64,000 nucleotides of DNA. Source: Trichormus sp. M33_DOE_039. GTDB lineage: Bacteria > Cyanobacteriota > Cyanobacteriia > Cyanobacteriales > Nostocaceae. Below the pieces are notes generated by a model that was not told the origin of the DNA, did not search any database, and saw only the letters and a program-made list of their open reading frames with translations. The translations under genes were made by a program, and so were the position numbers. Below are positions 1 through 64,000 of this stretch, piece by piece; position 1 is the stretch's first letter, and each line of letters starts with the position of its first letter. Location of the stretch: positions 62,001 to 126,000 of the forward strand of contig DVDT01000021.1 of the NCBI GenBank assembly GCA_015296085.1, written 5' to 3'.

Positions 1-289
1 ATGCCACAGTCCGACGACCATTGCGGCGCAGAGTTAAACTCAAGTCACTCACGCCAGTTTGCCGTTCAACACAGGCATCAATCTTGGCTACTGGTTCACC
101 TTCTTGGACAATATCGCGATCGCGTGCCATACGGTGCGATCGTAATGTTGCCAGTAACTCCACTGCTTCCAATAAGTTTGACTTTCCCTGAGCATTATTC
201 CCTACCAAAATCGTTTTAGCAGCCGTAAATTCTACTGCTTGTTCTTGATAGTTGCGAAAATGCCGGAGGTGTAGGGTTTTTAGATACAT
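1..289 (-). CDS. recF: DNA replication/repair protein RecF, N-terminal part (runs off left edge)
   Basis: Reverse strand from ATG at 289-287 reads [53 protein letters not shown]..., with a Walker [10 protein letters not shown] typical of RecF; not listed in the ORF track. Confidence 0.92.
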
Positions 290-377
290 AACGGGGAGTA
301 GGGAATGGGGATTAGGGAATGGGGACTGGGGATTAGGAATTTAGAAGTCGGAAGAATTACTCTCTCACCTCACCTAT

Positions 378-563
378 CACCTGTCACTCCAAAGGGGTTC
401 GCCACTTGCTTTATGCCGGGGAACCCGTCCACCGCAGTGGCTCACCTGTCACCCCAAAGGGGTTCGCCACTTGCTTTATGCCGGGGAACCCTTTCGGCCG
501 TTGCTAATGGGGGAAACCCCCAAGATCGCACTGCCTCACCACCGCAGTGGCTCACCTGTCACC
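378..563. repeat. Intergenic direct repeat: CACCTGTCACYCCAAAGGGGTTCGCCACTTGCTTTATGCCGGGGAACCC twice (378-426, 443-491); CACCGCAGTGGCTCACCTGTCACC twice (about 430-453, 540-563)
   Basis: Direct reading; near-identical 49-mer copies. Confidence 0.85.
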
Positions 564-566
564 TTT

Positions 567-3449
567 TCACACAGTTCTCTTACCCATAAGGCGGAAGAAG
601 ACTTTCTCCATTTCAATCCAGACAAACATTAAAGCACTGAAACCACAACAAATCGCCAACTCTGTGGGAGGTAGCCAGTGAGTACCAAAAAATGCCCGGA
701 GGGGTGGAACATAAATCAGCATCAACTGCAAAATTGTGGTGACAATTACAGCCCCTAAGACAAACATATTAGAGAAGGGATTGATCTCAATAGTCAGTTG
801 ATTATTAGAGCGAATGGCTATAGCATGACCCATTTGAGCAATACACAACGAAGTAAAGACCATTGTTTTCCATCGCTCAGGGTCAAGTCCTTCCCCTGTG
901 AATGTTTGGGCATGAGTATATGCCCACTGCATCAAAATAATTGAGATGATGGCGAAAATCACACCGATCCGAATCATGTAAGAACCCAAACCCCTAGCAA
1001 AAATACTTTCACGGGGACTGAAGGGAGGACGCTTCATCACATCCGGTTCTGGGGGTTCTACCGCTAAAGCTAAAGCAGGTAAACCGTCTGTGACTAAGTT
1101 CATCCACAGAATTTGTAAAGGTGTGAGGGGAACACCACCCAGTCCTAAAAGCGGTGCAGCAGCAATGGTGAGAACTTCACCAATGTTACTACCCAAAATG
1201 TATTTAATAAAACGACGGATATTAGTGTAAACGACCCTACCTTCCTTGGTAGCAGCGACTATTGTCGCAAAGTTGTCATCTAGCAGCACCATATCACTGG
1301 CTTCTTTACTGACATCAGTACCAGTGATACCCATTGCAATCCCAATATCAGCTTGTTTTAAGGCTGGTGCATCATTCACACCATCCCCAGTCATGGCCAC
1401 AAATCTACCCCGGCGTTGCAGTGCTTGTACAATCCGTAATTTGTGTTCTGGAGCTACTCGTGCGTAAATGCTGACTAAGTCAACTTGCTCTTCTAGTTCT
1501 TGGTCATTCATGCGTTGCAATTCTTGACCAGTGAGAACCCTGTCACCTTCTTGAGCAATACCTAAATCTGTGGCGATCGCTCGTGCAGTTAGTTGATGGT
1601 CGCCAGTAATCATCACTGGACGGATACCAGCATCACGACATTCTTGGACGGCGGCTCTGACTTCTGGACGGGGTGCATCTAGCATTCCCACTAAGCCCAG
1701 CCATACCAAATCCTGCTCTGAGGTTTCGTCTGTTCCTTCTGGTGGAACTTCTGTGAGAGGTTTGTAAGCAAAGCCTAAAACCCGTAGACCTTTGCTGGCC
1801 ATGTGGTCATTTTGTGCCAAAATTTGACTACGTTGCTCTTCGTTGAGTGGTGCAGCATTTGTACCTACATAAATCTCACTGCAACGAGCTAAAATTAGCT
1901 CTGGTGAACCTTTGGTAAACATAATGTAAGGTTCATCCTTGAGCAAACCAGCAATTTTGGGGTCAATATCTGTAAAAGATTGTTCGCCAGTGGAGACTTT
2001 CTCTACTTGGGCAACCACGCTCATGCGCTTGCGTTCTGAGGAGAAGGGGAATTCACTGACACGGGGTAATTTACTATGCCACTGGTCTTTTTCAATCCCA
2101 ACTTTTCCTGCTAGAGTAACTAATGCCCCCTCGGTGGGGTCGCCTAAAATAGCCCACTCACCTGCTTCTTTTTGCAGTACCGAGTCGTTACAAACAGCAC
2201 AAGCCACTAATAAAGCAGGAATTTCGGGATAATCTTCAGTAATAATGGCACTATCTGTTTTACCATCTAAGTAAAATTCGCCTACAGGTGCATAACCTTC
2301 ACCTGTAACCCGAAAGGCTTTCTGATTTGTGTAAATCGATTGCACCACCATTTTATTCTGAGTCAATGTGCCGGTTTTATCAGAACAAATCGTGGTGACA
2401 GAACCCAAAGTTTCTACCGCAGGCAATTTGCGAATCAAAGCCTGACGGCGTACCATGCGCTGAGTCCCTAGTGCCAAAGTTACGGTAATCACGGCTGGTA
2501 GACCTTCGGGGACAACAGCCACCGCCATACTTAAAGAAACTTCTAAAAGTTCTTGTAAATTGCTAAAACCTCTAGCTTGAATAATACCGCCAATAACAAC
2601 GATCGCCACCAAGACCAAAGAACCCGTAACTAACACATTCCCTAATTGGGTCATGCGTTGCTGTAAGGGGGTAGGTTCACTTTCTACCGACTGCAACAGT
2701 TCAGCAATTTTACCCAGTTCGGTACGCATTCCAGTGTTGGTTACTAGTACCTTTCCGCGACCTTGGACAACTTCCGTACCTTGAAATACGAGATTAACGC
2801 GATCGCCTAAAGAAGTGTCTTCTGGTAGTTGGATAGTTGCTTGTTTATTAACTGCTTCAGCTTCACCAGTGAGTGCTGACTCCCGCACCTGTAAATTGGC
2901 TTGTTCAATCAAGCGTCCATCTGCGGCTATTTGCACCCCGGCTTCTAAAAGCATCACATCTCCTGGGACTATCTCCTTAGCTGCTACATCCACCAGTTTG
3001 CCATTGCGGAGGACTCGCACCAAAGGAGAAGACATTTTTTTGAGGGCGGCTAATGCTTGTTCTGCCCGACTTTCTTGGACATAGCCTAAAACACCGTTGA
3101 GAATGACAATCGCCAAAATAGCGATTGTATCTTTGAATGGCACTTCTCCAGGTTTTAGTTGATTAGCTTGCCAAGCCATAAAGTCTAAAAACCCAGAAAT
3201 GAAAGCCACCGCGATCAGCATTAACAACATAATGTTCTTGAACTGATCAAGCAAAATTTCCCAGGTGCTGCGACCTCCGTGTTCTTCTAGTTCGTTGGGG
3301 CCGTATTTTTGCAACCTCTGTTCAATTGCTGCGGTTGTTAAGCCACTGTCTGCATGACTATCAAGCAGGTCTAGTGCTTTATTAACTTCCAAACTATGCC
3401 AACTGGTGATACCTTCAGACAGAGAATTAGCAGACATTGTGTAAGTCAC
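567..3449 (-). CDS. Cation-transporting P-type ATPase (P2A, PacL/Ca2+-ATPase-like)
   Basis: [11 protein letters not shown] phosphorylation motif, [21 protein letters not shown] hinge, N-terminal cation ATPase domain, multiple TM segments. Confidence 0.93.
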
Positions 3450-3789
3450 AAGAAATGGTTACAAATTTCGATCATAATTTAGTGAAGGACGTAAAACCAT
3501 CCACTAAAGTTACATTACAACTATTGCCAAGCTGTATAAGTATGATATTGGATTCTTATCCAGAATGATTTTTTAGTTCACTGCATATGTATTATTCCCT
3601 AAGCCAGAGTTTTTTATGAGACATTTTACTCATAATTATCAGCTATGAACAGAAGGTGACAGGTAACAGGAAGTAAATTTCTTTTTACCCAATCCCCATT
3701 ACCCCTTATCCCCAGAGGGGGCCCCGAGTTCCCCAATCCCCAATCCCAGTTAAAGATATGCCACAATTAATTCTAGGTGTGCTAAACCG

Positions 3790-5478
3790 TTGACAAATAT
3801 GCTTAATATGAGTTTTGCACCCACTAGTTTGACAGCTAGCCAAATGTTTGGGCAAAGGACAATTCGACCATTGACTGCTGCTACTTTATGTGGCATTGCA
3901 TTTCTCCAAGATCGACTGATTGCAATTGACACCATTAAGGGACATTTATTAGAAATTGACCCTCATACCGATAACAGTAGAATTCTCAACCCTCATCAAA
4001 CCAAAGAATTTAGTGAGGTGACAGGTTTAGCTGTCTGGGAGGATACACTGTGGGTCACTCGTGGTAATAGTGTTTATGTATCCAAACTCCCGTCTTTGGG
4101 TTTAGAACATTTTGCTACCTTACCCTACGCTGCTGATGGTGTTGCTGTTTGGGATTCTACAGTCTACGTTAGTTGCCAAAAATTAGGTTATATCCTAATT
4201 TATGACCGTGATAGCCGCAAAGAAATTACTAGATTTTATACTCCTGGGGTTGGGGTAGAAAATTTAGCTGTGAATCGAGAAACTCTATGGATCTGCGATC
4301 GCACAGAACAAACGGTCTACTCTATGGATAGAGCCACAGGGGAAGTCAGATTTAGCGTTTTAACTCCTTTTGATTCACCTACAGGCATAGCAGTTCACCT
4401 AGACACGCAAACAGGTAAGGAAACTCTGTTTGTGGCCTATGCCTCAGAAGAGCCTTACATTCGGGATAACCCCAATGCTGATCCGAATCATGAATTAACG
4501 TACCGCGATCGCACTTTCATTCACCCCCTGTATTATCATCACGAACCAGATCAGAAATACGCTCTCTCTAATGGCTATCTGATTGAAATGTCCTATGCTG
4601 AGGAAATAGCCCCGTTAGAAGAAGTGTATTTACTTGATGTGGAATGGCGAATTGCCCTTCCCTCGGAAACCGAACGCCAGAAAGTAAAACACGTTGAACC
4701 TATCGGTATCCCCTTCACAGAAGAAATTATTGATGGACAACGGGTGGCTGTGTTTAAATTTGAGTCCCTAGTTCCTGGCGAACGGCACATATTTGGCTGG
4801 AAAGCACAATTAGAAGTGCGGGGAATTAAGTATCGCATCACCCCCAAAGATGTGGAAGATACTCCCGAAATCTCCCCAGAAATTCAGTCTCGCTATCTGG
4901 TAGATAACGATGATTTAGCAATGGATACCCCCATTGTGCGCCGTTCTGCCCGTGATGCCATTGGTTCAGAAACAAATCTACTGCGGAAAATGTACAGCAT
5001 CCGCAACTACGTTTACGATGAACTATCCTATGGCATCAAACCCTACATCGATACGCCAGATGTAGTTTTAGAAAGAGGTGTAGGTTCTTGTGGGGAGTAC
5101 GTGGGCGTATTGTTGGCATTATGTCGCTTAAATGGCATTCCTTGCCGTACAGTGGGCAGATACAAATGCCCCCCAAATGGTGAACATCAACGAGTTCCCC
5201 TACAACCAGATTTTAATCATGTGTGGTTAGAATTCTACATACCCGGTATGGGTTGGTTGCCAATGGAATCAAATCCTGATGATTTAGGTGATTACGGCCC
5301 TTATCCCACTCGCTTTTTCATGGGTTTGTGTTGGTATCACATCGAAATTGGCAAAGGCATATCTTTTGAAACATTAAGTAGCCAAGGCAAAAGGTTAACA
5401 AAAGAAGATATTCCTATAGGTGACTTAGCAATTAATCATATTCGCTTTACTATTCTCCAAGAATTACCACCTTTTTAA
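3790..5478 (+). CDS. Beta-propeller-like N-terminus fused to transglutaminase-like domain
   Basis: Transglutaminase core ERGVGSCGEYVGVLLALCRLNGIPCRTVGRY...HVWLEFYIPGMGWLPMESNPDD (Cys-His-Asp); N-terminal propeller-like repeats. Confidence 0.85.
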   Translation: MTNMLNMSFAPTSLTASQMFGQRTIRPLTAATLCGIAFLQDRLIAIDTIKGHLLEIDPHTDNSRILNPHQTKEFSEVTGLAVWEDTLWVTRGNSVYVSKLPSLGLEHFATLPYAADGVAVWDSTVYVSCQKLGYILIYDRDSRKEITRFYTPGVGVENLAVNRETLWICDRTEQTVYSMDRATGEVRFSVLTPFDSPTGIAVHLDTQTGKETLFVAYASEEPYIRDNPNADPNHELTYRDRTFIHPLYYHHEPDQKYALSNGYLIEMSYAEEIAPLEEVYLLDVEWRIALPSETERQKVKHVEPIGIPFTEEIIDGQRVAVFKFESLVPGERHIFGWKAQLEVRGIKYRITPKDVEDTPEISPEIQSRYLVDNDDLAMDTPIVRRSARDAIGSETNLLRKMYSIRNYVYDELSYGIKPYIDTPDVVLERGVGSCGEYVGVLLALCRLNGIPCRTVGRYKCPPNGEHQRVPLQPDFNHVWLEFYIPGMGWLPMESNPDDLGDYGPYPTRFFMGLCWYHIEIGKGISFETLSSQGKRLTKEDIPIGDLAINHIRFTILQELPPF

Positions 5479-5487
5479 GTTCAATTT

Positions 5488-5540
5488 CAATCCCAAAAAA
5501 ACCTAGGTTATGCAGAATCAACCTAGGTTTTTTGGGATTG
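5488..5540. terminator. Bidirectional rho-independent terminator between convergent genes
   Basis: Inverted repeat CAATCCCAAAAAAACCTAGGTT / AACCTAGGTTTTTTGGGATTG, A/T runs on both strands. Confidence 0.85.
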
Positions 5541-5559
5541 AGTTTTTAACCAGCTTCTG

Positions 5560-6306
5560 TTAATTTGATGTTTTCAGTCCACTTTTTTGGCGTTGAGATA
5601 ATAGGCTAATACCTGCAACTAAACCAATACCCCACACAACCGAAGCTTCAGGTACAGATTGAACTGGTTCGTAGTCATAAGTAACTTGGATGTTTGCTTG
5701 AGCTAGGGTATCTACAAAAGAGCTAATATTCCCTGAACCTGTAATGATGGAGTTAGCAAAACCTGAGAAGAGAAAGTTTACATTGCCATTACCGATAAAA
5801 GACGGTAACAACTGGCTATCTGTAGAAGTGTAAATCCCAGATTGGGAAGCCATGAGTCCTAATATCGTCTGTCCAGAAGTCCCACCGAAATCATTGTTGT
5901 TATCATATGCAGCAGCTTGGTAATTAGTGACACTCTGTGGATTTAGTGTCAATAGAGATTGGTTGTTGAGAGCCAAACTTAAGTTTCCGCCAAGTGTAAC
6001 AGTTATTTGAGCCGGATTTGGGCTTCTGTTTTCAAAGCCTGCATCTCCTTGAATATTGCCAGTAAAGTCTACGGTTACACTTTGGAGAGTACCGAGAGAC
6101 GAGTTAAATTGTTCAATACCAATAGATTGAATGATGTCAGTAATTACAAGGCTAGTGCTAGCTGTTTTCGTAAGGGAAGCTGCATTAGCAGAACCAGCTG
6201 TGACAATGATTCCCACCAATGTTGTAGCAGTGCCTAGAGTCTGAAACAGTGTTGTTGTCATGGATGATAATCTTCTTAAACAATGATCACTAGCAAGATT
6301 TCTCAC
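5560..6306 (-). CDS. Secreted choice-of-anchor-type protein with PEP-CTERM-like C-terminal anchor
   Basis: N-terminal signal peptide; C-terminal VPEASVVWGIGLVAGISLLSQRQK (PEP-like motif, TM, basic tail). Confidence 0.7.
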   Translation of the reverse strand: MRNLASDHCLRRLSSMTTTLFQTLGTATTLVGIIVTAGSANAASLTKTASTSLVITDIIQSIGIEQFNSSLGTLQSVTVDFTGNIQGDAGFENRSPNPAQITVTLGGNLSLALNNQSLLTLNPQSVTNYQAAAYDNNNDFGGTSGQTILGLMASQSGIYTSTDSQLLPSFIGNGNVNFLFSGFANSIITGSGNISSFVDTLAQANIQVTYDYEPVQSVPEASVVWGIGLVAGISLLSQRQKSGLKTSN

Positions 6307-6453
6307 CTACTTTCTAACTCTGGAACTTTATAAATAGGCTTGAGGAATATACTTAATTTTCTATAAAGCTTTTACAAAAATTATTAAAGATAGAGACAAA
6401 AAATATAGGCAGCACTGAGTAGGGTAGCAGGTATTCACTAATTCGTTGTTTTT

Positions 6454-9408
6454 GTGATGCAAGCTTCTAGCTACAATATGGCTATGTCTCAAACTTCTGT
6501 TACTCAAATTACTACCCGTCCTACATTCATCCTCGTAGATGGACACTCTCTAGCTTTTCGTTCTTATTTTGCTTTCGCCAAAGGACGAGATGGCGGACTG
6601 CGTACTAAAACGGGAATTCCCACTAGTGTGTGTTTTGGCTTTATCAAGTCGCTGTTGGAAGTCATGGATACACAACAGCCGCAAGCAATGGCGATCGCAT
6701 TTGATTTAGGTTTACCGACTTTTCGCCACGAAGCCGACGATACCTATAAAGCTGATCGTCCCGGAACACCAGAAGATTTTGTCCCGGATTTAAAAAATCT
6801 GCATGAGTTATTGCAAGGTTTTAATCTACCCATTTACACTGCACCTGGTTATGAAGCCGATGATGTGTTAGGGACATTGGCGCAGAAAGCGACTGCTGCG
6901 GGGTATAGGGTGAAGATATTAACAGGCGATCGCGATTTATTTCAACTCATTGACCCCACCAAGGAAATCACTGTCTTAAATTTTAGTCCTGACGCGCTCA
7001 AGCGGGCTACAAATAGCATTACCGAATTCAGCACAGAACAAGTTAAAGACAAACTTGGTATTCTACCTACACAAGTTGTTGATTTTAAAGCCTTGTGTGG
7101 CGATAAATCCGATAATATTCCCGGCGTGAGAGGAATTGGAGAAAAAACCGCCGTTCAATTACTCAATACTTACGATTCCTTAGATCAAATTTACGCATCT
7201 ATAAATGAAATTAAAGGCGCGACTCAGAAAAAACTCATAGAAGGAAAAGACGACGCATATAAATCTCAATATCTAGCCAAAATAATTGTAGAAGTTCCCC
7301 TAGAAGTAAATTTAGAAGACAGTAAACTTCAAGGTTTTGATAATAGCGTTCTTATCCCTATCTTAGAGAAATTAGAATTCAACTCCTACCTTAAGAAAAT
7401 CAACGCCCTACAGCAAAAATTTGGTGGGCAAGTTGAGGAAATTGCAGCAGCATCTACTATTGATACAGAAGCAAGCTTTACGGATGATGCAGATTTTTAT
7501 TCCTTTGAAGAGACACAAGCTGCACAGCAACAACAAAAATTTGATTCTCCAATTCAACCGCGCATCATTAATAATGAAGGGCAGTTAAAAGAGTTGGTCG
7601 AGATCTTACAAACATTTACTAGTGCAAAAAACCCCGTTGCTTGGGACACAGAAACTAGTGATTTAGAACCAAGAGACGCGGAATTAGTAGGTATTGGTTG
7701 TTGTTGGGGAACTGCACCTGATGAATTAGCCTATATTCCCATCAACCATAAAGCAGGAGATAATCTAAATCAAGATATCGCACTCAAAGCACTCAAACCA
7801 ATTTTGGAAAGTGATCACTATCCTAAAACATTCCAAAATGGTAAATTTGACCGCTTAGTTTTCCGCACACAAGGAATTAACTTAGCGGGAATTGTCTTTG
7901 ACCCCATGTTAGCTAGTTATGTTTTGAATCCAGATACTAGCCATAACCTTACTGATTTAGCCTTGCGTTATTTGGGATTAAAATTAACCAACTATATTGA
8001 TTTAGTTCCCAAAGGTAAAACCATTGCGGATATTAGTATTTCGTCTGTGGCTAATTATTGCTGTTTGCAAGTCTATGCGACATGGCAGCTTGTGCCGAAA
8101 ATGCGTGAGGAATTAGATAAGATTCCTGCTTTATCTCAGCTATTAACAGACGTAGAACAACCGCTAGAAGCTGTTTTAGCGTTAATTGAATATACAGGAT
8201 TCCGCATTAATTCTGATTACTTAAGAGAACTTTCTCAGCAACTAGAAATAGATTTAGCAAAATTACACGAACAAGCCACAGAAATCGCCGGCGAAACTTT
8301 TAATTTAGGTTCTCCTAAGCAATTAAGTCATATATTATTTGAAAAACTGGGTTTGAGTACCAAATATTCGCGAAAAATTCAGACTGGTTACTCTACCGAT
8401 GCAGCCACTTTAGAAAAACTGCAAGAAATTGATGAAACTGGTTTTGTAAATGCAATTATTGAGTATCGGACTCTCTCGAAATTAAAGTCTACTTATGTAG
8501 ATGCTTTACCAGCATTGGTGCGTTCAGATACCCACAGAGTTCATACCAATTTCAATCAAACAGCCACCTCAACTGGTAGGCTATCTTCTTCTAATCCCAA
8601 CTTACAAAATATCCCCATTCGCACAGCCTTTAGTCGCCAAATTCGCAAGGCTTTTTTACCCGAATCAGGTTGGTTAATGGTGGCTGCTGATTACTCCCAA
8701 ATTGAGTTAAGAATTTTGGCGCATTTGAGCCAAGAACCTGTTTTAGTAAAAGCTTATCAACAGAATGAAGATATTCATACTGTGACGGCAAAGTTAGTCT
8801 TTGAAAAAGAAGATATTACAGCCGATGAGCGCAGAATAGCTAAAACTATTAATTTTGGTGTAATTTATGGTATGGGTTCGTTAAAATTTTCCCGTTCCAC
8901 AGGGATTGATAAAAATGTAGCTAATGAATTTATTAAACGATTTAATAATCGCTATCCAGAAATTTTCGCTTATCTAGAAGGAGTGAAAAAACAAGCGATA
9001 TCTCAAGGATATGTCGAAACTATCCTCGGTCGTCGGCGGTATTTTGAGTTTACTAATCAAAGTTTAAGTAAACTCAAAGGTAGCAAACCAGAAGACATCA
9101 ATTTGAGCAAATTGAAAAATCTCGGTGCTTACGATGCAGGCTTACTCCGTTCCGCTGCTAATGCACCAATTCAAGGTTCAAGTGCAGACATCATTAAAAT
9201 TGCAATGGTGCAACTCCATGAAGTTCTAAAAAACTATCAAGCGCGCTTGTTGTTACAAGTTCACGATGAATTAGTTTTTGAAGTTCCTCCTGATGAGTGG
9301 GAAGAATTACAACCAAAAATTAAATCGGTAATGGAAGGTGCAGTGAATTTAAGTGTGCCATTAGTAGTAGAAGTGAGAGCAGGTGAAAACTGGATGGAAA
9401 CAAAATAA
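6454..9408 (+). CDS. polA: DNA polymerase I (true start probably 6478 or 6484)
   Basis: 5'-nuclease domain (ILVDGHSLAFRSYFAF), 3'-5' exonuclease DTETSDLEP, polymerase motifs VAADYSQIELRILAHLS and LLLQVHDELVFEVP. Confidence 0.97.
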   Translation: MMQASSYNMAMSQTSVTQITTRPTFILVDGHSLAFRSYFAFAKGRDGGLRTKTGIPTSVCFGFIKSLLEVMDTQQPQAMAIAFDLGLPTFRHEADDTYKADRPGTPEDFVPDLKNLHELLQGFNLPIYTAPGYEADDVLGTLAQKATAAGYRVKILTGDRDLFQLIDPTKEITVLNFSPDALKRATNSITEFSTEQVKDKLGILPTQVVDFKALCGDKSDNIPGVRGIGEKTAVQLLNTYDSLDQIYASINEIKGATQKKLIEGKDDAYKSQYLAKIIVEVPLEVNLEDSKLQGFDNSVLIPILEKLEFNSYLKKINALQQKFGGQVEEIAAASTIDTEASFTDDADFYSFEETQAAQQQQKFDSPIQPRIINNEGQLKELVEILQTFTSAKNPVAWDTETSDLEPRDAELVGIGCCWGTAPDELAYIPINHKAGDNLNQDIALKALKPILESDHYPKTFQNGKFDRLVFRTQGINLAGIVFDPMLASYVLNPDTSHNLTDLALRYLGLKLTNYIDLVPKGKTIADISISSVANYCCLQVYATWQLVPKMREELDKIPALSQLLTDVEQPLEAVLALIEYTGFRINSDYLRELSQQLEIDLAKLHEQATEIAGETFNLGSPKQLSHILFEKLGLSTKYSRKIQTGYSTDAATLEKLQEIDETGFVNAIIEYRTLSKLKSTYVDALPALVRSDTHRVHTNFNQTATSTGRLSSSNPNLQNIPIRTAFSRQIRKAFLPESGWLMVAADYSQIELRILAHLSQEPVLVKAYQQNEDIHTVTAKLVFEKEDITADERRIAKTINFGVIYGMGSLKFSRSTGIDKNVANEFIKRFNNRYPEIFAYLEGVKKQAISQGYVETILGRRRYFEFTNQSLSKLKGSKPEDINLSKLKNLGAYDAGLLRSAANAPIQGSSADIIKIAMVQLHEVLKNYQARLLLQVHDELVFEVPPDEWEELQPKIKSVMEGAVNLSVPLVVEVRAGENWMETK

Positions 9409-9438
9409 AAGGGAAGCGGAAAAATTTCTACCAGAACT

Positions 9439-10410
9439 ATGATAATTTCCGGGGCTGATGAAATTACTTTTGCAGGTGTGAGAGGCGATCGCTATTGGTT
9501 CTATGAGCCTTATCCTTATACGGGGGTAAGTGATATCGATGAACGATTAAGCGGCTTTCCGGTGTCGGTATTTTTACCCCAGCATCGCCCCAGACAACAC
9601 ACACCTTTAGTCATCGGTTTACAGGGGATGTGTGCGCCCTATGGTTGGAATGCTTTCATCGTCCCCACACTCACCCACATGGGTATAGCAGTTGCTTTAT
9701 TTGATACGCCCCTGGCGGGTGAACGGAGTTTAGTACGCTCCTTTACAAGTTTGGCACAGCACGAGATTAAACCCTTACTTGACCGAGGAATTGCTTTTGA
9801 TACAGCCATGCTGTTATCGATATTTCGCAGTACAGCTAATGATATTGCTAGAGTCAGAGAATTTTGTGGCGATCGCTATGGACTTTGTGATCCCAGACTG
9901 GCATTATTTGGGGTGAGTATGGGTGTGTTGCTGTCAGCCTACGCCTTCACTGCCAATGGTTTAGGAGAGAGATTGCTGGGAACTATTGGTCATGCGGATC
10001 TGAAATCTTTTGCTAAAAGTTGGGGATATAACTTTTTACCAGACATCGCTGCTTCTCCTTTAGGTGGAATGGCAGAGTCAATTCTGGACCGATTGCAACC
10101 TGATTTAACGCCAGTCGTCAAACTTTTACAACTAGCTAAAAATCTTAAGTATCAAGATGAATTTGCGTGGGAATGCAATCCCATGAACTATGTCGAACAA
10201 GTCAAGTTACCCCGTCGAGTGCGCTTTTTAATTGGTGCTAACGATCCAATGGTAAATCTCAAAGATGCTCAAAATTGCGCCCAAAAATTCCCAGATGGTG
10301 ATTGTTATGTAGTTCCTGGAATGGGACACGGTACTAGACAATGGGGAGCAACTTTCGTTGATCATGTACGTTATTTTTTAGCCACACAATTAGCAGACTG
10401 GCGGGTTTAG
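9439..10410 (+). CDS. Alpha/beta hydrolase family protein
   Basis: Nucleophile elbow GVSMG, C-terminal GMGHG catalytic His context. Confidence 0.7.
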   Translation: MIISGADEITFAGVRGDRYWFYEPYPYTGVSDIDERLSGFPVSVFLPQHRPRQHTPLVIGLQGMCAPYGWNAFIVPTLTHMGIAVALFDTPLAGERSLVRSFTSLAQHEIKPLLDRGIAFDTAMLLSIFRSTANDIARVREFCGDRYGLCDPRLALFGVSMGVLLSAYAFTANGLGERLLGTIGHADLKSFAKSWGYNFLPDIAASPLGGMAESILDRLQPDLTPVVKLLQLAKNLKYQDEFAWECNPMNYVEQVKLPRRVRFLIGANDPMVNLKDAQNCAQKFPDGDCYVVPGMGHGTRQWGATFVDHVRYFLATQLADWRV

Positions 10411-10533
10411 CTTTTACCTATTTTACAATATTGCATCTTGATCTCTTGCGGAATGCTAATGATGATAATTAACACTGTTTAGATTAACAATTCATACTAA
10501 CGGCAGCTAGTGAGCAGTAGTGCAATCACATTA

Positions 10534-11166
10534 TCATTTCCCGATCTGACTTTTCACCCAATCACGAAATATTTTCACCAACTCCAGATAATCCATTGTT
10601 TCGGCTTTTTGCAAAAATCCAGCAATTTCTGGAATGGGTAAGTTGACAAAGAATTGGCTAGTTTGGGAGGTGATATAGGTGTCATTTTGTAATTGCTTAA
10701 TCACGAGGGATTCCCCGTTATAAATCCAAACTTCTGCTACACCCAAATCTGCATAGACTCGCAGACGACTATCGGAACTACTGGTGACATCAATTTCCAC
10801 AACTAAATCAGGTGCGGGGTCTTGTGTTAAGTCCAGCCGTTTTTTTCCTCGAACTAGGGCAATATTACGAATGTAGAAACATTCATCTGGTTCTGCACCA
10901 CTCAGTTCAGGACTTTTTAAGGTGGTTGAACCCAATGGTTCTATACTTAGATCCAGTTCTTCCGCGATTGTCTCAACAAAACGCCCTGCAACTTTCTTAA
11001 ATCTTTCATGTTCTGGGGAAGGGGACATAATTTCTAGATAGCCACGATTGTAAGTCAACCGCAGACGACGATCGCTCAATTCTTCTAGTAATCTCTCATA
11101 AGTCTGCCAGCTAATCCCCGATAGGTGAATCATTTCATTCGGTGGTGTCAGCAGTGTCGCAGTCAT
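10534..11166 (-). CDS. Uma2 family endonuclease (DUF820)
   Basis: LTYNRGYLEIMSPSPEHERFKK...PDLVVEIDVTSSSDSRLRVYADLGVAEVWIYNGE. Confidence 0.9.
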   Translation of the reverse strand: MTATLLTPPNEMIHLSGISWQTYERLLEELSDRRLRLTYNRGYLEIMSPSPEHERFKKVAGRFVETIAEELDLSIEPLGSTTLKSPELSGAEPDECFYIRNIALVRGKKRLDLTQDPAPDLVVEIDVTSSSDSRLRVYADLGVAEVWIYNGESLVIKQLQNDTYITSQTSQFFVNLPIPEIAGFLQKAETMDYLELVKIFRDWVKSQIGK

Positions 11167-11280
11167 AGGTTCAACCGAAAATCTTATGGCTTTATTTTAG
11201 AGGATGGAAACAGAGAAAGCGATGGCGTAACCGCCTAGCGTAGCCGATTGCTCAGATCAACCTCTCGATAAAAAGTTATC

Positions 11281-12795
11281 CTAACGGCAGAATTTGCGAT
11301 CGCTATCATGGTCTGGATACTGCCAAGAATAGGCAAAATGGCTAACCCCCTGAAGCTTGGGTGCAAATTGTTTTAATGCTTGCATTTGTGCTTCTAATGA
11401 AGGACGATTACTCACTGATTCTCCCCATTTCCCTGCTAAAGCCGGGATGATTTTTGTCCCTGGCTTGGCGAAACTCACAACCCGTTGCACTTGTTCCACA
11501 ATACAGCTAACATTACCGCAAGTTCCGTAAGACATGGGATGCCACTGCAAGGAATTAGGAAACTGATCCCACGGTTGCAAACGGGAATCATATCCTTGTC
11601 CCACAGTTTGATTACCTTCTGGGAAAAATACCACACCAGAGGGAATACCGAGTTGTTTCGCTGGATGACTAGCTAGGGTAACAAAATCTACAATACCTTG
11701 CATAGCATGGGCTACGGCCAACAACCATAATTCTGTTTGTAGTAGCGGTTGTCTCTCATTCGGAGACAGAAGAGATTTTTCTTGTGCTGGTGGAGTGCGA
11801 CCTTGCCATAAGGGTTCATTTTCTTGGGGATAGAGTTGATCAACTTCGCTAATATCCCCGGCTGTGACGTATCCTTTGCCTAAAAAACGTCGGATTAACT
11901 CTAGCCCTTTGTTATTTTGGGCGCGGCGAAATAAAGCTTCTTGGGTAGCTTTAGTAAATAACCATAAATCCGTGACTTTAGTGGCGATGGAATCACTACC
12001 AGCTTGACGGGGATAACGGATGTAGTCAAACAACAAACCATCGGGACGGCGGCGTAAGATTTCTTGCACTAGGCGGTAGTAGTCGCGTTTGGCTTGTTCG
12101 TTGTAAGGGTCGATAAATACTTGATTGCTATCATTTACAACATATAAGCTAGTTTGACCCTTACCGTTACGAGCGATCGCAGTTTCTCTGTCTCGCCGCA
12201 GTGCATAGCTGTAACCGAAATTAGTCGTATACAACCAAGCATAAACTTTTAACCCCCGTTGCTTCCCCTTTTTAATGGCTGTGGCAAGTAAATCAGCTTT
12301 TTCCGCACCAGGATTGCGAATCGCTGAAGGCCAAACTGTAGGGTTACTTGCTGCGGGTAACAAGACGCGTCCATCATAAAATGCTTCTAGATACACTTGG
12401 TTATAGCCATCATTAATCACTCGATCCATAATTTGGTCTATAGCCCCTGGTTTGAGATCGCAAGTATATAAACGTAACCAAACAGCTTGGATTTTCGGCC
12501 AAGTCCGGTTACGACATTGCTGCACCTCTTGGGCGTGTTTTTGCATTAATTGCTGATAGCGTCTGTTAGCATCTTTATTCCCTTTGAGGGCTAATAAACG
12601 TAAATTTTCTTTAGTTTTGACAGCATTGGGGGATATTCGACAATATTCCGTCACTTGTGCTGATGCGGGTGCTAGAAGCCCGAAGGCAGAAGGCAGAAGA
12701 CAGAAGGTAATCCCCATAAATAAATTGAGGGGATGAATAGACAACAATTGCCAAATTAATTTCACTCTCACACACTGCCAAGGATAGTTAGACAT
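11281..12795 (-). CDS. Family 10 glycosylhydrolase-like protein (GHL10-type)
   Basis: YNQVYLEAFYDGRVLLP, LKVYAWLYTTNFGYSY, DGLLFDYIRYPRQ; N-terminal signal/TM. Confidence 0.75.
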   Translation of the reverse strand: MSNYPWQCVRVKLIWQLLSIHPLNLFMGITFCLLPSAFGLLAPASAQVTEYCRISPNAVKTKENLRLLALKGNKDANRRYQQLMQKHAQEVQQCRNRTWPKIQAVWLRLYTCDLKPGAIDQIMDRVINDGYNQVYLEAFYDGRVLLPAASNPTVWPSAIRNPGAEKADLLATAIKKGKQRGLKVYAWLYTTNFGYSYALRRDRETAIARNGKGQTSLYVVNDSNQVFIDPYNEQAKRDYYRLVQEILRRRPDGLLFDYIRYPRQAGSDSIATKVTDLWLFTKATQEALFRRAQNNKGLELIRRFLGKGYVTAGDISEVDQLYPQENEPLWQGRTPPAQEKSLLSPNERQPLLQTELWLLAVAHAMQGIVDFVTLASHPAKQLGIPSGVVFFPEGNQTVGQGYDSRLQPWDQFPNSLQWHPMSYGTCGNVSCIVEQVQRVVSFAKPGTKIIPALAGKWGESVSNRPSLEAQMQALKQFAPKLQGVSHFAYSWQYPDHDSDRKFCR

Positions 12796-12989
12796 ACTGG
12801 ATCAAAAAATAACAAACCAATCATCCACTCCTATAGCGATCGCTAGAGTAGATGTGTATCAAAAGTTATACGTTATAAACAATGACTTTGACGCTTAAAT
12901 TCACAATCCTCTGTTTGCGCCATTCAATGTTCCATTCTGTAAACTTATAAAAGTGTTTTAAACAACAACATCCTACCAAGGGGATATTT

Positions 12990-13190
12990 AAGTAGGGGTG
13001 TGGGGGTGTAAGGGTATAAGGGTGTAGGGGTTTGGGGGTTTAGGGGTTTGGATCTTAAAAAACTCGTTTAGACGTTCAGCAAAGTCTTTGCTGAGAGTTT
13101 CGTCGAATGCTCAGTGGATCTTTAAAAGGCTCTAAATCTCACGGCAGAATTCTTACACTCTTACACCCCTACACCCTTACACCCCTACTT
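12990..13190. repeat. G-rich heptad repeat tract (12990-13050) and inverted C-rich counterpart (13152-13190)
   Basis: aagtaggggtgtgggggtgtaagggtataagggtgtagg versus cttacactcttacacccctacacccttacacccctactt (reverse complement nearly matches). Confidence 0.8.
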
Positions 13191-13288
13191 CCCTACTCCC
13201 ACAATTTGCTTAAAAAAAATCAAAGCTCTTTTGCCTGAATTTGAGTACAGAATAGTTTTCAGTCACAACGCTATTACCAGCAATCATT

Positions 13289-15259
13289 ATGTCTGAATCA
13301 ACCATAGAATCAATCCTACAAGAGAAGCGTTTATTTCATCCCACTAGTGAGTTTTCGCAGGCAGCTCAGATTAAAAGTCTAGAAGAATATCAACGCATCT
13401 ATGACCAAGCTAAAGCTGATCCGCAGAAATTTTGGGCAGATTTGGCTCAATCAGAGTTGCACTGGTTTGAAAAATGGCACACAGTCTTAGATTGGCAACC
13501 ACCTTTTGCAAAGTGGTTTGTGGGTGGAAAAATAAATATTTCTTACAACTGTCTTGACAGACACCTGACTACTTGGCGCAAAAATAAAGCCGCCTTGATT
13601 TGGGAAGGCGAACCAGGAGATTCTCGTACTCTTACCTATGCTCAACTGCATCGGGAAGTTTGTCAGTTTGCGAATGTATTGAAGCAACTGGGTGTGCAGA
13701 AAGGCGATCGCATTGGAATCTATATGCCGATGATTCCTGAAGCGGCGATCGCGATGTTAGCTTGTGCCAGAATTGGCGCACCCCATAGTGTGGTATTTGG
13801 TGGTTTTAGTGCCGAGGCGTTGCGCGATCGCTTAAATGATGCTGAAGCGAAGTTAGTGATTACCGCCGATGGGGGTTGGCGTAAAGATGCGATCGTTCCC
13901 CTCAAGGAACAGGTAGATAAAGCCTTAGCTGATGGTCTTGTCCCCAGTGTTAAAGATGTTCTGGTAGTGCAGCGCACTGGGCAGAAAACTCACATAGAAC
14001 CCGGACGTGACCATTGGTGGCATGATTTACAAAAAGGCGTATCTGCTGATTGTCCTGCTGAACCAATGGACAGTGAAGATATGCTGTTTGTTCTCTACAC
14101 TTCTGGTAGCACCGGCAAACCCAAGGGTGTAGTCCATACCACTGGCGGTTATAACTTATATAGCCACATGACCACCAAATGGATCTTCGATTTACAAGAT
14201 ACAGATGTCTATTGGTGTACTGCCGATGTGGGTTGGATTACAGGTCACAGTTACATTGTCTATGGCCCTCTCTCCAACGGTGCAACGACACTGATGTATG
14301 AAGGTGCGCCGCGTGCTTCTAATCCTGGTTGTACCTGGGATATTATCGAAAAACATGGTGTTAATATTTTCTACACCGCACCAACAGCAATTCGGGCATT
14401 TATTAAGATGGGTGAACATCTCCCCAAAGCTCGTAACTTGTCTTCATTACGCTTGCTAGGAACTGTTGGTGAACCAATTAACCCCGAAGCTTGGATGTGG
14501 TATCACCGCGTGATTGGTGGGGAACGTTGCCCAATTGTGGATACTTGGTGGCAAACAGAAACTGGTGGAATTATGATTACACCCCTACCAGGAGCAATCC
14601 CCACGAAACCAGGTTCAGCAACTCTACCCTTCCCTGGAATCCTGGCCGATGTCGTAGATTTGGACGGTAATTCTGTTGGTGATAACGAAGGCGGTTACTT
14701 AGCAGTACGTCATCCCTGGCCGGGGATGATGCGGACGGTCTACGGCGACCCAGAACGCTTCCGCCGCACCTATTGGGAACATATTCCCCCCCAAGATGGG
14801 CAGTATACTTACTTTGCTGGTGATGGCGCGAGAAGAGATGAAGACGGTTATTTCTGGGTGATGGGACGAGTAGATGATGTTCTTAATGTTTCAGGACACC
14901 GCCTCGGTACAATGGAAATCGAATCAGCCCTAGTGTCTCACCCGGCAGTTGCTGAAGCGGCGGTGGTCGGTAAGCCAGATGAACTCAAAGGCGAAGATGT
15001 AGTAGCTTTTGTGACTTTAGAAGGAACTTATCAAGCCAGTGAAGACTTGAGTAAAGAACTGAAAAAGCACGTAGTTGCAGAAATTGGTGCGATCGCTCGT
15101 CCTGGTGAAATCCGCTTTACTGACGCATTACCTAAAACGCGATCGGGTAAAATTATGCGGCGTTTACTGCGAAATCTCGCCGCCGGACAAGAGGTAACTG
15201 GTGATACTTCCACCTTAGAAGATAGAAGCGTTTTAGATAAATTACGGGAAGGTGCGTAA
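13289..15259 (+). CDS. acs: Acetyl-CoA synthetase
   Basis: [25 protein letters not shown]-binding motif; [34 protein letters not shown]-terminal [14 protein letters not shown]. Confidence 0.97.
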
Positions 15260-15496
15260 GGGTGTAGGAAAGGCAGTTACGTGGTCTTAGTGTAGCGGGA
15301 GCATCGCTAGTCCTATTTTGGGGGTTTCTCGACTTGTAGCTTGCTTGAAGGGAAACCCTCCTGGCAACTTCTCTTCCTGCGTCTCTTCTCCCCTTGCTTC
15401 CCCTGCCTTAACCAAGAAATTCCTTAACCGAACAGTATTGCTTATACCCCTAAACCCTCCCAAAGCAAAGAGTCTTTTTGCTTAATTGCTATTTTC

Positions 15497-17041
15497 CTAA
15501 CCTCCTTGCTGGTGTTTGAGATTGGCTGATGCCACAATTTGTGACATTGAGGCTATCTCTTTGAGGATTTGCGACTGCAATTGTTTGTACTGCTGCTTCA
15601 GTAGATTTTTACTTAACTGGAGTTGGTTAGCGGGTGGTAGTTTTTGACTTTGTTCAACCCACAATTTCAGCTTTTGTATTTGGCTAGGATCAATTTCACT
15701 ACTGAGAACTTGAGTACAAGAATGGGGCGGTTCTAGAACAAAACAAATTAGAGGATAGCTTTCATTGTTGATTAAAGATGTCACTAACTGACGGTTGTGA
15801 GAACTTTGCATATCTAGGTAGCAGGGAAGCCACTTAGGTTCTAGTTCTTGATTGTGGAGTAGTGTCACCCATAAAAGCATGGGATGAGGTGATGAAACAA
15901 AAATAAAGCGGTTGTGGAGTTGAGAATGTAAACGCTTCTGAATTTCTGTGGATGGTAGCATCAGCCACAGTGAAGCAATAGATGCTTGCGGAGTATTAAT
16001 TAAATGAGGGAAAACAATTTCTTGTTTGGGTTTATCTTGAGGCCAGATAAATTGTTGATAATTTTTTTTTAAGGCTAGTTGTAATTGAGAACCGATAGTT
16101 ACTGTAGGCGTAATTTTAGGGGTTAAAGTTGTAGGAAGATCAGCACATCGCGATTGTTCTGTACTGTCCAAAACGTGCAGAATTTCTCCCACACTTTGGG
16201 GGCGATCGCTTGGTTTTTTAGCTAAACAAGCCATAATCAAATCGTTAATCTGTGGCGGGATTTTTAGCTGGGGTTTAACCTTAGTAATGGTACGTGGTGC
16301 TTCAAAATGATGTGCTTTATACCAAGCACCGAATAAATCTGTCTCTGGTTGCCAAGGTTTAGCACCAGTTAACATCTCAAACATCATGACACCCAAGCTA
16401 TAAATATCAGAGCGACTATCTAATTTTTCCCCTTCTAGTTGCTCAGGTGAAGAGTAGGGTAATGTCCCATTAAATCCTCTATTAGTACTGACTGTCGCTG
16501 CATAATTTAAAAATTTTGCGATGCCAAAATCCAGAATTTTTACTAACTGACCTAAGATGGGATCGGGAATAACTAATATATTGGCTGGTTTAATATCACG
16601 ATGTACTAAAGGGCAAATCCTACCATCAACTTGAATTCCTTGGTGAGCGCACTGTAAACCTAGACAAATTTGGCGCGTCAAATTGATAAAGTTTGGTAAT
16701 GTTAAGGGAATTAAATCCTTCAAACTCTGACCGTTTAAATATTCCATCACATAAAACGGTTTTCCTTGATCACTTACACCATAATCATATGCTCTGACAA
16801 TATGTAGGCTTTTTTGACTCAAGGCTGCACTCATCAGTGCTTCACGAGCAAAGTCTTTGTGAATTTTAGGATCAGATAGCGTTTGTGTTAAGAATTTAAT
16901 GGCAACCGGTGTTCCTCCCAGTAACATATCATTTGCTAAAAAAACTTCACCCATACCACCAATCCCAATCATCTTTTTCAACTGGTAGCGATTGGCAATC
17001 AGTTCTGTATTCTTTTTAGATGCAAATGCACTTGAATTCAC
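15497..17041 (-). CDS. Serine/threonine protein kinase with uncharacterised C-terminal domain
   Basis: Hanks motifs: IGIGGMGEVFLA, VHRDIKPANILV, LDFGIAKF, DIYSLGVMMFEMLTG. Confidence 0.93.
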   Translation of the reverse strand: MNSSAFASKKNTELIANRYQLKKMIGIGGMGEVFLANDMLLGGTPVAIKFLTQTLSDPKIHKDFAREALMSAALSQKSLHIVRAYDYGVSDQGKPFYVMEYLNGQSLKDLIPLTLPNFINLTRQICLGLQCAHQGIQVDGRICPLVHRDIKPANILVIPDPILGQLVKILDFGIAKFLNYAATVSTNRGFNGTLPYSSPEQLEGEKLDSRSDIYSLGVMMFEMLTGAKPWQPETDLFGAWYKAHHFEAPRTITKVKPQLKIPPQINDLIMACLAKKPSDRPQSVGEILHVLDSTEQSRCADLPTTLTPKITPTVTIGSQLQLALKKNYQQFIWPQDKPKQEIVFPHLINTPQASIASLWLMLPSTEIQKRLHSQLHNRFIFVSSPHPMLLWVTLLHNQELEPKWLPCYLDMQSSHNRQLVTSLINNESYPLICFVLEPPHSCTQVLSSEIDPSQIQKLKLWVEQSQKLPPANQLQLSKNLLKQQYKQLQSQILKEIASMSQIVASANLKHQQGG

Positions 17042-17091
17042 TTTATATAACCTCTAATCTTGCCATTATTTTTAAATTCACATAAGAAGTT

Positions 17092-18699
17092 TTATTGATT
17101 ATTTTTATGTTTAAATAACTGAATAAAATTTTCAATTAACTGAGATAGCCAACTTTTTAAATCAAACCTATCAAGTTGTTTATTAGCAGCTAAATTCTGC
17201 ATAATTTCAAATTTTATCTTTTCAAATTCACCTTTAAGGTTAGCTTTAGCTTCTTCAGATGTAATTGATGTATTTGTTGGAAAACTCTGCGTAAAGTTCA
17301 ACCAATCTAATAATTGTTGTCTTTGTTTGGCTGTGAGTGTTAATGTCATAACTTGAGCGCAATTATTAGGCTCTTCTAGGGCAAAAAATAGTAAATGATA
17401 ATATCCTGTATCTGCTAATATCTGGATAATTTTCTGCCCTTTGTTTTCTTTTAAATCTATGAAAGATGATAACCAACGAATTAGTGATAATTGAGCATCA
17501 TATAGCACTGCTACCCACAATATCATCGGGTATGCAGTCATTTTATGAATAAACTCAGTGCTATGATTTTTACTTAAAAATTGGGCAATTTCTTGTTTGG
17601 GTAACATTGCCCAGTATGTAGGAATAATACCTTGAGTTGTGTGCAGTAAGTGAGGAAAACCAATGGCTTTAATTGGTTTGTTTCTTGGCCAAGTTTTTTG
17701 TAAGCATTCTTTTTCAGAAATAGAAGTTACAGGTACTAACTGTACTGTAGGCAAACTTTCCCAGACATCATTATTACTCACATTAGCAGCTATTTTATTT
17801 TTAACTAGTTCTAAAACTTGTAATATTTGCCGAATATTTTGTGGGCGATCGCCTGCTTCTTTTGCTAAACAATTCGTTACTAAATCTTGTAATTCTTGGG
17901 GTATTTTTAATTGCTCATCAATTTCTGTAAATGTGGGGGGGGTTTGAAAACGATGAGCTTGATACCAATTACCGAAAGAATTACTTTGTGGATGAAATGG
18001 ATGTTTGGCTGTTAACATTTCAAACATTAACACTCCCAAACTATAAATATCAGAACGGACATCAAGTAATTTGCGTCCTTCCATATGTTCTGGAGAACAG
18101 TAAGGTAAACTGCCAATAAAAGAATCAGTCAATGTCATCCCACTACGTTCTGTCAAAAATTTAGCAATGCCAAAATCTAGAATTTTGACTATTTCATTTT
18201 GTTGGTTATCTTGAGTAATAAAAATATTTTCTGGCTTGATGTCTCTATGTAAAATTGGATAAATTTCACCTTTGAGCGTAATACCTTGGTGAGCGCATTC
18301 TAAACCTAAACAAATTTGATAACAAATATCTAAAAATTTTCCGGTTGTTAGTGGCTGGGATTTGAGGATCTGTTTCAGATTTTTACCTTGAAGGTATTCC
18401 ATGACGTAAAATGGCGTTCTGTGATCAATTACGCCATAACTCAATACACGAACAATTTGTTTACTTTTACGTCCTAATTGCGCGCCAATGAAAATTTCTC
18501 TAGCAAAACGTTGAGATAACTGTTGATTAACTAAATTCAGCATGAGGATTTTTAATGCAACTTGTTTACCACCCTTAGCTGTATCTTCGGCTAAGTAAAC
18601 TCGCCCCATACCACCTTTGCCAATCAGATCTATTATTAAATAGCGATTGTTTAAAAATTTTCCAATATAAACATCTGGCTCTGGCTTTGAGTTGACCAT
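17092..18699 (-). CDS. Serine/threonine protein kinase, paralogue of the adjacent kinase
   Basis: IGKGGMGRVYLAED, LHRDIKPENIFI, LDFGIAKFL, DIYSLGVLMFEMLTA; shares C-terminal region with 15497-17041. Confidence 0.93.
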   Translation of the reverse strand: MVNSKPEPDVYIGKFLNNRYLIIDLIGKGGMGRVYLAEDTAKGGKQVALKILMLNLVNQQLSQRFAREIFIGAQLGRKSKQIVRVLSYGVIDHRTPFYVMEYLQGKNLKQILKSQPLTTGKFLDICYQICLGLECAHQGITLKGEIYPILHRDIKPENIFITQDNQQNEIVKILDFGIAKFLTERSGMTLTDSFIGSLPYCSPEHMEGRKLLDVRSDIYSLGVLMFEMLTAKHPFHPQSNSFGNWYQAHRFQTPPTFTEIDEQLKIPQELQDLVTNCLAKEAGDRPQNIRQILQVLELVKNKIAANVSNNDVWESLPTVQLVPVTSISEKECLQKTWPRNKPIKAIGFPHLLHTTQGIIPTYWAMLPKQEIAQFLSKNHSTEFIHKMTAYPMILWVAVLYDAQLSLIRWLSSFIDLKENKGQKIIQILADTGYYHLLFFALEEPNNCAQVMTLTLTAKQRQQLLDWLNFTQSFPTNTSITSEEAKANLKGEFEKIKFEIMQNLAANKQLDRFDLKSWLSQLIENFIQLFKHKNNQ

Positions 18700-18997
18700 A
18701 TTTGGAAATTTTACGCTATCAAATAATGGTTAATTTCTTTAGTCACTAATTTGAATTTTTCAGATTTTATTAAACCTAACATAGCTAATTATGCAATCTG
18801 AAAATAATTGTAAATAAACAGCTTAAACTTTAGGTAGAATTTTGCTCATACTTCGACAAAAATCCTTAAATATTATGTAACATATTGATTAAACAAAAGA
18901 TATGAGAGAATTTACTTAATCCCTAATAAAACTCAAATTCCTAGCCATATAACCACAGTGAATTTACTTAACATAAATATTCTTTCAGCAATTTGAG

Positions 18998-20188
18998 CTA
19001 ATTTTGGGTAAAAATATGACGCAATAATCTCGTGAGTGGTGACACAATTTTGAGTTTAAAAGCTAAAAATTGCGTGCGTTGTATAGAATTAAAGTTATTA
19101 TCACTAACTAGTATTAATAAACGTTGCCGATGAGGCAGTTTTGGGCCTAGGGTTAAACCCTCTATATTGTCTAGTGGCACATCGAGCCTTCTTAAATCTA
19201 AGATTAGTTTTTTCTGTGCAGCTTTAATGTTTTTAGTATTGACTTTTAATAGACTATTGTGATGATTAATATTCTCTGCATCTGTTAGAGATACTTGAAA
19301 TAAGAAAACGGTAAATCCCAACCCAGTAAAAGAGCGTTCTATACTGAGAAAGTGACCATGATTATCTAAAGCCAGTAAATCAGGTAATCCACTGGCAAAT
19401 TTACCCGTAGGATTAAATAATGATGTTACAGGTTCAGTTTGGTAAAGAAATTCTTTTTCTGGTTGATTATTAGTGAGATTGTACTGCAAAATGCGGCAAG
19501 AAGTGCCAGTATTAGGTGCAGCTACTACCCCATCTTGAATTAGCGCGTTTTCTGTAGCTGCAAATAGATATTTGTTGTCAGGTGTAATGGTGAGGCTTTC
19601 AAAGGCCAAATTATTGCGGATACCTTGTTGGCTTTTTTTATCAGGTAAAAATTTTTTGGGGATAGGTAGTGTTTGAGTAACTTTGCCAGATGCTAAGTTA
19701 AATTCTTGAATAAAAGGTTGAATGAATTGAGCGACATCACCTTCGGAAGAAATAAAGACTGTTTCATCTTTAGTGACAGCTATTCCTTCTGTATCGGTTT
19801 CACTGTCTGGGAATGGCTGATTCTGATTATTTAATAGTCTAGTAACACCGACAGTCTTGACACCACTATCTTGTAAATGGCCTTGATTTAAATCTATTTT
19901 GAAAGTGTAAAAACGCGCTGGTGCTTTTTGTCCCCGGTCATCAGAGATAGCATAGTAAAGGTCGGTTTTAACATCATAAGTAATCCCAGATAAACCACCA
20001 ACTTCCGTTTTTTGAAAAGATAAACCTTTTGGTAATGTGGCTTGTCCAATAAACTCTATACTGCTAATTTCAATAGCACCTGTATCAAAATTAATTAAGA
20101 ATAAGCCAATGATGAAAATCGCGATCGCCAGAGTTACAACTAAATAAATAATTTTCGGTAAACGCCAGATTTTCTTCAAAAATTGCAT
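18998..20188 (-). CDS. Esterase-like activity of phytase family protein
   Basis: N-terminal TM; GLSGITYDVKTDLYYAISDDRGQKAPARFYTF, DTEGIAV, DNIEGLTLGPKL. Confidence 0.75.
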   Translation of the reverse strand: MQFLKKIWRLPKIIYLVVTLAIAIFIIGLFLINFDTGAIEISSIEFIGQATLPKGLSFQKTEVGGLSGITYDVKTDLYYAISDDRGQKAPARFYTFKIDLNQGHLQDSGVKTVGVTRLLNNQNQPFPDSETDTEGIAVTKDETVFISSEGDVAQFIQPFIQEFNLASGKVTQTLPIPKKFLPDKKSQQGIRNNLAFESLTITPDNKYLFAATENALIQDGVVAAPNTGTSCRILQYNLTNNQPEKEFLYQTEPVTSLFNPTGKFASGLPDLLALDNHGHFLSIERSFTGLGFTVFLFQVSLTDAENINHHNSLLKVNTKNIKAAQKKLILDLRRLDVPLDNIEGLTLGPKLPHRQRLLILVSDNNFNSIQRTQFLAFKLKIVSPLTRLLRHIFTQN

Positions 20189-20271
20189 ACTTGAAAAGTT
20201 AGGTTATTAGTTAAGAACTTTAGTGCTTATTTTCTCAGAACTAAAGCCCTTACTACCAATTTATATAATGA

Positions 20272-22281
20272 TTAACTCACGGTAATTACTACACCCTCGC
20301 TTTCATTGGCTAATCTATCTACCGCACACACAGCGTAAGTTCCTGGCTGCACGGTAGCGAAAGTTGTTCCAGCCGATAAGATTCTTTGCAGTGTCCAAGT
20401 GTCACCACTTTGACGATAAAGTGTCCATGAACGTACAGGTTGATTATCTCCTGGTTGCCAATTGAGTTTACCGTTGTTGAATTGTAATTCTTTGGGTGGG
20501 GGTGGTGCAGATTGATTTTGCCAAGACATTGCAGGTGCGATCGCAGGTGTAGCATAAAGAGAACCTTTAAATTTATCAGCAATACCTTGGCGATTTTCAG
20601 TAATGGAACTCATGCTGAAGAAAATGTTCCCCAATGATAAATCTGAAATTAGGTTGCGGCTGATTTTCACTTGTTTGTCTATTTCTTCATCTTTCCAAGC
20701 TTTACCATCTAATTGTCCAATGTTGTTACCTGCGTAAATGTGTCGTCGCTGGGGATTAATTCCTGTCCACCATTTCAGTAATACGGGGTAACTTTGTTTG
20801 GTTTGGTCTATGCGCCAATATAGTTGCGGGGCGATATAATCTACCCAGCCTTGTTCTAACCATTTTTTAGCATCAGCGTACAAGACATTATAAGCATCTA
20901 AACCAGTAATTCCCGGTGGTTGTCCGGGACGGTAAATCCCGAAGGGGCTGATACCAAACTTGACATAAGATTTAGTGGCTTTAATTCCCTGTGATAGTCG
21001 CAGCACCATTTGATTGACGTTTTCCCGTCGCCAGTCTTCTACACTGAGTTTGCCACCAGTAGATTTATATGCGGCGTAGGTTTTATCATCGGGAAATGAT
21101 TGGCCTTGGATGGGATAGGGATAAAAATAATCATCCAGGTGAACAGCATCAATATCATATCGCCGCACAACGTCAATAATGACGTTATAGGCTCTATCTT
21201 GCACAATTTTTGAGCCTGGATCCATCCATAGTTGATTGCCCCATTGATATACTACCTCTGGATTGGTTAAAGCTATTTGGGGCTGGACGTTAGGAGTACC
21301 TTTAATGCTGGTTTTGGCGCGGTAAGGGTTGAACCAAGCATGGACTTCTATATTGCGTTTGTGGGCTTCGGCGATCGCAAATTGCAATGGGTCATAAAAT
21401 GGTTCTGGGGCTTTCCCTTGAGTTCCGGTTAGCCAAGCACTCCAAGGTTCTAGAGAGGAAGCATACAAAGCATCACCCTCTGGACGCACTTGTAAAATCA
21501 GTGCATTAAAATTCAATTCTTGTAGTCGCTTGATAATTTCCACTAGTTCGGTTTGTTGTTGCGCCACAGGTAGTCCAGCTTTGGAAGGCCAGTCACTATT
21601 CCAAACTGTTGTTAACCATGCGCCCCGAAACTCTCGTTGATGAGTAACCTTGACGGTTCTGGGGGAATTGGTGGGGGGAACTACAAGATAGACAGAGTTA
21701 ATCTTGGGGGCGTTACCGAGATAAACTAACCCTTGATAAACTATGGCTGCAACATCAGCACGAGTCGCAGCAATACTATAGTTAAGTAATTTGATATTGG
21801 GAAAACTAGCGACTAAACCTACACTAGTGGCGATCGCTATTTGATTTCTAGCATAACCAGGAATATTAGTGGGATCTTGATAAATTTGCGGTAATTTTTC
21901 TAATAAATCGGGTTTAATCTTATTGGCAATTTCTAAGCCATTCACCAAAGCAACTAAAACATCTCCACGGGCAATTCTATTATTGGGTACGAAGGTTTTA
22001 TCGGGATAGCCAGTTAAAAATCCGGTTTCGTAAGCTTTTTTAATTGCACCAGCTGCCCAATGATTAGTCGGGATATCAATGAAAGGGACATAGGGACGCT
22101 TTGCAGCAACGTTAAAGACTGCTGCAACTATGGCTGCAAACTCAGCACGGGTGACTGAGTTATCGGGGCGAAAAGTGCCGTTAGGATAACCATTTAAAAT
22201 GCGTCTTTCCGCCAAGGCTTCGATAAACGGACGCGCCCAATGGTTTTGAACATCCGAGAAGCGTGCAGTAGTAGATACCAT
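20272..22281 (-). CDS. S-layer homology domains (SLH) fused to family 10 glycosylhydrolase-like (GHL10) domain
   Basis: N-terminal SLH repeats (FSDVQNHWARPFIEALAERRILNGYPNGTFRPDNSVTRAEFAAI...); REFRGAWLTTVWNSDWPS, EVHAWFNPYRAK, DAVHLDDYFYPYP. Confidence 0.9.
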   Translation of the reverse strand: MVSTTARFSDVQNHWARPFIEALAERRILNGYPNGTFRPDNSVTRAEFAAIVAAVFNVAAKRPYVPFIDIPTNHWAAGAIKKAYETGFLTGYPDKTFVPNNRIARGDVLVALVNGLEIANKIKPDLLEKLPQIYQDPTNIPGYARNQIAIATSVGLVASFPNIKLLNYSIAATRADVAAIVYQGLVYLGNAPKINSVYLVVPPTNSPRTVKVTHQREFRGAWLTTVWNSDWPSKAGLPVAQQQTELVEIIKRLQELNFNALILQVRPEGDALYASSLEPWSAWLTGTQGKAPEPFYDPLQFAIAEAHKRNIEVHAWFNPYRAKTSIKGTPNVQPQIALTNPEVVYQWGNQLWMDPGSKIVQDRAYNVIIDVVRRYDIDAVHLDDYFYPYPIQGQSFPDDKTYAAYKSTGGKLSVEDWRRENVNQMVLRLSQGIKATKSYVKFGISPFGIYRPGQPPGITGLDAYNVLYADAKKWLEQGWVDYIAPQLYWRIDQTKQSYPVLLKWWTGINPQRRHIYAGNNIGQLDGKAWKDEEIDKQVKISRNLISDLSLGNIFFSMSSITENRQGIADKFKGSLYATPAIAPAMSWQNQSAPPPPKELQFNNGKLNWQPGDNQPVRSWTLYRQSGDTWTLQRILSAGTTFATVQPGTYAVCAVDRLANESEGVVITVS

Positions 22282-22452
22282 TGTTGATTGCCGCTAACTT
22301 GCTTGATTTTTGAGATTCCTTGCTAATTTAACAACCAACTCGCGATCGCTACCTTATTTACGTATAAGTTTTCACATTTAGCAATATTCCTCCTACAAGA
22401 CATATGGTATACAGGGGTTAGGACTCCCTCAGAATATAGGAGACTCTTGACT

Positions 22453-22959
22453 ATGTATGACAAGATTTTAGTTGCTATAGATCAATCAGAAATTAGTCAA
22501 CATATTTTCGATGAGGCTGTATTTCTAGCTAAAGCAACTAATGCAGAAATGATGTTGCTGCATATTCTGTCGCCGTTGGAAGATCCTTATATTAGTCCTA
22601 TCTTTATGCAGCCTGATGCTATTTATCCCACCGTCCCACCAGCACCCACGGATACATATATTCGACAGTGGGAACAGATCAAACAAGAAAGATTAGAATG
22701 GTTGCGATCGCTAACCAATACAGCTACAGATACAGGTGTAAAAACTGGCTTTACGCAAAATATGGGTGATGCAGGTCGGATCATTTGCGAAGTAGCACGC
22801 AGTTGGCCTGCTGATTTAATTATGCTTGGTCGTCGTGGTCGTGCTGGATTAAGTGAGTTTTTCTTGGGTAGTGTGAGTAATTATGTACTTCATCACGCGC
22901 CTTGTTCTGTGATGGTCATCCAAGGAAAAACTACCAGCAACAGCACCGTTACTCAGTAA
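22453..22959 (+). CDS. Universal stress protein (UspA family); ORF track starts at an upstream TTG (22447)
   Basis: MYDKILVAIDQSE...; ADLIMLGRRGRAGLSEFFLGSVSNYVLHHAPCSVMVI. Confidence 0.93.
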   Translation: MYDKILVAIDQSEISQHIFDEAVFLAKATNAEMMLLHILSPLEDPYISPIFMQPDAIYPTVPPAPTDTYIRQWEQIKQERLEWLRSLTNTATDTGVKTGFTQNMGDAGRIICEVARSWPADLIMLGRRGRAGLSEFFLGSVSNYVLHHAPCSVMVIQGKTTSNSTVTQ

Positions 22960-23073
22960 GTAAATAAAAAAAGCTTAATAATCATTTACACAAACCAACC
23001 CTTTTAAGTACTTATGATAAAATAGGTTCTAAATTTTACAACAACTAAGACTAGTCTTAGTTACTCTCTACCT

Positions 23074-24840
23074 ATGGAATCACTTGCTTATTTGCATCTA
23101 GCCGAGAGTTACGAAGCATCTGGGTATTCAGAAGAAGCATCTCTTACGGATATTAAGTTGTGCTTTCAGCAACTAGCTTGGATTAAGAACCACAGCGGAA
23201 TTTTGATCTTAGCTGTGTCCTTAGCTATGGTTTCTTTGAGTTTACCAAACCCAGCAATGGCTATCAAACGGGGTGACAAAGGCCCTCAAGTTGCGTCTCT
23301 CCAGCAAAAATTACAAGCAGCTGGATACTTTCAACAGAATCCTACAGGCTATTTTGGTTCTTTGACAGAAACTGCTGTGATGAATTTTCAGCAAGCCAAT
23401 GGCTTAAAAGCAGATGGGGTTGTAGGGACTAAAACTCTGGCGGCTTTAGCATCTGGTTCTGGGTCGAGTGAATCTGTATCTATTACTAATGATCAACCGC
23501 CAAAAGTCACATCAAAGCGATCGCTAAAAAAAGGTGACAATAGTTATCGCGTCATTTCCCTACAACAGAAATTGCAAGCGGCTGGATATTTCAGTGAACC
23601 CATTACAGGTTTCTTTGATGACACTACACAAACAGCTGTGATTAAATTTCAGCAAGCGAAAAGACTAACTGTAGATGGTATTGCAGGTCAGCAAACACTA
23701 TCAGCTTTAGAATCAAGTGTCGGAGAGTTCAACACTACGCCTTTTTTAGCCACTGCGCCAGAACCTAAAATTACAGACACCTTTCTCTCATCAACACCTC
23801 AAATCGAAATCATCCAGCCACCAGTTAAACCTTCTAGTCGCCCACAGAAAAAAATGCGGCTGGTCAAAACCATTTCTTCTAATAAGATTTCCCCTAAATC
23901 GGTGGTTTATTCGGGTAATGGTCTATTTTTTGCCCAAAACATGATGTATAACCACTCCATCACCGTGTATAACCGGGACTATAAGTTAGTCAAGGTCATT
24001 CCTGATGAAGTGGATTTATCAAAATATGGTTACGCTAAAACCCCAGGTAAATATAGAGGCGCACCCGTTGAGGCCAGTTTTTCTCACAATGGTAAGTATG
24101 CTTGGGTGTCTAACTACCAAATGTATGGCCGTGGTTTTAATAACCCTGGAAGTGATAAATGTTATCCATCGCAAAAAACTGACAAGAGTTTTTTATATCG
24201 CATCAATACAGATACCCTAAAGATTGAGCAAGTGATTCAAGTTGGTTCAGTCCCAAAATTTGTTGCGGCTTCTCCTGATGAGCAATTAATTTTAGTTAGT
24301 AACTGGTGTTCTTGGGATTTAAGTATTGTAGATGCTAATCAAAATCAGGAAATAAAAAGAATTAAATTAGGTGCTTACCCTCGCGGAATTGCAGTTGAAT
24401 CTACTTCGGAAAAAGCCTATATTGCTGTGATGGGTTCTCGTGATATTGCTGAAGTTAATCTCAGAGACTTTTCAGTTAAATGGCTGAGAAATGTCGGCAA
24501 TTCACCCCGTCATTTGAACATAGATCCTCAAGGTAAATATCTCTATGCTTCTTTAAATGGTGAGGGGAAAATTGCTAAGATTAACTTACGTCAGAGAAAA
24601 GTAGTAGATAAAGTCATCACAGGCAAAGCACCGCGCAGTATGGTTTTATCTGATGATGGTCGAATACTTTATGTTGTTAACTATAATGAACATTCAGTCA
24701 GTAAAGTTCGCACTAGCGACATGAAAGTATTACAAAAAGTCAACGTACAAGCAAATCCTATTGGCATTACTTACGATCCTCAAACTAAGGAAGTTTGGGT
24801 AGCTTGCTATTCTGGGAACATCATGGTTTTCCAAGACTAG
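23074..24840 (+). CDS. Two peptidoglycan-binding domains plus YVTN-type beta-propeller protein
   Basis: Duplicated LQQKLQAAGYF...GYFG..TETAVMNFQQANGLKADGVVGTKTLAAL; C-terminal repeats such as GNSPRHLNIDPQGKYLYASLNGEGKIAKINL. Confidence 0.88.
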   Translation: MESLAYLHLAESYEASGYSEEASLTDIKLCFQQLAWIKNHSGILILAVSLAMVSLSLPNPAMAIKRGDKGPQVASLQQKLQAAGYFQQNPTGYFGSLTETAVMNFQQANGLKADGVVGTKTLAALASGSGSSESVSITNDQPPKVTSKRSLKKGDNSYRVISLQQKLQAAGYFSEPITGFFDDTTQTAVIKFQQAKRLTVDGIAGQQTLSALESSVGEFNTTPFLATAPEPKITDTFLSSTPQIEIIQPPVKPSSRPQKKMRLVKTISSNKISPKSVVYSGNGLFFAQNMMYNHSITVYNRDYKLVKVIPDEVDLSKYGYAKTPGKYRGAPVEASFSHNGKYAWVSNYQMYGRGFNNPGSDKCYPSQKTDKSFLYRINTDTLKIEQVIQVGSVPKFVAASPDEQLILVSNWCSWDLSIVDANQNQEIKRIKLGAYPRGIAVESTSEKAYIAVMGSRDIAEVNLRDFSVKWLRNVGNSPRHLNIDPQGKYLYASLNGEGKIAKINLRQRKVVDKVITGKAPRSMVLSDDGRILYVVNYNEHSVSKVRTSDMKVLQKVNVQANPIGITYDPQTKEVWVACYSGNIMVFQD

Positions 24841-24924
24841 AAACTAATGAATCGTTCAAAAATGACAAAAAAATATCTATTACTTAATAGCAATAGATAG
24901 TTAGCGAGGAAATAGGTTGTTAGC

Positions 24925-25632
24925 TTAGATTTTGGATGATAAGCTTGGCAATTTTGATTCCAGAATCAAATCCACGGCAGTGCTTAAATTTGCAACAATG
25001 AAGTCAGGGTGGTAAAGCTCTAATTGAGTGCGATCGCGAATACCAGACTCCACAGCCATGACTTTGATATCATGCTTTTTTGCGGCTGCAATGTCAGCTT
25101 CCGTATCCCCTACCATCCAAGTATCGGCTGCGGGTGGTAGTTCGCCTACGGCCTTAGTCATCAATAAAGGTTTATCTTCAATATCACGGGTTTTTACATA
25201 ATCGTTACTGAGACAATAACAGCGATTTTCAGGAAAAAACTTACCTAAATCATATTTTTGAAAGGCATAGTCTAATTCCCGCACCCGACGCATTGTCATC
25301 ACCGCTAAATCAACACCAGCTTGTTGAATTTTTAATAATGCTTCTACCGCACCAGGAACAAGGATATCATACTGAAAGTAAGGTTCTGTATGTACTGTTT
25401 TGCGTCGCAATTGAGCAAATTCTTGCGCTTGCATTTCATCTAAACCAGAAGTTAAGGCAATTTGTTTTTCTGGAATTCGCGATCGCTTCATCTGCCAAAA
25501 TTCTGATTTAGCAAGTTCTTGCACTGACTGTCCTGGACGGCGGATTTCTTCTAGGCAAAATTGATAAACACGATAGTACCTCTCGGAAACATCCATAATG
25601 GGGCCGTCGAAGTCGGTAATTAGTCTCAGCAT
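24925..25632 (-). CDS. HAD family hydrolase
   Basis: TDFDGPIMDVSERYY; VGDTEADIAAAKKHDIKVMAVESG. Confidence 0.88.
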   Translation of the reverse strand: MLRLITDFDGPIMDVSERYYRVYQFCLEEIRRPGQSVQELAKSEFWQMKRSRIPEKQIALTSGLDEMQAQEFAQLRRKTVHTEPYFQYDILVPGAVEALLKIQQAGVDLAVMTMRRVRELDYAFQKYDLGKFFPENRCYCLSNDYVKTRDIEDKPLLMTKAVGELPPAADTWMVGDTEADIAAAKKHDIKVMAVESGIRDRTQLELYHPDFIVANLSTAVDLILESKLPSLSSKI

Positions 25633-25732
25633 CGGCGGGAGTCTATATTAATTTTTATTAAAAATATCTTACTTCCATCTCGAAAAATAAAGTTTAAAAT
25701 TTTGAGTATATTTTCCTAGTGGCTGATCACTA

Positions 25733-26887
25733 TCACGTCGCACATTTCGACTCAATACCCTTCAAATCAACACTGCACTGGGCATAGAGGCTGACTGTAA
25801 ATAGAGTCCCAACACCGACTTCACTCTCAACGCTAATCTTTCCTTTATGAGCATCCACACACTTTTTGACAATGGATAATCCTAAACCCGTGCCGTGAAT
25901 GTTGCCGACGTTGCTACCACGATGGAAGGGGGTGAATAAATTTTCCTGGTCTTGTTTGGTTAAGCCAATACCCTGGTCTTGAATCTGGAATTGAATCGAG
26001 TCTGGCTCACATCTTAACTGGAATGTCACTTGACCGCCTGCTGGAGAATATTTCATGGCATTCTCCAACAAGTTATTCAGAATATGCTGCAACAATTTGG
26101 GATCAAGTTCATAAAAGGGCTGTTCACCTTCGCTGCATCCTTGAACAGTCAAGACTAGATTGTGTTCAGTTTTGGCACGAGATTGCAGATCCTCTACCAA
26201 ATTAGAGCAGAACCAGATGATATCGACAGGTTCAGATTCATACTGGAATTGCTCTCTTTCTACTTCGCCTACGACTAAAACATCTGTAATTAATTGCGCC
26301 ATTTGCTTGATTGCGGTTTTAGCTCGTTGAAAGTGAGCAGCTCGTTTTTCGGGAGTGAAGGAGTTTTGTTCCAAAAGTTCTATTGACAGCAGTAGGGAAC
26401 TTAACGGATTGCGAAATTCATGGGAAACGATGGAGACGAATTGAGACTTCAGTTCATTCAGTTGCTTTTCTTGCTTTAGTGCTTGCTGTATAGCTTGTTC
26501 AGCTTGATGATTTGCCCAAGCCACCTGGATGGCAATACTGAGATCCTGCTCTTCAAAGGGCTTGACGACGTAGCCTTGAGGTTGGGTGGCGATCGCCTCT
26601 TTTAAAGTCGCGGCATCGGCATGGGCGGTTAAAAATACGATTGGTAAATGGAATTGCTGACGAATCAACTCAGCTAACTCAATTCCGTTTGTTTTGTCTT
26701 GCAGGTAAATATCCATCAACACTAGGTCGGGCTGGGTTTGAGCGATGAGTTCTAGTGCTGTCTCGGCACAATCAGCCTTTCCGACTACAACATAGCCCAG
26801 CTTGCTCAAATGGTGCATGATATCCAAAGCAATAATCCATTCATCTTCAACGATGAGGATATTTAAAGAAGATGGAGGTTGTGCCAT
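25733..26887 (-). CDS. Response-regulator receiver plus histidine kinase
   Basis: REC domain (DLVLMDIYLQDKTNGIEL), HisKA SIVSHEFRNPLSSLLLSIELL, HATPase GTGLGLSIVKKCVDAHKGKI. Confidence 0.93.
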   Translation of the reverse strand: MAQPPSSLNILIVEDEWIIALDIMHHLSKLGYVVVGKADCAETALELIAQTQPDLVLMDIYLQDKTNGIELAELIRQQFHLPIVFLTAHADAATLKEAIATQPQGYVVKPFEEQDLSIAIQVAWANHQAEQAIQQALKQEKQLNELKSQFVSIVSHEFRNPLSSLLLSIELLEQNSFTPEKRAAHFQRAKTAIKQMAQLITDVLVVGEVEREQFQYESEPVDIIWFCSNLVEDLQSRAKTEHNLVLTVQGCSEGEQPFYELDPKLLQHILNNLLENAMKYSPAGGQVTFQLRCEPDSIQFQIQDQGIGLTKQDQENLFTPFHRGSNVGNIHGTGLGLSIVKKCVDAHKGKISVESEVGVGTLFTVSLYAQCSVDLKGIESKCAT

Positions 26888-26888
26888 G

Positions 26889-29800
26889 CTATAGCCTTTT
26901 TTTAAAGGTAATTTTAAACTGGCTACCCTCCTGTCTGTCTAGCTCAATTTTGCCTCTAAGTTGTTGAGTTAACCCGTAAACCAGTTGCATTCCCAGTGAG
27001 TCAGTACGCTGCGGGTCAATGTGAGCCGGAATTCCGACCCCATCATCTTTAATCATCAAGCAATAGTTACTGGTATCCTCCAAAGAAAATCGCAATGTGA
27101 TTTCGCCCTGTTGATTGGGGAAGGCATATTTAAAAGCATTAGAAATCAACTCATTAATAATTAAGCCACAGGGGACAGCTGTATCCAAATCTAACTCCAA
27201 ATCAGCTAGATCCAGGGTGACACGAATTGACTCATCAGCCGTGCTGTAAGAGCGAACCAAGTTGTTAACTAGGTCTTGAATATAGGTAGTAACATGAATG
27301 CGGGCAAGATTGTGAGAACGATAGAGGCGTTCATGAATTAGTGCCATCGTTTTCACCCGTTGCTGGCTTTCATTGAGTAGCCGCAAGATGGCGGGATCTT
27401 CAGTCGTGTTTGCTTGCAGTCGCAAGAGACTGGAAACCAGCTGCATATTGTTTTTGACCCGGTGATAGACCTCGCGCAGTAAGACTTCTTTTTCCTGGAG
27501 TGATTCTCGGAGTTGGCTTTCAATCTGTTTGCGATCGCTCACATCCAGGACGATCCCATACCAAAAAATTTCGTTGTTCTCTCGACGTTCCGGGCGAGAA
27601 TTCACTCGCACCCACTTCACCTGACCTGATAGGGTAACAATACGATATTCGTGAAACAAGGGTGTCATCGTTTCTAGGCTGTGATCTCGTGCGGCAAAAT
27701 AACCAGCGCGGTCATCTGGGTGAATCTGGTCGTAGATTGGTGCTGGGTCTTGCAACAGTTGTACTGGTGATACTTCCCGCAGATCCCAGACTGCCGGACT
27801 GACATATTCAAAGCGGATGAGAGAACCGTCCGAATGAGTAACTAGAATGTGAATTTGGGCAGGGGAAGCGGCGGCAATTTTTTGAAAGCGGGCTTCACTT
27901 TGTACCAAAGCCTCCTCTGCTTGCTTGCGATCTGTAATGTCATTACCAATGACGAGAAAACAGGGAAGGTCATCGATATCAATGAATTCGGCTGAAGCGA
28001 TCGCAGTGCGTGCCTCTCCCGTTTTTGTGCGGATGATACACTCCAGATTACGCACACTGCCAAGTTCTAAGAGGTATCGCTGAACTATCCCCTGATCGGC
28101 AGGGTTGATGAACATCTGAAATTCATCGGTATGACGACCAACCATTTCCACACGGGAATAGCCAAACAATTGACTAAAGGCCTCATTTAAATCAATGATG
28201 CGACGATCTTGCAAAGAGGCAATAGCGATCGCATGGGGTGAAATGTGAAAAATTTGCTGAAACTTGATCTCTGCTTGCTGCCGAATCTGAACTTCTTGGC
28301 GGAGTTGCTTGGTTCTTTCTTGAACGCGTTGTTCTAGTTCCTGGTTGAGTTGCTGCAATGCCGCTTCTGCCTGCTGACGATAACTGAGTTCTTGTTGTGC
28401 CTGTTGGTAGAGTTGGGCTTGCTGAATGGCGATCGCTAATTGATCAGCAACTTGACGGGCTAGTTCGACTTCTTCATCTTTCCAGGGAGCTTTGTCTTGG
28501 GGGTTTGCCAGCGACAAGCTCCCCCAAATCTTCCCTTTGAGGACAATCGGAATTATCAGCCAGATGGAGCGAAAGTTTTTGGCGATTTCTTGGTTGACTG
28601 GATCATTCACTTGCTCCATGTCATCAACCCGCACGATTTGAAATTGCTTGATTTGGGCAGCATAGGAATTACCCTCGTCAGGAATTTCAAACCCTGTGAT
28701 ATCGGGCAGTGATTCATCTATACGGTGACAGGCGACTACACGCCAGCATGAGCGATGGGGAAAATACTGGACGATCGTTGTTCGATTAACTCCCAAAAGC
28801 TGAGTCACTTCAGCCATTGTGGTAGAAAAGATAGTAGGTAAATCCAAAGAATTACGAATACTCTGCACTACTCGATTTAGGGCTTGGGCTTGACGTACCT
28901 GTTGCTGTAAGATGCTCTCCACACTCTTGCGATCGCTGATATCCATTAACAAGCCATCCCAAATCACATCGCCATTGGCTTGGGGTTCTGGTTGAGCAGC
29001 ACCGCGCACCCACTTCAGCAGACCGGAGGGGGTAATAATACGCCACTCCTGTAGCCAAGGTTGTAAACTTTGAGCAGAGGTAAGAATAGAGGCTCGCATC
29101 GCTAATTCGTCATCTGGATGTACCAGATTCCAGATCAGGGAAATATTTCGCTCAATTTCAGCTGCGTCTATTTCCCAAAGACTTTGACACCCAGGACTCA
29201 CATAAAGCACCTCATCAGATCCATCAGGGTGAAGCACGTAGCGGTAAATCACCCCTGGTACATTCGTAGCCAAATTGCGAAATCGGGCTTCAGACATTTT
29301 GCGTTCAGTGATATCCTGAGCCACACCTGCTCGACGGATCACTTTTCCGGTTGCGTCAACCACAGGAAACCCACGATCATAAACCCAACGAATTTTTCCA
29401 TCAGGCTGAACAACCCGATACTCAATTGCAAATGGTGTGTTGGTATTGTTCAAATGATTAATTACACGCTGGCGATCGCTTGGATGAATAGCATCAATAA
29501 AAGATCGGGGATGTTCATACAAACTTTCACAACTTCGTCCCCAAATCTGCTCATAGACGGGGCTAACATAGAGCATTTGATTAATTTCTATATCGGCTAG
29601 CCAGAACACCTCTTGAATGTTTTCTGCCATTTGCCGAAACTTTTCTTCACTCTGGTGCAATTTGGCAAAGGATACTTGCAGTTGCTGCGCCATCTGGTTA
29701 AAGGACTGAGCCAGTGCATTGATCTCTTGGATGCTTTGTTGTTGCTCGACTCGATAATCAAAATTGCCCTCTGCTATAAATTTTGCCGCTTGGCTCAATC

Positions 29801-30944
29801 TGTGAATTGGCATAGCCAGCCAACGAGCGGTTAAAAATCCCAAGCCTGCTGACAGAAGCAGTGCCACCAAGCACAGCCAGAGTGTAGCATTAGTATTAGC
29901 ATTCATTTGCTCTGCAAACGCAGATTCAGGAATGACAATCACTGCCAGCCAATTAATTCCTCGTGGATCAACGATGGGGGTGAGTTGAATAAACTGCCGT
30001 TTTCCTGCCAAGGTGAATTCGATTTGTTGGGGATGCTGAATTTGAGACAGATTGCCAAAGCGATTCAGCAAATGTTGAGTCGTCAACCGAATCAAGGCAT
30101 CCTGGCTTTCTAGGGATGAAACGCGCTCTGCTGTGTTCTGATTACCGAGTCTGCGAATAGGAGATTCTTGAGTTGAAGTGGCAACCAATAACCCAGAACC
30201 CTCAACTACAAAGACTTTGCCTAATTTAGTAACTTCCAGTTTTTGCAAAAACTTGCTGATGTGATCCAAAATCAGTCCAGAGTTGACAACCCCGACCTGT
30301 TTTCCTGTCGCATCGTAAACGGGCTGTGCTGCCATTAACCCAATGCCAAACTCCTTGAAAGTCCAAGGGAAAATCTGACTCCAAGTGGGTTTCCCTGCTT
30401 TGATGGCATAGCGATACCAGTCATCTAAACGGGGGTCGCGGTAGGGTGCAACTTGTAAAACTCCCGTCCGATTTCCAGCTTGATCTAGTTCATAGCGCAA
30501 AAATTTCCCCTGAGAGCGATCAATTACCGGGTTAGAAAATGAGCCATCAATTTGTCGCCCTACTGAGATATAGTTTCCCGACGGTGTAGCGATGCCTGTA
30601 TTTGTGACGGAGTGAAAAACCTGAAGTTGAGCTATTAGATAAGGGTGGAGGCGATCAAAGTCCTCGGTATTGACATGATTCAGCCGAATTGCATTTGCCT
30701 TAATTTGATTGAGTTGATGCGGTGCAGCTAAATAGGAATTGAGCTGGTCTCGAATCTCTTTACTGGCTTGATTTCGTAACTGAACGGTGAGGTCGTGAAT
30801 CGCATTTTGTCTGTGACGGAATGAAAAATATCCTGTTAGCCCTGTCACTGCCAAAATTTGTAAGACAACAGAACCAATCAGAACAGTCTGCAAGGAAATA
30901 TGACGACTGAGGAGTCTGCCCCAATTAGACTGTCTTGCTGGCAT
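26889..30944 (-). CDS. Multi-sensor histidine kinase (dCache-HAMP-PAS-PAS-GAF-PAS-PAS-HisKA_2-HATPase)
   Basis: N-terminal TM and extracellular sensor, HAMP, repeated PAS/PAC (DITERKMSE, DISDRKSVE, DITDRKQAEE, DVSDRKQIE), GAF, HREVYHRVKNNMQLVSSLLRLQAN. Confidence 0.93.
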   Translation of the reverse strand: MPARQSNWGRLLSRHISLQTVLIGSVVLQILAVTGLTGYFSFRHRQNAIHDLTVQLRNQASKEIRDQLNSYLAAPHQLNQIKANAIRLNHVNTEDFDRLHPYLIAQLQVFHSVTNTGIATPSGNYISVGRQIDGSFSNPVIDRSQGKFLRYELDQAGNRTGVLQVAPYRDPRLDDWYRYAIKAGKPTWSQIFPWTFKEFGIGLMAAQPVYDATGKQVGVVNSGLILDHISKFLQKLEVTKLGKVFVVEGSGLLVATSTQESPIRRLGNQNTAERVSSLESQDALIRLTTQHLLNRFGNLSQIQHPQQIEFTLAGKRQFIQLTPIVDPRGINWLAVIVIPESAFAEQMNANTNATLWLCLVALLLSAGLGFLTARWLAMPIHRLSQAAKFIAEGNFDYRVEQQQSIQEINALAQSFNQMAQQLQVSFAKLHQSEEKFRQMAENIQEVFWLADIEINQMLYVSPVYEQIWGRSCESLYEHPRSFIDAIHPSDRQRVINHLNNTNTPFAIEYRVVQPDGKIRWVYDRGFPVVDATGKVIRRAGVAQDITERKMSEARFRNLATNVPGVIYRYVLHPDGSDEVLYVSPGCQSLWEIDAAEIERNISLIWNLVHPDDELAMRASILTSAQSLQPWLQEWRIITPSGLLKWVRGAAQPEPQANGDVIWDGLLMDISDRKSVESILQQQVRQAQALNRVVQSIRNSLDLPTIFSTTMAEVTQLLGVNRTTIVQYFPHRSCWRVVACHRIDESLPDITGFEIPDEGNSYAAQIKQFQIVRVDDMEQVNDPVNQEIAKNFRSIWLIIPIVLKGKIWGSLSLANPQDKAPWKDEEVELARQVADQLAIAIQQAQLYQQAQQELSYRQQAEAALQQLNQELEQRVQERTKQLRQEVQIRQQAEIKFQQIFHISPHAIAIASLQDRRIIDLNEAFSQLFGYSRVEMVGRHTDEFQMFINPADQGIVQRYLLELGSVRNLECIIRTKTGEARTAIASAEFIDIDDLPCFLVIGNDITDRKQAEEALVQSEARFQKIAAASPAQIHILVTHSDGSLIRFEYVSPAVWDLREVSPVQLLQDPAPIYDQIHPDDRAGYFAARDHSLETMTPLFHEYRIVTLSGQVKWVRVNSRPERRENNEIFWYGIVLDVSDRKQIESQLRESLQEKEVLLREVYHRVKNNMQLVSSLLRLQANTTEDPAILRLLNESQQRVKTMALIHERLYRSHNLARIHVTTYIQDLVNNLVRSYSTADESIRVTLDLADLELDLDTAVPCGLIINELISNAFKYAFPNQQGEITLRFSLEDTSNYCLMIKDDGVGIPAHIDPQRTDSLGMQLVYGLTQQLRGKIELDRQEGSQFKITFKKRL

Positions 30945-31093
30945 GGTCTAATGTTTTTGAGAACAAGGTATTTCCTCCATATCACTACGGTATCATTAAA
31001 CACAGTTTTCTGAAAAATTACTTTACCCCTGCTCTTTCATTGTGGTTTTGGGATTTTAAATCTTAGATTGTTTCTGGAAATTCTCAATATAGA

Positions 31094-31154
31094 AGGGTGC
31101 GTCAATGTGTGAAAATCTTGCGATGGTAAGATATTCTTCATGCTGACGCACCCT
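31094..31154. terminator. Long hairpin between GST gene and downstream kinase gene (terminator or small palindromic element)
   Basis: agggtgcgtca ... tgacgcaccct with inner pairing (aatctt / aagatt). Confidence 0.65.
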
Positions 31155-31217
31155 ACTTCCCTATTCTTTAAATTTCACAGAATTTTCCAGTTGAGCGACA
31201 TTCTCTATGTTCAGATA

Positions 31218-31916
31218 TCAAGACTTAACTGTGTTCGCTGATTGATTGAACAGTAGATCCCTCGATTTTTCAACATCTAAAGCCTGATTTTTAAAAGCTT
31301 CTGCCTTCTCGTAGGCACGAATTACTGCTGGACGCGCCTGAATTGTGGCAAACCAACGTTTCAAGTTAGGGAAATTATCTAAGTTTTGTCCTTGGCGTTC
31401 ATGGGGTACTATCCAGGGATAGGCAGCGATATCTGCAATCGAATAATCGCCAGCCACAAATTCTCTATCTGCTAGTCGTTTATTCAGCACTGCATACAAA
31501 CGTGCTGTTTCATTTACATAGCGGTTAATAGCATATGCAATTTTTTCAGGTGCATACTGACTAAAGTGGTGATTCTGCCCCGCCATTGGCCCTAAACCCC
31601 CCATTTGCCAGAATAGCCATTGTAAAACTTCTACCCGTTCGCTGAGATTTGACGGGATTAATTTTCCGGTTTTCTCCGCTAAATACAACAGAATAGCACC
31701 CGACTCAAAAACGGAGATTGCTTCACCCCCATTACTGGGTTCATGGTCAACAATTGCCGGAATGCGATTATTTGGGGAAATTTCCAAGAATTCAGGTTTA
31801 AATTGGTCACCAGCACCAATATTTACAGGAATTACGTTATAAGGTAGGCCGACTTCTTCTAGAAAAACAGTGATTTTATGACCGTTAGGAGTTGTCCAAT
31901 AATATAGGTCAATCAT
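31218..31916 (-). CDS. Glutathione S-transferase family protein
   Basis: IDLYYWTTPNGHKITVFLEEVGLPYNVIPVNIGAGDQFKPEFLEISPNNRIPAIVDHEP. Confidence 0.92.
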   Translation of the reverse strand: MIDLYYWTTPNGHKITVFLEEVGLPYNVIPVNIGAGDQFKPEFLEISPNNRIPAIVDHEPSNGGEAISVFESGAILLYLAEKTGKLIPSNLSERVEVLQWLFWQMGGLGPMAGQNHHFSQYAPEKIAYAINRYVNETARLYAVLNKRLADREFVAGDYSIADIAAYPWIVPHERQGQNLDNFPNLKRWFATIQARPAVIRAYEKAEAFKNQALDVEKSRDLLFNQSANTVKS

Positions 31917-32004
31917 ACTGATGTCTCCTGGTTAATTATTAGTAATTAGTCAACAGACATTGAGATTTGTGACTCTCTGCCTGTTTCCCTGAAGGGTTAC
32001 TGCC

Positions 32005-32670
32005 TTATCCTTGATACGGGTTATCAATTTTATCTACGAAAACGTTATGAGATAATGGCAAGCGACCCGGATCTAAGCGGGGTTCAGCAGCGTAGCCCAC
32101 GGGAACTAAAACTGCGATCGCTAAATCAGGCTCATTCTCTGCACCAATGACTTTTTTTACTTGCTCTTCTATCCAACCATTCATAAAACAGGTAGATAGT
32201 CCTAAACTTTCTGCGGCTAAGACTAAATGTGTTGCAGCAATAATCGCATCTTTAATCGCATATTCCCGGCGTTTGTCTCCTAGTCCTGCTTGGAATTGGG
32301 GAATAGCATTTTTAAAATAGTTGACTGTACCTTCGTTCCATGCGCCAGTTTGCAACGCTTTTTCAAACACTGGGGTTAAATCTCCCTCTCCAACTTTGGG
32401 ATCTGCTGCAAACACGAAGGTGACTGGGGCTTCCACAATTTGCTTTTGATTCCAAGATGCAGCTGCTAAGGCGGCTTTTTGCGCTTCGTCTTGAACTAAC
32501 ACAATCCGCCAGTCTTGGATATTAAAACTACTAGGTGCAGCTACAGTCAACTCTACTAATTGCTTGAGCAGTTCTGGTGCTATGGGATCTGGTTTAAAAG
32601 TCTTGATGGAACGTCTTTGAATAATGGCCTTGGGTACGTCTAGAGGCTGAGTTTGGGTGATTGTACTCAT
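32005..32670 (-). CDS. Nitroreductase family protein
   Basis: IIQRRSIKTFKPDPI...APSSFNIQDWRIVLVQ...GLSTCFMNGW. Confidence 0.9.
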   Translation of the reverse strand: MSTITQTQPLDVPKAIIQRRSIKTFKPDPIAPELLKQLVELTVAAPSSFNIQDWRIVLVQDEAQKAALAAASWNQKQIVEAPVTFVFAADPKVGEGDLTPVFEKALQTGAWNEGTVNYFKNAIPQFQAGLGDKRREYAIKDAIIAATHLVLAAESLGLSTCFMNGWIEEQVKKVIGAENEPDLAIAVLVPVGYAAEPRLDPGRLPLSHNVFVDKIDNPYQG

Positions 32671-32715
32671 GAGATTCTCCTCTGATTTGATTTAATAGGA
32701 TTACGCTGTGAGAAA

Positions 32716-32743
32716 TTACAGACGCGATGAACCGCGTCTGTAA
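32716..32743. terminator. Hairpin TTACAGACGCG-atgaac-CGCGTCTGTAA between thioredoxin and nitroreductase genes
   Basis: Perfect 11-bp stem read directly; only weak T-run, could instead be an attenuator or repeat. Confidence 0.6.
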
Positions 32744-32822
32744 AAGACTACTGAGAATTTGGTAATTGGTTATAAATTATTCCCATTACCAACCCTGACT
32801 TGATCACTAGTAATGTATCTGA

Positions 32823-33155
32823 TTATTCTTGCCGAATATGCTGTGTTAAGGTCTTGGTCAAACTGATTTTAGCAACAGCCCCCACCACTGTATCGACTTG
32901 TCGCCCTCCCTTGAATACCATCAGAGTAGGAATGCTACGAATTCCATAATGGCTAGCAACAGTGGGATTTTGATCTGTGTTCAACTTTACCACTTTTACC
33001 TGCCCTGCGTATTCGCTAGCAACTTCATCGACAACTGGTGCTACCATCCGACAGGGGCCACACCACGGGGCCCAAAAATCCACTAACACTGGAATTTGAC
33101 TATCCAGAACTTCTTGTTTAAATGTGGCTTCTGTAACATTTATGACGGATGACAT
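32823..33155 (-). CDS. trxA: Thioredoxin (TrxA2-like)
   Basis: [60 protein letters not shown]. Confidence 0.95.
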
Positions 33156-33181
33156 AGTTGTCTCCCTGATTTAATTCATTT

Positions 33182-33198
33182 ATTCGATAATATCGAAT
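33182..33198. promoter_or_regulatory. Putative ArsR-family operator (RexT-like), perfect 17-bp palindrome ATTCGATA-A-TATCGAAT
   Basis: Direct reading between divergent trxA and arsR/rexT genes. Confidence 0.75.
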
Positions 33199-33236
33199 AA
33201 TAAAAATATATGCCAATTTAAGAGACAATGCAAGTT

Positions 33237-33557
33237 ATGAAATTTTTATATCATCCAGACCGAAAAGATATTACATTACCCGGAGTGTTGTACGCGCTAG
33301 GTGATCCTGTGCGCTTAGAGATGGTGCGCCTGCTAGCAAGCAAGGGTGAGCAGTGTTGTGGAGACTTTGATTTTGCGATCGCCAAGTCTACGATGTCGAA
33401 TCACTTTAAGATTTTGCGAGAGTCAGGGGTAGTATTTAGCCGTAAAGAAGGGACACAACACATCAACAGACTGCGGCGAGAAGATTTAGAAGTGCTGTTT
33501 CCTGGTTTACTAGATGCAGTATTGCGATCGGCTAGTTCGATGGTGAATAGTAATTAG
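33237..33557 (+). CDS. rexT: ArsR-family transcriptional regulator, RexT-like (ORF track starts at 33228)
   Basis: wHTH STMSNHFKILRESGVVFSRKEGTQHINRLRRED; vicinal Cys-Cys at residues 40-41 counting from Met at 33237; divergent from thioredoxin. Confidence 0.8.
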   Translation: MKFLYHPDRKDITLPGVLYALGDPVRLEMVRLLASKGEQCCGDFDFAIAKSTMSNHFKILRESGVVFSRKEGTQHINRLRREDLEVLFPGLLDAVLRSASSMVNSN

Positions 33558-33600
33558 TCATTAGTAATTAGTCATTAGTAATTAGTCATTAGTTATTAGT
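33549..33600. repeat. Heptad-type tandem repeat TAGTAATTAGTCATTAGTAATTAGTCATTAGT...
   Basis: Direct reading. Confidence 0.9.
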
Positions 33601-33639
33601 TTCTCCCCCATACCCCTACACCCCTACACCCTTATCCCC

Positions 33640-34182
33640 CTACTGATAAATTTTCTTATAACTTCTCCGCCATTTTTCTAGATTATCTATAGATATAGAT
33701 TGAGTTACGACATTGGCGCAATCGCCTCGCCAATCAACTTCAGGATCTGTGGTGAAAACCCCACATTCCAATTGTTCAGAGTTAATACTCCAATACTGGC
33801 TAAACCTACCTTTTAAAGTAATTACTTGTTCAAAGACTTTATTCCTGTGCTTATTTCTGCGTTTTCTTTCTGTCGCGCCTGTTGCTTCTGTATCGATAAA
33901 TTTTGTCTCAATTAAGAATAAATTACCTTGAAATGTCAAATAAACAAAATCACATTTTCCCAGGTCTGTATAATCAGCAATTGGTGACTTTTCAAACAAC
34001 AATAACTCATAGCAAGAAGGGAATAAATCCCGAATATTTAAAAATAGATAAGCTTGCAAAAGCAATTCTTTATCATAAGGAAATACAATCACCCCTTCAA
34101 AAAATTGTTTAATGTCTTCGTGGGTTTGGGGTTGAATTTTTTTGCAATAAGACACAAACTTACTTAAATCATTAGCGATCAT
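33640..34182 (-). CDS. Hypothetical protein with possible PD-(D/E)XK nuclease-like core
   Basis: CDFVYLTFQGNLFLIETKFIDTEATG (D...ExK spacing) on predicted beta strands. Confidence 0.45.
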   Translation of the reverse strand: MIANDLSKFVSYCKKIQPQTHEDIKQFFEGVIVFPYDKELLLQAYLFLNIRDLFPSCYELLLFEKSPIADYTDLGKCDFVYLTFQGNLFLIETKFIDTEATGATERKRRNKHRNKVFEQVITLKGRFSQYWSINSEQLECGVFTTDPEVDWRGDCANVVTQSISIDNLEKWRRSYKKIYQ

Positions 34183-34376
34183 TAAGTTTCAGCTCCTTCC
34201 CCTACCTCTTGCCGAAGTTGTCATGGCATAAAAAAATACCATGTACTACAGGAAATCATCATCCGCATAAGTAACTAAAAAAAGTATTAGTTTTAGTTAC
34301 TTCTAAGGTAATATACGGTGGTTGGGGATTAGGGACTGGGGATTGGGTATGGGAAATAATTCCTAATTTATCTGGG

Positions 34377-35723
34377 TTAACTACCGATTAACGGTCTTAG
34401 GTGTGCGGGAAATCTAGCATTTTGTAATGCTTGAACGGTAATCCGCGCGTCTTGTACACAAAATTGCCACCCTAATCGGACTAATTTTCGAGAATGTTCG
34501 GTTTGTATAATTCCTATCACTGGCATTTTTGCTTTTTCTCTGTCACCTGATTGCTCTTGTAAAATTGTTTTCAGGCGATGTAGTTCTTCTATGTTGGCTG
34601 CTTGTTGGGGATTTAGTTCCACCATAACCATTTGTACTGTTTCTACTGGTTCTGCATCTTCAACTATTAATTGCAGTTGTTCGTCACGGCGATCTACTTT
34701 ACCCCAAAGAATTAATCTGGCATCAACTTGTAACAGAAAACTGATGCGTTCATAAGTTTTAGGAAACACTACAGCTTCAGTTTGAGATGTCAAATCTTCT
34801 ATTTGCAAAATTGCCATAGCATCCCCTTTTTTGGTCATCACTTTTTTCACACCATTAAGCATGATGACCACACATAATTTTGCATCTTCTCTTTGTTCTC
34901 CAAGTTGGGAAATATTTATTGGGGTCAATAGTGGTGCAACTTGTCTCAAAGATTTCAGAGGATGATCGGAAACGTAAAAACCTAATAATTCTTTTTCCAT
35001 CCGCAATTTTTCTTGGGGTGGATAGTCATTTACCGGTTTAGCTTTCGGTGCAGTTTCAAAAGCATTATTAGTTTTTTTCTCATTACCAGCAGAGAATCCA
35101 CCTAATAAATCAAATAGATTACCTTGACCTGTCGCTCTATCTTTAGCACGGGATTGCGCCCAATCATAGACTAATTCTAAATCGTGAATTAATTGTTGAC
35201 GGTTGGATTCAATTTTGTCAAAAGCACCGCAGTAAATCAGCGATTCTAAAGTGCGTCGGTTAACAGTGCGGAGATCGACGCGATCGCAAAAATCAGCCAG
35301 CGATTTAAACACGCCTCCTTGTTCACGCGCTTCTAGAATAGCTGCGATCGCATTTTGTCCCACATTCCGCACAGCCGAAAATCCAAATAAAATCTTCCCG
35401 CCCACTGGTGTAAAATCCACCCCAGAGCGATTAATATCTGGTGGTTCTATTTGGATGTTCATACTGATACAGGTGGCAATATATTTCTGCACCTTGTCTG
35501 TATCACTACTATTAGCTGTCAGTAGTGCAGCCATATATTCCAGTGGGTAATTAGCCTTCAGATATGCAGTTTGATAAGTAACATATCCATAGGCAGTTGA
35601 GTGCGATTTATTGAAACAATTAGAAGCAATAAACCCATTTTTAATCACAAAGTTGTGATCACGCTCAACTCCTATGTCATAGACATTTTCTTTACCTATA
35701 TACTTACGCTCAACGATTTTCAT
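34377..35723 (-). CDS. dnaE: DNA polymerase III alpha subunit C-terminal half with split-intein IntC
   Basis: First 35 aa MKIVERKYIGKENVYDIGVERDHNFVIKNGFIASN are the DnaE IntC, followed by +1 extein CFNKSHSTAYGYVTYQTAYLKANYPLEYMAALLTANSSDTDKVQKYI. Confidence 0.97.
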   Translation of the reverse strand: MKIVERKYIGKENVYDIGVERDHNFVIKNGFIASNCFNKSHSTAYGYVTYQTAYLKANYPLEYMAALLTANSSDTDKVQKYIATCISMNIQIEPPDINRSGVDFTPVGGKILFGFSAVRNVGQNAIAAILEAREQGGVFKSLADFCDRVDLRTVNRRTLESLIYCGAFDKIESNRQQLIHDLELVYDWAQSRAKDRATGQGNLFDLLGGFSAGNEKKTNNAFETAPKAKPVNDYPPQEKLRMEKELLGFYVSDHPLKSLRQVAPLLTPINISQLGEQREDAKLCVVIMLNGVKKVMTKKGDAMAILQIEDLTSQTEAVVFPKTYERISFLLQVDARLILWGKVDRRDEQLQLIVEDAEPVETVQMVMVELNPQQAANIEELHRLKTILQEQSGDREKAKMPVIGIIQTEHSRKLVRLGWQFCVQDARITVQALQNARFPAHLRPLIGS

Positions 35724-36103
35724 AGTGGGGATTGGGGATTGGGGATTGCTTTTAAGGGCAGGTTTTTCAGAGAGTAAAGAGTAAGGACTTAAAAATTCAC
35801 GAAAGAATCATATTTTCATTCACCCCTACACCCTTACACCCCTATATCCCTGCACCCTCAAACCAGTGTTTTTGGGTCTCAGTGTAAAAAACCTGCCCTC
35901 GAAAGACTGGGGATTTGGGAGTAGGAAGTAGAAAGTAGAGATGATACGATACACAGAATTTTAGACTAGACAGGGGGGACAAGGTAAACAGGTGAGAAAT
36001 ACTAACATAAGTTATTTCCCCAATGCCCAATCCCCAGTCCCCAGTACCCAGTCACCATCAATATGTACTAAAATCAATGACTTGAGTCACTAAGAGAGCA
36101 ATC

Positions 36104-37561
36104 ATGGCATCCATCCGCGAGTTGCACGAACAACTAGTTAAGAAAGAACGTTCTGCCGTTGAAATCACCCAAGAGGCTTTAGAGCGTATTCAAGCTTTAG
36201 AGCCGAAACTGCACAGTTTCTTACACATAACGGCGCAAAAAGCGTTAGAGCAGGCTAGTGCGGTGGATGCCAAAATTGCTGCTGGCGAAGAAATTGGGCT
36301 GCTGGCGGGAATTCCCATTGGTGTCAAAGACAATATGTGTACTAAGGGAATTCCTACTACTTGCGCCTCCAAGATTTTAGAAAATTTTGTGCCACCTTAT
36401 GAATCAACAGTGTCACAAAAACTGATTGATGCGGGGGCTGTAATTGTTGGTAAAACCAACTTAGATGAATTTGCGATGGGTAGTTCCACTGAAAGTTCTG
36501 CCTATCAAGTCACCGCAAACCCCTGGGATTTGTCGAGAGTTCCTGGAGGTTCTTCTGGAGGTTCAGCCGCCGCCGTTGCGGCCGATGAGTGCGTTGTGGC
36601 ATTGGGTTCTGACACTGGGGGTTCAATTCGCCAACCTGCGTCTTTTTGTGGCGTGGTGGGACTCAAGCCGACTTACGGGTTAGTTTCTCGTTATGGTTTA
36701 GTCGCTTACGCTTCATCACTGGATCAAATCGGCCCCTTTGGACGCTCTGTACAAGATACCGCTATCTTACTAAATGCGATCGCAGGTTATGACCCCAAAG
36801 ATTCCACCAGCCTGAAAGTCGAAATTCCTAATTACGCAGCTACTTTAAAACCAGACCTGAAAGCTAGAAGCAAAATGCGAATTGGCATCATCAAAGAAAC
36901 TTTTGGTGAAGGTTTAGATTCCGTTGTCGAACAAGCTGTCACCAAAGCCATTGAGCAACTACAGAGTTTAGGTGCAGAAATCCATGTAATTTCCTGTCCT
37001 AACTTCCGTTATGGCTTACCTAGTTATTACATCATTGCTCCCTCGGAAGCATCAGCCAACCTCGCCCGCTACGATGGCGTAAAATACGGCTGGCGCGCCT
37101 CAGATACAGATAATCTGCTGTCTATGTATAAGAGTACCCGCGCCCAAGGATTTGGAGCAGAAGTCAAACGCCGCATCATGATTGGGACATACGCCCTTTC
37201 TGCTGGTTATTATGATGCTTATTACCTGAAAGCACAAAAAGTCCGTACCCTGATTAAGCAGGACTTTGAAAGAGCCTTTGAAACCGTGGATGTGTTAGTC
37301 ACGCCAACCGCACCAACTACAGCATTTAAAGCTGGGGAAAAAACCACTGATCCCTTAAGTATGTATTTAAATGACCTGATGACCATCCCTGTAAACCTCG
37401 CTGGTTTACCAGGGATCAGCGTTCCCTGTGGCTTTGATGACCAAGGACTACCTATTGGTTTGCAACTCATCGGCAAAGTTCTACGAGAAGACCAATTACT
37501 ACAAGTAGCCTACGCCTATGAACAATCCACTACTTGGCATTTGCATCAGCCGCAAATTTAA
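36104..37561 (+). CDS. gatA: Asp-tRNA(Asn)/Glu-tRNA(Gln) amidotransferase subunit A
   Basis: Amidase signature [47 protein letters not shown]. Confidence 0.97.
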
Positions 37562-37594
37562 ATTGGGCATTGGGGGTAGTGCGTTGCGGTAAAT

Positions 37595-37740
37595 CCAGCC
37601 CTGTAGGGGACTGGTGTTAGCGTAGCTTCAAGCCTTCTCTACGAGAGGCTGCACCAACGGCATGGCTTCGCTGAAAGCGACGCTTCTAGAGTCACCCGGA
37701 GGGAGGTCTCCTCCGTTGTGGCACCTGCCGTCATTAGGTA
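37595..37740. repeat. Intergenic palindromic repeat cluster (gcgtagcttc..., agccttctctacgagaggct)
   Basis: Multiple short inverted motifs typical of Nostocales intergenic repeats. Confidence 0.5.
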
Positions 37741-37774
37741 TTGGGGAGAAGAGAGAGTGAGTGTTGACTAATAA

Positions 37775-38632
37775 CTATTGACCCCTGAACTCTGCACTAT
37801 ATGTAATTTGTTTAACTTCTCCTTGTCCTCCTAAGGGTTGTGCAGGTTGATTATCTACAGCAACTAAGACAGCACCAGCGTTACCTGAACGGACAGTTAA
37901 CTCTTTTTGGGCTACCCAAGTTCTTCGTTCTCCTTTAGTTAAATTCCCTACAAATTCTGTCTTACCGTCCGCTTTCACTTGTAGCCATGATTCCCCTTGC
38001 AGTTCCAAAGTAATTGTCAGATTGGAATTATCTGTGATGTCAGGTAAAGCGGGTGATGCTGTAGCTAGAGGTGGTTCTGTGGCTGTGAGTGGTGTCTGTT
38101 GGGGTACAGAATTTTGTTGTTCAGCGATAGTTCCATCCGTTGATGAGGACGCTACAGGTGATGGGTTGACTTGTTCGACTGGACTAGATGATGAGCTTTT
38201 TTTGCTGGACGATGATTCAGCTATGAGTTTAGGATTAAGGACATAAATTAGCCCAGTACAAGCAATACCCAACAACAGAACATAAGGTACAACAAGAGGT
38301 ATACGAATTTTAGGCCTTTTGTCTAGGTTGGTATTTTCGTGTTTGATATCTGTAGGCGAATCTGGAGGTGAAGGATTAACTGTAAAAGAATTGGCGATCG
38401 CAGTACCATCCAGTCCCAGAATATCTGCATAACGGCGGATAAATCCTTGGACGTATACTGGTTCTGGTAATTCTTCAAAGTAGCCTGCATCTAAAGCTTT
38501 TAGGAATGTTAATCGAATATTTGTTTTAGCAGCGACCTCTTCTATACGTATAGATTTTTCTTCTCTGGCTTTTCGTAAATCTCTACTTATTTCAAGTAAC
38601 TGTTCTTTTTGGGCTTGATTTAATAGCGTCAT
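37775..38632 (-). CDS. RodZ-like protein: N-terminal HTH, TM segment, C-terminal DUF4115-like domain
   Basis: LGQ..REEKSIRIEEVAAKTNIRLTFLKALDAGYFEELPEPVYVQGFIRRYADILGLDG; TM; SWLQVKADGKTEFVGNLTKGERRTW. Confidence 0.85.
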   Translation of the reverse strand: MTLLNQAQKEQLLEISRDLRKAREEKSIRIEEVAAKTNIRLTFLKALDAGYFEELPEPVYVQGFIRRYADILGLDGTAIANSFTVNPSPPDSPTDIKHENTNLDKRPKIRIPLVVPYVLLLGIACTGLIYVLNPKLIAESSSSKKSSSSSPVEQVNPSPVASSSTDGTIAEQQNSVPQQTPLTATEPPLATASPALPDITDNSNLTITLELQGESWLQVKADGKTEFVGNLTKGERRTWVAQKELTVRSGNAGAVLVAVDNQPAQPLGGQGEVKQITYSAEFRGQ

Positions 38633-38832
38633 GGTCTGCTCCTAGTTTTAGCTAATGTTGACTATTCACCAGTGAGACTACTGAACTAAAGTAAATAGTA
38701 TTACTTTTTCCTAAAATAATGAGGTTTTTAGCTGATTTTAATTGTAATTAGAAATTCCAATTGAAAAATATTAACTTTTTTTAGTTATTACAGAATCATG
38801 TTTTGGATCAAGATTTGTGAAATCACCACATT

Positions 38833-39765
38833 ATGAACAAAATCGTTAAGAAAATGCCACTTGTATTACAAATATGTTTCAAGTTGCTACCTTTAGTAAC
38901 AGCAGTTGTAGCGATCGCCTATCTGACAATCTGTATATTTCTTGCACGCCAACAAACTCGCTTCATTTTTTTTCCCTCTAGTGTCATTGAAGTTACACCA
39001 GAGAAATTTAGTATCCCCTATGAAGATGTGTGGCTACCTGTAACGGCAAAGTCTGGACAAGTAGAACGTCTCCACGGTTGGTGGATGCCAGCCAAACATC
39101 CCAATAGCAAAGTGTTATTGTATCTACATGGTAATGGTGAGAACATTAGTGCCAATGTGAGTCACGCTCACAGATTTTACCAATTGGGATTTTCTGTACT
39201 ACTAATTGATTACCGAGGATATGGCCGCAGTGAGGGTTCTTTTCCCAATGAAATGAATGTGTATCAAGACGCTGAAACCGCTTGGAATTACTTAGTAAAT
39301 CAGAGAAAAATTGCCCCTCAGCAGATTTTTATATACGGTCATTCATTAGGTGGTGCAGTAGCAATTGATCTAGCAGTAAAACAACACACGGCTGCAGGAT
39401 TAATTGTTGAAGGCACATTTACATCTGTGCGTGAAGTGATAGATTATCGCAATGTATTTAGGTCATTTCCGATTGATTTAATTTTGAATCAGCGATTTGA
39501 ATCTATTAAAAAACTGACTCAATTAAAAATGCCAGTTCTATTGATTCATGGTACTGCTGATGCGACAGTACCCTCTTTTATGAGTCAAAAATTGTATGCT
39601 GTTGCACCTGAACCCAAAAAATTAATTTTAGTGGAAGGTGCAGGACATAATGATTTAGCAAAGTTAGTCGGCAAGCAATATTTACAATGGGTAGAAGAGT
39701 TTGTCCAGAAGTCAACATTCAAAAGTCAACAGTCAGTTATCAATTTAACAAATTCAGAAAATTAA
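38833..39765 (+). CDS. Alpha/beta hydrolase
   Basis: VLLYLHGNGENISANVSHA; FIYGHSLGGAVAIDLA; GAGHNDL; N-terminal TM. Confidence 0.88.
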   Translation: MNKIVKKMPLVLQICFKLLPLVTAVVAIAYLTICIFLARQQTRFIFFPSSVIEVTPEKFSIPYEDVWLPVTAKSGQVERLHGWWMPAKHPNSKVLLYLHGNGENISANVSHAHRFYQLGFSVLLIDYRGYGRSEGSFPNEMNVYQDAETAWNYLVNQRKIAPQQIFIYGHSLGGAVAIDLAVKQHTAAGLIVEGTFTSVREVIDYRNVFRSFPIDLILNQRFESIKKLTQLKMPVLLIHGTADATVPSFMSQKLYAVAPEPKKLILVEGAGHNDLAKLVGKQYLQWVEEFVQKSTFKSQQSVINLTNSEN

Positions 39766-39849
39766 TACCGAAACGTCCGGATTGATTTATGAAGAAAGGG
39801 AGAAAATATACAGGATCGTCTGGTTTGCTTACTTAAATCTACTTTAATT

Positions 39850-40896
39850 ATGTCTACTGCATCTGTGTATTTATTAGATATGCCAGGAAGGTCGGCAATT
39901 ACCCTTTCTCAAGATGAATTGCGATCGCTTTTAGGTCAAATTGAAATTAAACTTCATCGCAGTCAAGTTTATCGCCGCATTGTAGATAGATTAGAGACTT
40001 TATTAGGTGATTCTGGTGAACAAGCCAAAGTTTTGTGTAAAGCTTTAGGTAGAGAAGCAATTGGTTTAGCATTCCAGCAATTTGCACAAGAATATCCAGA
40101 GAAAGATACTACTGATACTTCGGCAAATATTGATTCAGAGAATGCCAAAAATTTATCTCATTGCCAGAAGCAAGCTATATTCAGCCCACAGCAATCTAGC
40201 ATAAATACAGATATAAGTATTTCTACATTTGAAGCAAGCACAAAAAATACCGATAAAAACCAAACAAGTCAAATTAGTCAAGACTTAACCTCAAATCACA
40301 AACCTTCCAAAGCTGAATTAGTCAAGCAACTTACACAACAACAGCGTCTAGAAGCCATGCGCCAAATAGGTTTGCAACTAAAGCAAGCTCGTGAGTCGCA
40401 ACATAAAAGTTTAGCGCAACTACAAATCTATACTCATATCCCTATCCACCAGATGGAAGCGGTGGAGAATGGCAGCTTGGAATTATTGCCAGAAGATGGA
40501 TTTGTACGGGATTATATCCGCATTATGGGTAACGTTTTAGGAATTAATGGCACAATTTTGGCGGCTTCTCTACCCAAACCTGGTGCAGTCAGAGCAATTT
40601 TACCCTCTTGGTGTCGGCCTCAGAAAAAACCCTCAGACTTAAGATTAGAAATTCGTCCGCTACATTTATATCTAGGTTATACAGCCCTTGTTGCTGGAGC
40701 AGTCGGAGGATTATCTTATCTATCTCAGCCAGCAACGACCAGAAATTTACTAAATTCTGATGTAGTTAATTCTCCTGTTCCATCAGATTCCCAGTCACCA
40801 AAATATCAAACTGGAGTCACTAATAAACCAGGGATTCAAACTAGCCCAAATAGTATCCGTGTAGGTAATGATATTGCACCACCAGAAGTTCTCTAA
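39850..40896 (+). CDS. Helix-turn-helix (RodZ-type HTH_25) membrane protein
   Basis: IGLQLKQARESQHKSLAQLQIYTHIPIHQMEAVENGSLELLPEDGFVRDYIRIMGNVLGING followed by TM YLGYTALVAGAVGGLSYL. Confidence 0.75.
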   Translation: MSTASVYLLDMPGRSAITLSQDELRSLLGQIEIKLHRSQVYRRIVDRLETLLGDSGEQAKVLCKALGREAIGLAFQQFAQEYPEKDTTDTSANIDSENAKNLSHCQKQAIFSPQQSSINTDISISTFEASTKNTDKNQTSQISQDLTSNHKPSKAELVKQLTQQQRLEAMRQIGLQLKQARESQHKSLAQLQIYTHIPIHQMEAVENGSLELLPEDGFVRDYIRIMGNVLGINGTILAASLPKPGAVRAILPSWCRPQKKPSDLRLEIRPLHLYLGYTALVAGAVGGLSYLSQPATTRNLLNSDVVNSPVPSDSQSPKYQTGVTNKPGIQTSPNSIRVGNDIAPPEVL

Positions 40897-41096
40897 TCAA
40901 CTTCTTTCTTCACTCAAAACTCAGCACTATTATCTAGCCAGATTCCTCCAAAGGCTCAAAAGACCACAGCGAGGGAAAATTTCTTCAACCCTAAACTCCA
41001 CTCCCTACACTATGTTCCCTTTTTCTCGCTAGCATTGTCATAACGGCATCTCAAACTTGGTAAAATTCAGGGTGTGAGAGAGGAGAACATTCACAC

Positions 41097-41831
41097 ATGG
41101 TAGCTATTCATACGGATTTAAATATTGCTGCTTTAGAAGCAGAATATAGTCAAAAATCACCAAGGGAAATTCTCAAATTTGCCTTGGAAACTTTCGATAA
41201 TCTGGCAATTTCCTTCAGTGGTGCTGAAGATGTTGTGTTAATTGATATTGCTGCCAAAATTACCAAAAACTTCCGTGTGTTTACACTGGATACCGGCAGG
41301 TTGCACCCAGAAACATACCAATTTTTAGATCAAGTCAGAAAGCATTACGGGATCAAATTAGAAGTAATGTTCCCTGATGCTGCGGAAGTTCAAGCTTTGG
41401 TAGAAGAGAAGGGATTATTTAGCTTCTATCAAGATGGTCACAAAGAATGCTGTGCAGTTCGCAAAGTCAGACCCCTGCGCCGCAAACTCAACACCCTAGA
41501 TGCTTGGGTGACAGGACAACGCAAAGACCAAAGTCCCAGCACGCGCAATCATATCCCAGTCATTGAAGTTGATACCGCCTTCTCCACAGAAGACCATCAA
41601 TTGATTAAGTTCAACCCCTTAGCAAATTGGTCTTCTGCTCAAGTGTGGGAATACATTCGTGCTTTAGATGTACCCTATAACAAGTTACACGAACGCGGTT
41701 TTATCAGCATCGGTTGCGAACCCTGCACCAGACCAGTTTTACCCAACCAGCACGAACGTGAAGGCCGCTGGTGGTGGGAAGAGTCCACTGCTAAAGAGTG
41801 CGGTTTACACGTTGGTAATTTGCAAAAATAG
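41097..41831 (+). CDS. cysH: Phosphoadenylyl-/adenylyl-sulfate reductase with iron-sulfur cysteine motifs
   Basis: [62 protein letters not shown]. Confidence 0.93.
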
Positions 41832-41845
41832 TTAGTGGTGAGTAA

Positions 41846-41870
41846 GGTGCGTTAGTGAATTTAACGCACC
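41846..41870. terminator. Hairpin GGTGCGTTA-gtgaatt-TAACGCACC downstream of cysH
   Basis: Perfect 9-bp stem with additional outer gttag/ctaac pairing. Confidence 0.7.
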
Positions 41871-41990
41871 GGCTAACCTCCAAATACTGGAAATCTATCA
41901 GAATAAACATCTTAGTAGAATGCCGCATCAATTTAGCCACTATCTCAACTAGGCAGAAAGCAGCAAAAAGAAGCATTCTTTACTTTTGCC

Positions 41991-42317
41991 CTACTCTGAC
42001 GTACTACCTTTGGAATTAAGAACTTCCTGTAAACGAGTTCTAAATTCTCCTTTGGGGTGTCCGCCTTTGACTTCACCAATAATTTGAAATTCTCCTTCCG
42101 GCGAATCACAAATAATGTAGGTGGGCCATCCCATTTGAGATTTATCAGGATACTGGGTAAGCAAAATCTGGCGATATTTGCGATATGTGGCTGTATCCTG
42201 CATTTTCACGTCAATAAATTGCAAGCCTAGCTCTTCAGCTACCTTTTGGTCGTAAAATGACATTTTGTGGCAGATGCCGCACTCTTCAGAAGAAAATTTA
42301 ACAACAGCTAAACTCAT
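41991..42317 (-). CDS. Thioredoxin-like protein with CGIC active site
   Basis: VKFSSEECGICHKMSFYDQKVAEELGLQFIDVKMQD; MGWPTYII. Confidence 0.75.
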   Translation of the reverse strand: MSLAVVKFSSEECGICHKMSFYDQKVAEELGLQFIDVKMQDTATYRKYRQILLTQYPDKSQMGWPTYIICDSPEGEFQIIGEVKGGHPKGEFRTRLQEVLNSKGSTSE

Positions 42318-42993
42318 GTAGCTCTGTATCTCTTTTTGATATAGCCGATATACTTAAGCATACCTCCTATAGTAGTCTGCTTTGATTTTTGGAAGTAGTT
42401 GTATGGGTAGGTGATAGAGAAGCAATGATATGACGTAAGGATTCTAGAGAAAGATTCCTACTGTGAGAAAACCTAGACATAAGTATTCAGATATGCTCTC
42501 TCTGCACAAAAATCATTAATAGTTCTCGACTAATATATAGCCATCACCTGGAATTACGGTATGTTGAAGCAGCAAATTATCCCTGACATCAGGTGTTCTT
42601 TTGTCAAATGATTGGGCGATCGCCACACTGTTCTCTTTGCTCTATATACTTAATTAAGTATAAGTGAACACTACAAACACAGCGATTGAGAACAGCAAAG
42701 GAGTCAAACAAGAGTAAGTAATGAGAATCACTCAACGGGAACTTTTCTCAAATTACTTATTCAAGAATGTATGTAATGACTTTGCGATCAATTTACACCT
42801 ATAAACTCACAAAATAGGTTATAATCCCCAAGACTCAAGAAAATCTAGTCAACAGATTGTGACATTCACGCCAATCGCACATTATCTGGGCTAGAATATA
42901 ACTCCAATCTTGAGCTAAAATGTAGCACCAAGCAACTACCGATCACCAGAGCATATCAGCCAAACATCTACCCACAAATGCTCTCGTGATGCT

Positions 42994-43032
42994 CCAAAAA
43001 ACAGGGAAGTTATTTATCAAGGTGTATTTACC
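42994..43032 (-). ncRNA. Degenerate NsiR1-like unit 0 (conserved 5' part and promoter box, terminator hairpin lost)
   Basis: ...gaagttatttatcaaggtgtatttaccaattaatt + TCCGGA at 43063-43068. Confidence 0.55.
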
Positions 43033-43102
43033 AATTAATTTTTCCAAGATAAATTTCAGTCTTCCGGATAAATTGATGTAAAGGTCGGCTGTAATTTATT
43101 CC

Positions 43103-43164
43103 AAAAAAAAAGCCCTAGTTGGTGGCAGCCAACCAGGGGAGTCAATTATCAGGGTGCATCTACC
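43103..43164 (-). ncRNA. NsiR1-like sRNA unit 1
   Basis: Minus strand GGTAGATGCACCCTGATAATTGACTCCCCTGGTTGGCTGCCACCAACTAGGGCTTTTTTTTT; TCCGGA at 43195-43200. Confidence 0.85.
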
Positions 43165-43236
43165 AATTAATTGTTCTAGAATTACACACCAAATTCCGGA
43201 GGAATTGTCACAAATGGCGTTGCTTTTTTGCATTAG

Positions 43237-43297
43237 AAAAAAAAGCTCTCGTCGGTGGCAGTCAATTAGGGGAGTTATTGATTAGGGTTCATTTGTC
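43237..43297 (-). ncRNA. NsiR1-like unit 2 (divergent, weak hairpin, no clear DIF1 box)
   Basis: Sequence similarity to other units; weak hairpin plus T-run. Confidence 0.6.
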
Positions 43298-43378
43298 AAT
43301 GTAATTAATTGTTGTCAGCGACAATTCAGTAACTTCTAAATAAACTCCTTATTCATGGAGTTACTGATTGTCAACCAT

Positions 43379-43440
43379 AAAAAAAGCCCCCAGTCAGGTG
43401 TTAGCCAACTAGGGGAGTTAGTTATCAGGGTGCATCTACC
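43379..43440 (-). ncRNA. NsiR1-like sRNA unit 3
   Basis: Minus strand GGTAGATGCACCCTGATAACTAACTCCCCTAGTTGGCTAACACCTGACTGGGGGCTTTTTTT; box TCAGGA (one mismatch to TCCGGA) at 43471-43476. Confidence 0.85.
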
Positions 43441-43515
43441 AATTAATTCTTCTACCTCTCACCCCCAACTTCAGGATGAATTTCTCAACATTGGCAATTA
43501 CTGTTTGCTACACAT

Positions 43516-43577
43516 AAAAAAAGCCCCCAGTCAGGTGTTAGCCAACTAGGGGAGTTAGTTATCAGGGTGCATCTACC
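43516..43577 (-). ncRNA. NsiR1-like sRNA unit 4 (near-identical to unit 3)
   Basis: Same RNA sequence as unit 3; box TCAGGA at 43608-43613. Confidence 0.85.
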
Positions 43578-43631
43578 AATTAATTCTTCTACCTCTCATC
43601 CCCAACTTCAGGATGAATTTCTCAAAATTAT

Positions 43632-43690
43632 AAAAAATCCCCAGCGGTCGCAACCGACTAGGGGAGTTAATTATCAGGGTGTATATACAT
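43632..43690 (-). ncRNA. NsiR1-like unit 5 (good hairpin, divergent 5' end, no upstream DIF1 box)
   Basis: Minus strand hairpin CCCCTAGTCGGTTGCGACCGCTGGGGATTTTTT. Confidence 0.65.
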
Positions 43691-43814
43691 AATAATAACA
43701 TATTTATGGTATCATAAAATACGTAATCTTCTCCAGATTGCTGGGATTTTCCTTAAAAATTAGAAATTTTGCCCTATTTCCTAGGATGAAATAGACTGGA
43801 AATATTAGTGATAG

Positions 43815-43874
43815 AAAAAACCCCTAGTTAGGTGTTAGCCAACTAGGGGAGTTGAAGATCAAGGTGCATCTACC
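43815..43874 (-). ncRNA. NsiR1-like sRNA unit 6, closest to hetF
   Basis: Minus strand hairpin CCCCTAGTTGGCTAACACCTAACTAGGGGTTTTTT; TCCGGA at 43905-43910. Confidence 0.85.
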
Positions 43875-44053
43875 AATATAGTGTTCTGGGCGGATGCCAA
43901 CTAATCCGGATAAAGTTGTAAATGTAGAGAAAGGAAAACCACTGTTTTGGAAAAAATCAGTAGTCGAATCTATTTACAGTATAAAAAGGAGCAAAAAATC
44001 GAATTGAAACTTTTGCGTTTCAAATTAGATTGAGGAGGCAAACGAGAGAAGTT

Positions 44054-46546
44054 GTGACCCAGGAATTTCACATTTCCGTGACTCCAGTAGGGCAGAATGA
44101 CTACTTGGTACGGACGGAACAAGTCGCGACAGGGGTTCCATTGGCAGAAGAGTTAGTGACCTGGCCTGTGGCTGATTGGTTAGCTATGGCTGGTCATTTG
44201 ATGAACGACCCCTTAAAGACAGTATTACAGGGAGAAATGATCGCTCCTAGTGCGATCGCCAAAAACTCTGTAAACTTAGTGGCATTGGGACAACAACTTT
44301 ATAATGCACTGTTTCAAGGTACGCTCAGAGATAGTTGGATTACTGCCCAAGGGATCGCCCAGAATCAACAACAAGTGCTAAGGCTACGTTTAGGGCTTAA
44401 GGATAATAGGTTAGCACGTCTACCGTGGGAAGTTATGCACGCAGGCGATCGCCCCCTAGCAACTGGCCCCTACATTGCCTTCTCTCGCTTCCAAAGTGGC
44501 ATTTCTCCAGCCTCTCGCGTACCTTCCAGCAATCGATCTCAACTCCCAGAAGATGGTGTAATTCGGGTGTTGATGGTGTTAGCTTCCCCTTCAGATCAAG
44601 CTAGTTTAGATTTACTCAAACAAGAAGCCATCAAACTGCAAGCAGAACTGCACCGTCAACTACCTAGATCCTTAAATAGTGGTCATTATCTGCCAGAAAT
44701 TGAACTCACCTTGTTAGATCAGCCAGGGAGAGAAGAATTAACCCAGGCTTTAGAACAAGGCAGATTTCATGTCCTCCACTATTCAGGGCATAGTAATTTA
44801 GGGCCGAATGGCGGTGAAATTTATTTAGTCAGCAATAGAACAGGCTTGACAGAAACCCTCACAGGCGACGATTTAGCGGGGTTGCTAGTCAACAACAACA
44901 TCAAAATGGCGGTATTTAACTCCTGTTGGGGAACATACTCCGCTACCACCGATATTCCTAAGGACTCTTGGGAACGTAACTTGACAGAAAGCTTAGTCAA
45001 GCGGGGTATTCAAAGCGTTTTGGCAATGTCAGAAAGAATTCCTGATGAAGTAGCACTCACACTTACCCAATTGTTTTATCGCAACCTTAGCCAAGGCTAT
45101 CCTGTAGATTTATGCGTGAGTCGAGTGCGTCAGGGATTAATTTCTGCCTATGGTTCGCACCAGATGTATTGGGCATTACCAATTTTATACCTCCAGCCGG
45201 AATTTAACGGTTTTCTCTACCCCAAAACTGCTGCCTATAATCATGCAGATGCCTTGGCGGAGTATAGCCCACCTCTCACTGCTAGTTCCAGTCCCACAGC
45301 TAGCTATTCTGCTGTCGTCGATCCGGATATGTCTGTACCAATTGAGGGAACGATTCCCTCAGAATTAGCCCGTGAAAATTCTGGCTTAGACTGGTTGGGA
45401 GAAGATACTTGGGGTGATTTAGTTGATGAAATTGCTTATGATGATCCCACCTATGCAGAAGATTGTGCTTTTGTGTCTGATATCTTTCGCCAACTAGATC
45501 AGCCAATTACTGAGAATGAAATACCTGAAACACCTCAGGAAATCAGACATCAAAGGCCAGATCAAACTGCGCTAGAAAGGCAGATGACTGCTTTACCTAG
45601 AGAAACAGAGTCACCAAGCATTGTACCCGTGACTAACAATGGCAGTTTTCCAAACTCACTGACAAATTTGCAGAATTTACATCCTTCATCATCAAGAACA
45701 CGCCAACGTCGTCAAAAGACATCAATTTTGGCTGTGGTGGGGGCGGGTGCGATCGCTACCCTGTTAGCTTTGACTTGGTGGTGGCAAAATCGCCAATCAT
45801 CCTTATCTGATATTCCTCCTATCCCTACCCAGTCTGCGCCCAGCCAGACCCCAGCAGATATCCGACAAATGCCTACGGAAATGGTGACAACCATTGCTAC
45901 AGAGAAATTAAATCAAGGTGACTTAGAAGCAGGGTTAGCAGCAGTAGAAGAATTACTCAATCGTAATGTGCTACCTGCTGCGGAAACAGCTTTGAATTTG
46001 ATTCCCTCCCAGCAGATCCAAAAGCCATCTGTTAACTTTCTCAAAGGGCGATTAGCTTGGCAATCTCTCAGAACAGGAGATACAAAATATAGCGTTGATG
46101 ATGCTCGTCGTTACTGGGAAAATGCTGTTCGGGGTAATCCAAATTCGTCTGAATATAAGAATGCTCTAGGTTTTGCCTATTATATGGAAGGAAACTTGAA
46201 TGAAGCCAATGCTTCTTGGTTACAAGCTTTGAATTCAGCACTGGAAAGGCAAAATTCCGATTCTCAGACACAACTACCTCCTGAGGCCTTAACTTCCTAT
46301 GCTGGTTTAGCTATGGGAATGTATAAATCTGCACAAAATTTATCAGGAAATAAACGGACTCAATATCTCAAAGAAGCCATCAAATCACGGCAAACCGTCC
46401 TCAAACAAGACCCGTTAAATTTCCAAGTCGATAAATTAAGCAACCATTGGCTGTGGACAGAGGAGATGATACGAGATTGGCGATCGCTCCTTCAAGAAAA
46501 AAGTACCGAGGCGATGACCTCTGGTCTGTTGGAGACCATCGCATAA
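44054..46546 (+). CDS. hetF: HetF, CHAT (caspase-like) protease with TM and C-terminal repeat region; ORF track starts at upstream TTG 44030, GTG at 44054 is likely
   Basis: VTQEFHISVTPVGQNDYLVRTEQVATGVPLAEELVTWPV; CHAT His in HVLHYSGHSNLG and Cys in FNSCWGTYSATT; TM ILAVVGAGAIATLLALTWWW; located beside the NsiR1 array. Confidence 0.92.
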   Translation: MTQEFHISVTPVGQNDYLVRTEQVATGVPLAEELVTWPVADWLAMAGHLMNDPLKTVLQGEMIAPSAIAKNSVNLVALGQQLYNALFQGTLRDSWITAQGIAQNQQQVLRLRLGLKDNRLARLPWEVMHAGDRPLATGPYIAFSRFQSGISPASRVPSSNRSQLPEDGVIRVLMVLASPSDQASLDLLKQEAIKLQAELHRQLPRSLNSGHYLPEIELTLLDQPGREELTQALEQGRFHVLHYSGHSNLGPNGGEIYLVSNRTGLTETLTGDDLAGLLVNNNIKMAVFNSCWGTYSATTDIPKDSWERNLTESLVKRGIQSVLAMSERIPDEVALTLTQLFYRNLSQGYPVDLCVSRVRQGLISAYGSHQMYWALPILYLQPEFNGFLYPKTAAYNHADALAEYSPPLTASSSPTASYSAVVDPDMSVPIEGTIPSELARENSGLDWLGEDTWGDLVDEIAYDDPTYAEDCAFVSDIFRQLDQPITENEIPETPQEIRHQRPDQTALERQMTALPRETESPSIVPVTNNGSFPNSLTNLQNLHPSSSRTRQRRQKTSILAVVGAGAIATLLALTWWWQNRQSSLSDIPPIPTQSAPSQTPADIRQMPTEMVTTIATEKLNQGDLEAGLAAVEELLNRNVLPAAETALNLIPSQQIQKPSVNFLKGRLAWQSLRTGDTKYSVDDARRYWENAVRGNPNSSEYKNALGFAYYMEGNLNEANASWLQALNSALERQNSDSQTQLPPEALTSYAGLAMGMYKSAQNLSGNKRTQYLKEAIKSRQTVLKQDPLNFQVDKLSNHWLWTEEMIRDWRSLLQEKSTEAMTSGLLETIA

Positions 46547-46594
46547 TCATAGATAGATGCGCGTGCGATCGCCTACACCTAAACAGCAACAAGC

Positions 46595-47179
46595 ATGGAA
46601 CTAGAAGTTTTACTGCGAAACCGACGTAAGATTCGCGCCATAGGTTTTGACGATGCTCCCTTTATTCGCCAAGCAGGAAAACCTGTCGGTGTAGCAGGGG
46701 TGATTTGCGCTGATACTCGTTTTGAGGGTATGGTTTGGGGAGAAATAGAACCTGATGGTTGGGATGCTACAGAAAAAGTTTCTCAGCTACTACTTGGGGG
46801 CAAATTTTTATCACAGCTACACGTAGTGTTACTAGATGGCATTTCTCTAGGTGGTTTAAACATTATAGATTTGCCCTTGTTAGCAGAAAAGTTACAGCTT
46901 CCGTGCATTGCAGTCATGCGAAAGCAACCTAATCTGAATGCTATGATGTATGTTATAAAACAACTCCCATATCCAGAAAAACGCCTAGAGATTTTGCGTC
47001 GTGCTGGTTGTGTGCATGAATATTCACCTTTTTATTTTCAAGTTTGCGGTGTTGAGCCTGAAATCGCCGCCCAAGTGTTGCAACAACTTACAGACTGCGG
47101 CCATGTTCCAGAAGCATTACGCCTAGCTCACTTGATAACCTCAGCAGTAGTAAAAGGGGAGAGTGGAAGACAAGCTTGA
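46595..47179 (+). CDS. DUF99 family protein
   Basis: KIRAIGFDDAPF...GVAGVICADTRFEGMVWGEIEPDGWDATEKV...VVLLDGISLGGLNIIDL. Confidence 0.85.
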   Translation: MELEVLLRNRRKIRAIGFDDAPFIRQAGKPVGVAGVICADTRFEGMVWGEIEPDGWDATEKVSQLLLGGKFLSQLHVVLLDGISLGGLNIIDLPLLAEKLQLPCIAVMRKQPNLNAMMYVIKQLPYPEKRLEILRRAGCVHEYSPFYFQVCGVEPEIAAQVLQQLTDCGHVPEALRLAHLITSAVVKGESGRQA

Positions 47180-47224
47180 TGAGACACTTGTTGATCGCAC
47201 AGCAACTCACATATCTCTTTGTAT

Positions 47225-48316
47225 TCAGGTCACTTCTGTCTTCTTCAACTCCCCTAAACTTTGTATTTGCAGCTGATCGTATCCTGCGGCTTGCAGTGGC
47301 TTGATGACATCTTGTTGCAAGTCTGGCACATAACAGGCTATGAGATGGGCTTGATGCTCTGGAAACATCCGAACTTCTCCTATAGCTGCCGGCAAGATGC
47401 AAGATTCACCTTGCTCCAATCGCTCGATACCAGAGCTAAATTCTAGCTGTACAACATTGCCGACATTGGAGAGAATTAGGCAACGGTGGGGGTGAGATGG
47501 TTCTGAATGTGGTTCATTTAAAATCCAGTGTTCCAGAGCAAAGTAACGACTAGCACAGCCAAAAATTCGAGAATTAGCTGCCGATTGTAACTTTAACCCA
47601 CTGTTTGGACGAGGTTGATAATGGTTTTTTAGCTCATCAAGGGCTGCATTAATATTTGCATACCAATCTTGTTGGCTGTACTTGTTTCCATACAAATCCG
47701 TCGGCATCACGGATTGAGCTAAATTTGAGGTTTGTTGAATTTCAAAAACCAGTGTATCTGGGCCGAAGGTGTGAAGGATACCTGCCGGGACGTAAACAGT
47801 ATCGCCGGCTTGAATTGAGTGACGCACTAGAACAGAATCGTAATCACAGGCTGCAAAAGCTTCAAATAATTGCTCCCGTGTAAAGTCTGCCTTGAGTCCA
47901 GCCAAGACCGTTGCCCCTGGTGCTGCCCAAAGAATGTGCCAAGCCTCGGTTTTACCGTTTGGTTCGTTGTGTAGATGCCGAGCCGTTTCATCATCGGCGT
48001 GGAGATGTACGGGCAGCATATGAGAAGCATCAATAAATTTGGACAGTAACGGAAAATGTGGCCCTTGCCAGCCCTGACCAACCAGCTCATGAGGATAAGC
48101 TAATGTGATTTCATGTAAGGTACGGCCAGCCAAAGAACCATTAACCACAGTCCCAGTTTTGTCTTTGTAGTCGCTGACTTCCCAGGTTTCGGCTAATATC
48201 CCGGCAGGTAAACCACGTTTTCCCAGACGTTCTGCAATCAGCCGTTCGCCAAAAGTGTATTTTTGGATATTAGTAGTTAACTTCAATGGATACCAATCCA
48301 TGAAAATTTGACCCAA
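47225..48316 (-). CDS. manA: Mannose-6-phosphate isomerase, class I
   Basis: PLLSKFIDASHMLPVHLHADDETA, KTEAWHILWAAPGA, GDTVYVPAGILHTFG, VFEIQQTSNLA. Confidence 0.9.
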   Translation of the reverse strand: MGQIFMDWYPLKLTTNIQKYTFGERLIAERLGKRGLPAGILAETWEVSDYKDKTGTVVNGSLAGRTLHEITLAYPHELVGQGWQGPHFPLLSKFIDASHMLPVHLHADDETARHLHNEPNGKTEAWHILWAAPGATVLAGLKADFTREQLFEAFAACDYDSVLVRHSIQAGDTVYVPAGILHTFGPDTLVFEIQQTSNLAQSVMPTDLYGNKYSQQDWYANINAALDELKNHYQPRPNSGLKLQSAANSRIFGCASRYFALEHWILNEPHSEPSHPHRCLILSNVGNVVQLEFSSGIERLEQGESCILPAAIGEVRMFPEHQAHLIACYVPDLQQDVIKPLQAAGYDQLQIQSLGELKKTEVT

Positions 48317-48393
48317 TCATACATCCAGTTTCTACGTAGTCATGGGGCAATGCTTCTATCTACAGGATAATAAAGTTCTGCCGCAAGATTGAG

Positions 48394-49146
48394 TTAAATT
48401 CTTTCACAAACTAAGACAGTTCCCTTTTCCCCGCGAGTAATGCGTAGTTCTTCGTCAAGATAGAGAATAGACAGACGACCTTTGGGCGATCGCTCCATTG
48501 TAAAAGCTACTTCTCCAGTTGTAGGATTGATACCTTGTGGGGGAACTAACCCAAACATCAACCACAAGACGACAGACATCAAATTCTCTTTGAAAGTTCG
48601 TTTTGTCGGTTTACTTTGCTGACCAAAAACAGCTTGCCAATCATTGATTTTATTTGGGTCTTGCGGTGCTAAAATTCCCCCAGTGAATCTGACTTGCAGC
48701 ACTGTATCACTAATAGGTTGGCAGACTCCTAAGTTGCGAACTATTCCAGAAAGTTGAGGAAAAGACTCATCAATAATTGTAAATTCCACCACAATATCAT
48801 GGGTGCGTTGTTCACCATTATTGAGTGGAAATACAGGTTGCAGTACTCGGTCAATAACTAATTTCAATCCAGTTGGCTGAAACATATTAAAAGCCAAGCG
48901 ACCAAGTGTATAAGCAAACTTACCATTAGGAAGCAATTCCCCTCCGGGAAAATTCGGCGCACTAATCAATAACCATGTGCCATCCATGAGTGTGTTTTTA
49001 TGGGTTGGTGCTGGCTCCGAGTTCACAGCTTGGAGATTTTCAATAGCAGCAATTACGGCTTTATCTTTGGTATTGCCATTGTTAGCAGCTAGTGCCTGAC
49101 GCAAAGCTGTTTTAGCCTCTGTACATTTCCCTGTATTGACTGCCAT
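48394..49146 (-). CDS. PAP/fibrillin family (plastid lipid-associated) protein
   Basis: LMDGTWLLISAPNFPGGELLPNGKFAYTLGRLAFNMFQP...; C-terminal LSILYLDEELRITRGEKGTVLVCERI. Confidence 0.85.
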   Translation of the reverse strand: MAVNTGKCTEAKTALRQALAANNGNTKDKAVIAAIENLQAVNSEPAPTHKNTLMDGTWLLISAPNFPGGELLPNGKFAYTLGRLAFNMFQPTGLKLVIDRVLQPVFPLNNGEQRTHDIVVEFTIIDESFPQLSGIVRNLGVCQPISDTVLQVRFTGGILAPQDPNKINDWQAVFGQQSKPTKRTFKENLMSVVLWLMFGLVPPQGINPTTGEVAFTMERSPKGRLSILYLDEELRITRGEKGTVLVCERI

Positions 49147-49287
49147 AGTGTGGAAATTTTTGAGTTCAACTGAATGCTAATTTAGACCATCAACTAATTT
49201 TCTGGTAGTTGATTAGTCATTGAAAATTGCTCAAGTTTGAGCCTGGTGAATATAGTTGCTTGTTGTGCTTTGGATAAGACAAAAATT

Positions 49288-50724
49288 TTACCGATTTTTT
49301 TCTGGCAAATTTCTAGCTGGGATTTCCTCTCCTTGATAAAACTGTCGCTCCAACTTACCCAAACCGAACCAAATCAAAATCCCAGATATTATCACCAGGG
49401 TAGAAGCAACCACGATAATGATAGAAATGTGACTCTGAGTCAACATTAATAAGGGAAGCAACCCCCAAACTAAAGCTGTCACTAATGCTACTCCTAATCT
49501 CAAGCTTTGCAACTGAGTTAATGCAGATCTACAACTAGCGCATTTTTTTGTATGAGAATGATATCTATCGAGTAATACCTCTTTTGAGAGTGGCGGTGGT
49601 AGAGACTCTGCTTTGAATGGTTCAGCTTTGTATTGCTTTACCCAAGAACGAAACTCAGATACAAAAAGGTCGGCTTTGGTTGGTAAATAAAACGCTTGAG
49701 TAAAATTGGCACTACCACCAAGTTTTTCGAGATAGCGTTCTTGGTAATGTAAAAAAATCTGATCGTCTTCGAGGACGCGATTTTGACCAAGATGAGAATA
49801 CCAGCGTGGAGTCAGTTTCAGAAAAAGTCCTGGTAATTTAGATGAGAACTTGAAAGGAAAACGGGCAAATAAGCGGCACTCTCCCTTGCGAATAGGAGTT
49901 GCGTAGACAACTGTTAAGGTTCTGCCATACTGCTTGGATGTGAGGTCATGCCACATCAATGCGGGAGCAATGAACGTAGTATCCTGCCGTCCTAAAGTCC
50001 CTTTGCGCGGGCCTTCTGCCCAAGTCCCTTTAAATCCCCACTTGCCAGATTCTATAATTTCTAGATCGATAGGAGAAACATTAGCTCGATTACCGACAGT
50101 ACGGTGATGGGTGTAAGGAATATGGCTGGTGTCAAGAACATTTTCCATTAATGTCAGTGCATCATAGGGTAAATCTCTAAAGGTGTTCAGGCAAATCCAA
50201 CCATCAGGGTCTTGTTCTAGTGGTTCAACGATAGGAACTTTAGTTTTAGCTGCATTCTCGGCCCGACCAGGATAGACGAACAACATTCCTTGCCGAACTG
50301 TGGTGGCTAGTGTCGCTACACAAGCCCGTTGAGAACTTGCTGCTTTTGTTTGTTGTGTTTGCTGTGGTATGTTCTCACATTTACCTGTTCCCGAAAAAGC
50401 CCAGCCATGATAAGGACATTCTAGCCATCCCTCATGATTAATTCTGCCTTCCGACAGTGGTGCTAAACGGTGTGGGCATTGGTCTATAAATGCTCGCCAT
50501 GTTTGCTCATGTTTGTCCCACCACAGAACAATATCTTGCTCTAGCAAGGTGAAGCGAGTTGGTTGAGATTTGTTTAAGTCTTCAATGTAGGAAACAGGAT
50601 ACCAAACTTCTTGCCAATCAAATTTATCTGGATCTATTCCCCCAGCCGGTAACTGTTGTAATGCGCTAGTTTGGAATTTTACTTCTTGTTGAGAATTCTC
50701 TTGAGGTAAAACACTGTTGGACAT
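49288..50724 (-). CDS. Rieske 2Fe-2S / pheophorbide a oxygenase-like (PaO) protein
   Basis: Rieske CPHRLAPLSEGRINHEGWLECPYHGWAF; non-heme iron NVLDTSHIPYTHH; C-terminal TM and CxxC (KKCASCRSAL). Confidence 0.92.
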   Translation of the reverse strand: MSNSVLPQENSQQEVKFQTSALQQLPAGGIDPDKFDWQEVWYPVSYIEDLNKSQPTRFTLLEQDIVLWWDKHEQTWRAFIDQCPHRLAPLSEGRINHEGWLECPYHGWAFSGTGKCENIPQQTQQTKAASSQRACVATLATTVRQGMLFVYPGRAENAAKTKVPIVEPLEQDPDGWICLNTFRDLPYDALTLMENVLDTSHIPYTHHRTVGNRANVSPIDLEIIESGKWGFKGTWAEGPRKGTLGRQDTTFIAPALMWHDLTSKQYGRTLTVVYATPIRKGECRLFARFPFKFSSKLPGLFLKLTPRWYSHLGQNRVLEDDQIFLHYQERYLEKLGGSANFTQAFYLPTKADLFVSEFRSWVKQYKAEPFKAESLPPPLSKEVLLDRYHSHTKKCASCRSALTQLQSLRLGVALVTALVWGLLPLLMLTQSHISIIIVVASTLVIISGILIWFGLGKLERQFYQGEEIPARNLPEKNR

Positions 50725-51101
50725 GGTGACAATTGCAAAATTATGCTACTTTTTATCCACCAAAAATATAGCTATTTTTTAATCCTATTGGTAGGAATAA
50801 ATTTGAGCAATCATTCTTGAGTCTCAAGTGACTCAGTGTCTATTTTGCTAATTTACATTCAGCATAAATAATCTCATTCTGTAGTTAGAGGTCGGTTAAA
50901 AGGATACATAGTTAATTGTTAACTAACGCCGTGTGCAAATTTTTTGGTAACCTAACCCCCAACCCCTTCCCTACAAGGAAAGGGGAGCAAGAATCAAAGC
51001 ATCTTCCCTACAAGGAGATGGGTTTCGATAATCAGTTGCACATCGCATTAACTAGCAATAACAAAGAATCAAATAAAGCGTATAAGAACCTGCAACAGAT
51101 G

Positions 51102-51227
51102 CTGTTCAAGCGTCCCGCGCAACCAGCAGAACTAGCACCTGTATACGTGCTGCTAGCTTCGGATGAAGCAAGTTATATATCGGGCGCGGTCATTACTGTG
51201 ATTGGCGACCAGCCAGTTCTTCCATAA
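51102..51227 (+). pseudogene. C-terminal remnant of a short-chain dehydrogenase (SDR)
   Basis: LFKRPAQPAELAPVYVLLASDEASYISGAVITVIGDQPVLP matches SDR C-terminal pattern but no Rossmann core precedes it. Confidence 0.75.
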
Positions 51228-51436
51228 CGTTGCAATCCCTCGTTACTGATGCAGCGATCGCACCAAGATTTTGCTAGAGGCGATCGCTCTATCTAAAAAC
51301 AGAGCCAAATCGCATTTATGCCATAACAGATATCTTGGCAGATTACGTATAAGTATGCCTCCCTATATAGTCTCATAGAAATATGTAGTACAAGTCTAAT
51401 CTCAGCAATTAGATGCTTGGAAAAATATTTACCTGA

Positions 51437-51745
51437 ATGTTTCAATTTATTCAAGAATTGCAGCTAAAAATGATGGAAAATACATTAATTGATAAAACCT
51501 TCCGTGACAGTGATGGTAATGTTGTCATCGCTCAAATGCCGAACCCACCGCTAATAGTATGGGTAGTAGCTACTTTGCTATCTCTAGTTTTTACAACTGG
51601 CAAAATCAATACAGTGTTAGATGTAGTGTCAACTGGGTCGTTATTTACTTGGGCGTGGTTGGAACTATTTCAAGGTGTTAATTATTTTCGCAGATCGCTA
51701 GGTCTTGTTGTCTTGATTGGTCTTATTGCTTCAAAAGTGATCTAA
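51437..51745 (+). CDS. Small hypothetical membrane protein
   Basis: 102 aa with two hydrophobic segments. Confidence 0.55.
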   Translation: MFQFIQELQLKMMENTLIDKTFRDSDGNVVIAQMPNPPLIVWVVATLLSLVFTTGKINTVLDVVSTGSLFTWAWLELFQGVNYFRRSLGLVVLIGLIASKVI

Positions 51746-51955
51746 TTGACATTGCCGAGGACTATGAGGTTTGCAAATCGCTAGAAGTGCTGGCTGATTG
51801 GCAACCTTCCTCATGAATTTAGCTCGGCAAGTATCAAAGTCAGTGAGACGCAACGTCAAAGACCAAACCCGATTCTTATGTTTTTCTGAGGTATCCAGAC
51901 ATTTTCCGGTGTTAATATCCCAAATCTTCACCCTTTGGTCAATCGCTGGCTCTTT
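51731..51955 (-). pseudogene. WD40-repeat protein remnant
   Basis: Minus strand RVKIWDINTGKCLDTSEKHKNRVWSLTL, a lone WD40 blade overlapping the end of the adjacent CDS. Confidence 0.65.
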
Positions 51956-52686
51956 CTATTTAAGCGATCGCCTAACTGTTTCTGTTTTTGGGTTAATATC
52001 TCAATTTGCTGGCTACGAACGGCACTCAGTTCTTGACTTAATAGCTTACTAGTTGGTAATTTATTGCTGTCTAATTGAACATCAATTGCGTGTATTTCTC
52101 CAATTTTGAAGGTGATACCTTTAGGAGATTGATAAATACTTTTGTTATTCTGATCCAACACTTCAATAGTGATCTCTGGCTTTTTTTCTCCGAATTCTTT
52201 TAATAAATCTTCGCTATATTCCAAACGATAGTAACCCTCTTTATCTGTGACTGTTCTACCAAGACGATCATCTAATTTGCGATCGCCACTAGAAGCTTTG
52301 ATGGTAACGTTAGGTAGGCTGATTCCAGTTTTCTCATCTACGATACGACCTGCTAAAACAAAGCGATCGCTCGGTTTAGTAAATATTGCTTGGCGACGTA
52401 AATCAGCGATTTGTTCAAGGAACTGTTGTCGTTGGAGTAAACCAGTTCTGATCGCTTCAGTACGCACTCGAACTTCCGTACGCTGTTGTTCGCGGTCTTG
52501 GTGATAATCTGTATTAATTTGATTGGTCAAGTCCTGCACAAACTTTACAGCACCTTGCGGTATTTCTAAGTTTGATAAATCTTGCCTAGTCTGTGTGTTC
52601 TCTGCTTGAGTTACTAATGCTTGAAAATCTTCAACTAACTTGTTAGCAAAATCCGCTAAGTTAATTTTGAGGCGGTCATTATTCAT
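51928..52686 (-). CDS. Carboxypeptidase-regulatory-like (CarboxypepD_reg) domain protein at end of phage-tail-like operon
   Basis: RFVLAGRIVDEKTGISLPNVTIKASSGDRKLDDRLGRTVTDKEGYYRLEYSEDL. Confidence 0.75.
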   Translation of the reverse strand: MNNDRLKINLADFANKLVEDFQALVTQAENTQTRQDLSNLEIPQGAVKFVQDLTNQINTDYHQDREQQRTEVRVRTEAIRTGLLQRQQFLEQIADLRRQAIFTKPSDRFVLAGRIVDEKTGISLPNVTIKASSGDRKLDDRLGRTVTDKEGYYRLEYSEDLLKEFGEKKPEITIEVLDQNNKSIYQSPKGITFKIGEIHAIDVQLDSNKLPTSKLLSQELSAVRSQQIEILTQKQKQLGDRLNRKSQRLTKG

Positions 52687-52701
52687 TGCTACCCTCCGAA
52701 T

Positions 52702-52923
52702 TTATGCAGCAGAAATATTGATTTGAGGAAAGTTCAGCCCTTGTTGAATATTAGAATTTTGTCCTTTGAGTTGAATAGGAAAATTTGCTTGACTGACGTT
52801 ACCTGTGATTGAGCCACGTTGTAATTGAGTGACCAGTAAACAAGGAGTAACTGCTGTATTAGCCGCAAAAAAATCAATGTAATTAAAAGGTAAGTTGACG
52901 TAAAGAAGATTATTGGTTTCCAT
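52702..52923 (-). CDS. Small hypothetical protein in phage-tail-like operon
   Basis: 73 aa, same strand, 15-nt gap to next gene. Confidence 0.5.
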   Translation of the reverse strand: METNNLLYVNLPFNYIDFFAANTAVTPCLLVTQLQRGSITGNVSQANFPIQLKGQNSNIQQGLNFPQINISAA

Positions 52924-53030
52924 AGATTTGTAAGGGTGTAGGGTTATAGACGTATAAGGGAAAAAGCATCATTCATGTTCATCTGTGAAACTTGCTTCAA
53001 ATGAAACTGCTGCCTTCTGTTTTTTGCCAA

Positions 53031-56000
53031 TCAACGATTTCGTAACAGGTTGTTAGCAATCACACTTTGTTCAATGTTACTAATGTTGCCTACTGGCGTG
53101 GTGGAATGATTAGAAGCATTGTTACTAGTAAAAATTAAGGCATTAATGCCAGATATGACAAAAGCAGAAATATTTAATAAACCTTCAGGAACATGTAATT
53201 GATTACCTTGAACATTAGCTTGAGTGTATTGTAATTGAGTTGGAATTGCCTGATTGAATTGAGTTGCCGATAATGCTAAAGCTAGTGTAGGTGCAAAGGT
53301 TTGAGGTTGGTATGTACTTAATGTAGTAAAGTTGCCAAAGTTAGACGAAGGGTTAGCATTACCCCAAGCTAATTCTACGCCGCGATTTTGAGAAATATCA
53401 TTATCAGCGATCGCTACTGTCCCAAACACGTTATTCAGGCGTACACCTCCGACGGGGTTGTATTGAATGCTGTTATCTGTAAATACTAAGTCAAATATAG
53501 TTTCTAAGTTGACCGCAGCAGATATAACTCTCCGCCTAACATCGCTACCGCAATTATTTACCCGATTATTATGCAAACGACAGAAGGCCGCACCTTGAAT
53601 ATCAATACCGCCTCTAGCAAGACTGAAATTAGCCAAATTTGCTGATTGGGCGCAGTCACTAATCCGATTACCTTCAACATCAAGGTTAATTACCAACGCA
53701 TTTTCGTTAATGAAAATACCAGCCCCACCCATGTAGCTGATTTGATTATTACGAAGTTTGAGTTTAGCCAGAACTTCCGGCACATCATTTGCACCTTGAA
53801 TGTCAATTCCATGACCTATCCCACCCAGAATTTCGTTATTGTCAATTAAAGTTTCAGTGATACCGAATAAGGGATTATTAACTGTGAAAGCATTCTGATC
53901 ATTAAATATCTGCCGTTGGATAGCTTGAGCAATCAACGCAAAATTGATCAATAGCTGTAGGTTTAAGGATAGCCGGATGCCACCCCTTGTCCAAGTGTCA
54001 GGATTGATATCCGCAGGGACAAGGATGTGATTACCTACGATTCGGCAACCGGCCCCTTTCGCAAAGATGCCATAACTGTTGATGTAGGGTAATAACGCTT
54101 GGGCAAAAACATTTAAGGCATTCCGCAGCACCGAAGTATTACCAAGATTTTGATTTTGTAAGGCGGTGGAGAGTGTTGAGGCTGCTGTCCGCAGGTTGGT
54201 ATCACTAATCCTACTGCTATTATTAATGTCAGTTAAGGCTGCTGTTGCTTGGCTTCTGGCGGTGTTATTTGTGAGTTGAGTGGGAGTATTTTGAAAACTT
54301 TGAATTGTATCCAGTAAATCGCTAGTTGAACCTTCTTGCAGTGCCAACCCCAAAGGTGCAAAAATCTCAACGTTATTGAGAGCAGCAGTCAAGTTATTAG
54401 CATCAGAAATAGAAGTTTGCCGCTCTTGCATCGTGATATGGTTATCGAGGATGACCAATTCAAAAATGTTGCTAGTGATCGCAGTATCCAAGCTGCGAAT
54501 TTGATTAGCGGCAATGTGATAATCTGCTTCTAAAAAGCCCTCAGATTCCTGTTGCCATGTGATTAAACGTTGCTGGATTGATTGCAGTAAGTTGCCTACC
54601 ACTACTACAACAGGTTGCAAGTCCGGATTATTGGTTGCTGTTTGCTGCCATTGACCAATTAGCTGCACTACAACACGAATTATTCCCGCCATAAAGTAAC
54701 GCCACAATAGCACCAACAAATCCACATTGGCGGCAGCAAAATCAGTTTCTATCAGTACGGCTTGACCAGTAATAGTATGCAGGCGATTGTTCGTTATCCC
54801 CAATCCGCCTAATGTCCAAAATTCCGTCAGACGAATGCAGAAATCCCTAGCTTCAATGTCATTTTCTCTGACTTGCAAAGCGATCATCGGTAAAGGCCAA
54901 TTACGGCGGTTTTGGGAATTGCTGAGGTAAGAGTAAAGGTAATTAGCCAAGAGATACAAGGCGGGAAAGTTCAGGTTAGCCCGATAGAGTACAGATTGCA
55001 CTCGATTCACAATTGTTTGTAAATCCCACAGGGGAATCAGTCGCGTCAACAGCAACCAAACTGCTAAAGATTCGTCATCCTCGTTGCTGCTATAGAAAAA
55101 AGTAATTTCCCGCACAGTAGATACCATCTCTTCTATAGCTTGTGGTAGCAGGAAATTAGTTATCCCGATGCGGCTATCAGTGATTTGATTACCTGCAATC
55201 AAGGTGCGGTAACTACCTGCAAAACTCAAAGCCGAACCTCCAGAACAAGTCACCCGATTAGCTTCCCAACGCCCTTGGTGAACCCAAAAGACTTGTAAGC
55301 CTTGACTTTGTGCTTGAATATGGTTAGCGATCGCATCACTGTCAAACCACCAGATAATATCTACAGCTATATCTCCTTGCAGATAACTATCGCGCAGTTG
55401 ACAGTTTTGCCAAATTACAGCTTTGATGGCAGTACCAAAGTTAGTATTGCTGGCAGTTAAAAACAATTCATCCAGTTCTGCTATTAACTGACGGTAAAAG
55501 GACAGTTTGTTGCCATTGCCAGAATCAATTGCCAAGAAGCTATCAAATGTATTAAAACTTGTGCCTGGTCTGGATCTAGGAGAAAATAAAGGACGCAAAT
55601 TACAATCCTCAATTTGCCATTCTAGGGCTTGCGTTGTCCAGATGCCGTAGCTGCGATAGCGAATACCGACATGATTGAGTTGGAGTTGGGTAATACCACC
55701 TGAATAATCTGTGGGTGGTGGTTCTGGTTGTGTAGTCCCAAACTGCACATTGTCAATAAAAAATTCCTGTCCCCCAATTGCAAATGAACTAATAGCACCT
55801 GTCAGGGTCAATATTCCTACTCGGCCAGGGGTGACACTCACTTGCGCGCCACCAATGCTCTGTCCATTCACTTCGCTAAGATTGTCGAGGTTACGAAATA
55901 TACTATTGACTGAGAGATTAACATTGCCTCCCAAATCAGCAAATCTGACTGTGACTTGATTGGGGGGTGAGGCAAAATCGAATTGGAAATTGATATTGTC

Positions 56001-58028
56001 AACTCGCAGTTCTGGACTTGTCCCACCAGCTTGGTTACTGTCACTAATTCGAGCCGAACCATCACTAGCATTTTGACCATTTTGCCATTGAAATTGTCGG
56101 GCTGTCACAGTCACACCAGCTGGTGCAGGGAATGTATCGCCTATACGATACGTAGTGCCAACACCTACACCAGAAAAATCAATGCGGTTGATAGCAGGTG
56201 AATTACCTTTGGTATTGGGTGCTGTCGGCAGGCGATCGCCAATTAATCCTAAAATGCCAATATCTGCAACGATGCGGCAATTTTCTAAAACTACATCTTC
56301 TGCATGAGTCAGCTTCAAAGCGCAGGTAAATGTATCTTCACTCAATGAAGATACATTTACTAAAGTAGCGTGGCGAATTTGCAAAACACGGCTCGGCTGT
56401 CTATCTTCATCCTGACGAGTTTGAATCAGTACGGGGATATTTTCCCCAAAAATCAATAGATGTTCAATTTCGATGTGGGAGGCATTTTGTAACACAATAC
56501 CCCCTAGCCCTGATTCATTCGTACCCACTAATTCCAGTGTGGTGACATCACTTTCCCCCGAAATCTTGATGTGATGGGCATTAGTTAAATTTAGTACCCC
56601 ATTCACACGGTGAACACCATGTCCTAAACAAATGCAGCCACCACCAACAGCGATCGCGCGATTAATGGCTTGCTGCACATTATCCCCTGGTCGCACGCGA
56701 ATACAGCAACCGCGATCGCTCAGGTCAGTCAAGGGAGGAAATTCTGGGCGACAATCTTGCAAAACCTCCCAATTACCCGCATTATCGAGTTCCAGCAGTG
56801 CCAAATGGCAATAATGGTGGATAATTCCGTGAGGCGGTTCTAAAAGAGGATTACCACTGCTATCTCTGTCCCAAAGCACATCTGCGCCGATAGTACGGGC
56901 AGGGATCAGCCAATAGTCACCTGTAAAATAATTACCTCCGGGTTCAAACCAAACTTCCACACCGTCCTCTAGGGGGATCCAAGCCCCTTCTTGGACAGGA
57001 ATTGCCCCATTAATTAAATTTAGTTCGATAGTGCTGCCGTCTGGATTGGTGGCGATCGCTGCTTGATGATCCCAGCGTCGCACCTTGGGCGTGCGGAGAA
57101 AATCACTTCTAGAAGCATTACCACGTAGTTCTAGTTGATCACCTTCAGCCCGTGCCAACTGTACCAAATTTCCAGGCTGTTGGTACAGTTCGCGTGTATC
57201 ATCAAGTAATTCTACCCACTGGTCTGTAGCAAAACGTAGCACTGCATCCCTTCCTATACTTCTGACAATGAGGGTATCGGTGTTGGGTGTATCTGGTGCT
57301 AACCAATCAGTCACAATAGAGCCATTATCCCGTGACCATTTGAATGTTGCCGTTCCTGCTGCTCCACTTTGGTGAATTTCTACACGGTAAAGTTGGTTTT
57401 CCAGACGGCGATAGCCTGCCTGTGCTGATACTAAACAGGGACGATTTTCATCGGGATTGGGTTGAGACCTGGCTCTGAGTTGACTATTACCTTGAGCATC
57501 CCTAGGCGACCAATCATCAAAATCAGCACATTCAGGCGGCAAATCACCGGGATTTAGCACTTGTTCTAGCTTCACTTGCCAGATAGTTTTCAGCCGAGTA
57601 GCTGTATCAGGGCCACCCAGAGCGATTTCTTTAATTTCAGGATCTTCTAAGGCTGTAATCGATCGTTGCCAGACATCAAGATAAGCCAGATAAATCCCTG
57701 GTGTTGTGGGTAGTTCGTAATCAGGTAAGTCTGCTTGCTCAGTCATGTCTACCGGATTCTCAGTCTGATTTTCACAGAGAATACCATCCACATAACAGCG
57801 ACCCGGTGCAATGACGAGATTACCGCTATCCACTTGCAGCGCAAAACCTGGCGCACCTTTTGGGACACCAAATCGCCCAATCACATCAATGCGCGTAGTT
57901 TCATCTAGATAGGTAGCAATATCCTGGGCTTCATTCCAGTCAGCATCCATCTGCACACGACCTTGCTGCATTCGGACACTGCTATAGTGTTTGCGCGGAT
58001 CAAAAGTGGATTTAGTAATATCGCTCAT
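53031..58028 (-). CDS. DUF6519 N-terminal domain plus right-handed parallel beta-helix protein (1665 aa)
   Basis: N-terminus STFDPRKHYSSVRMQQGRVQMDADWNEAQDI; parallel beta-helix-type repeats (IEIEHLLIFGENIP, VVLENCRIVADIGI, LKLRNNQISYMGGAGIFINENALVINLDVEGNRISDC). Confidence 0.85.
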   Translation of the reverse strand: MSDITKSTFDPRKHYSSVRMQQGRVQMDADWNEAQDIATYLDETTRIDVIGRFGVPKGAPGFALQVDSGNLVIAPGRCYVDGILCENQTENPVDMTEQADLPDYELPTTPGIYLAYLDVWQRSITALEDPEIKEIALGGPDTATRLKTIWQVKLEQVLNPGDLPPECADFDDWSPRDAQGNSQLRARSQPNPDENRPCLVSAQAGYRRLENQLYRVEIHQSGAAGTATFKWSRDNGSIVTDWLAPDTPNTDTLIVRSIGRDAVLRFATDQWVELLDDTRELYQQPGNLVQLARAEGDQLELRGNASRSDFLRTPKVRRWDHQAAIATNPDGSTIELNLINGAIPVQEGAWIPLEDGVEVWFEPGGNYFTGDYWLIPARTIGADVLWDRDSSGNPLLEPPHGIIHHYCHLALLELDNAGNWEVLQDCRPEFPPLTDLSDRGCCIRVRPGDNVQQAINRAIAVGGGCICLGHGVHRVNGVLNLTNAHHIKISGESDVTTLELVGTNESGLGGIVLQNASHIEIEHLLIFGENIPVLIQTRQDEDRQPSRVLQIRHATLVNVSSLSEDTFTCALKLTHAEDVVLENCRIVADIGILGLIGDRLPTAPNTKGNSPAINRIDFSGVGVGTTYRIGDTFPAPAGVTVTARQFQWQNGQNASDGSARISDSNQAGGTSPELRVDNINFQFDFASPPNQVTVRFADLGGNVNLSVNSIFRNLDNLSEVNGQSIGGAQVSVTPGRVGILTLTGAISSFAIGGQEFFIDNVQFGTTQPEPPPTDYSGGITQLQLNHVGIRYRSYGIWTTQALEWQIEDCNLRPLFSPRSRPGTSFNTFDSFLAIDSGNGNKLSFYRQLIAELDELFLTASNTNFGTAIKAVIWQNCQLRDSYLQGDIAVDIIWWFDSDAIANHIQAQSQGLQVFWVHQGRWEANRVTCSGGSALSFAGSYRTLIAGNQITDSRIGITNFLLPQAIEEMVSTVREITFFYSSNEDDESLAVWLLLTRLIPLWDLQTIVNRVQSVLYRANLNFPALYLLANYLYSYLSNSQNRRNWPLPMIALQVRENDIEARDFCIRLTEFWTLGGLGITNNRLHTITGQAVLIETDFAAANVDLLVLLWRYFMAGIIRVVVQLIGQWQQTATNNPDLQPVVVVVGNLLQSIQQRLITWQQESEGFLEADYHIAANQIRSLDTAITSNIFELVILDNHITMQERQTSISDANNLTAALNNVEIFAPLGLALQEGSTSDLLDTIQSFQNTPTQLTNNTARSQATAALTDINNSSRISDTNLRTAASTLSTALQNQNLGNTSVLRNALNVFAQALLPYINSYGIFAKGAGCRIVGNHILVPADINPDTWTRGGIRLSLNLQLLINFALIAQAIQRQIFNDQNAFTVNNPLFGITETLIDNNEILGGIGHGIDIQGANDVPEVLAKLKLRNNQISYMGGAGIFINENALVINLDVEGNRISDCAQSANLANFSLARGGIDIQGAAFCRLHNNRVNNCGSDVRRRVISAAVNLETIFDLVFTDNSIQYNPVGGVRLNNVFGTVAIADNDISQNRGVELAWGNANPSSNFGNFTTLSTYQPQTFAPTLALALSATQFNQAIPTQLQYTQANVQGNQLHVPEGLLNISAFVISGINALIFTSNNASNHSTTPVGNISNIEQSVIANNLLRNR

Positions 58029-58099
58029 AAATATCCTGGGAAAATAGGGTAATTAATTCAAAATTCCAAATTAAAGAATTTCTTACTCAGCACTGCCTT

Positions 58100-60697
58100 T
58101 TAAGTCACATAGAAAATTCCGGCGGCTAAACCAAAGCGGAGATACTCATCTAGGGCGATGCGGAGATTAGCTTCCCGCTGGGGTTGCTTGAGGAAACTAA
58201 ATGCACCCATTTCTGAGCCATCTGCTGCTCCGGTACGAATCTGCACAGGACAGGTGAGACTCAATTGACCGTAGGCAGGCTCACCATAACGAGTAGAGGT
58301 AAAGCTGGGGATGAGTTGCTGTTGAATGCGCTGTTGAATGTCGGTTTGTTCGGTAGGGGTGAGCGATCGCCCTAATTTTTTTTCTCTGAGTTCCTGCTGG
58401 ATACTAGTCTCTAACTCTGGCTGACAACGGTAGCGGCGGGGAGTGCGAGACGTGGGAGGAACGTAACTAAAACGCAGACATCCAATTTGACGGCGTTGGG
58501 CGATAGCGGCGGCGGTGAAAATTACCTCTGAACCCAAATCGAAGGCTTGGACATAGCTAGAACCCAAAATAGTGCTGCGTTCGATGCGGGTCGGGGGTGC
58601 AGCTTGATCTGGTGAGGGAGAGGCGATCGCACTGGCGGCTGTATCTAATCCCCAAGTCTTCACAGTCATCGCATCCGTGGCTGTGGCAGCAAAGGATATA
58701 TGTCTAGTCTCTGCTTGTGAAATAATGATCAATCGCTGCTCAAATTTCCCTACTTGAGCGTTAATTGGTGCAATTTGCAAGGCAGTTTCTAGAATGCTAC
58801 GGGCTGCGTCGATATCATTGGCAGCATTCAAAGTCAGGGTAAATGTCTCACCACTACTCAAACTGACTTCTAATTCTCCCGCAGGTAAGGGAAAATCTAC
58901 GGGTTCAGAAATCAGGATATTTCCTGCTTCAGTCGCATCTAAGATGCTGTCAGCAATTTGTAAAGCTGCTACTGTTGGCGGTAGGTAAACCGCCCCCGTG
59001 ATACTGTGGTCTAATTCAACTACTAGACGGTTATTTGTCTTGCCTTCGGCAGTACTGGGTTGCACAGTTAAACCACCGTTTTGGGGTAATAATGTGGCGT
59101 GGGAAACCCGGAGTTTTCCTAAATTTCCTGGTTGGACTGTGACTCGACCTTCTATTAATAAGCCATCTAAAGTTAACTGACCAGGGTTTTCACTGCTAGC
59201 AGTACCCAAAATATACCAATCGCCCTGTAAATGCGATCGCCTCTGATTGGGTGTTAACTGACCAATGCGTCGTTCTCTGACTCCTACTAAATTTGGTACT
59301 TCTACTTCAGCCCAGTTAGCAGCCACAATCATTAAAGCTGCCCCAGATGGGATTCTTATGGGAGTGATGGGGGTTTGATCAGTGGTGTAAGTTTGATTAT
59401 CCATCAGGGCGATCGCCCCAGTGGGGGGAATAAAACTAGCCGGGAGTGTTTCTCCAGGATGGGATATCTGCCAAGCTGTTAAGGTTGCTTCCCAAGCATC
59501 TACCTGACTGTGCCAAGCTGTAATAGCTGCTCCTAGAGTTGTGAAAATCTCCTCATTACCCACCGATGTATACTCACGACTAACTCCCACCTGCCAATTA
59601 ATGGGACGAGGTAAAGCACGATTTATCGCATCCCGCCGATTGTAAGCACCACCCCCTAAATCGCCACTAAAGCCATAGGCATAACTGACTAAAACCTCTG
59701 TTGGTAAATCTGCGCCGTTAGGAATTGCCAACCGACCCAGAACAGGGTCAACAGCAACACTACGAAAGACATTGGGGCGTACCCAATTTGACCCAGGGGC
59801 AACAGGCAAACCACTGAGATTACAAATACTTAGTTGTTCTGGGGGAATTTCCACCCCATCCAAGAACACCCGCAATACAGGGGGGTTGCTGAAGTAGTCT
59901 GTAGCTGAAGGTTGATTACTGGCTAGGGCTTCGACTTCATCAAACAGCGATCGCCTGCGGAGGGATGTAGGTAAGTTAATCTCGGCTGCGAGGCGGCTAA
60001 TCTCCAATTCTGGGCGGGGGCGATTGAATAGTGGGATATCTTGCCCTAGGGGATTCATCCAGTACAAGCCAGTGGAATTATCAATCACGGCTTTGGCTGT
60101 CACTCGTTCGAGGGGATATGCCTGTAATCGCCAGAGAAATATGCCTATGTTGGGGATATTGTAATAACCCCTGCGGCTATTGATGCGGCGGACTTCACCG
60201 CTGTAGTTGGCTGTTTCTAAGGGGGTGGCAATGAGTTCTAAGGCGTTGGTGTCTCGTAAATCGGGGGTGCGGTGGTTTTGCAGTCGGAGATGATTCAAGT
60301 ATTGTGTGGTGGACAATCGCTCAAAAAATTCCACTACTCGCGCTGTCCATTGGGTGACATCCCGCGCTAGTTGTTCTAAAACCGTGGCTGTGCCTTTACG
60401 TTGCCGATAAGCTAAGGTATTGGCGACATATGCCCGTTGGCTGTAGGTGTTGGGGTCAAGGTTTTGCAGGTGACGCACCCCTAATAAATCGCCAATATAC
60501 GGCACTACCCAGTCTTCGCAAGTTTCGATAAATTCGTTGTCGTAAAGTTGATCAATGTCGGCTTCAATATCTAGTAACTGTGCTTCAATTAACGCCATCA
60601 ATGCCCGCAGGGCTTGTCCTTGGCTGGGTTCACTATCCCTAATGCGGTAGATGGCTGGGAGGAGATTGTAAAGGCGATCGCTAACGTTGGGGTTCAT
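58100..60697 (-). CDS. Phage tail protein (gpI-like baseplate component)
   Basis: YNLLPAIYRIRDSEPSQGQALRALMALIEAQLLDIEADIDQLYDNEFIETCEDWVVPYIGDLLGVRHL..AYVANTLAYRQRKGTATVLEQLARDVTQW. Confidence 0.85.
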   Translation of the reverse strand: MNPNVSDRLYNLLPAIYRIRDSEPSQGQALRALMALIEAQLLDIEADIDQLYDNEFIETCEDWVVPYIGDLLGVRHLQNLDPNTYSQRAYVANTLAYRQRKGTATVLEQLARDVTQWTARVVEFFERLSTTQYLNHLRLQNHRTPDLRDTNALELIATPLETANYSGEVRRINSRRGYYNIPNIGIFLWRLQAYPLERVTAKAVIDNSTGLYWMNPLGQDIPLFNRPRPELEISRLAAEINLPTSLRRRSLFDEVEALASNQPSATDYFSNPPVLRVFLDGVEIPPEQLSICNLSGLPVAPGSNWVRPNVFRSVAVDPVLGRLAIPNGADLPTEVLVSYAYGFSGDLGGGAYNRRDAINRALPRPINWQVGVSREYTSVGNEEIFTTLGAAITAWHSQVDAWEATLTAWQISHPGETLPASFIPPTGAIALMDNQTYTTDQTPITPIRIPSGAALMIVAANWAEVEVPNLVGVRERRIGQLTPNQRRSHLQGDWYILGTASSENPGQLTLDGLLIEGRVTVQPGNLGKLRVSHATLLPQNGGLTVQPSTAEGKTNNRLVVELDHSITGAVYLPPTVAALQIADSILDATEAGNILISEPVDFPLPAGELEVSLSSGETFTLTLNAANDIDAARSILETALQIAPINAQVGKFEQRLIIISQAETRHISFAATATDAMTVKTWGLDTAASAIASPSPDQAAPPTRIERSTILGSSYVQAFDLGSEVIFTAAAIAQRRQIGCLRFSYVPPTSRTPRRYRCQPELETSIQQELREKKLGRSLTPTEQTDIQQRIQQQLIPSFTSTRYGEPAYGQLSLTCPVQIRTGAADGSEMGAFSFLKQPQREANLRIALDEYLRFGLAAGIFYVT

Positions 60698-60768
60698 ACA
60701 GGGGACTGGGGATTGGCGACGGTGTGGGAATGCAAAGCTTGAGTTTGGTAAGTAGTGATGAGAGTTTT

Positions 60769-63642
60769 TTACGAATTAGGAATTATTTCTAAGGAGATGC
60801 CGACTTGATTGATTAATAAAAGTTCTGCGGGTTGGGGTTGGTTTTGTGACTGATTCCAAGTGGCGATCGCCGCATCTAGATAACTGTTGAGTGCAGGCGG
60901 CTGATCTGAGCGGTAAAGTAGGTCTAAATCGGTGTTAATCACCCCTGGGACTGACTGAATGATGGTAATTACCTCTGCTGCACTCACCACCTGCCCAAAG
61001 CTACGATTGGCGAAGGCAAAGGCTGTTTTTAGTGCTGCTTCTACTTGAGTTTGTACGATGGCGGTGATATAGCGGGGTTCAATCCTTAGCTTGGCTTGGA
61101 GATTAAAGAGGCGGAGGTGGTAAGTTTCTATATGCAAGGGTTGGGAAGGATCACGAACAGAGGTGATTGCCGAGAACAGGTTTTGGTAAAGCGTAGAGCT
61201 AGGTTCAATTTGATTACCATTAGCAGCAGCGATAGTGAGATGCACGCGATCGCTAAATCCATCCCAGAGGGCGACGGCTTGGGCTTTGCCAATCCCAGCA
61301 AAAGCACGGGCAAAATCTTCGTAGTCTCTGAGGGAAACAATCCGATCTAGGGTCAAAACTGTCAAAGGTGCGTTGGTACGAGCATTATCCAGATTTTCAG
61401 GAGCTTCAGCACCACTGGCTACTGTCGGATTAGTCACAGCACGAATACCCAAAGGACGGGTTTTGAGGAGTGTCAAACTGTTGGCTGGGACTTCTCCCTC
61501 TAAACCAATACCACTGCGATAGGTAGCCGTAATATTTTCCATCCCCGTAGGCAGGCGCGCCCCTTGTTTGCCGTCTCCGAAAATTACTTGAGTTGTACCA
61601 TCATCTTCAATTCTGACAATGTAACTTTCGGCATTGGCTTTTAAGCCATAGAAAGTGCGGGATTCTTCCCAGAGGATCTGATTGACTCTGACGGCTAAAG
61701 TAGTTTGGTTGCCACTGGGAGTATTCGCAGCCACATAAGTTAGTGGTGGCTTTTTGAGCGTGAAGGTTTGAAAACTTTTCGCCCCATCCCCACTACCCAA
61801 AACCGCCCTTACGGTTTCTCCATGTGTTGCTAAGACAACATTGGCGTTAATGGTGACTGTATCTCTGAGGTAGCGATTTCGCAGGCGATCGCGGAAATAT
61901 ACAGTCGTATGTTTGCCCTCATGTACAATTGCCTGAATAAAAGCAATTTCAGCTACGGTAACATCTGGTGTATCAACTGTTTTTCCTTGAATAGCGACTG
62001 GTTGATCAACTTGCAATCCTGTAACAATCCGGTCTAATTCTATGGACTCGACTCCATCCGTATTACTCGCTTGTAACGGTTCATCGATGGGTAAAGCTGC
62101 TAAGGTTAATCGCGCACTCTGCACATAGGCAACAGTCCGCCGGACTCGGAAGTCATATTGATCTAACGGTGTAGAATTATCGGCATTAGCTAACTCCAGA
62201 CCTGTTGATTTACCACTGAGTGCGTAATCTACCAAGGATGTTTCTGATGTTGCCTCCACCCGATAAACTCGCTGGACGCGGTTACTAGCTTCTACCACCA
62301 GCCAACTGTCACTGACGATTTCAGGAATGCTCCGTTCTAAATATACATCTGCTTCTGTGTAAGCCACCCCTTGGGAATTCTGCCAGATGGTGCGACCCGA
62401 ACCAGTATCCCAAGTATTCAGGTAAGGATCTGGGCCACGAGAGACACTAGCAGCAGGTAAAGTTTCATACCTAGGCGCATTATGTCCAAAGAAACTTACC
62501 TGTTGTCGAAAAGCAAAAATACCTTGATCCGTTGGTGGTAGTGGGGGAGATGTGGGGGTAGAAGCCTGGAAACCAAACAGAAATTCATTCCAACCATTCA
62601 TGACGAAGGTAGCTTGTAAGGCGATTTCGGAAATCGGCTGGCTCAAGACTTGATTAATCTGGGTGATATTGAAAGGAATCGAAGTCCCGACTACTGCAAT
62701 CGCCTCTAAAAGACTCGGTAAACGACGCAAAGGCGGAATAGAGCGAACTTCGCTGGTAAAATCAATTCTGCTCCGGCGGCGTTCTGCTTCGATTTGAATG
62801 TTTTGAATAGAACGCACCAAGGTAGTAATTGTCCCTGCGGTTGATTTACCCACAAACAAAATGCGATCGCCTTTTTTGAAAGTTGTCGTCCCATCTAGAT
62901 AAATTTGCTCAATGGAAATGGCGGTAACAGTGGTCAGGGGTGGATCTGCTAGGGGAATTTCTGCTAAAAAAAATACATTAGCGATGGGTAATAACTCTGC
63001 ACCTGCAATCAGAGGCGCAATATCTGTATCTACAGTCCACAGATAAAGTTGATTGTTGTAAATACACAGGTCTTGGGGTTGAGTCTGTCGCGGTCGCAAT
63101 TCGTTCCAGTCAAGCCTGGCGATGAAGTCGGCTGCTGTCTCGAAGGTCTGGGGTAACTGATTTTGACCAGGAATACTTTGAATTTGCGTTCCCTGCGGCA
63201 CGTGGGAGACTCCCTGAGTTCCCGGTGTAGTTTCCACCGTGAAGGCGAGGTATGTACTAGCAGCTACACCTGGGTTTAATTCATAGCCAATTGCCCGTGC
63301 TAATTCTAATACTGAAAGTCGCTCCGTGGCAGTGCGGAGATAGTTTTCATTGGCAATCTGTTCTTGATAAAAGGTGAGGACATCTGCTACCACTGCCCAA
63401 GCATCCAAAAGTGCGATCGCCGCATCATCTTGACGACGGGTTTTTAATGCCTCCAAACTGACACTATCTGCAAGCACAGGCTTGGCAATGTTGGCTAACA
63501 GTTCAGCCAAAAAGCTGCCATAAGTACCAATGCGGTAGTTTAATTCTGGCAATCCCGGCCGGTTCACCCGGTTGGGTGGCGACGGATCACCTGCACAACA
63601 ACCGCAGGGGTCAAGATTGGGGTCTTGGTTGAAATCACTCAT
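60769..63642 (-). CDS. Putative baseplate assembly protein (J/gp47-like)
   Basis: VLTFYQEQIANENYLRTATERLSVLELARAIGYELNPGVAASTYLAF; FGDGKQGARLPTGMENITATYRSGIGLEGEVPANSLTLL; RIVSLRDYEDFARAFAGIGKAQAV. Confidence 0.88.
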   Translation of the reverse strand: MSDFNQDPNLDPCGCCAGDPSPPNRVNRPGLPELNYRIGTYGSFLAELLANIAKPVLADSVSLEALKTRRQDDAAIALLDAWAVVADVLTFYQEQIANENYLRTATERLSVLELARAIGYELNPGVAASTYLAFTVETTPGTQGVSHVPQGTQIQSIPGQNQLPQTFETAADFIARLDWNELRPRQTQPQDLCIYNNQLYLWTVDTDIAPLIAGAELLPIANVFFLAEIPLADPPLTTVTAISIEQIYLDGTTTFKKGDRILFVGKSTAGTITTLVRSIQNIQIEAERRRSRIDFTSEVRSIPPLRRLPSLLEAIAVVGTSIPFNITQINQVLSQPISEIALQATFVMNGWNEFLFGFQASTPTSPPLPPTDQGIFAFRQQVSFFGHNAPRYETLPAASVSRGPDPYLNTWDTGSGRTIWQNSQGVAYTEADVYLERSIPEIVSDSWLVVEASNRVQRVYRVEATSETSLVDYALSGKSTGLELANADNSTPLDQYDFRVRRTVAYVQSARLTLAALPIDEPLQASNTDGVESIELDRIVTGLQVDQPVAIQGKTVDTPDVTVAEIAFIQAIVHEGKHTTVYFRDRLRNRYLRDTVTINANVVLATHGETVRAVLGSGDGAKSFQTFTLKKPPLTYVAANTPSGNQTTLAVRVNQILWEESRTFYGLKANAESYIVRIEDDGTTQVIFGDGKQGARLPTGMENITATYRSGIGLEGEVPANSLTLLKTRPLGIRAVTNPTVASGAEAPENLDNARTNAPLTVLTLDRIVSLRDYEDFARAFAGIGKAQAVALWDGFSDRVHLTIAAANGNQIEPSSTLYQNLFSAITSVRDPSQPLHIETYHLRLFNLQAKLRIEPRYITAIVQTQVEAALKTAFAFANRSFGQVVSAAEVITIIQSVPGVINTDLDLLYRSDQPPALNSYLDAAIATWNQSQNQPQPAELLLINQVGISLEIIPNS

Positions 63643-64000
63643 TGCCCACCCTCCACAAGAAAGTCAATCCGACCGTTTTCGGGGGCGTTGGGGTCGTTGT
63701 CTAGTCGCGCAATTTCCCAACGTCCAAACTGAATTTCGCCAGATGCTAGTTCGCCATTCGCAGTCTGTCCCCAGCGTTGGAAACGGTGACGCTTGGAGGG
63801 TTGATTGCTGACATCTACCCACTGCACACCCGGTATAGCCATCGCTGTGGCAATTACTTGACTGAGATAAACAGGCTGACCGAAGGTAAAGTTATCGGGA
63901 TGGAAGAAACCCCGTTGTCCATTGACTAAATCTTGATTACTAAATGCTTGTAAGAGAACGGCTTTGACATCGTTGGCAAAGTACCCTGGTTTGACACAGA
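63639..64000 (-). CDS. Second baseplate protein (J/gp47-like) C-terminal part, runs off right edge
   Basis: Open minus frame across the edge: CVKPGYFANDVKAVLLQAFSNQDLVNGQRGFFHPDNFTFGQPVYLSQVIATAMAIPGVQWVDVSNQPSKRHRFQRWGQ...; 4-nt ATGA overlap with 63642. Confidence 0.75.
   Translation of the reverse strand, partial: CVKPGYFANDVKAVLLQAFSNQDLVNGQRGFFHPDNFTFGQPVYLSQVIATAMAIPGVQWVDVSNQPSKRHRFQRWGQTANGELASGEIQFGRWEIARLDNDPNAPENGRIDFLVEGGQ

Follow-up and report, generated by a model that had tools for sequence, protein, structure and literature searches.

The NsiR1 array upstream of hetF

The window analysed here, the whole stretch of 64 000 nucleotides, carries a hetF gene, which Anabaena-like cyanobacteria require for their nitrogen-fixing cells, and, divergent from it, seven tandem units of the NsiR1 type, all on the minus strand between positions 42996 and 43875. 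Five of the seven (units 1, 2, 3, 4 and 6) pass the gathering score of 39 bits of Rfam family RF02399 (NsiR1), with 43.5–70.0 bits and E-values, calculated for the whole window, of 3e-5 to 8e-12. One further unit is a truncated match and one was recognized by eye. The features of the locus are as follows.

44054..46546, plus strand: hetF, CHAT-domain protease (PF12770, E 2.3e-29); likely GTG start at 44054 (MTQEFH...)
43813..43875, minus strand: NsiR1 unit 1, nearest to hetF, CACCTTGATCTT variant; Rfam 61.7 bits; exact DIF1 box TCCGGA at 43905–43910
43630..43690, minus strand: NsiR1 unit 2, degenerate; Rfam 43.5 bits; two mismatches in the seed; terminator kept
43516..43578, minus strand: NsiR1 unit 3, intact, CACCCTGATAAC type; Rfam 70.0 bits; DIF1 variant TCCTGA at 43608–43613
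43379..43441, minus strand: NsiR1 unit 4, transcript identical to that of unit 3; Rfam 70.0 bits; TCCTGA at 43471–43476
∼43237–43297, minus strand: unit 5, remnant (GACAAATGAACCCTAATCAATAACTCCCC...T8), identified by eye; below Rfam reporting
43104..43165, minus strand: NsiR1 unit 6, intact, CACCCTGATAAT type; Rfam 69.3 bits; exact DIF1 box at 43195–43200
42996..43033, minus strand: unit 7, remnant; shortened Rfam match of 19.8 bits; exact DIF1 box at 43063–43068
41991..42317, minus strand: small protein of 108 amino acids at the far end of the array; no Pfam match

This arrangement agrees with the sequence-only reading, which had proposed about seven repeat units on the minus strand with a GGTAGATGCACC start and a GC hairpin followed by a T-run, next to a hetF gene encoding a CHAT protease (now confirmed by PF12770, E 2e-29). 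The starts of successive units are 185, 112, 137, ∼142, ∼134 and 132 bp apart, and units 3 and 4 form a 137 bp tandem duplication with 95% identity.

A DIF1 box (TCCGGA) at −35 is a mark of early heterocyst promoters (PMC6133370, PMC7377430). An exact copy is found 37 bases before GTAG (−37) in units 1, 6 and 7, and units 3 and 4 have TCCTGA, with a single mismatch, in its place. Unit 2 has no DIF1 box even if one mismatch is allowed, and none was seen in unit 5 on inspection of the sequence. A terminator hairpin with T-run is present in each of the units that pass the Rfam score (1–4 and 6); in unit 7 the hairpin is lost and the seed contains two mismatches. Both a DIF1-type box and a terminator are kept in units 1, 3, 4 and 6. 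Judged by these elements, the four look able to produce the RNA.

The RF02399 matches of five units above the cut-off (the similarity check that the earlier reading had suggested), the position and orientation beside hetF and the placement of DIF1 relative to GTAG support, at the level of sequence, the proposed orthology to the NsiR1 array of Nostoc PCC 7120, a known system.

Comparison with arrays of named strains

For comparison we used 61 named heterocystous strains for which enough upstream sequence is available. In named heterocystous strains, the hetF orthologues that adjoin such an array share 59–82% identity with the gene in the window, with the best matches in Anabaena and Nostoc. The genome from which the window is derived falls into one genus-level group with Anabaena minutissima FACHB-250 and also contains hetR (PF18460). 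In the 61 arrays the number of units has a median of 6 (5–95% range 4–13) and the spacing between units a median of 138 bp (5–95% range 122–556 bp), with gaps reaching several hundred base pairs. The array in the window is typical in both respects, its seven units falling within the range, and the earlier description of unusually divergent copies with longer spacers does not hold.

The unit nearest to hetF lies at a median distance of 182 bp from the hetF start, compared with 180 bp in the window. It has an exact DIF1 box in 60 of the 61 arrays and reads GTAGATGCACCTTGATC (the CACCTTGATC, CACCTTGAT variant) in 57 of them, while non-first units (CACCCTGAT type) contain CACCC in 356 of 366 cases. 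Because the first and the other units differ so consistently, the split between NsiR1.1 and NsiR1.4, whose difference was tested in PCC 7120 (PMC9045159), is by this sequence comparison old and fixed, and common to Fischerella, Scytonema and Nostoc.

Proposed function and predicted pairing with a HetP-homologue start region

In PCC 7120, hetF is inhibited by NsiR1.1, an antisense RNA to its leader. Commitment is delayed in the same strain by the hetP homologue alr3234, to whose start region NsiR1.4 binds (PMC9045159). The transcription start site of hetF in that strain is at −256 (PMC8406250), and if this overlap is transferred to the window then unit 1 is expected to be antisense to the 5′ leader of hetF. 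Removal of the −10 box of nsiR1.1 had little effect on a hetF promoter fusion (PMC8406250), which counts against the explanation proposed below.

The genome contains three HetP-like genes, of which we assign the one on contig C98 (MYQQ..., loci L312/L315) to the alr3234 type. The sequence of its start region, AUCAUCAGGGGAAACUAUG, has AUCAGGGG directly 5′ of the AUG and contains AUCAGGG, the complement of CCCUGAU in the seed. The predicted pairing with this region amounts to −16.9 kcal/mol for unit 3 (z = −3.0 against shuffles) and −14.0 kcal/mol for unit 1 (z = −1.8); these duplex energies leave out intramolecular structure and describe a potential for pairing. The stronger pairing of unit 3 agrees, within our own genus, with the difference between NsiR1.1 and NsiR1.4 tested in PCC 7120 (PMC9045159). 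For the other two HetP-like genes of this genome, predicted pairing at the likely starts is near chance.

Among 29 orthologues of the alr3234 type, 21 pair better than dinucleotide-shuffled sequences (p ≤ 0.05), with a median z of −2.7, the genomes being related and not independent of each other. Pairing is also stronger than at the remaining ORF starts of these loci (Mann–Whitney p = 4e-7, a value in which independence is overstated by kinship). Averaged over the 29 orthologues, seeds of the unit 1 type pair as well as those of the unit 3 type, and the target preference thus applies to our own genus but not throughout. In other genera the alr3234-type gene has a different anti-seed stretch directly before the AUG, for example AAAGGGUGCAU or AGGAGUGCAU. 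Despite the overstated p-values, the occurrence of anti-seeds specific to lineages speaks for a potential interaction between the sRNA and alr3234-type mRNAs having been maintained. Outside the family of our genome (f1) the picture is mixed: the seed is strongly complementary to HetP-like starts in genomes G015 and G060, and no complementarity was found in G012, G033 and G034.

To the directly observed sequence, promoter boxes, terminators, conservation and base-pairing potential, the work on PCC 7120 adds by analogy a probable heterocyst-specific expression and a probable repression of hetF and alr3234. HetR-dependent DIF1 promoters would most likely fire at every intact unit in cells that turn into heterocysts, giving RNAs of ∼60 nt that each stop at their own terminator. 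Unit 1, opposite the hetF leader, would block translation of hetF in cis, while units 3, 4 and 6, with the seed GUAGAUGCACCCUGAU, would pair with the Shine–Dalgarno and start region of the alr3234-type gene and thereby release the commitment brake. To this explanation as a whole, an NsiR1 array that belongs to an Anabaena/Nostoc strain forming heterocysts and acts in cis on hetF and in trans on the alr3234-type gene, we assign a probability of about 0.93.

A different view would be that the array is a relic with decaying units, in which only unit 1 is under selection, as a cis-antisense RNA on hetF, and this strain makes no use of the array to regulate the hetP homologue in trans. Three of the seven units do lack a box, seed or hairpin, and unit 1 is the most constant across relatives in both position and sequence. 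We nevertheless consider this unlikely, as units 3, 4 and 6 have retained seed, terminator and box alike, CACCC persists in the non-first units of relatives at the frequency given above (356/366), and the seed has its complement in the start region of the strain's own alr3234-type gene.

Sibling loci in the same genome and family

Outside the array, the same genome contains two more loci of the NsiR1 type, which share the 5′ sequence GTAGATGCACCCTG and have unrelated hairpins.

C91:54036–54086 (L005:1501–1551), minus strand: lgt/cobM sibling sRNA; RF02399 52.1 bits, above the cut-off; exact DIF1 box; own hairpin
C14:10699–10751 (L007:1501–1553), plus strand: argJ sibling sRNA, upstream of argJ; RF02399 31.5 bits, below the cut-off

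The names lgt, cobM and argJ rest on our reading of ORF translations. In blastn searches with ∼130 bases, the lgt/cobM sibling was found in 142 and the argJ sibling in 141 of the 145 genomes of the family. No DIF1 box is present at the argJ locus (C14:10699–10751); in its place, siblings of this type have an extended −10 and a conserved element resembling GGGTGTTACTCC. Because these elements replace DIF1, the argJ sibling is probably expressed under other conditions than the DIF1 units, to judge from its promoter sequence. Of the sRNAs compared, it has the strongest predicted pairing with the strain's own alr3234-type gene (−22.4 kcal/mol, z = −4.0), and in some relatives it is itself present in tandem. 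A further 16-mer match, at G000:C105:134162 just after a porin-like gene, was rejected as an additional sRNA: neither a DIF1 box nor a hairpin with T-run was recognized there.

In one locus from another family (L249, genome G048, family f22), gatB, an argJ-type sRNA, lgt, an lgt/cobM-type sRNA and cobM are all adjacent. This gene order suggests that the argJ and lgt/cobM sibling loci were once neighbours.

In total, 529 distinct units were collected with a seed pattern that allows one mismatch, and seed conservation in this set is partly by construction. Alignments of the sibling loci, obtained with whole queries of 126–131 bases, show the same constancy of the seed, although their display is seed-anchored. 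One could ask whether the conserved 5′ part is instead a tiny ORF (AUGCACCCUGAU..., MHPD), the RNAs being mRNAs for micropeptides: every seed includes an AUG, and in several siblings the frame translates as MHPD-stop or MHPG-stop. Beyond codon 4, however, the frame differs between units and loci (unit 1 reads MHLDLQL...), and there is no consistent stop or Shine–Dalgarno sequence. With the frame not conserved, we rejected this reading of the seed as highly improbable and continue to treat the units as sRNA genes.

NsiR1-type RNAs beyond the family and co-occurrence with HetR

Many further families, both in the order and in the class, have RF02399 matches preceded by DIF1 at an unchanged distance. 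Units divergent from an adjacent hetF occur in families f5, f12, f15, f21, f22, f49, f52, f54, f57 and f58, and units next to lgt and/or cobM in f2, f4, f12, f15, f22, f29, f30, f33, f46, f49 and f58. Synteny was established by blastp of flanking ORFs against the genes of our genome; some loci recovered one of the two genes and a few syntenic units were placed by the Rfam match alone. Orthologues of the 108-residue protein at the far end of the array adjoin hetF-linked sRNAs in families f5, f22 and f58.

In a class-wide sample of 294 genomes, HetR (PF18460) is present in 153, every one of which (153/153) has an NsiR1-type match, compared with 9 of the 141 genomes lacking HetR, several of these nine being weak matches or from incomplete genomes (Fisher p = 1e-73, uncorrected for phylogeny). 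The exact pattern TCCGGA-N29..33-GTAGATGCACC occurs in 146 of the 294 genomes and its reversed control in 0 of 294. Two genomes of the class sample, G435 and G450, have strong NsiR1-type matches and no HetR_C match; their HetR is lost, divergent or missed.

The copy number of units varies from 3 to 14 in relatives and units turn over, as might be expected of mobile or neutral repetitive DNA (MITE-like or of the STRR type) with a chance terminator in place of sRNA genes. Against this stand the constancy of orientation, DIF1 spacing, seed and T-run over all genera, the syntenic copies at hetF and lgt/cobM in many families, and the transcription of the orthologous array in PCC 7120 (PMC9045159). 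We regard such an origin as very improbable and retain the interpretation as sRNA genes.

Coordinates that coincide with those of named genomes show that family f1 includes Nostoc, Anabaena, Calothrix, Fischerella, Scytonema, Chlorogloeopsis and Hassallia. Since it holds every named heterocystous lineage that was placed, the other families are probably non-heterocystous. Tandem arrays of the NsiR1 type are also seen in families f2 (ten units in L237, genome G034), f21 (eight units in L244, G021) and f9 (six units in L234, G060), all three of which probably lack heterocysts; none of the three stretches yielded a hetF orthologue.

We think it probable that NsiR1 is one branch of a family of sibling sRNAs older than the heterocyst, with DIF1, the same seed, locus-specific terminators and fixed sites (hetF, lgt/cobM, gatB/argJ and elsewhere), present in every HetR-bearing genome sampled. 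The array would then have arisen in heterocystous lineages by expansion of an older sRNA gene linked to hetF, itself one of several sibling loci sharing promoter and seed. If this is true, control of NsiR1-type RNAs by HetR and DIF1 predates the heterocyst, and strains with heterocysts would have, besides the array, two or more siblings that could share its target sites.

Relation to known systems

The array alone adds one more strain to the known NsiR1 system; what deserves further attention is the wider sRNA family to which it belongs. Experiments in PCC 7120 that deplete or over-express NsiR1 would have to reckon with siblings of the same seed, if these are present and expressed there. NsiR1-type RNAs with DIF1 beside hetF in probably non-heterocystous lineages offer a way to probe the roles of HetR, HetF and DIF1 before the heterocyst. 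Parts of the account of the sibling loci may already be catalogued in Rfam or in the start-site tables of PCC 7120.

The array of PCC 7120 was reportedly described by Ionescu in 2010 and by Brenes-Alvarez in 2020 and 2022. Like it, the array in the window runs divergently from hetF and consists of units of ∼60 nt that have DIF1 promoters and terminators of their own, with a first unit unlike the rest and a hetP-homologue target whose start region is complementary. It differs in having seven units, three of them degenerate, where PCC 7120 has twelve, seven of them identical, and in having TCCTGA in place of TCCGGA in units 3 and 4. Nodularia spumigena CCY9414 likewise has tandem short repeats upstream of hetF, although 12 in number compared with seven here (PMC3610870).

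The literature that we searched treats the hetF-linked heterocyst array as the sole source of NsiR1, with one exception. RNA162 of Limnospira indica, a non-heterocystous species, is a 57 nt RNA said to resemble NsiR1 (PMC8400943), the only remark of this kind that our search returned. In the excerpt of that paper it is described without locus, promoter or target analysis, whereas here such RNAs are placed at hetF and lgt/cobM with DIF1.

Multi-copy sibling sRNAs are known from Escherichia coli, Pseudomonas, Bacillus and Sinorhizobium (PMC9045159). The NsiR1 family resembles these in comprising a number of almost identical sRNAs that have some targets in common and others of their own, but differs in that the 5′ seed and the promoter box are shared while the hairpins vary by locus.
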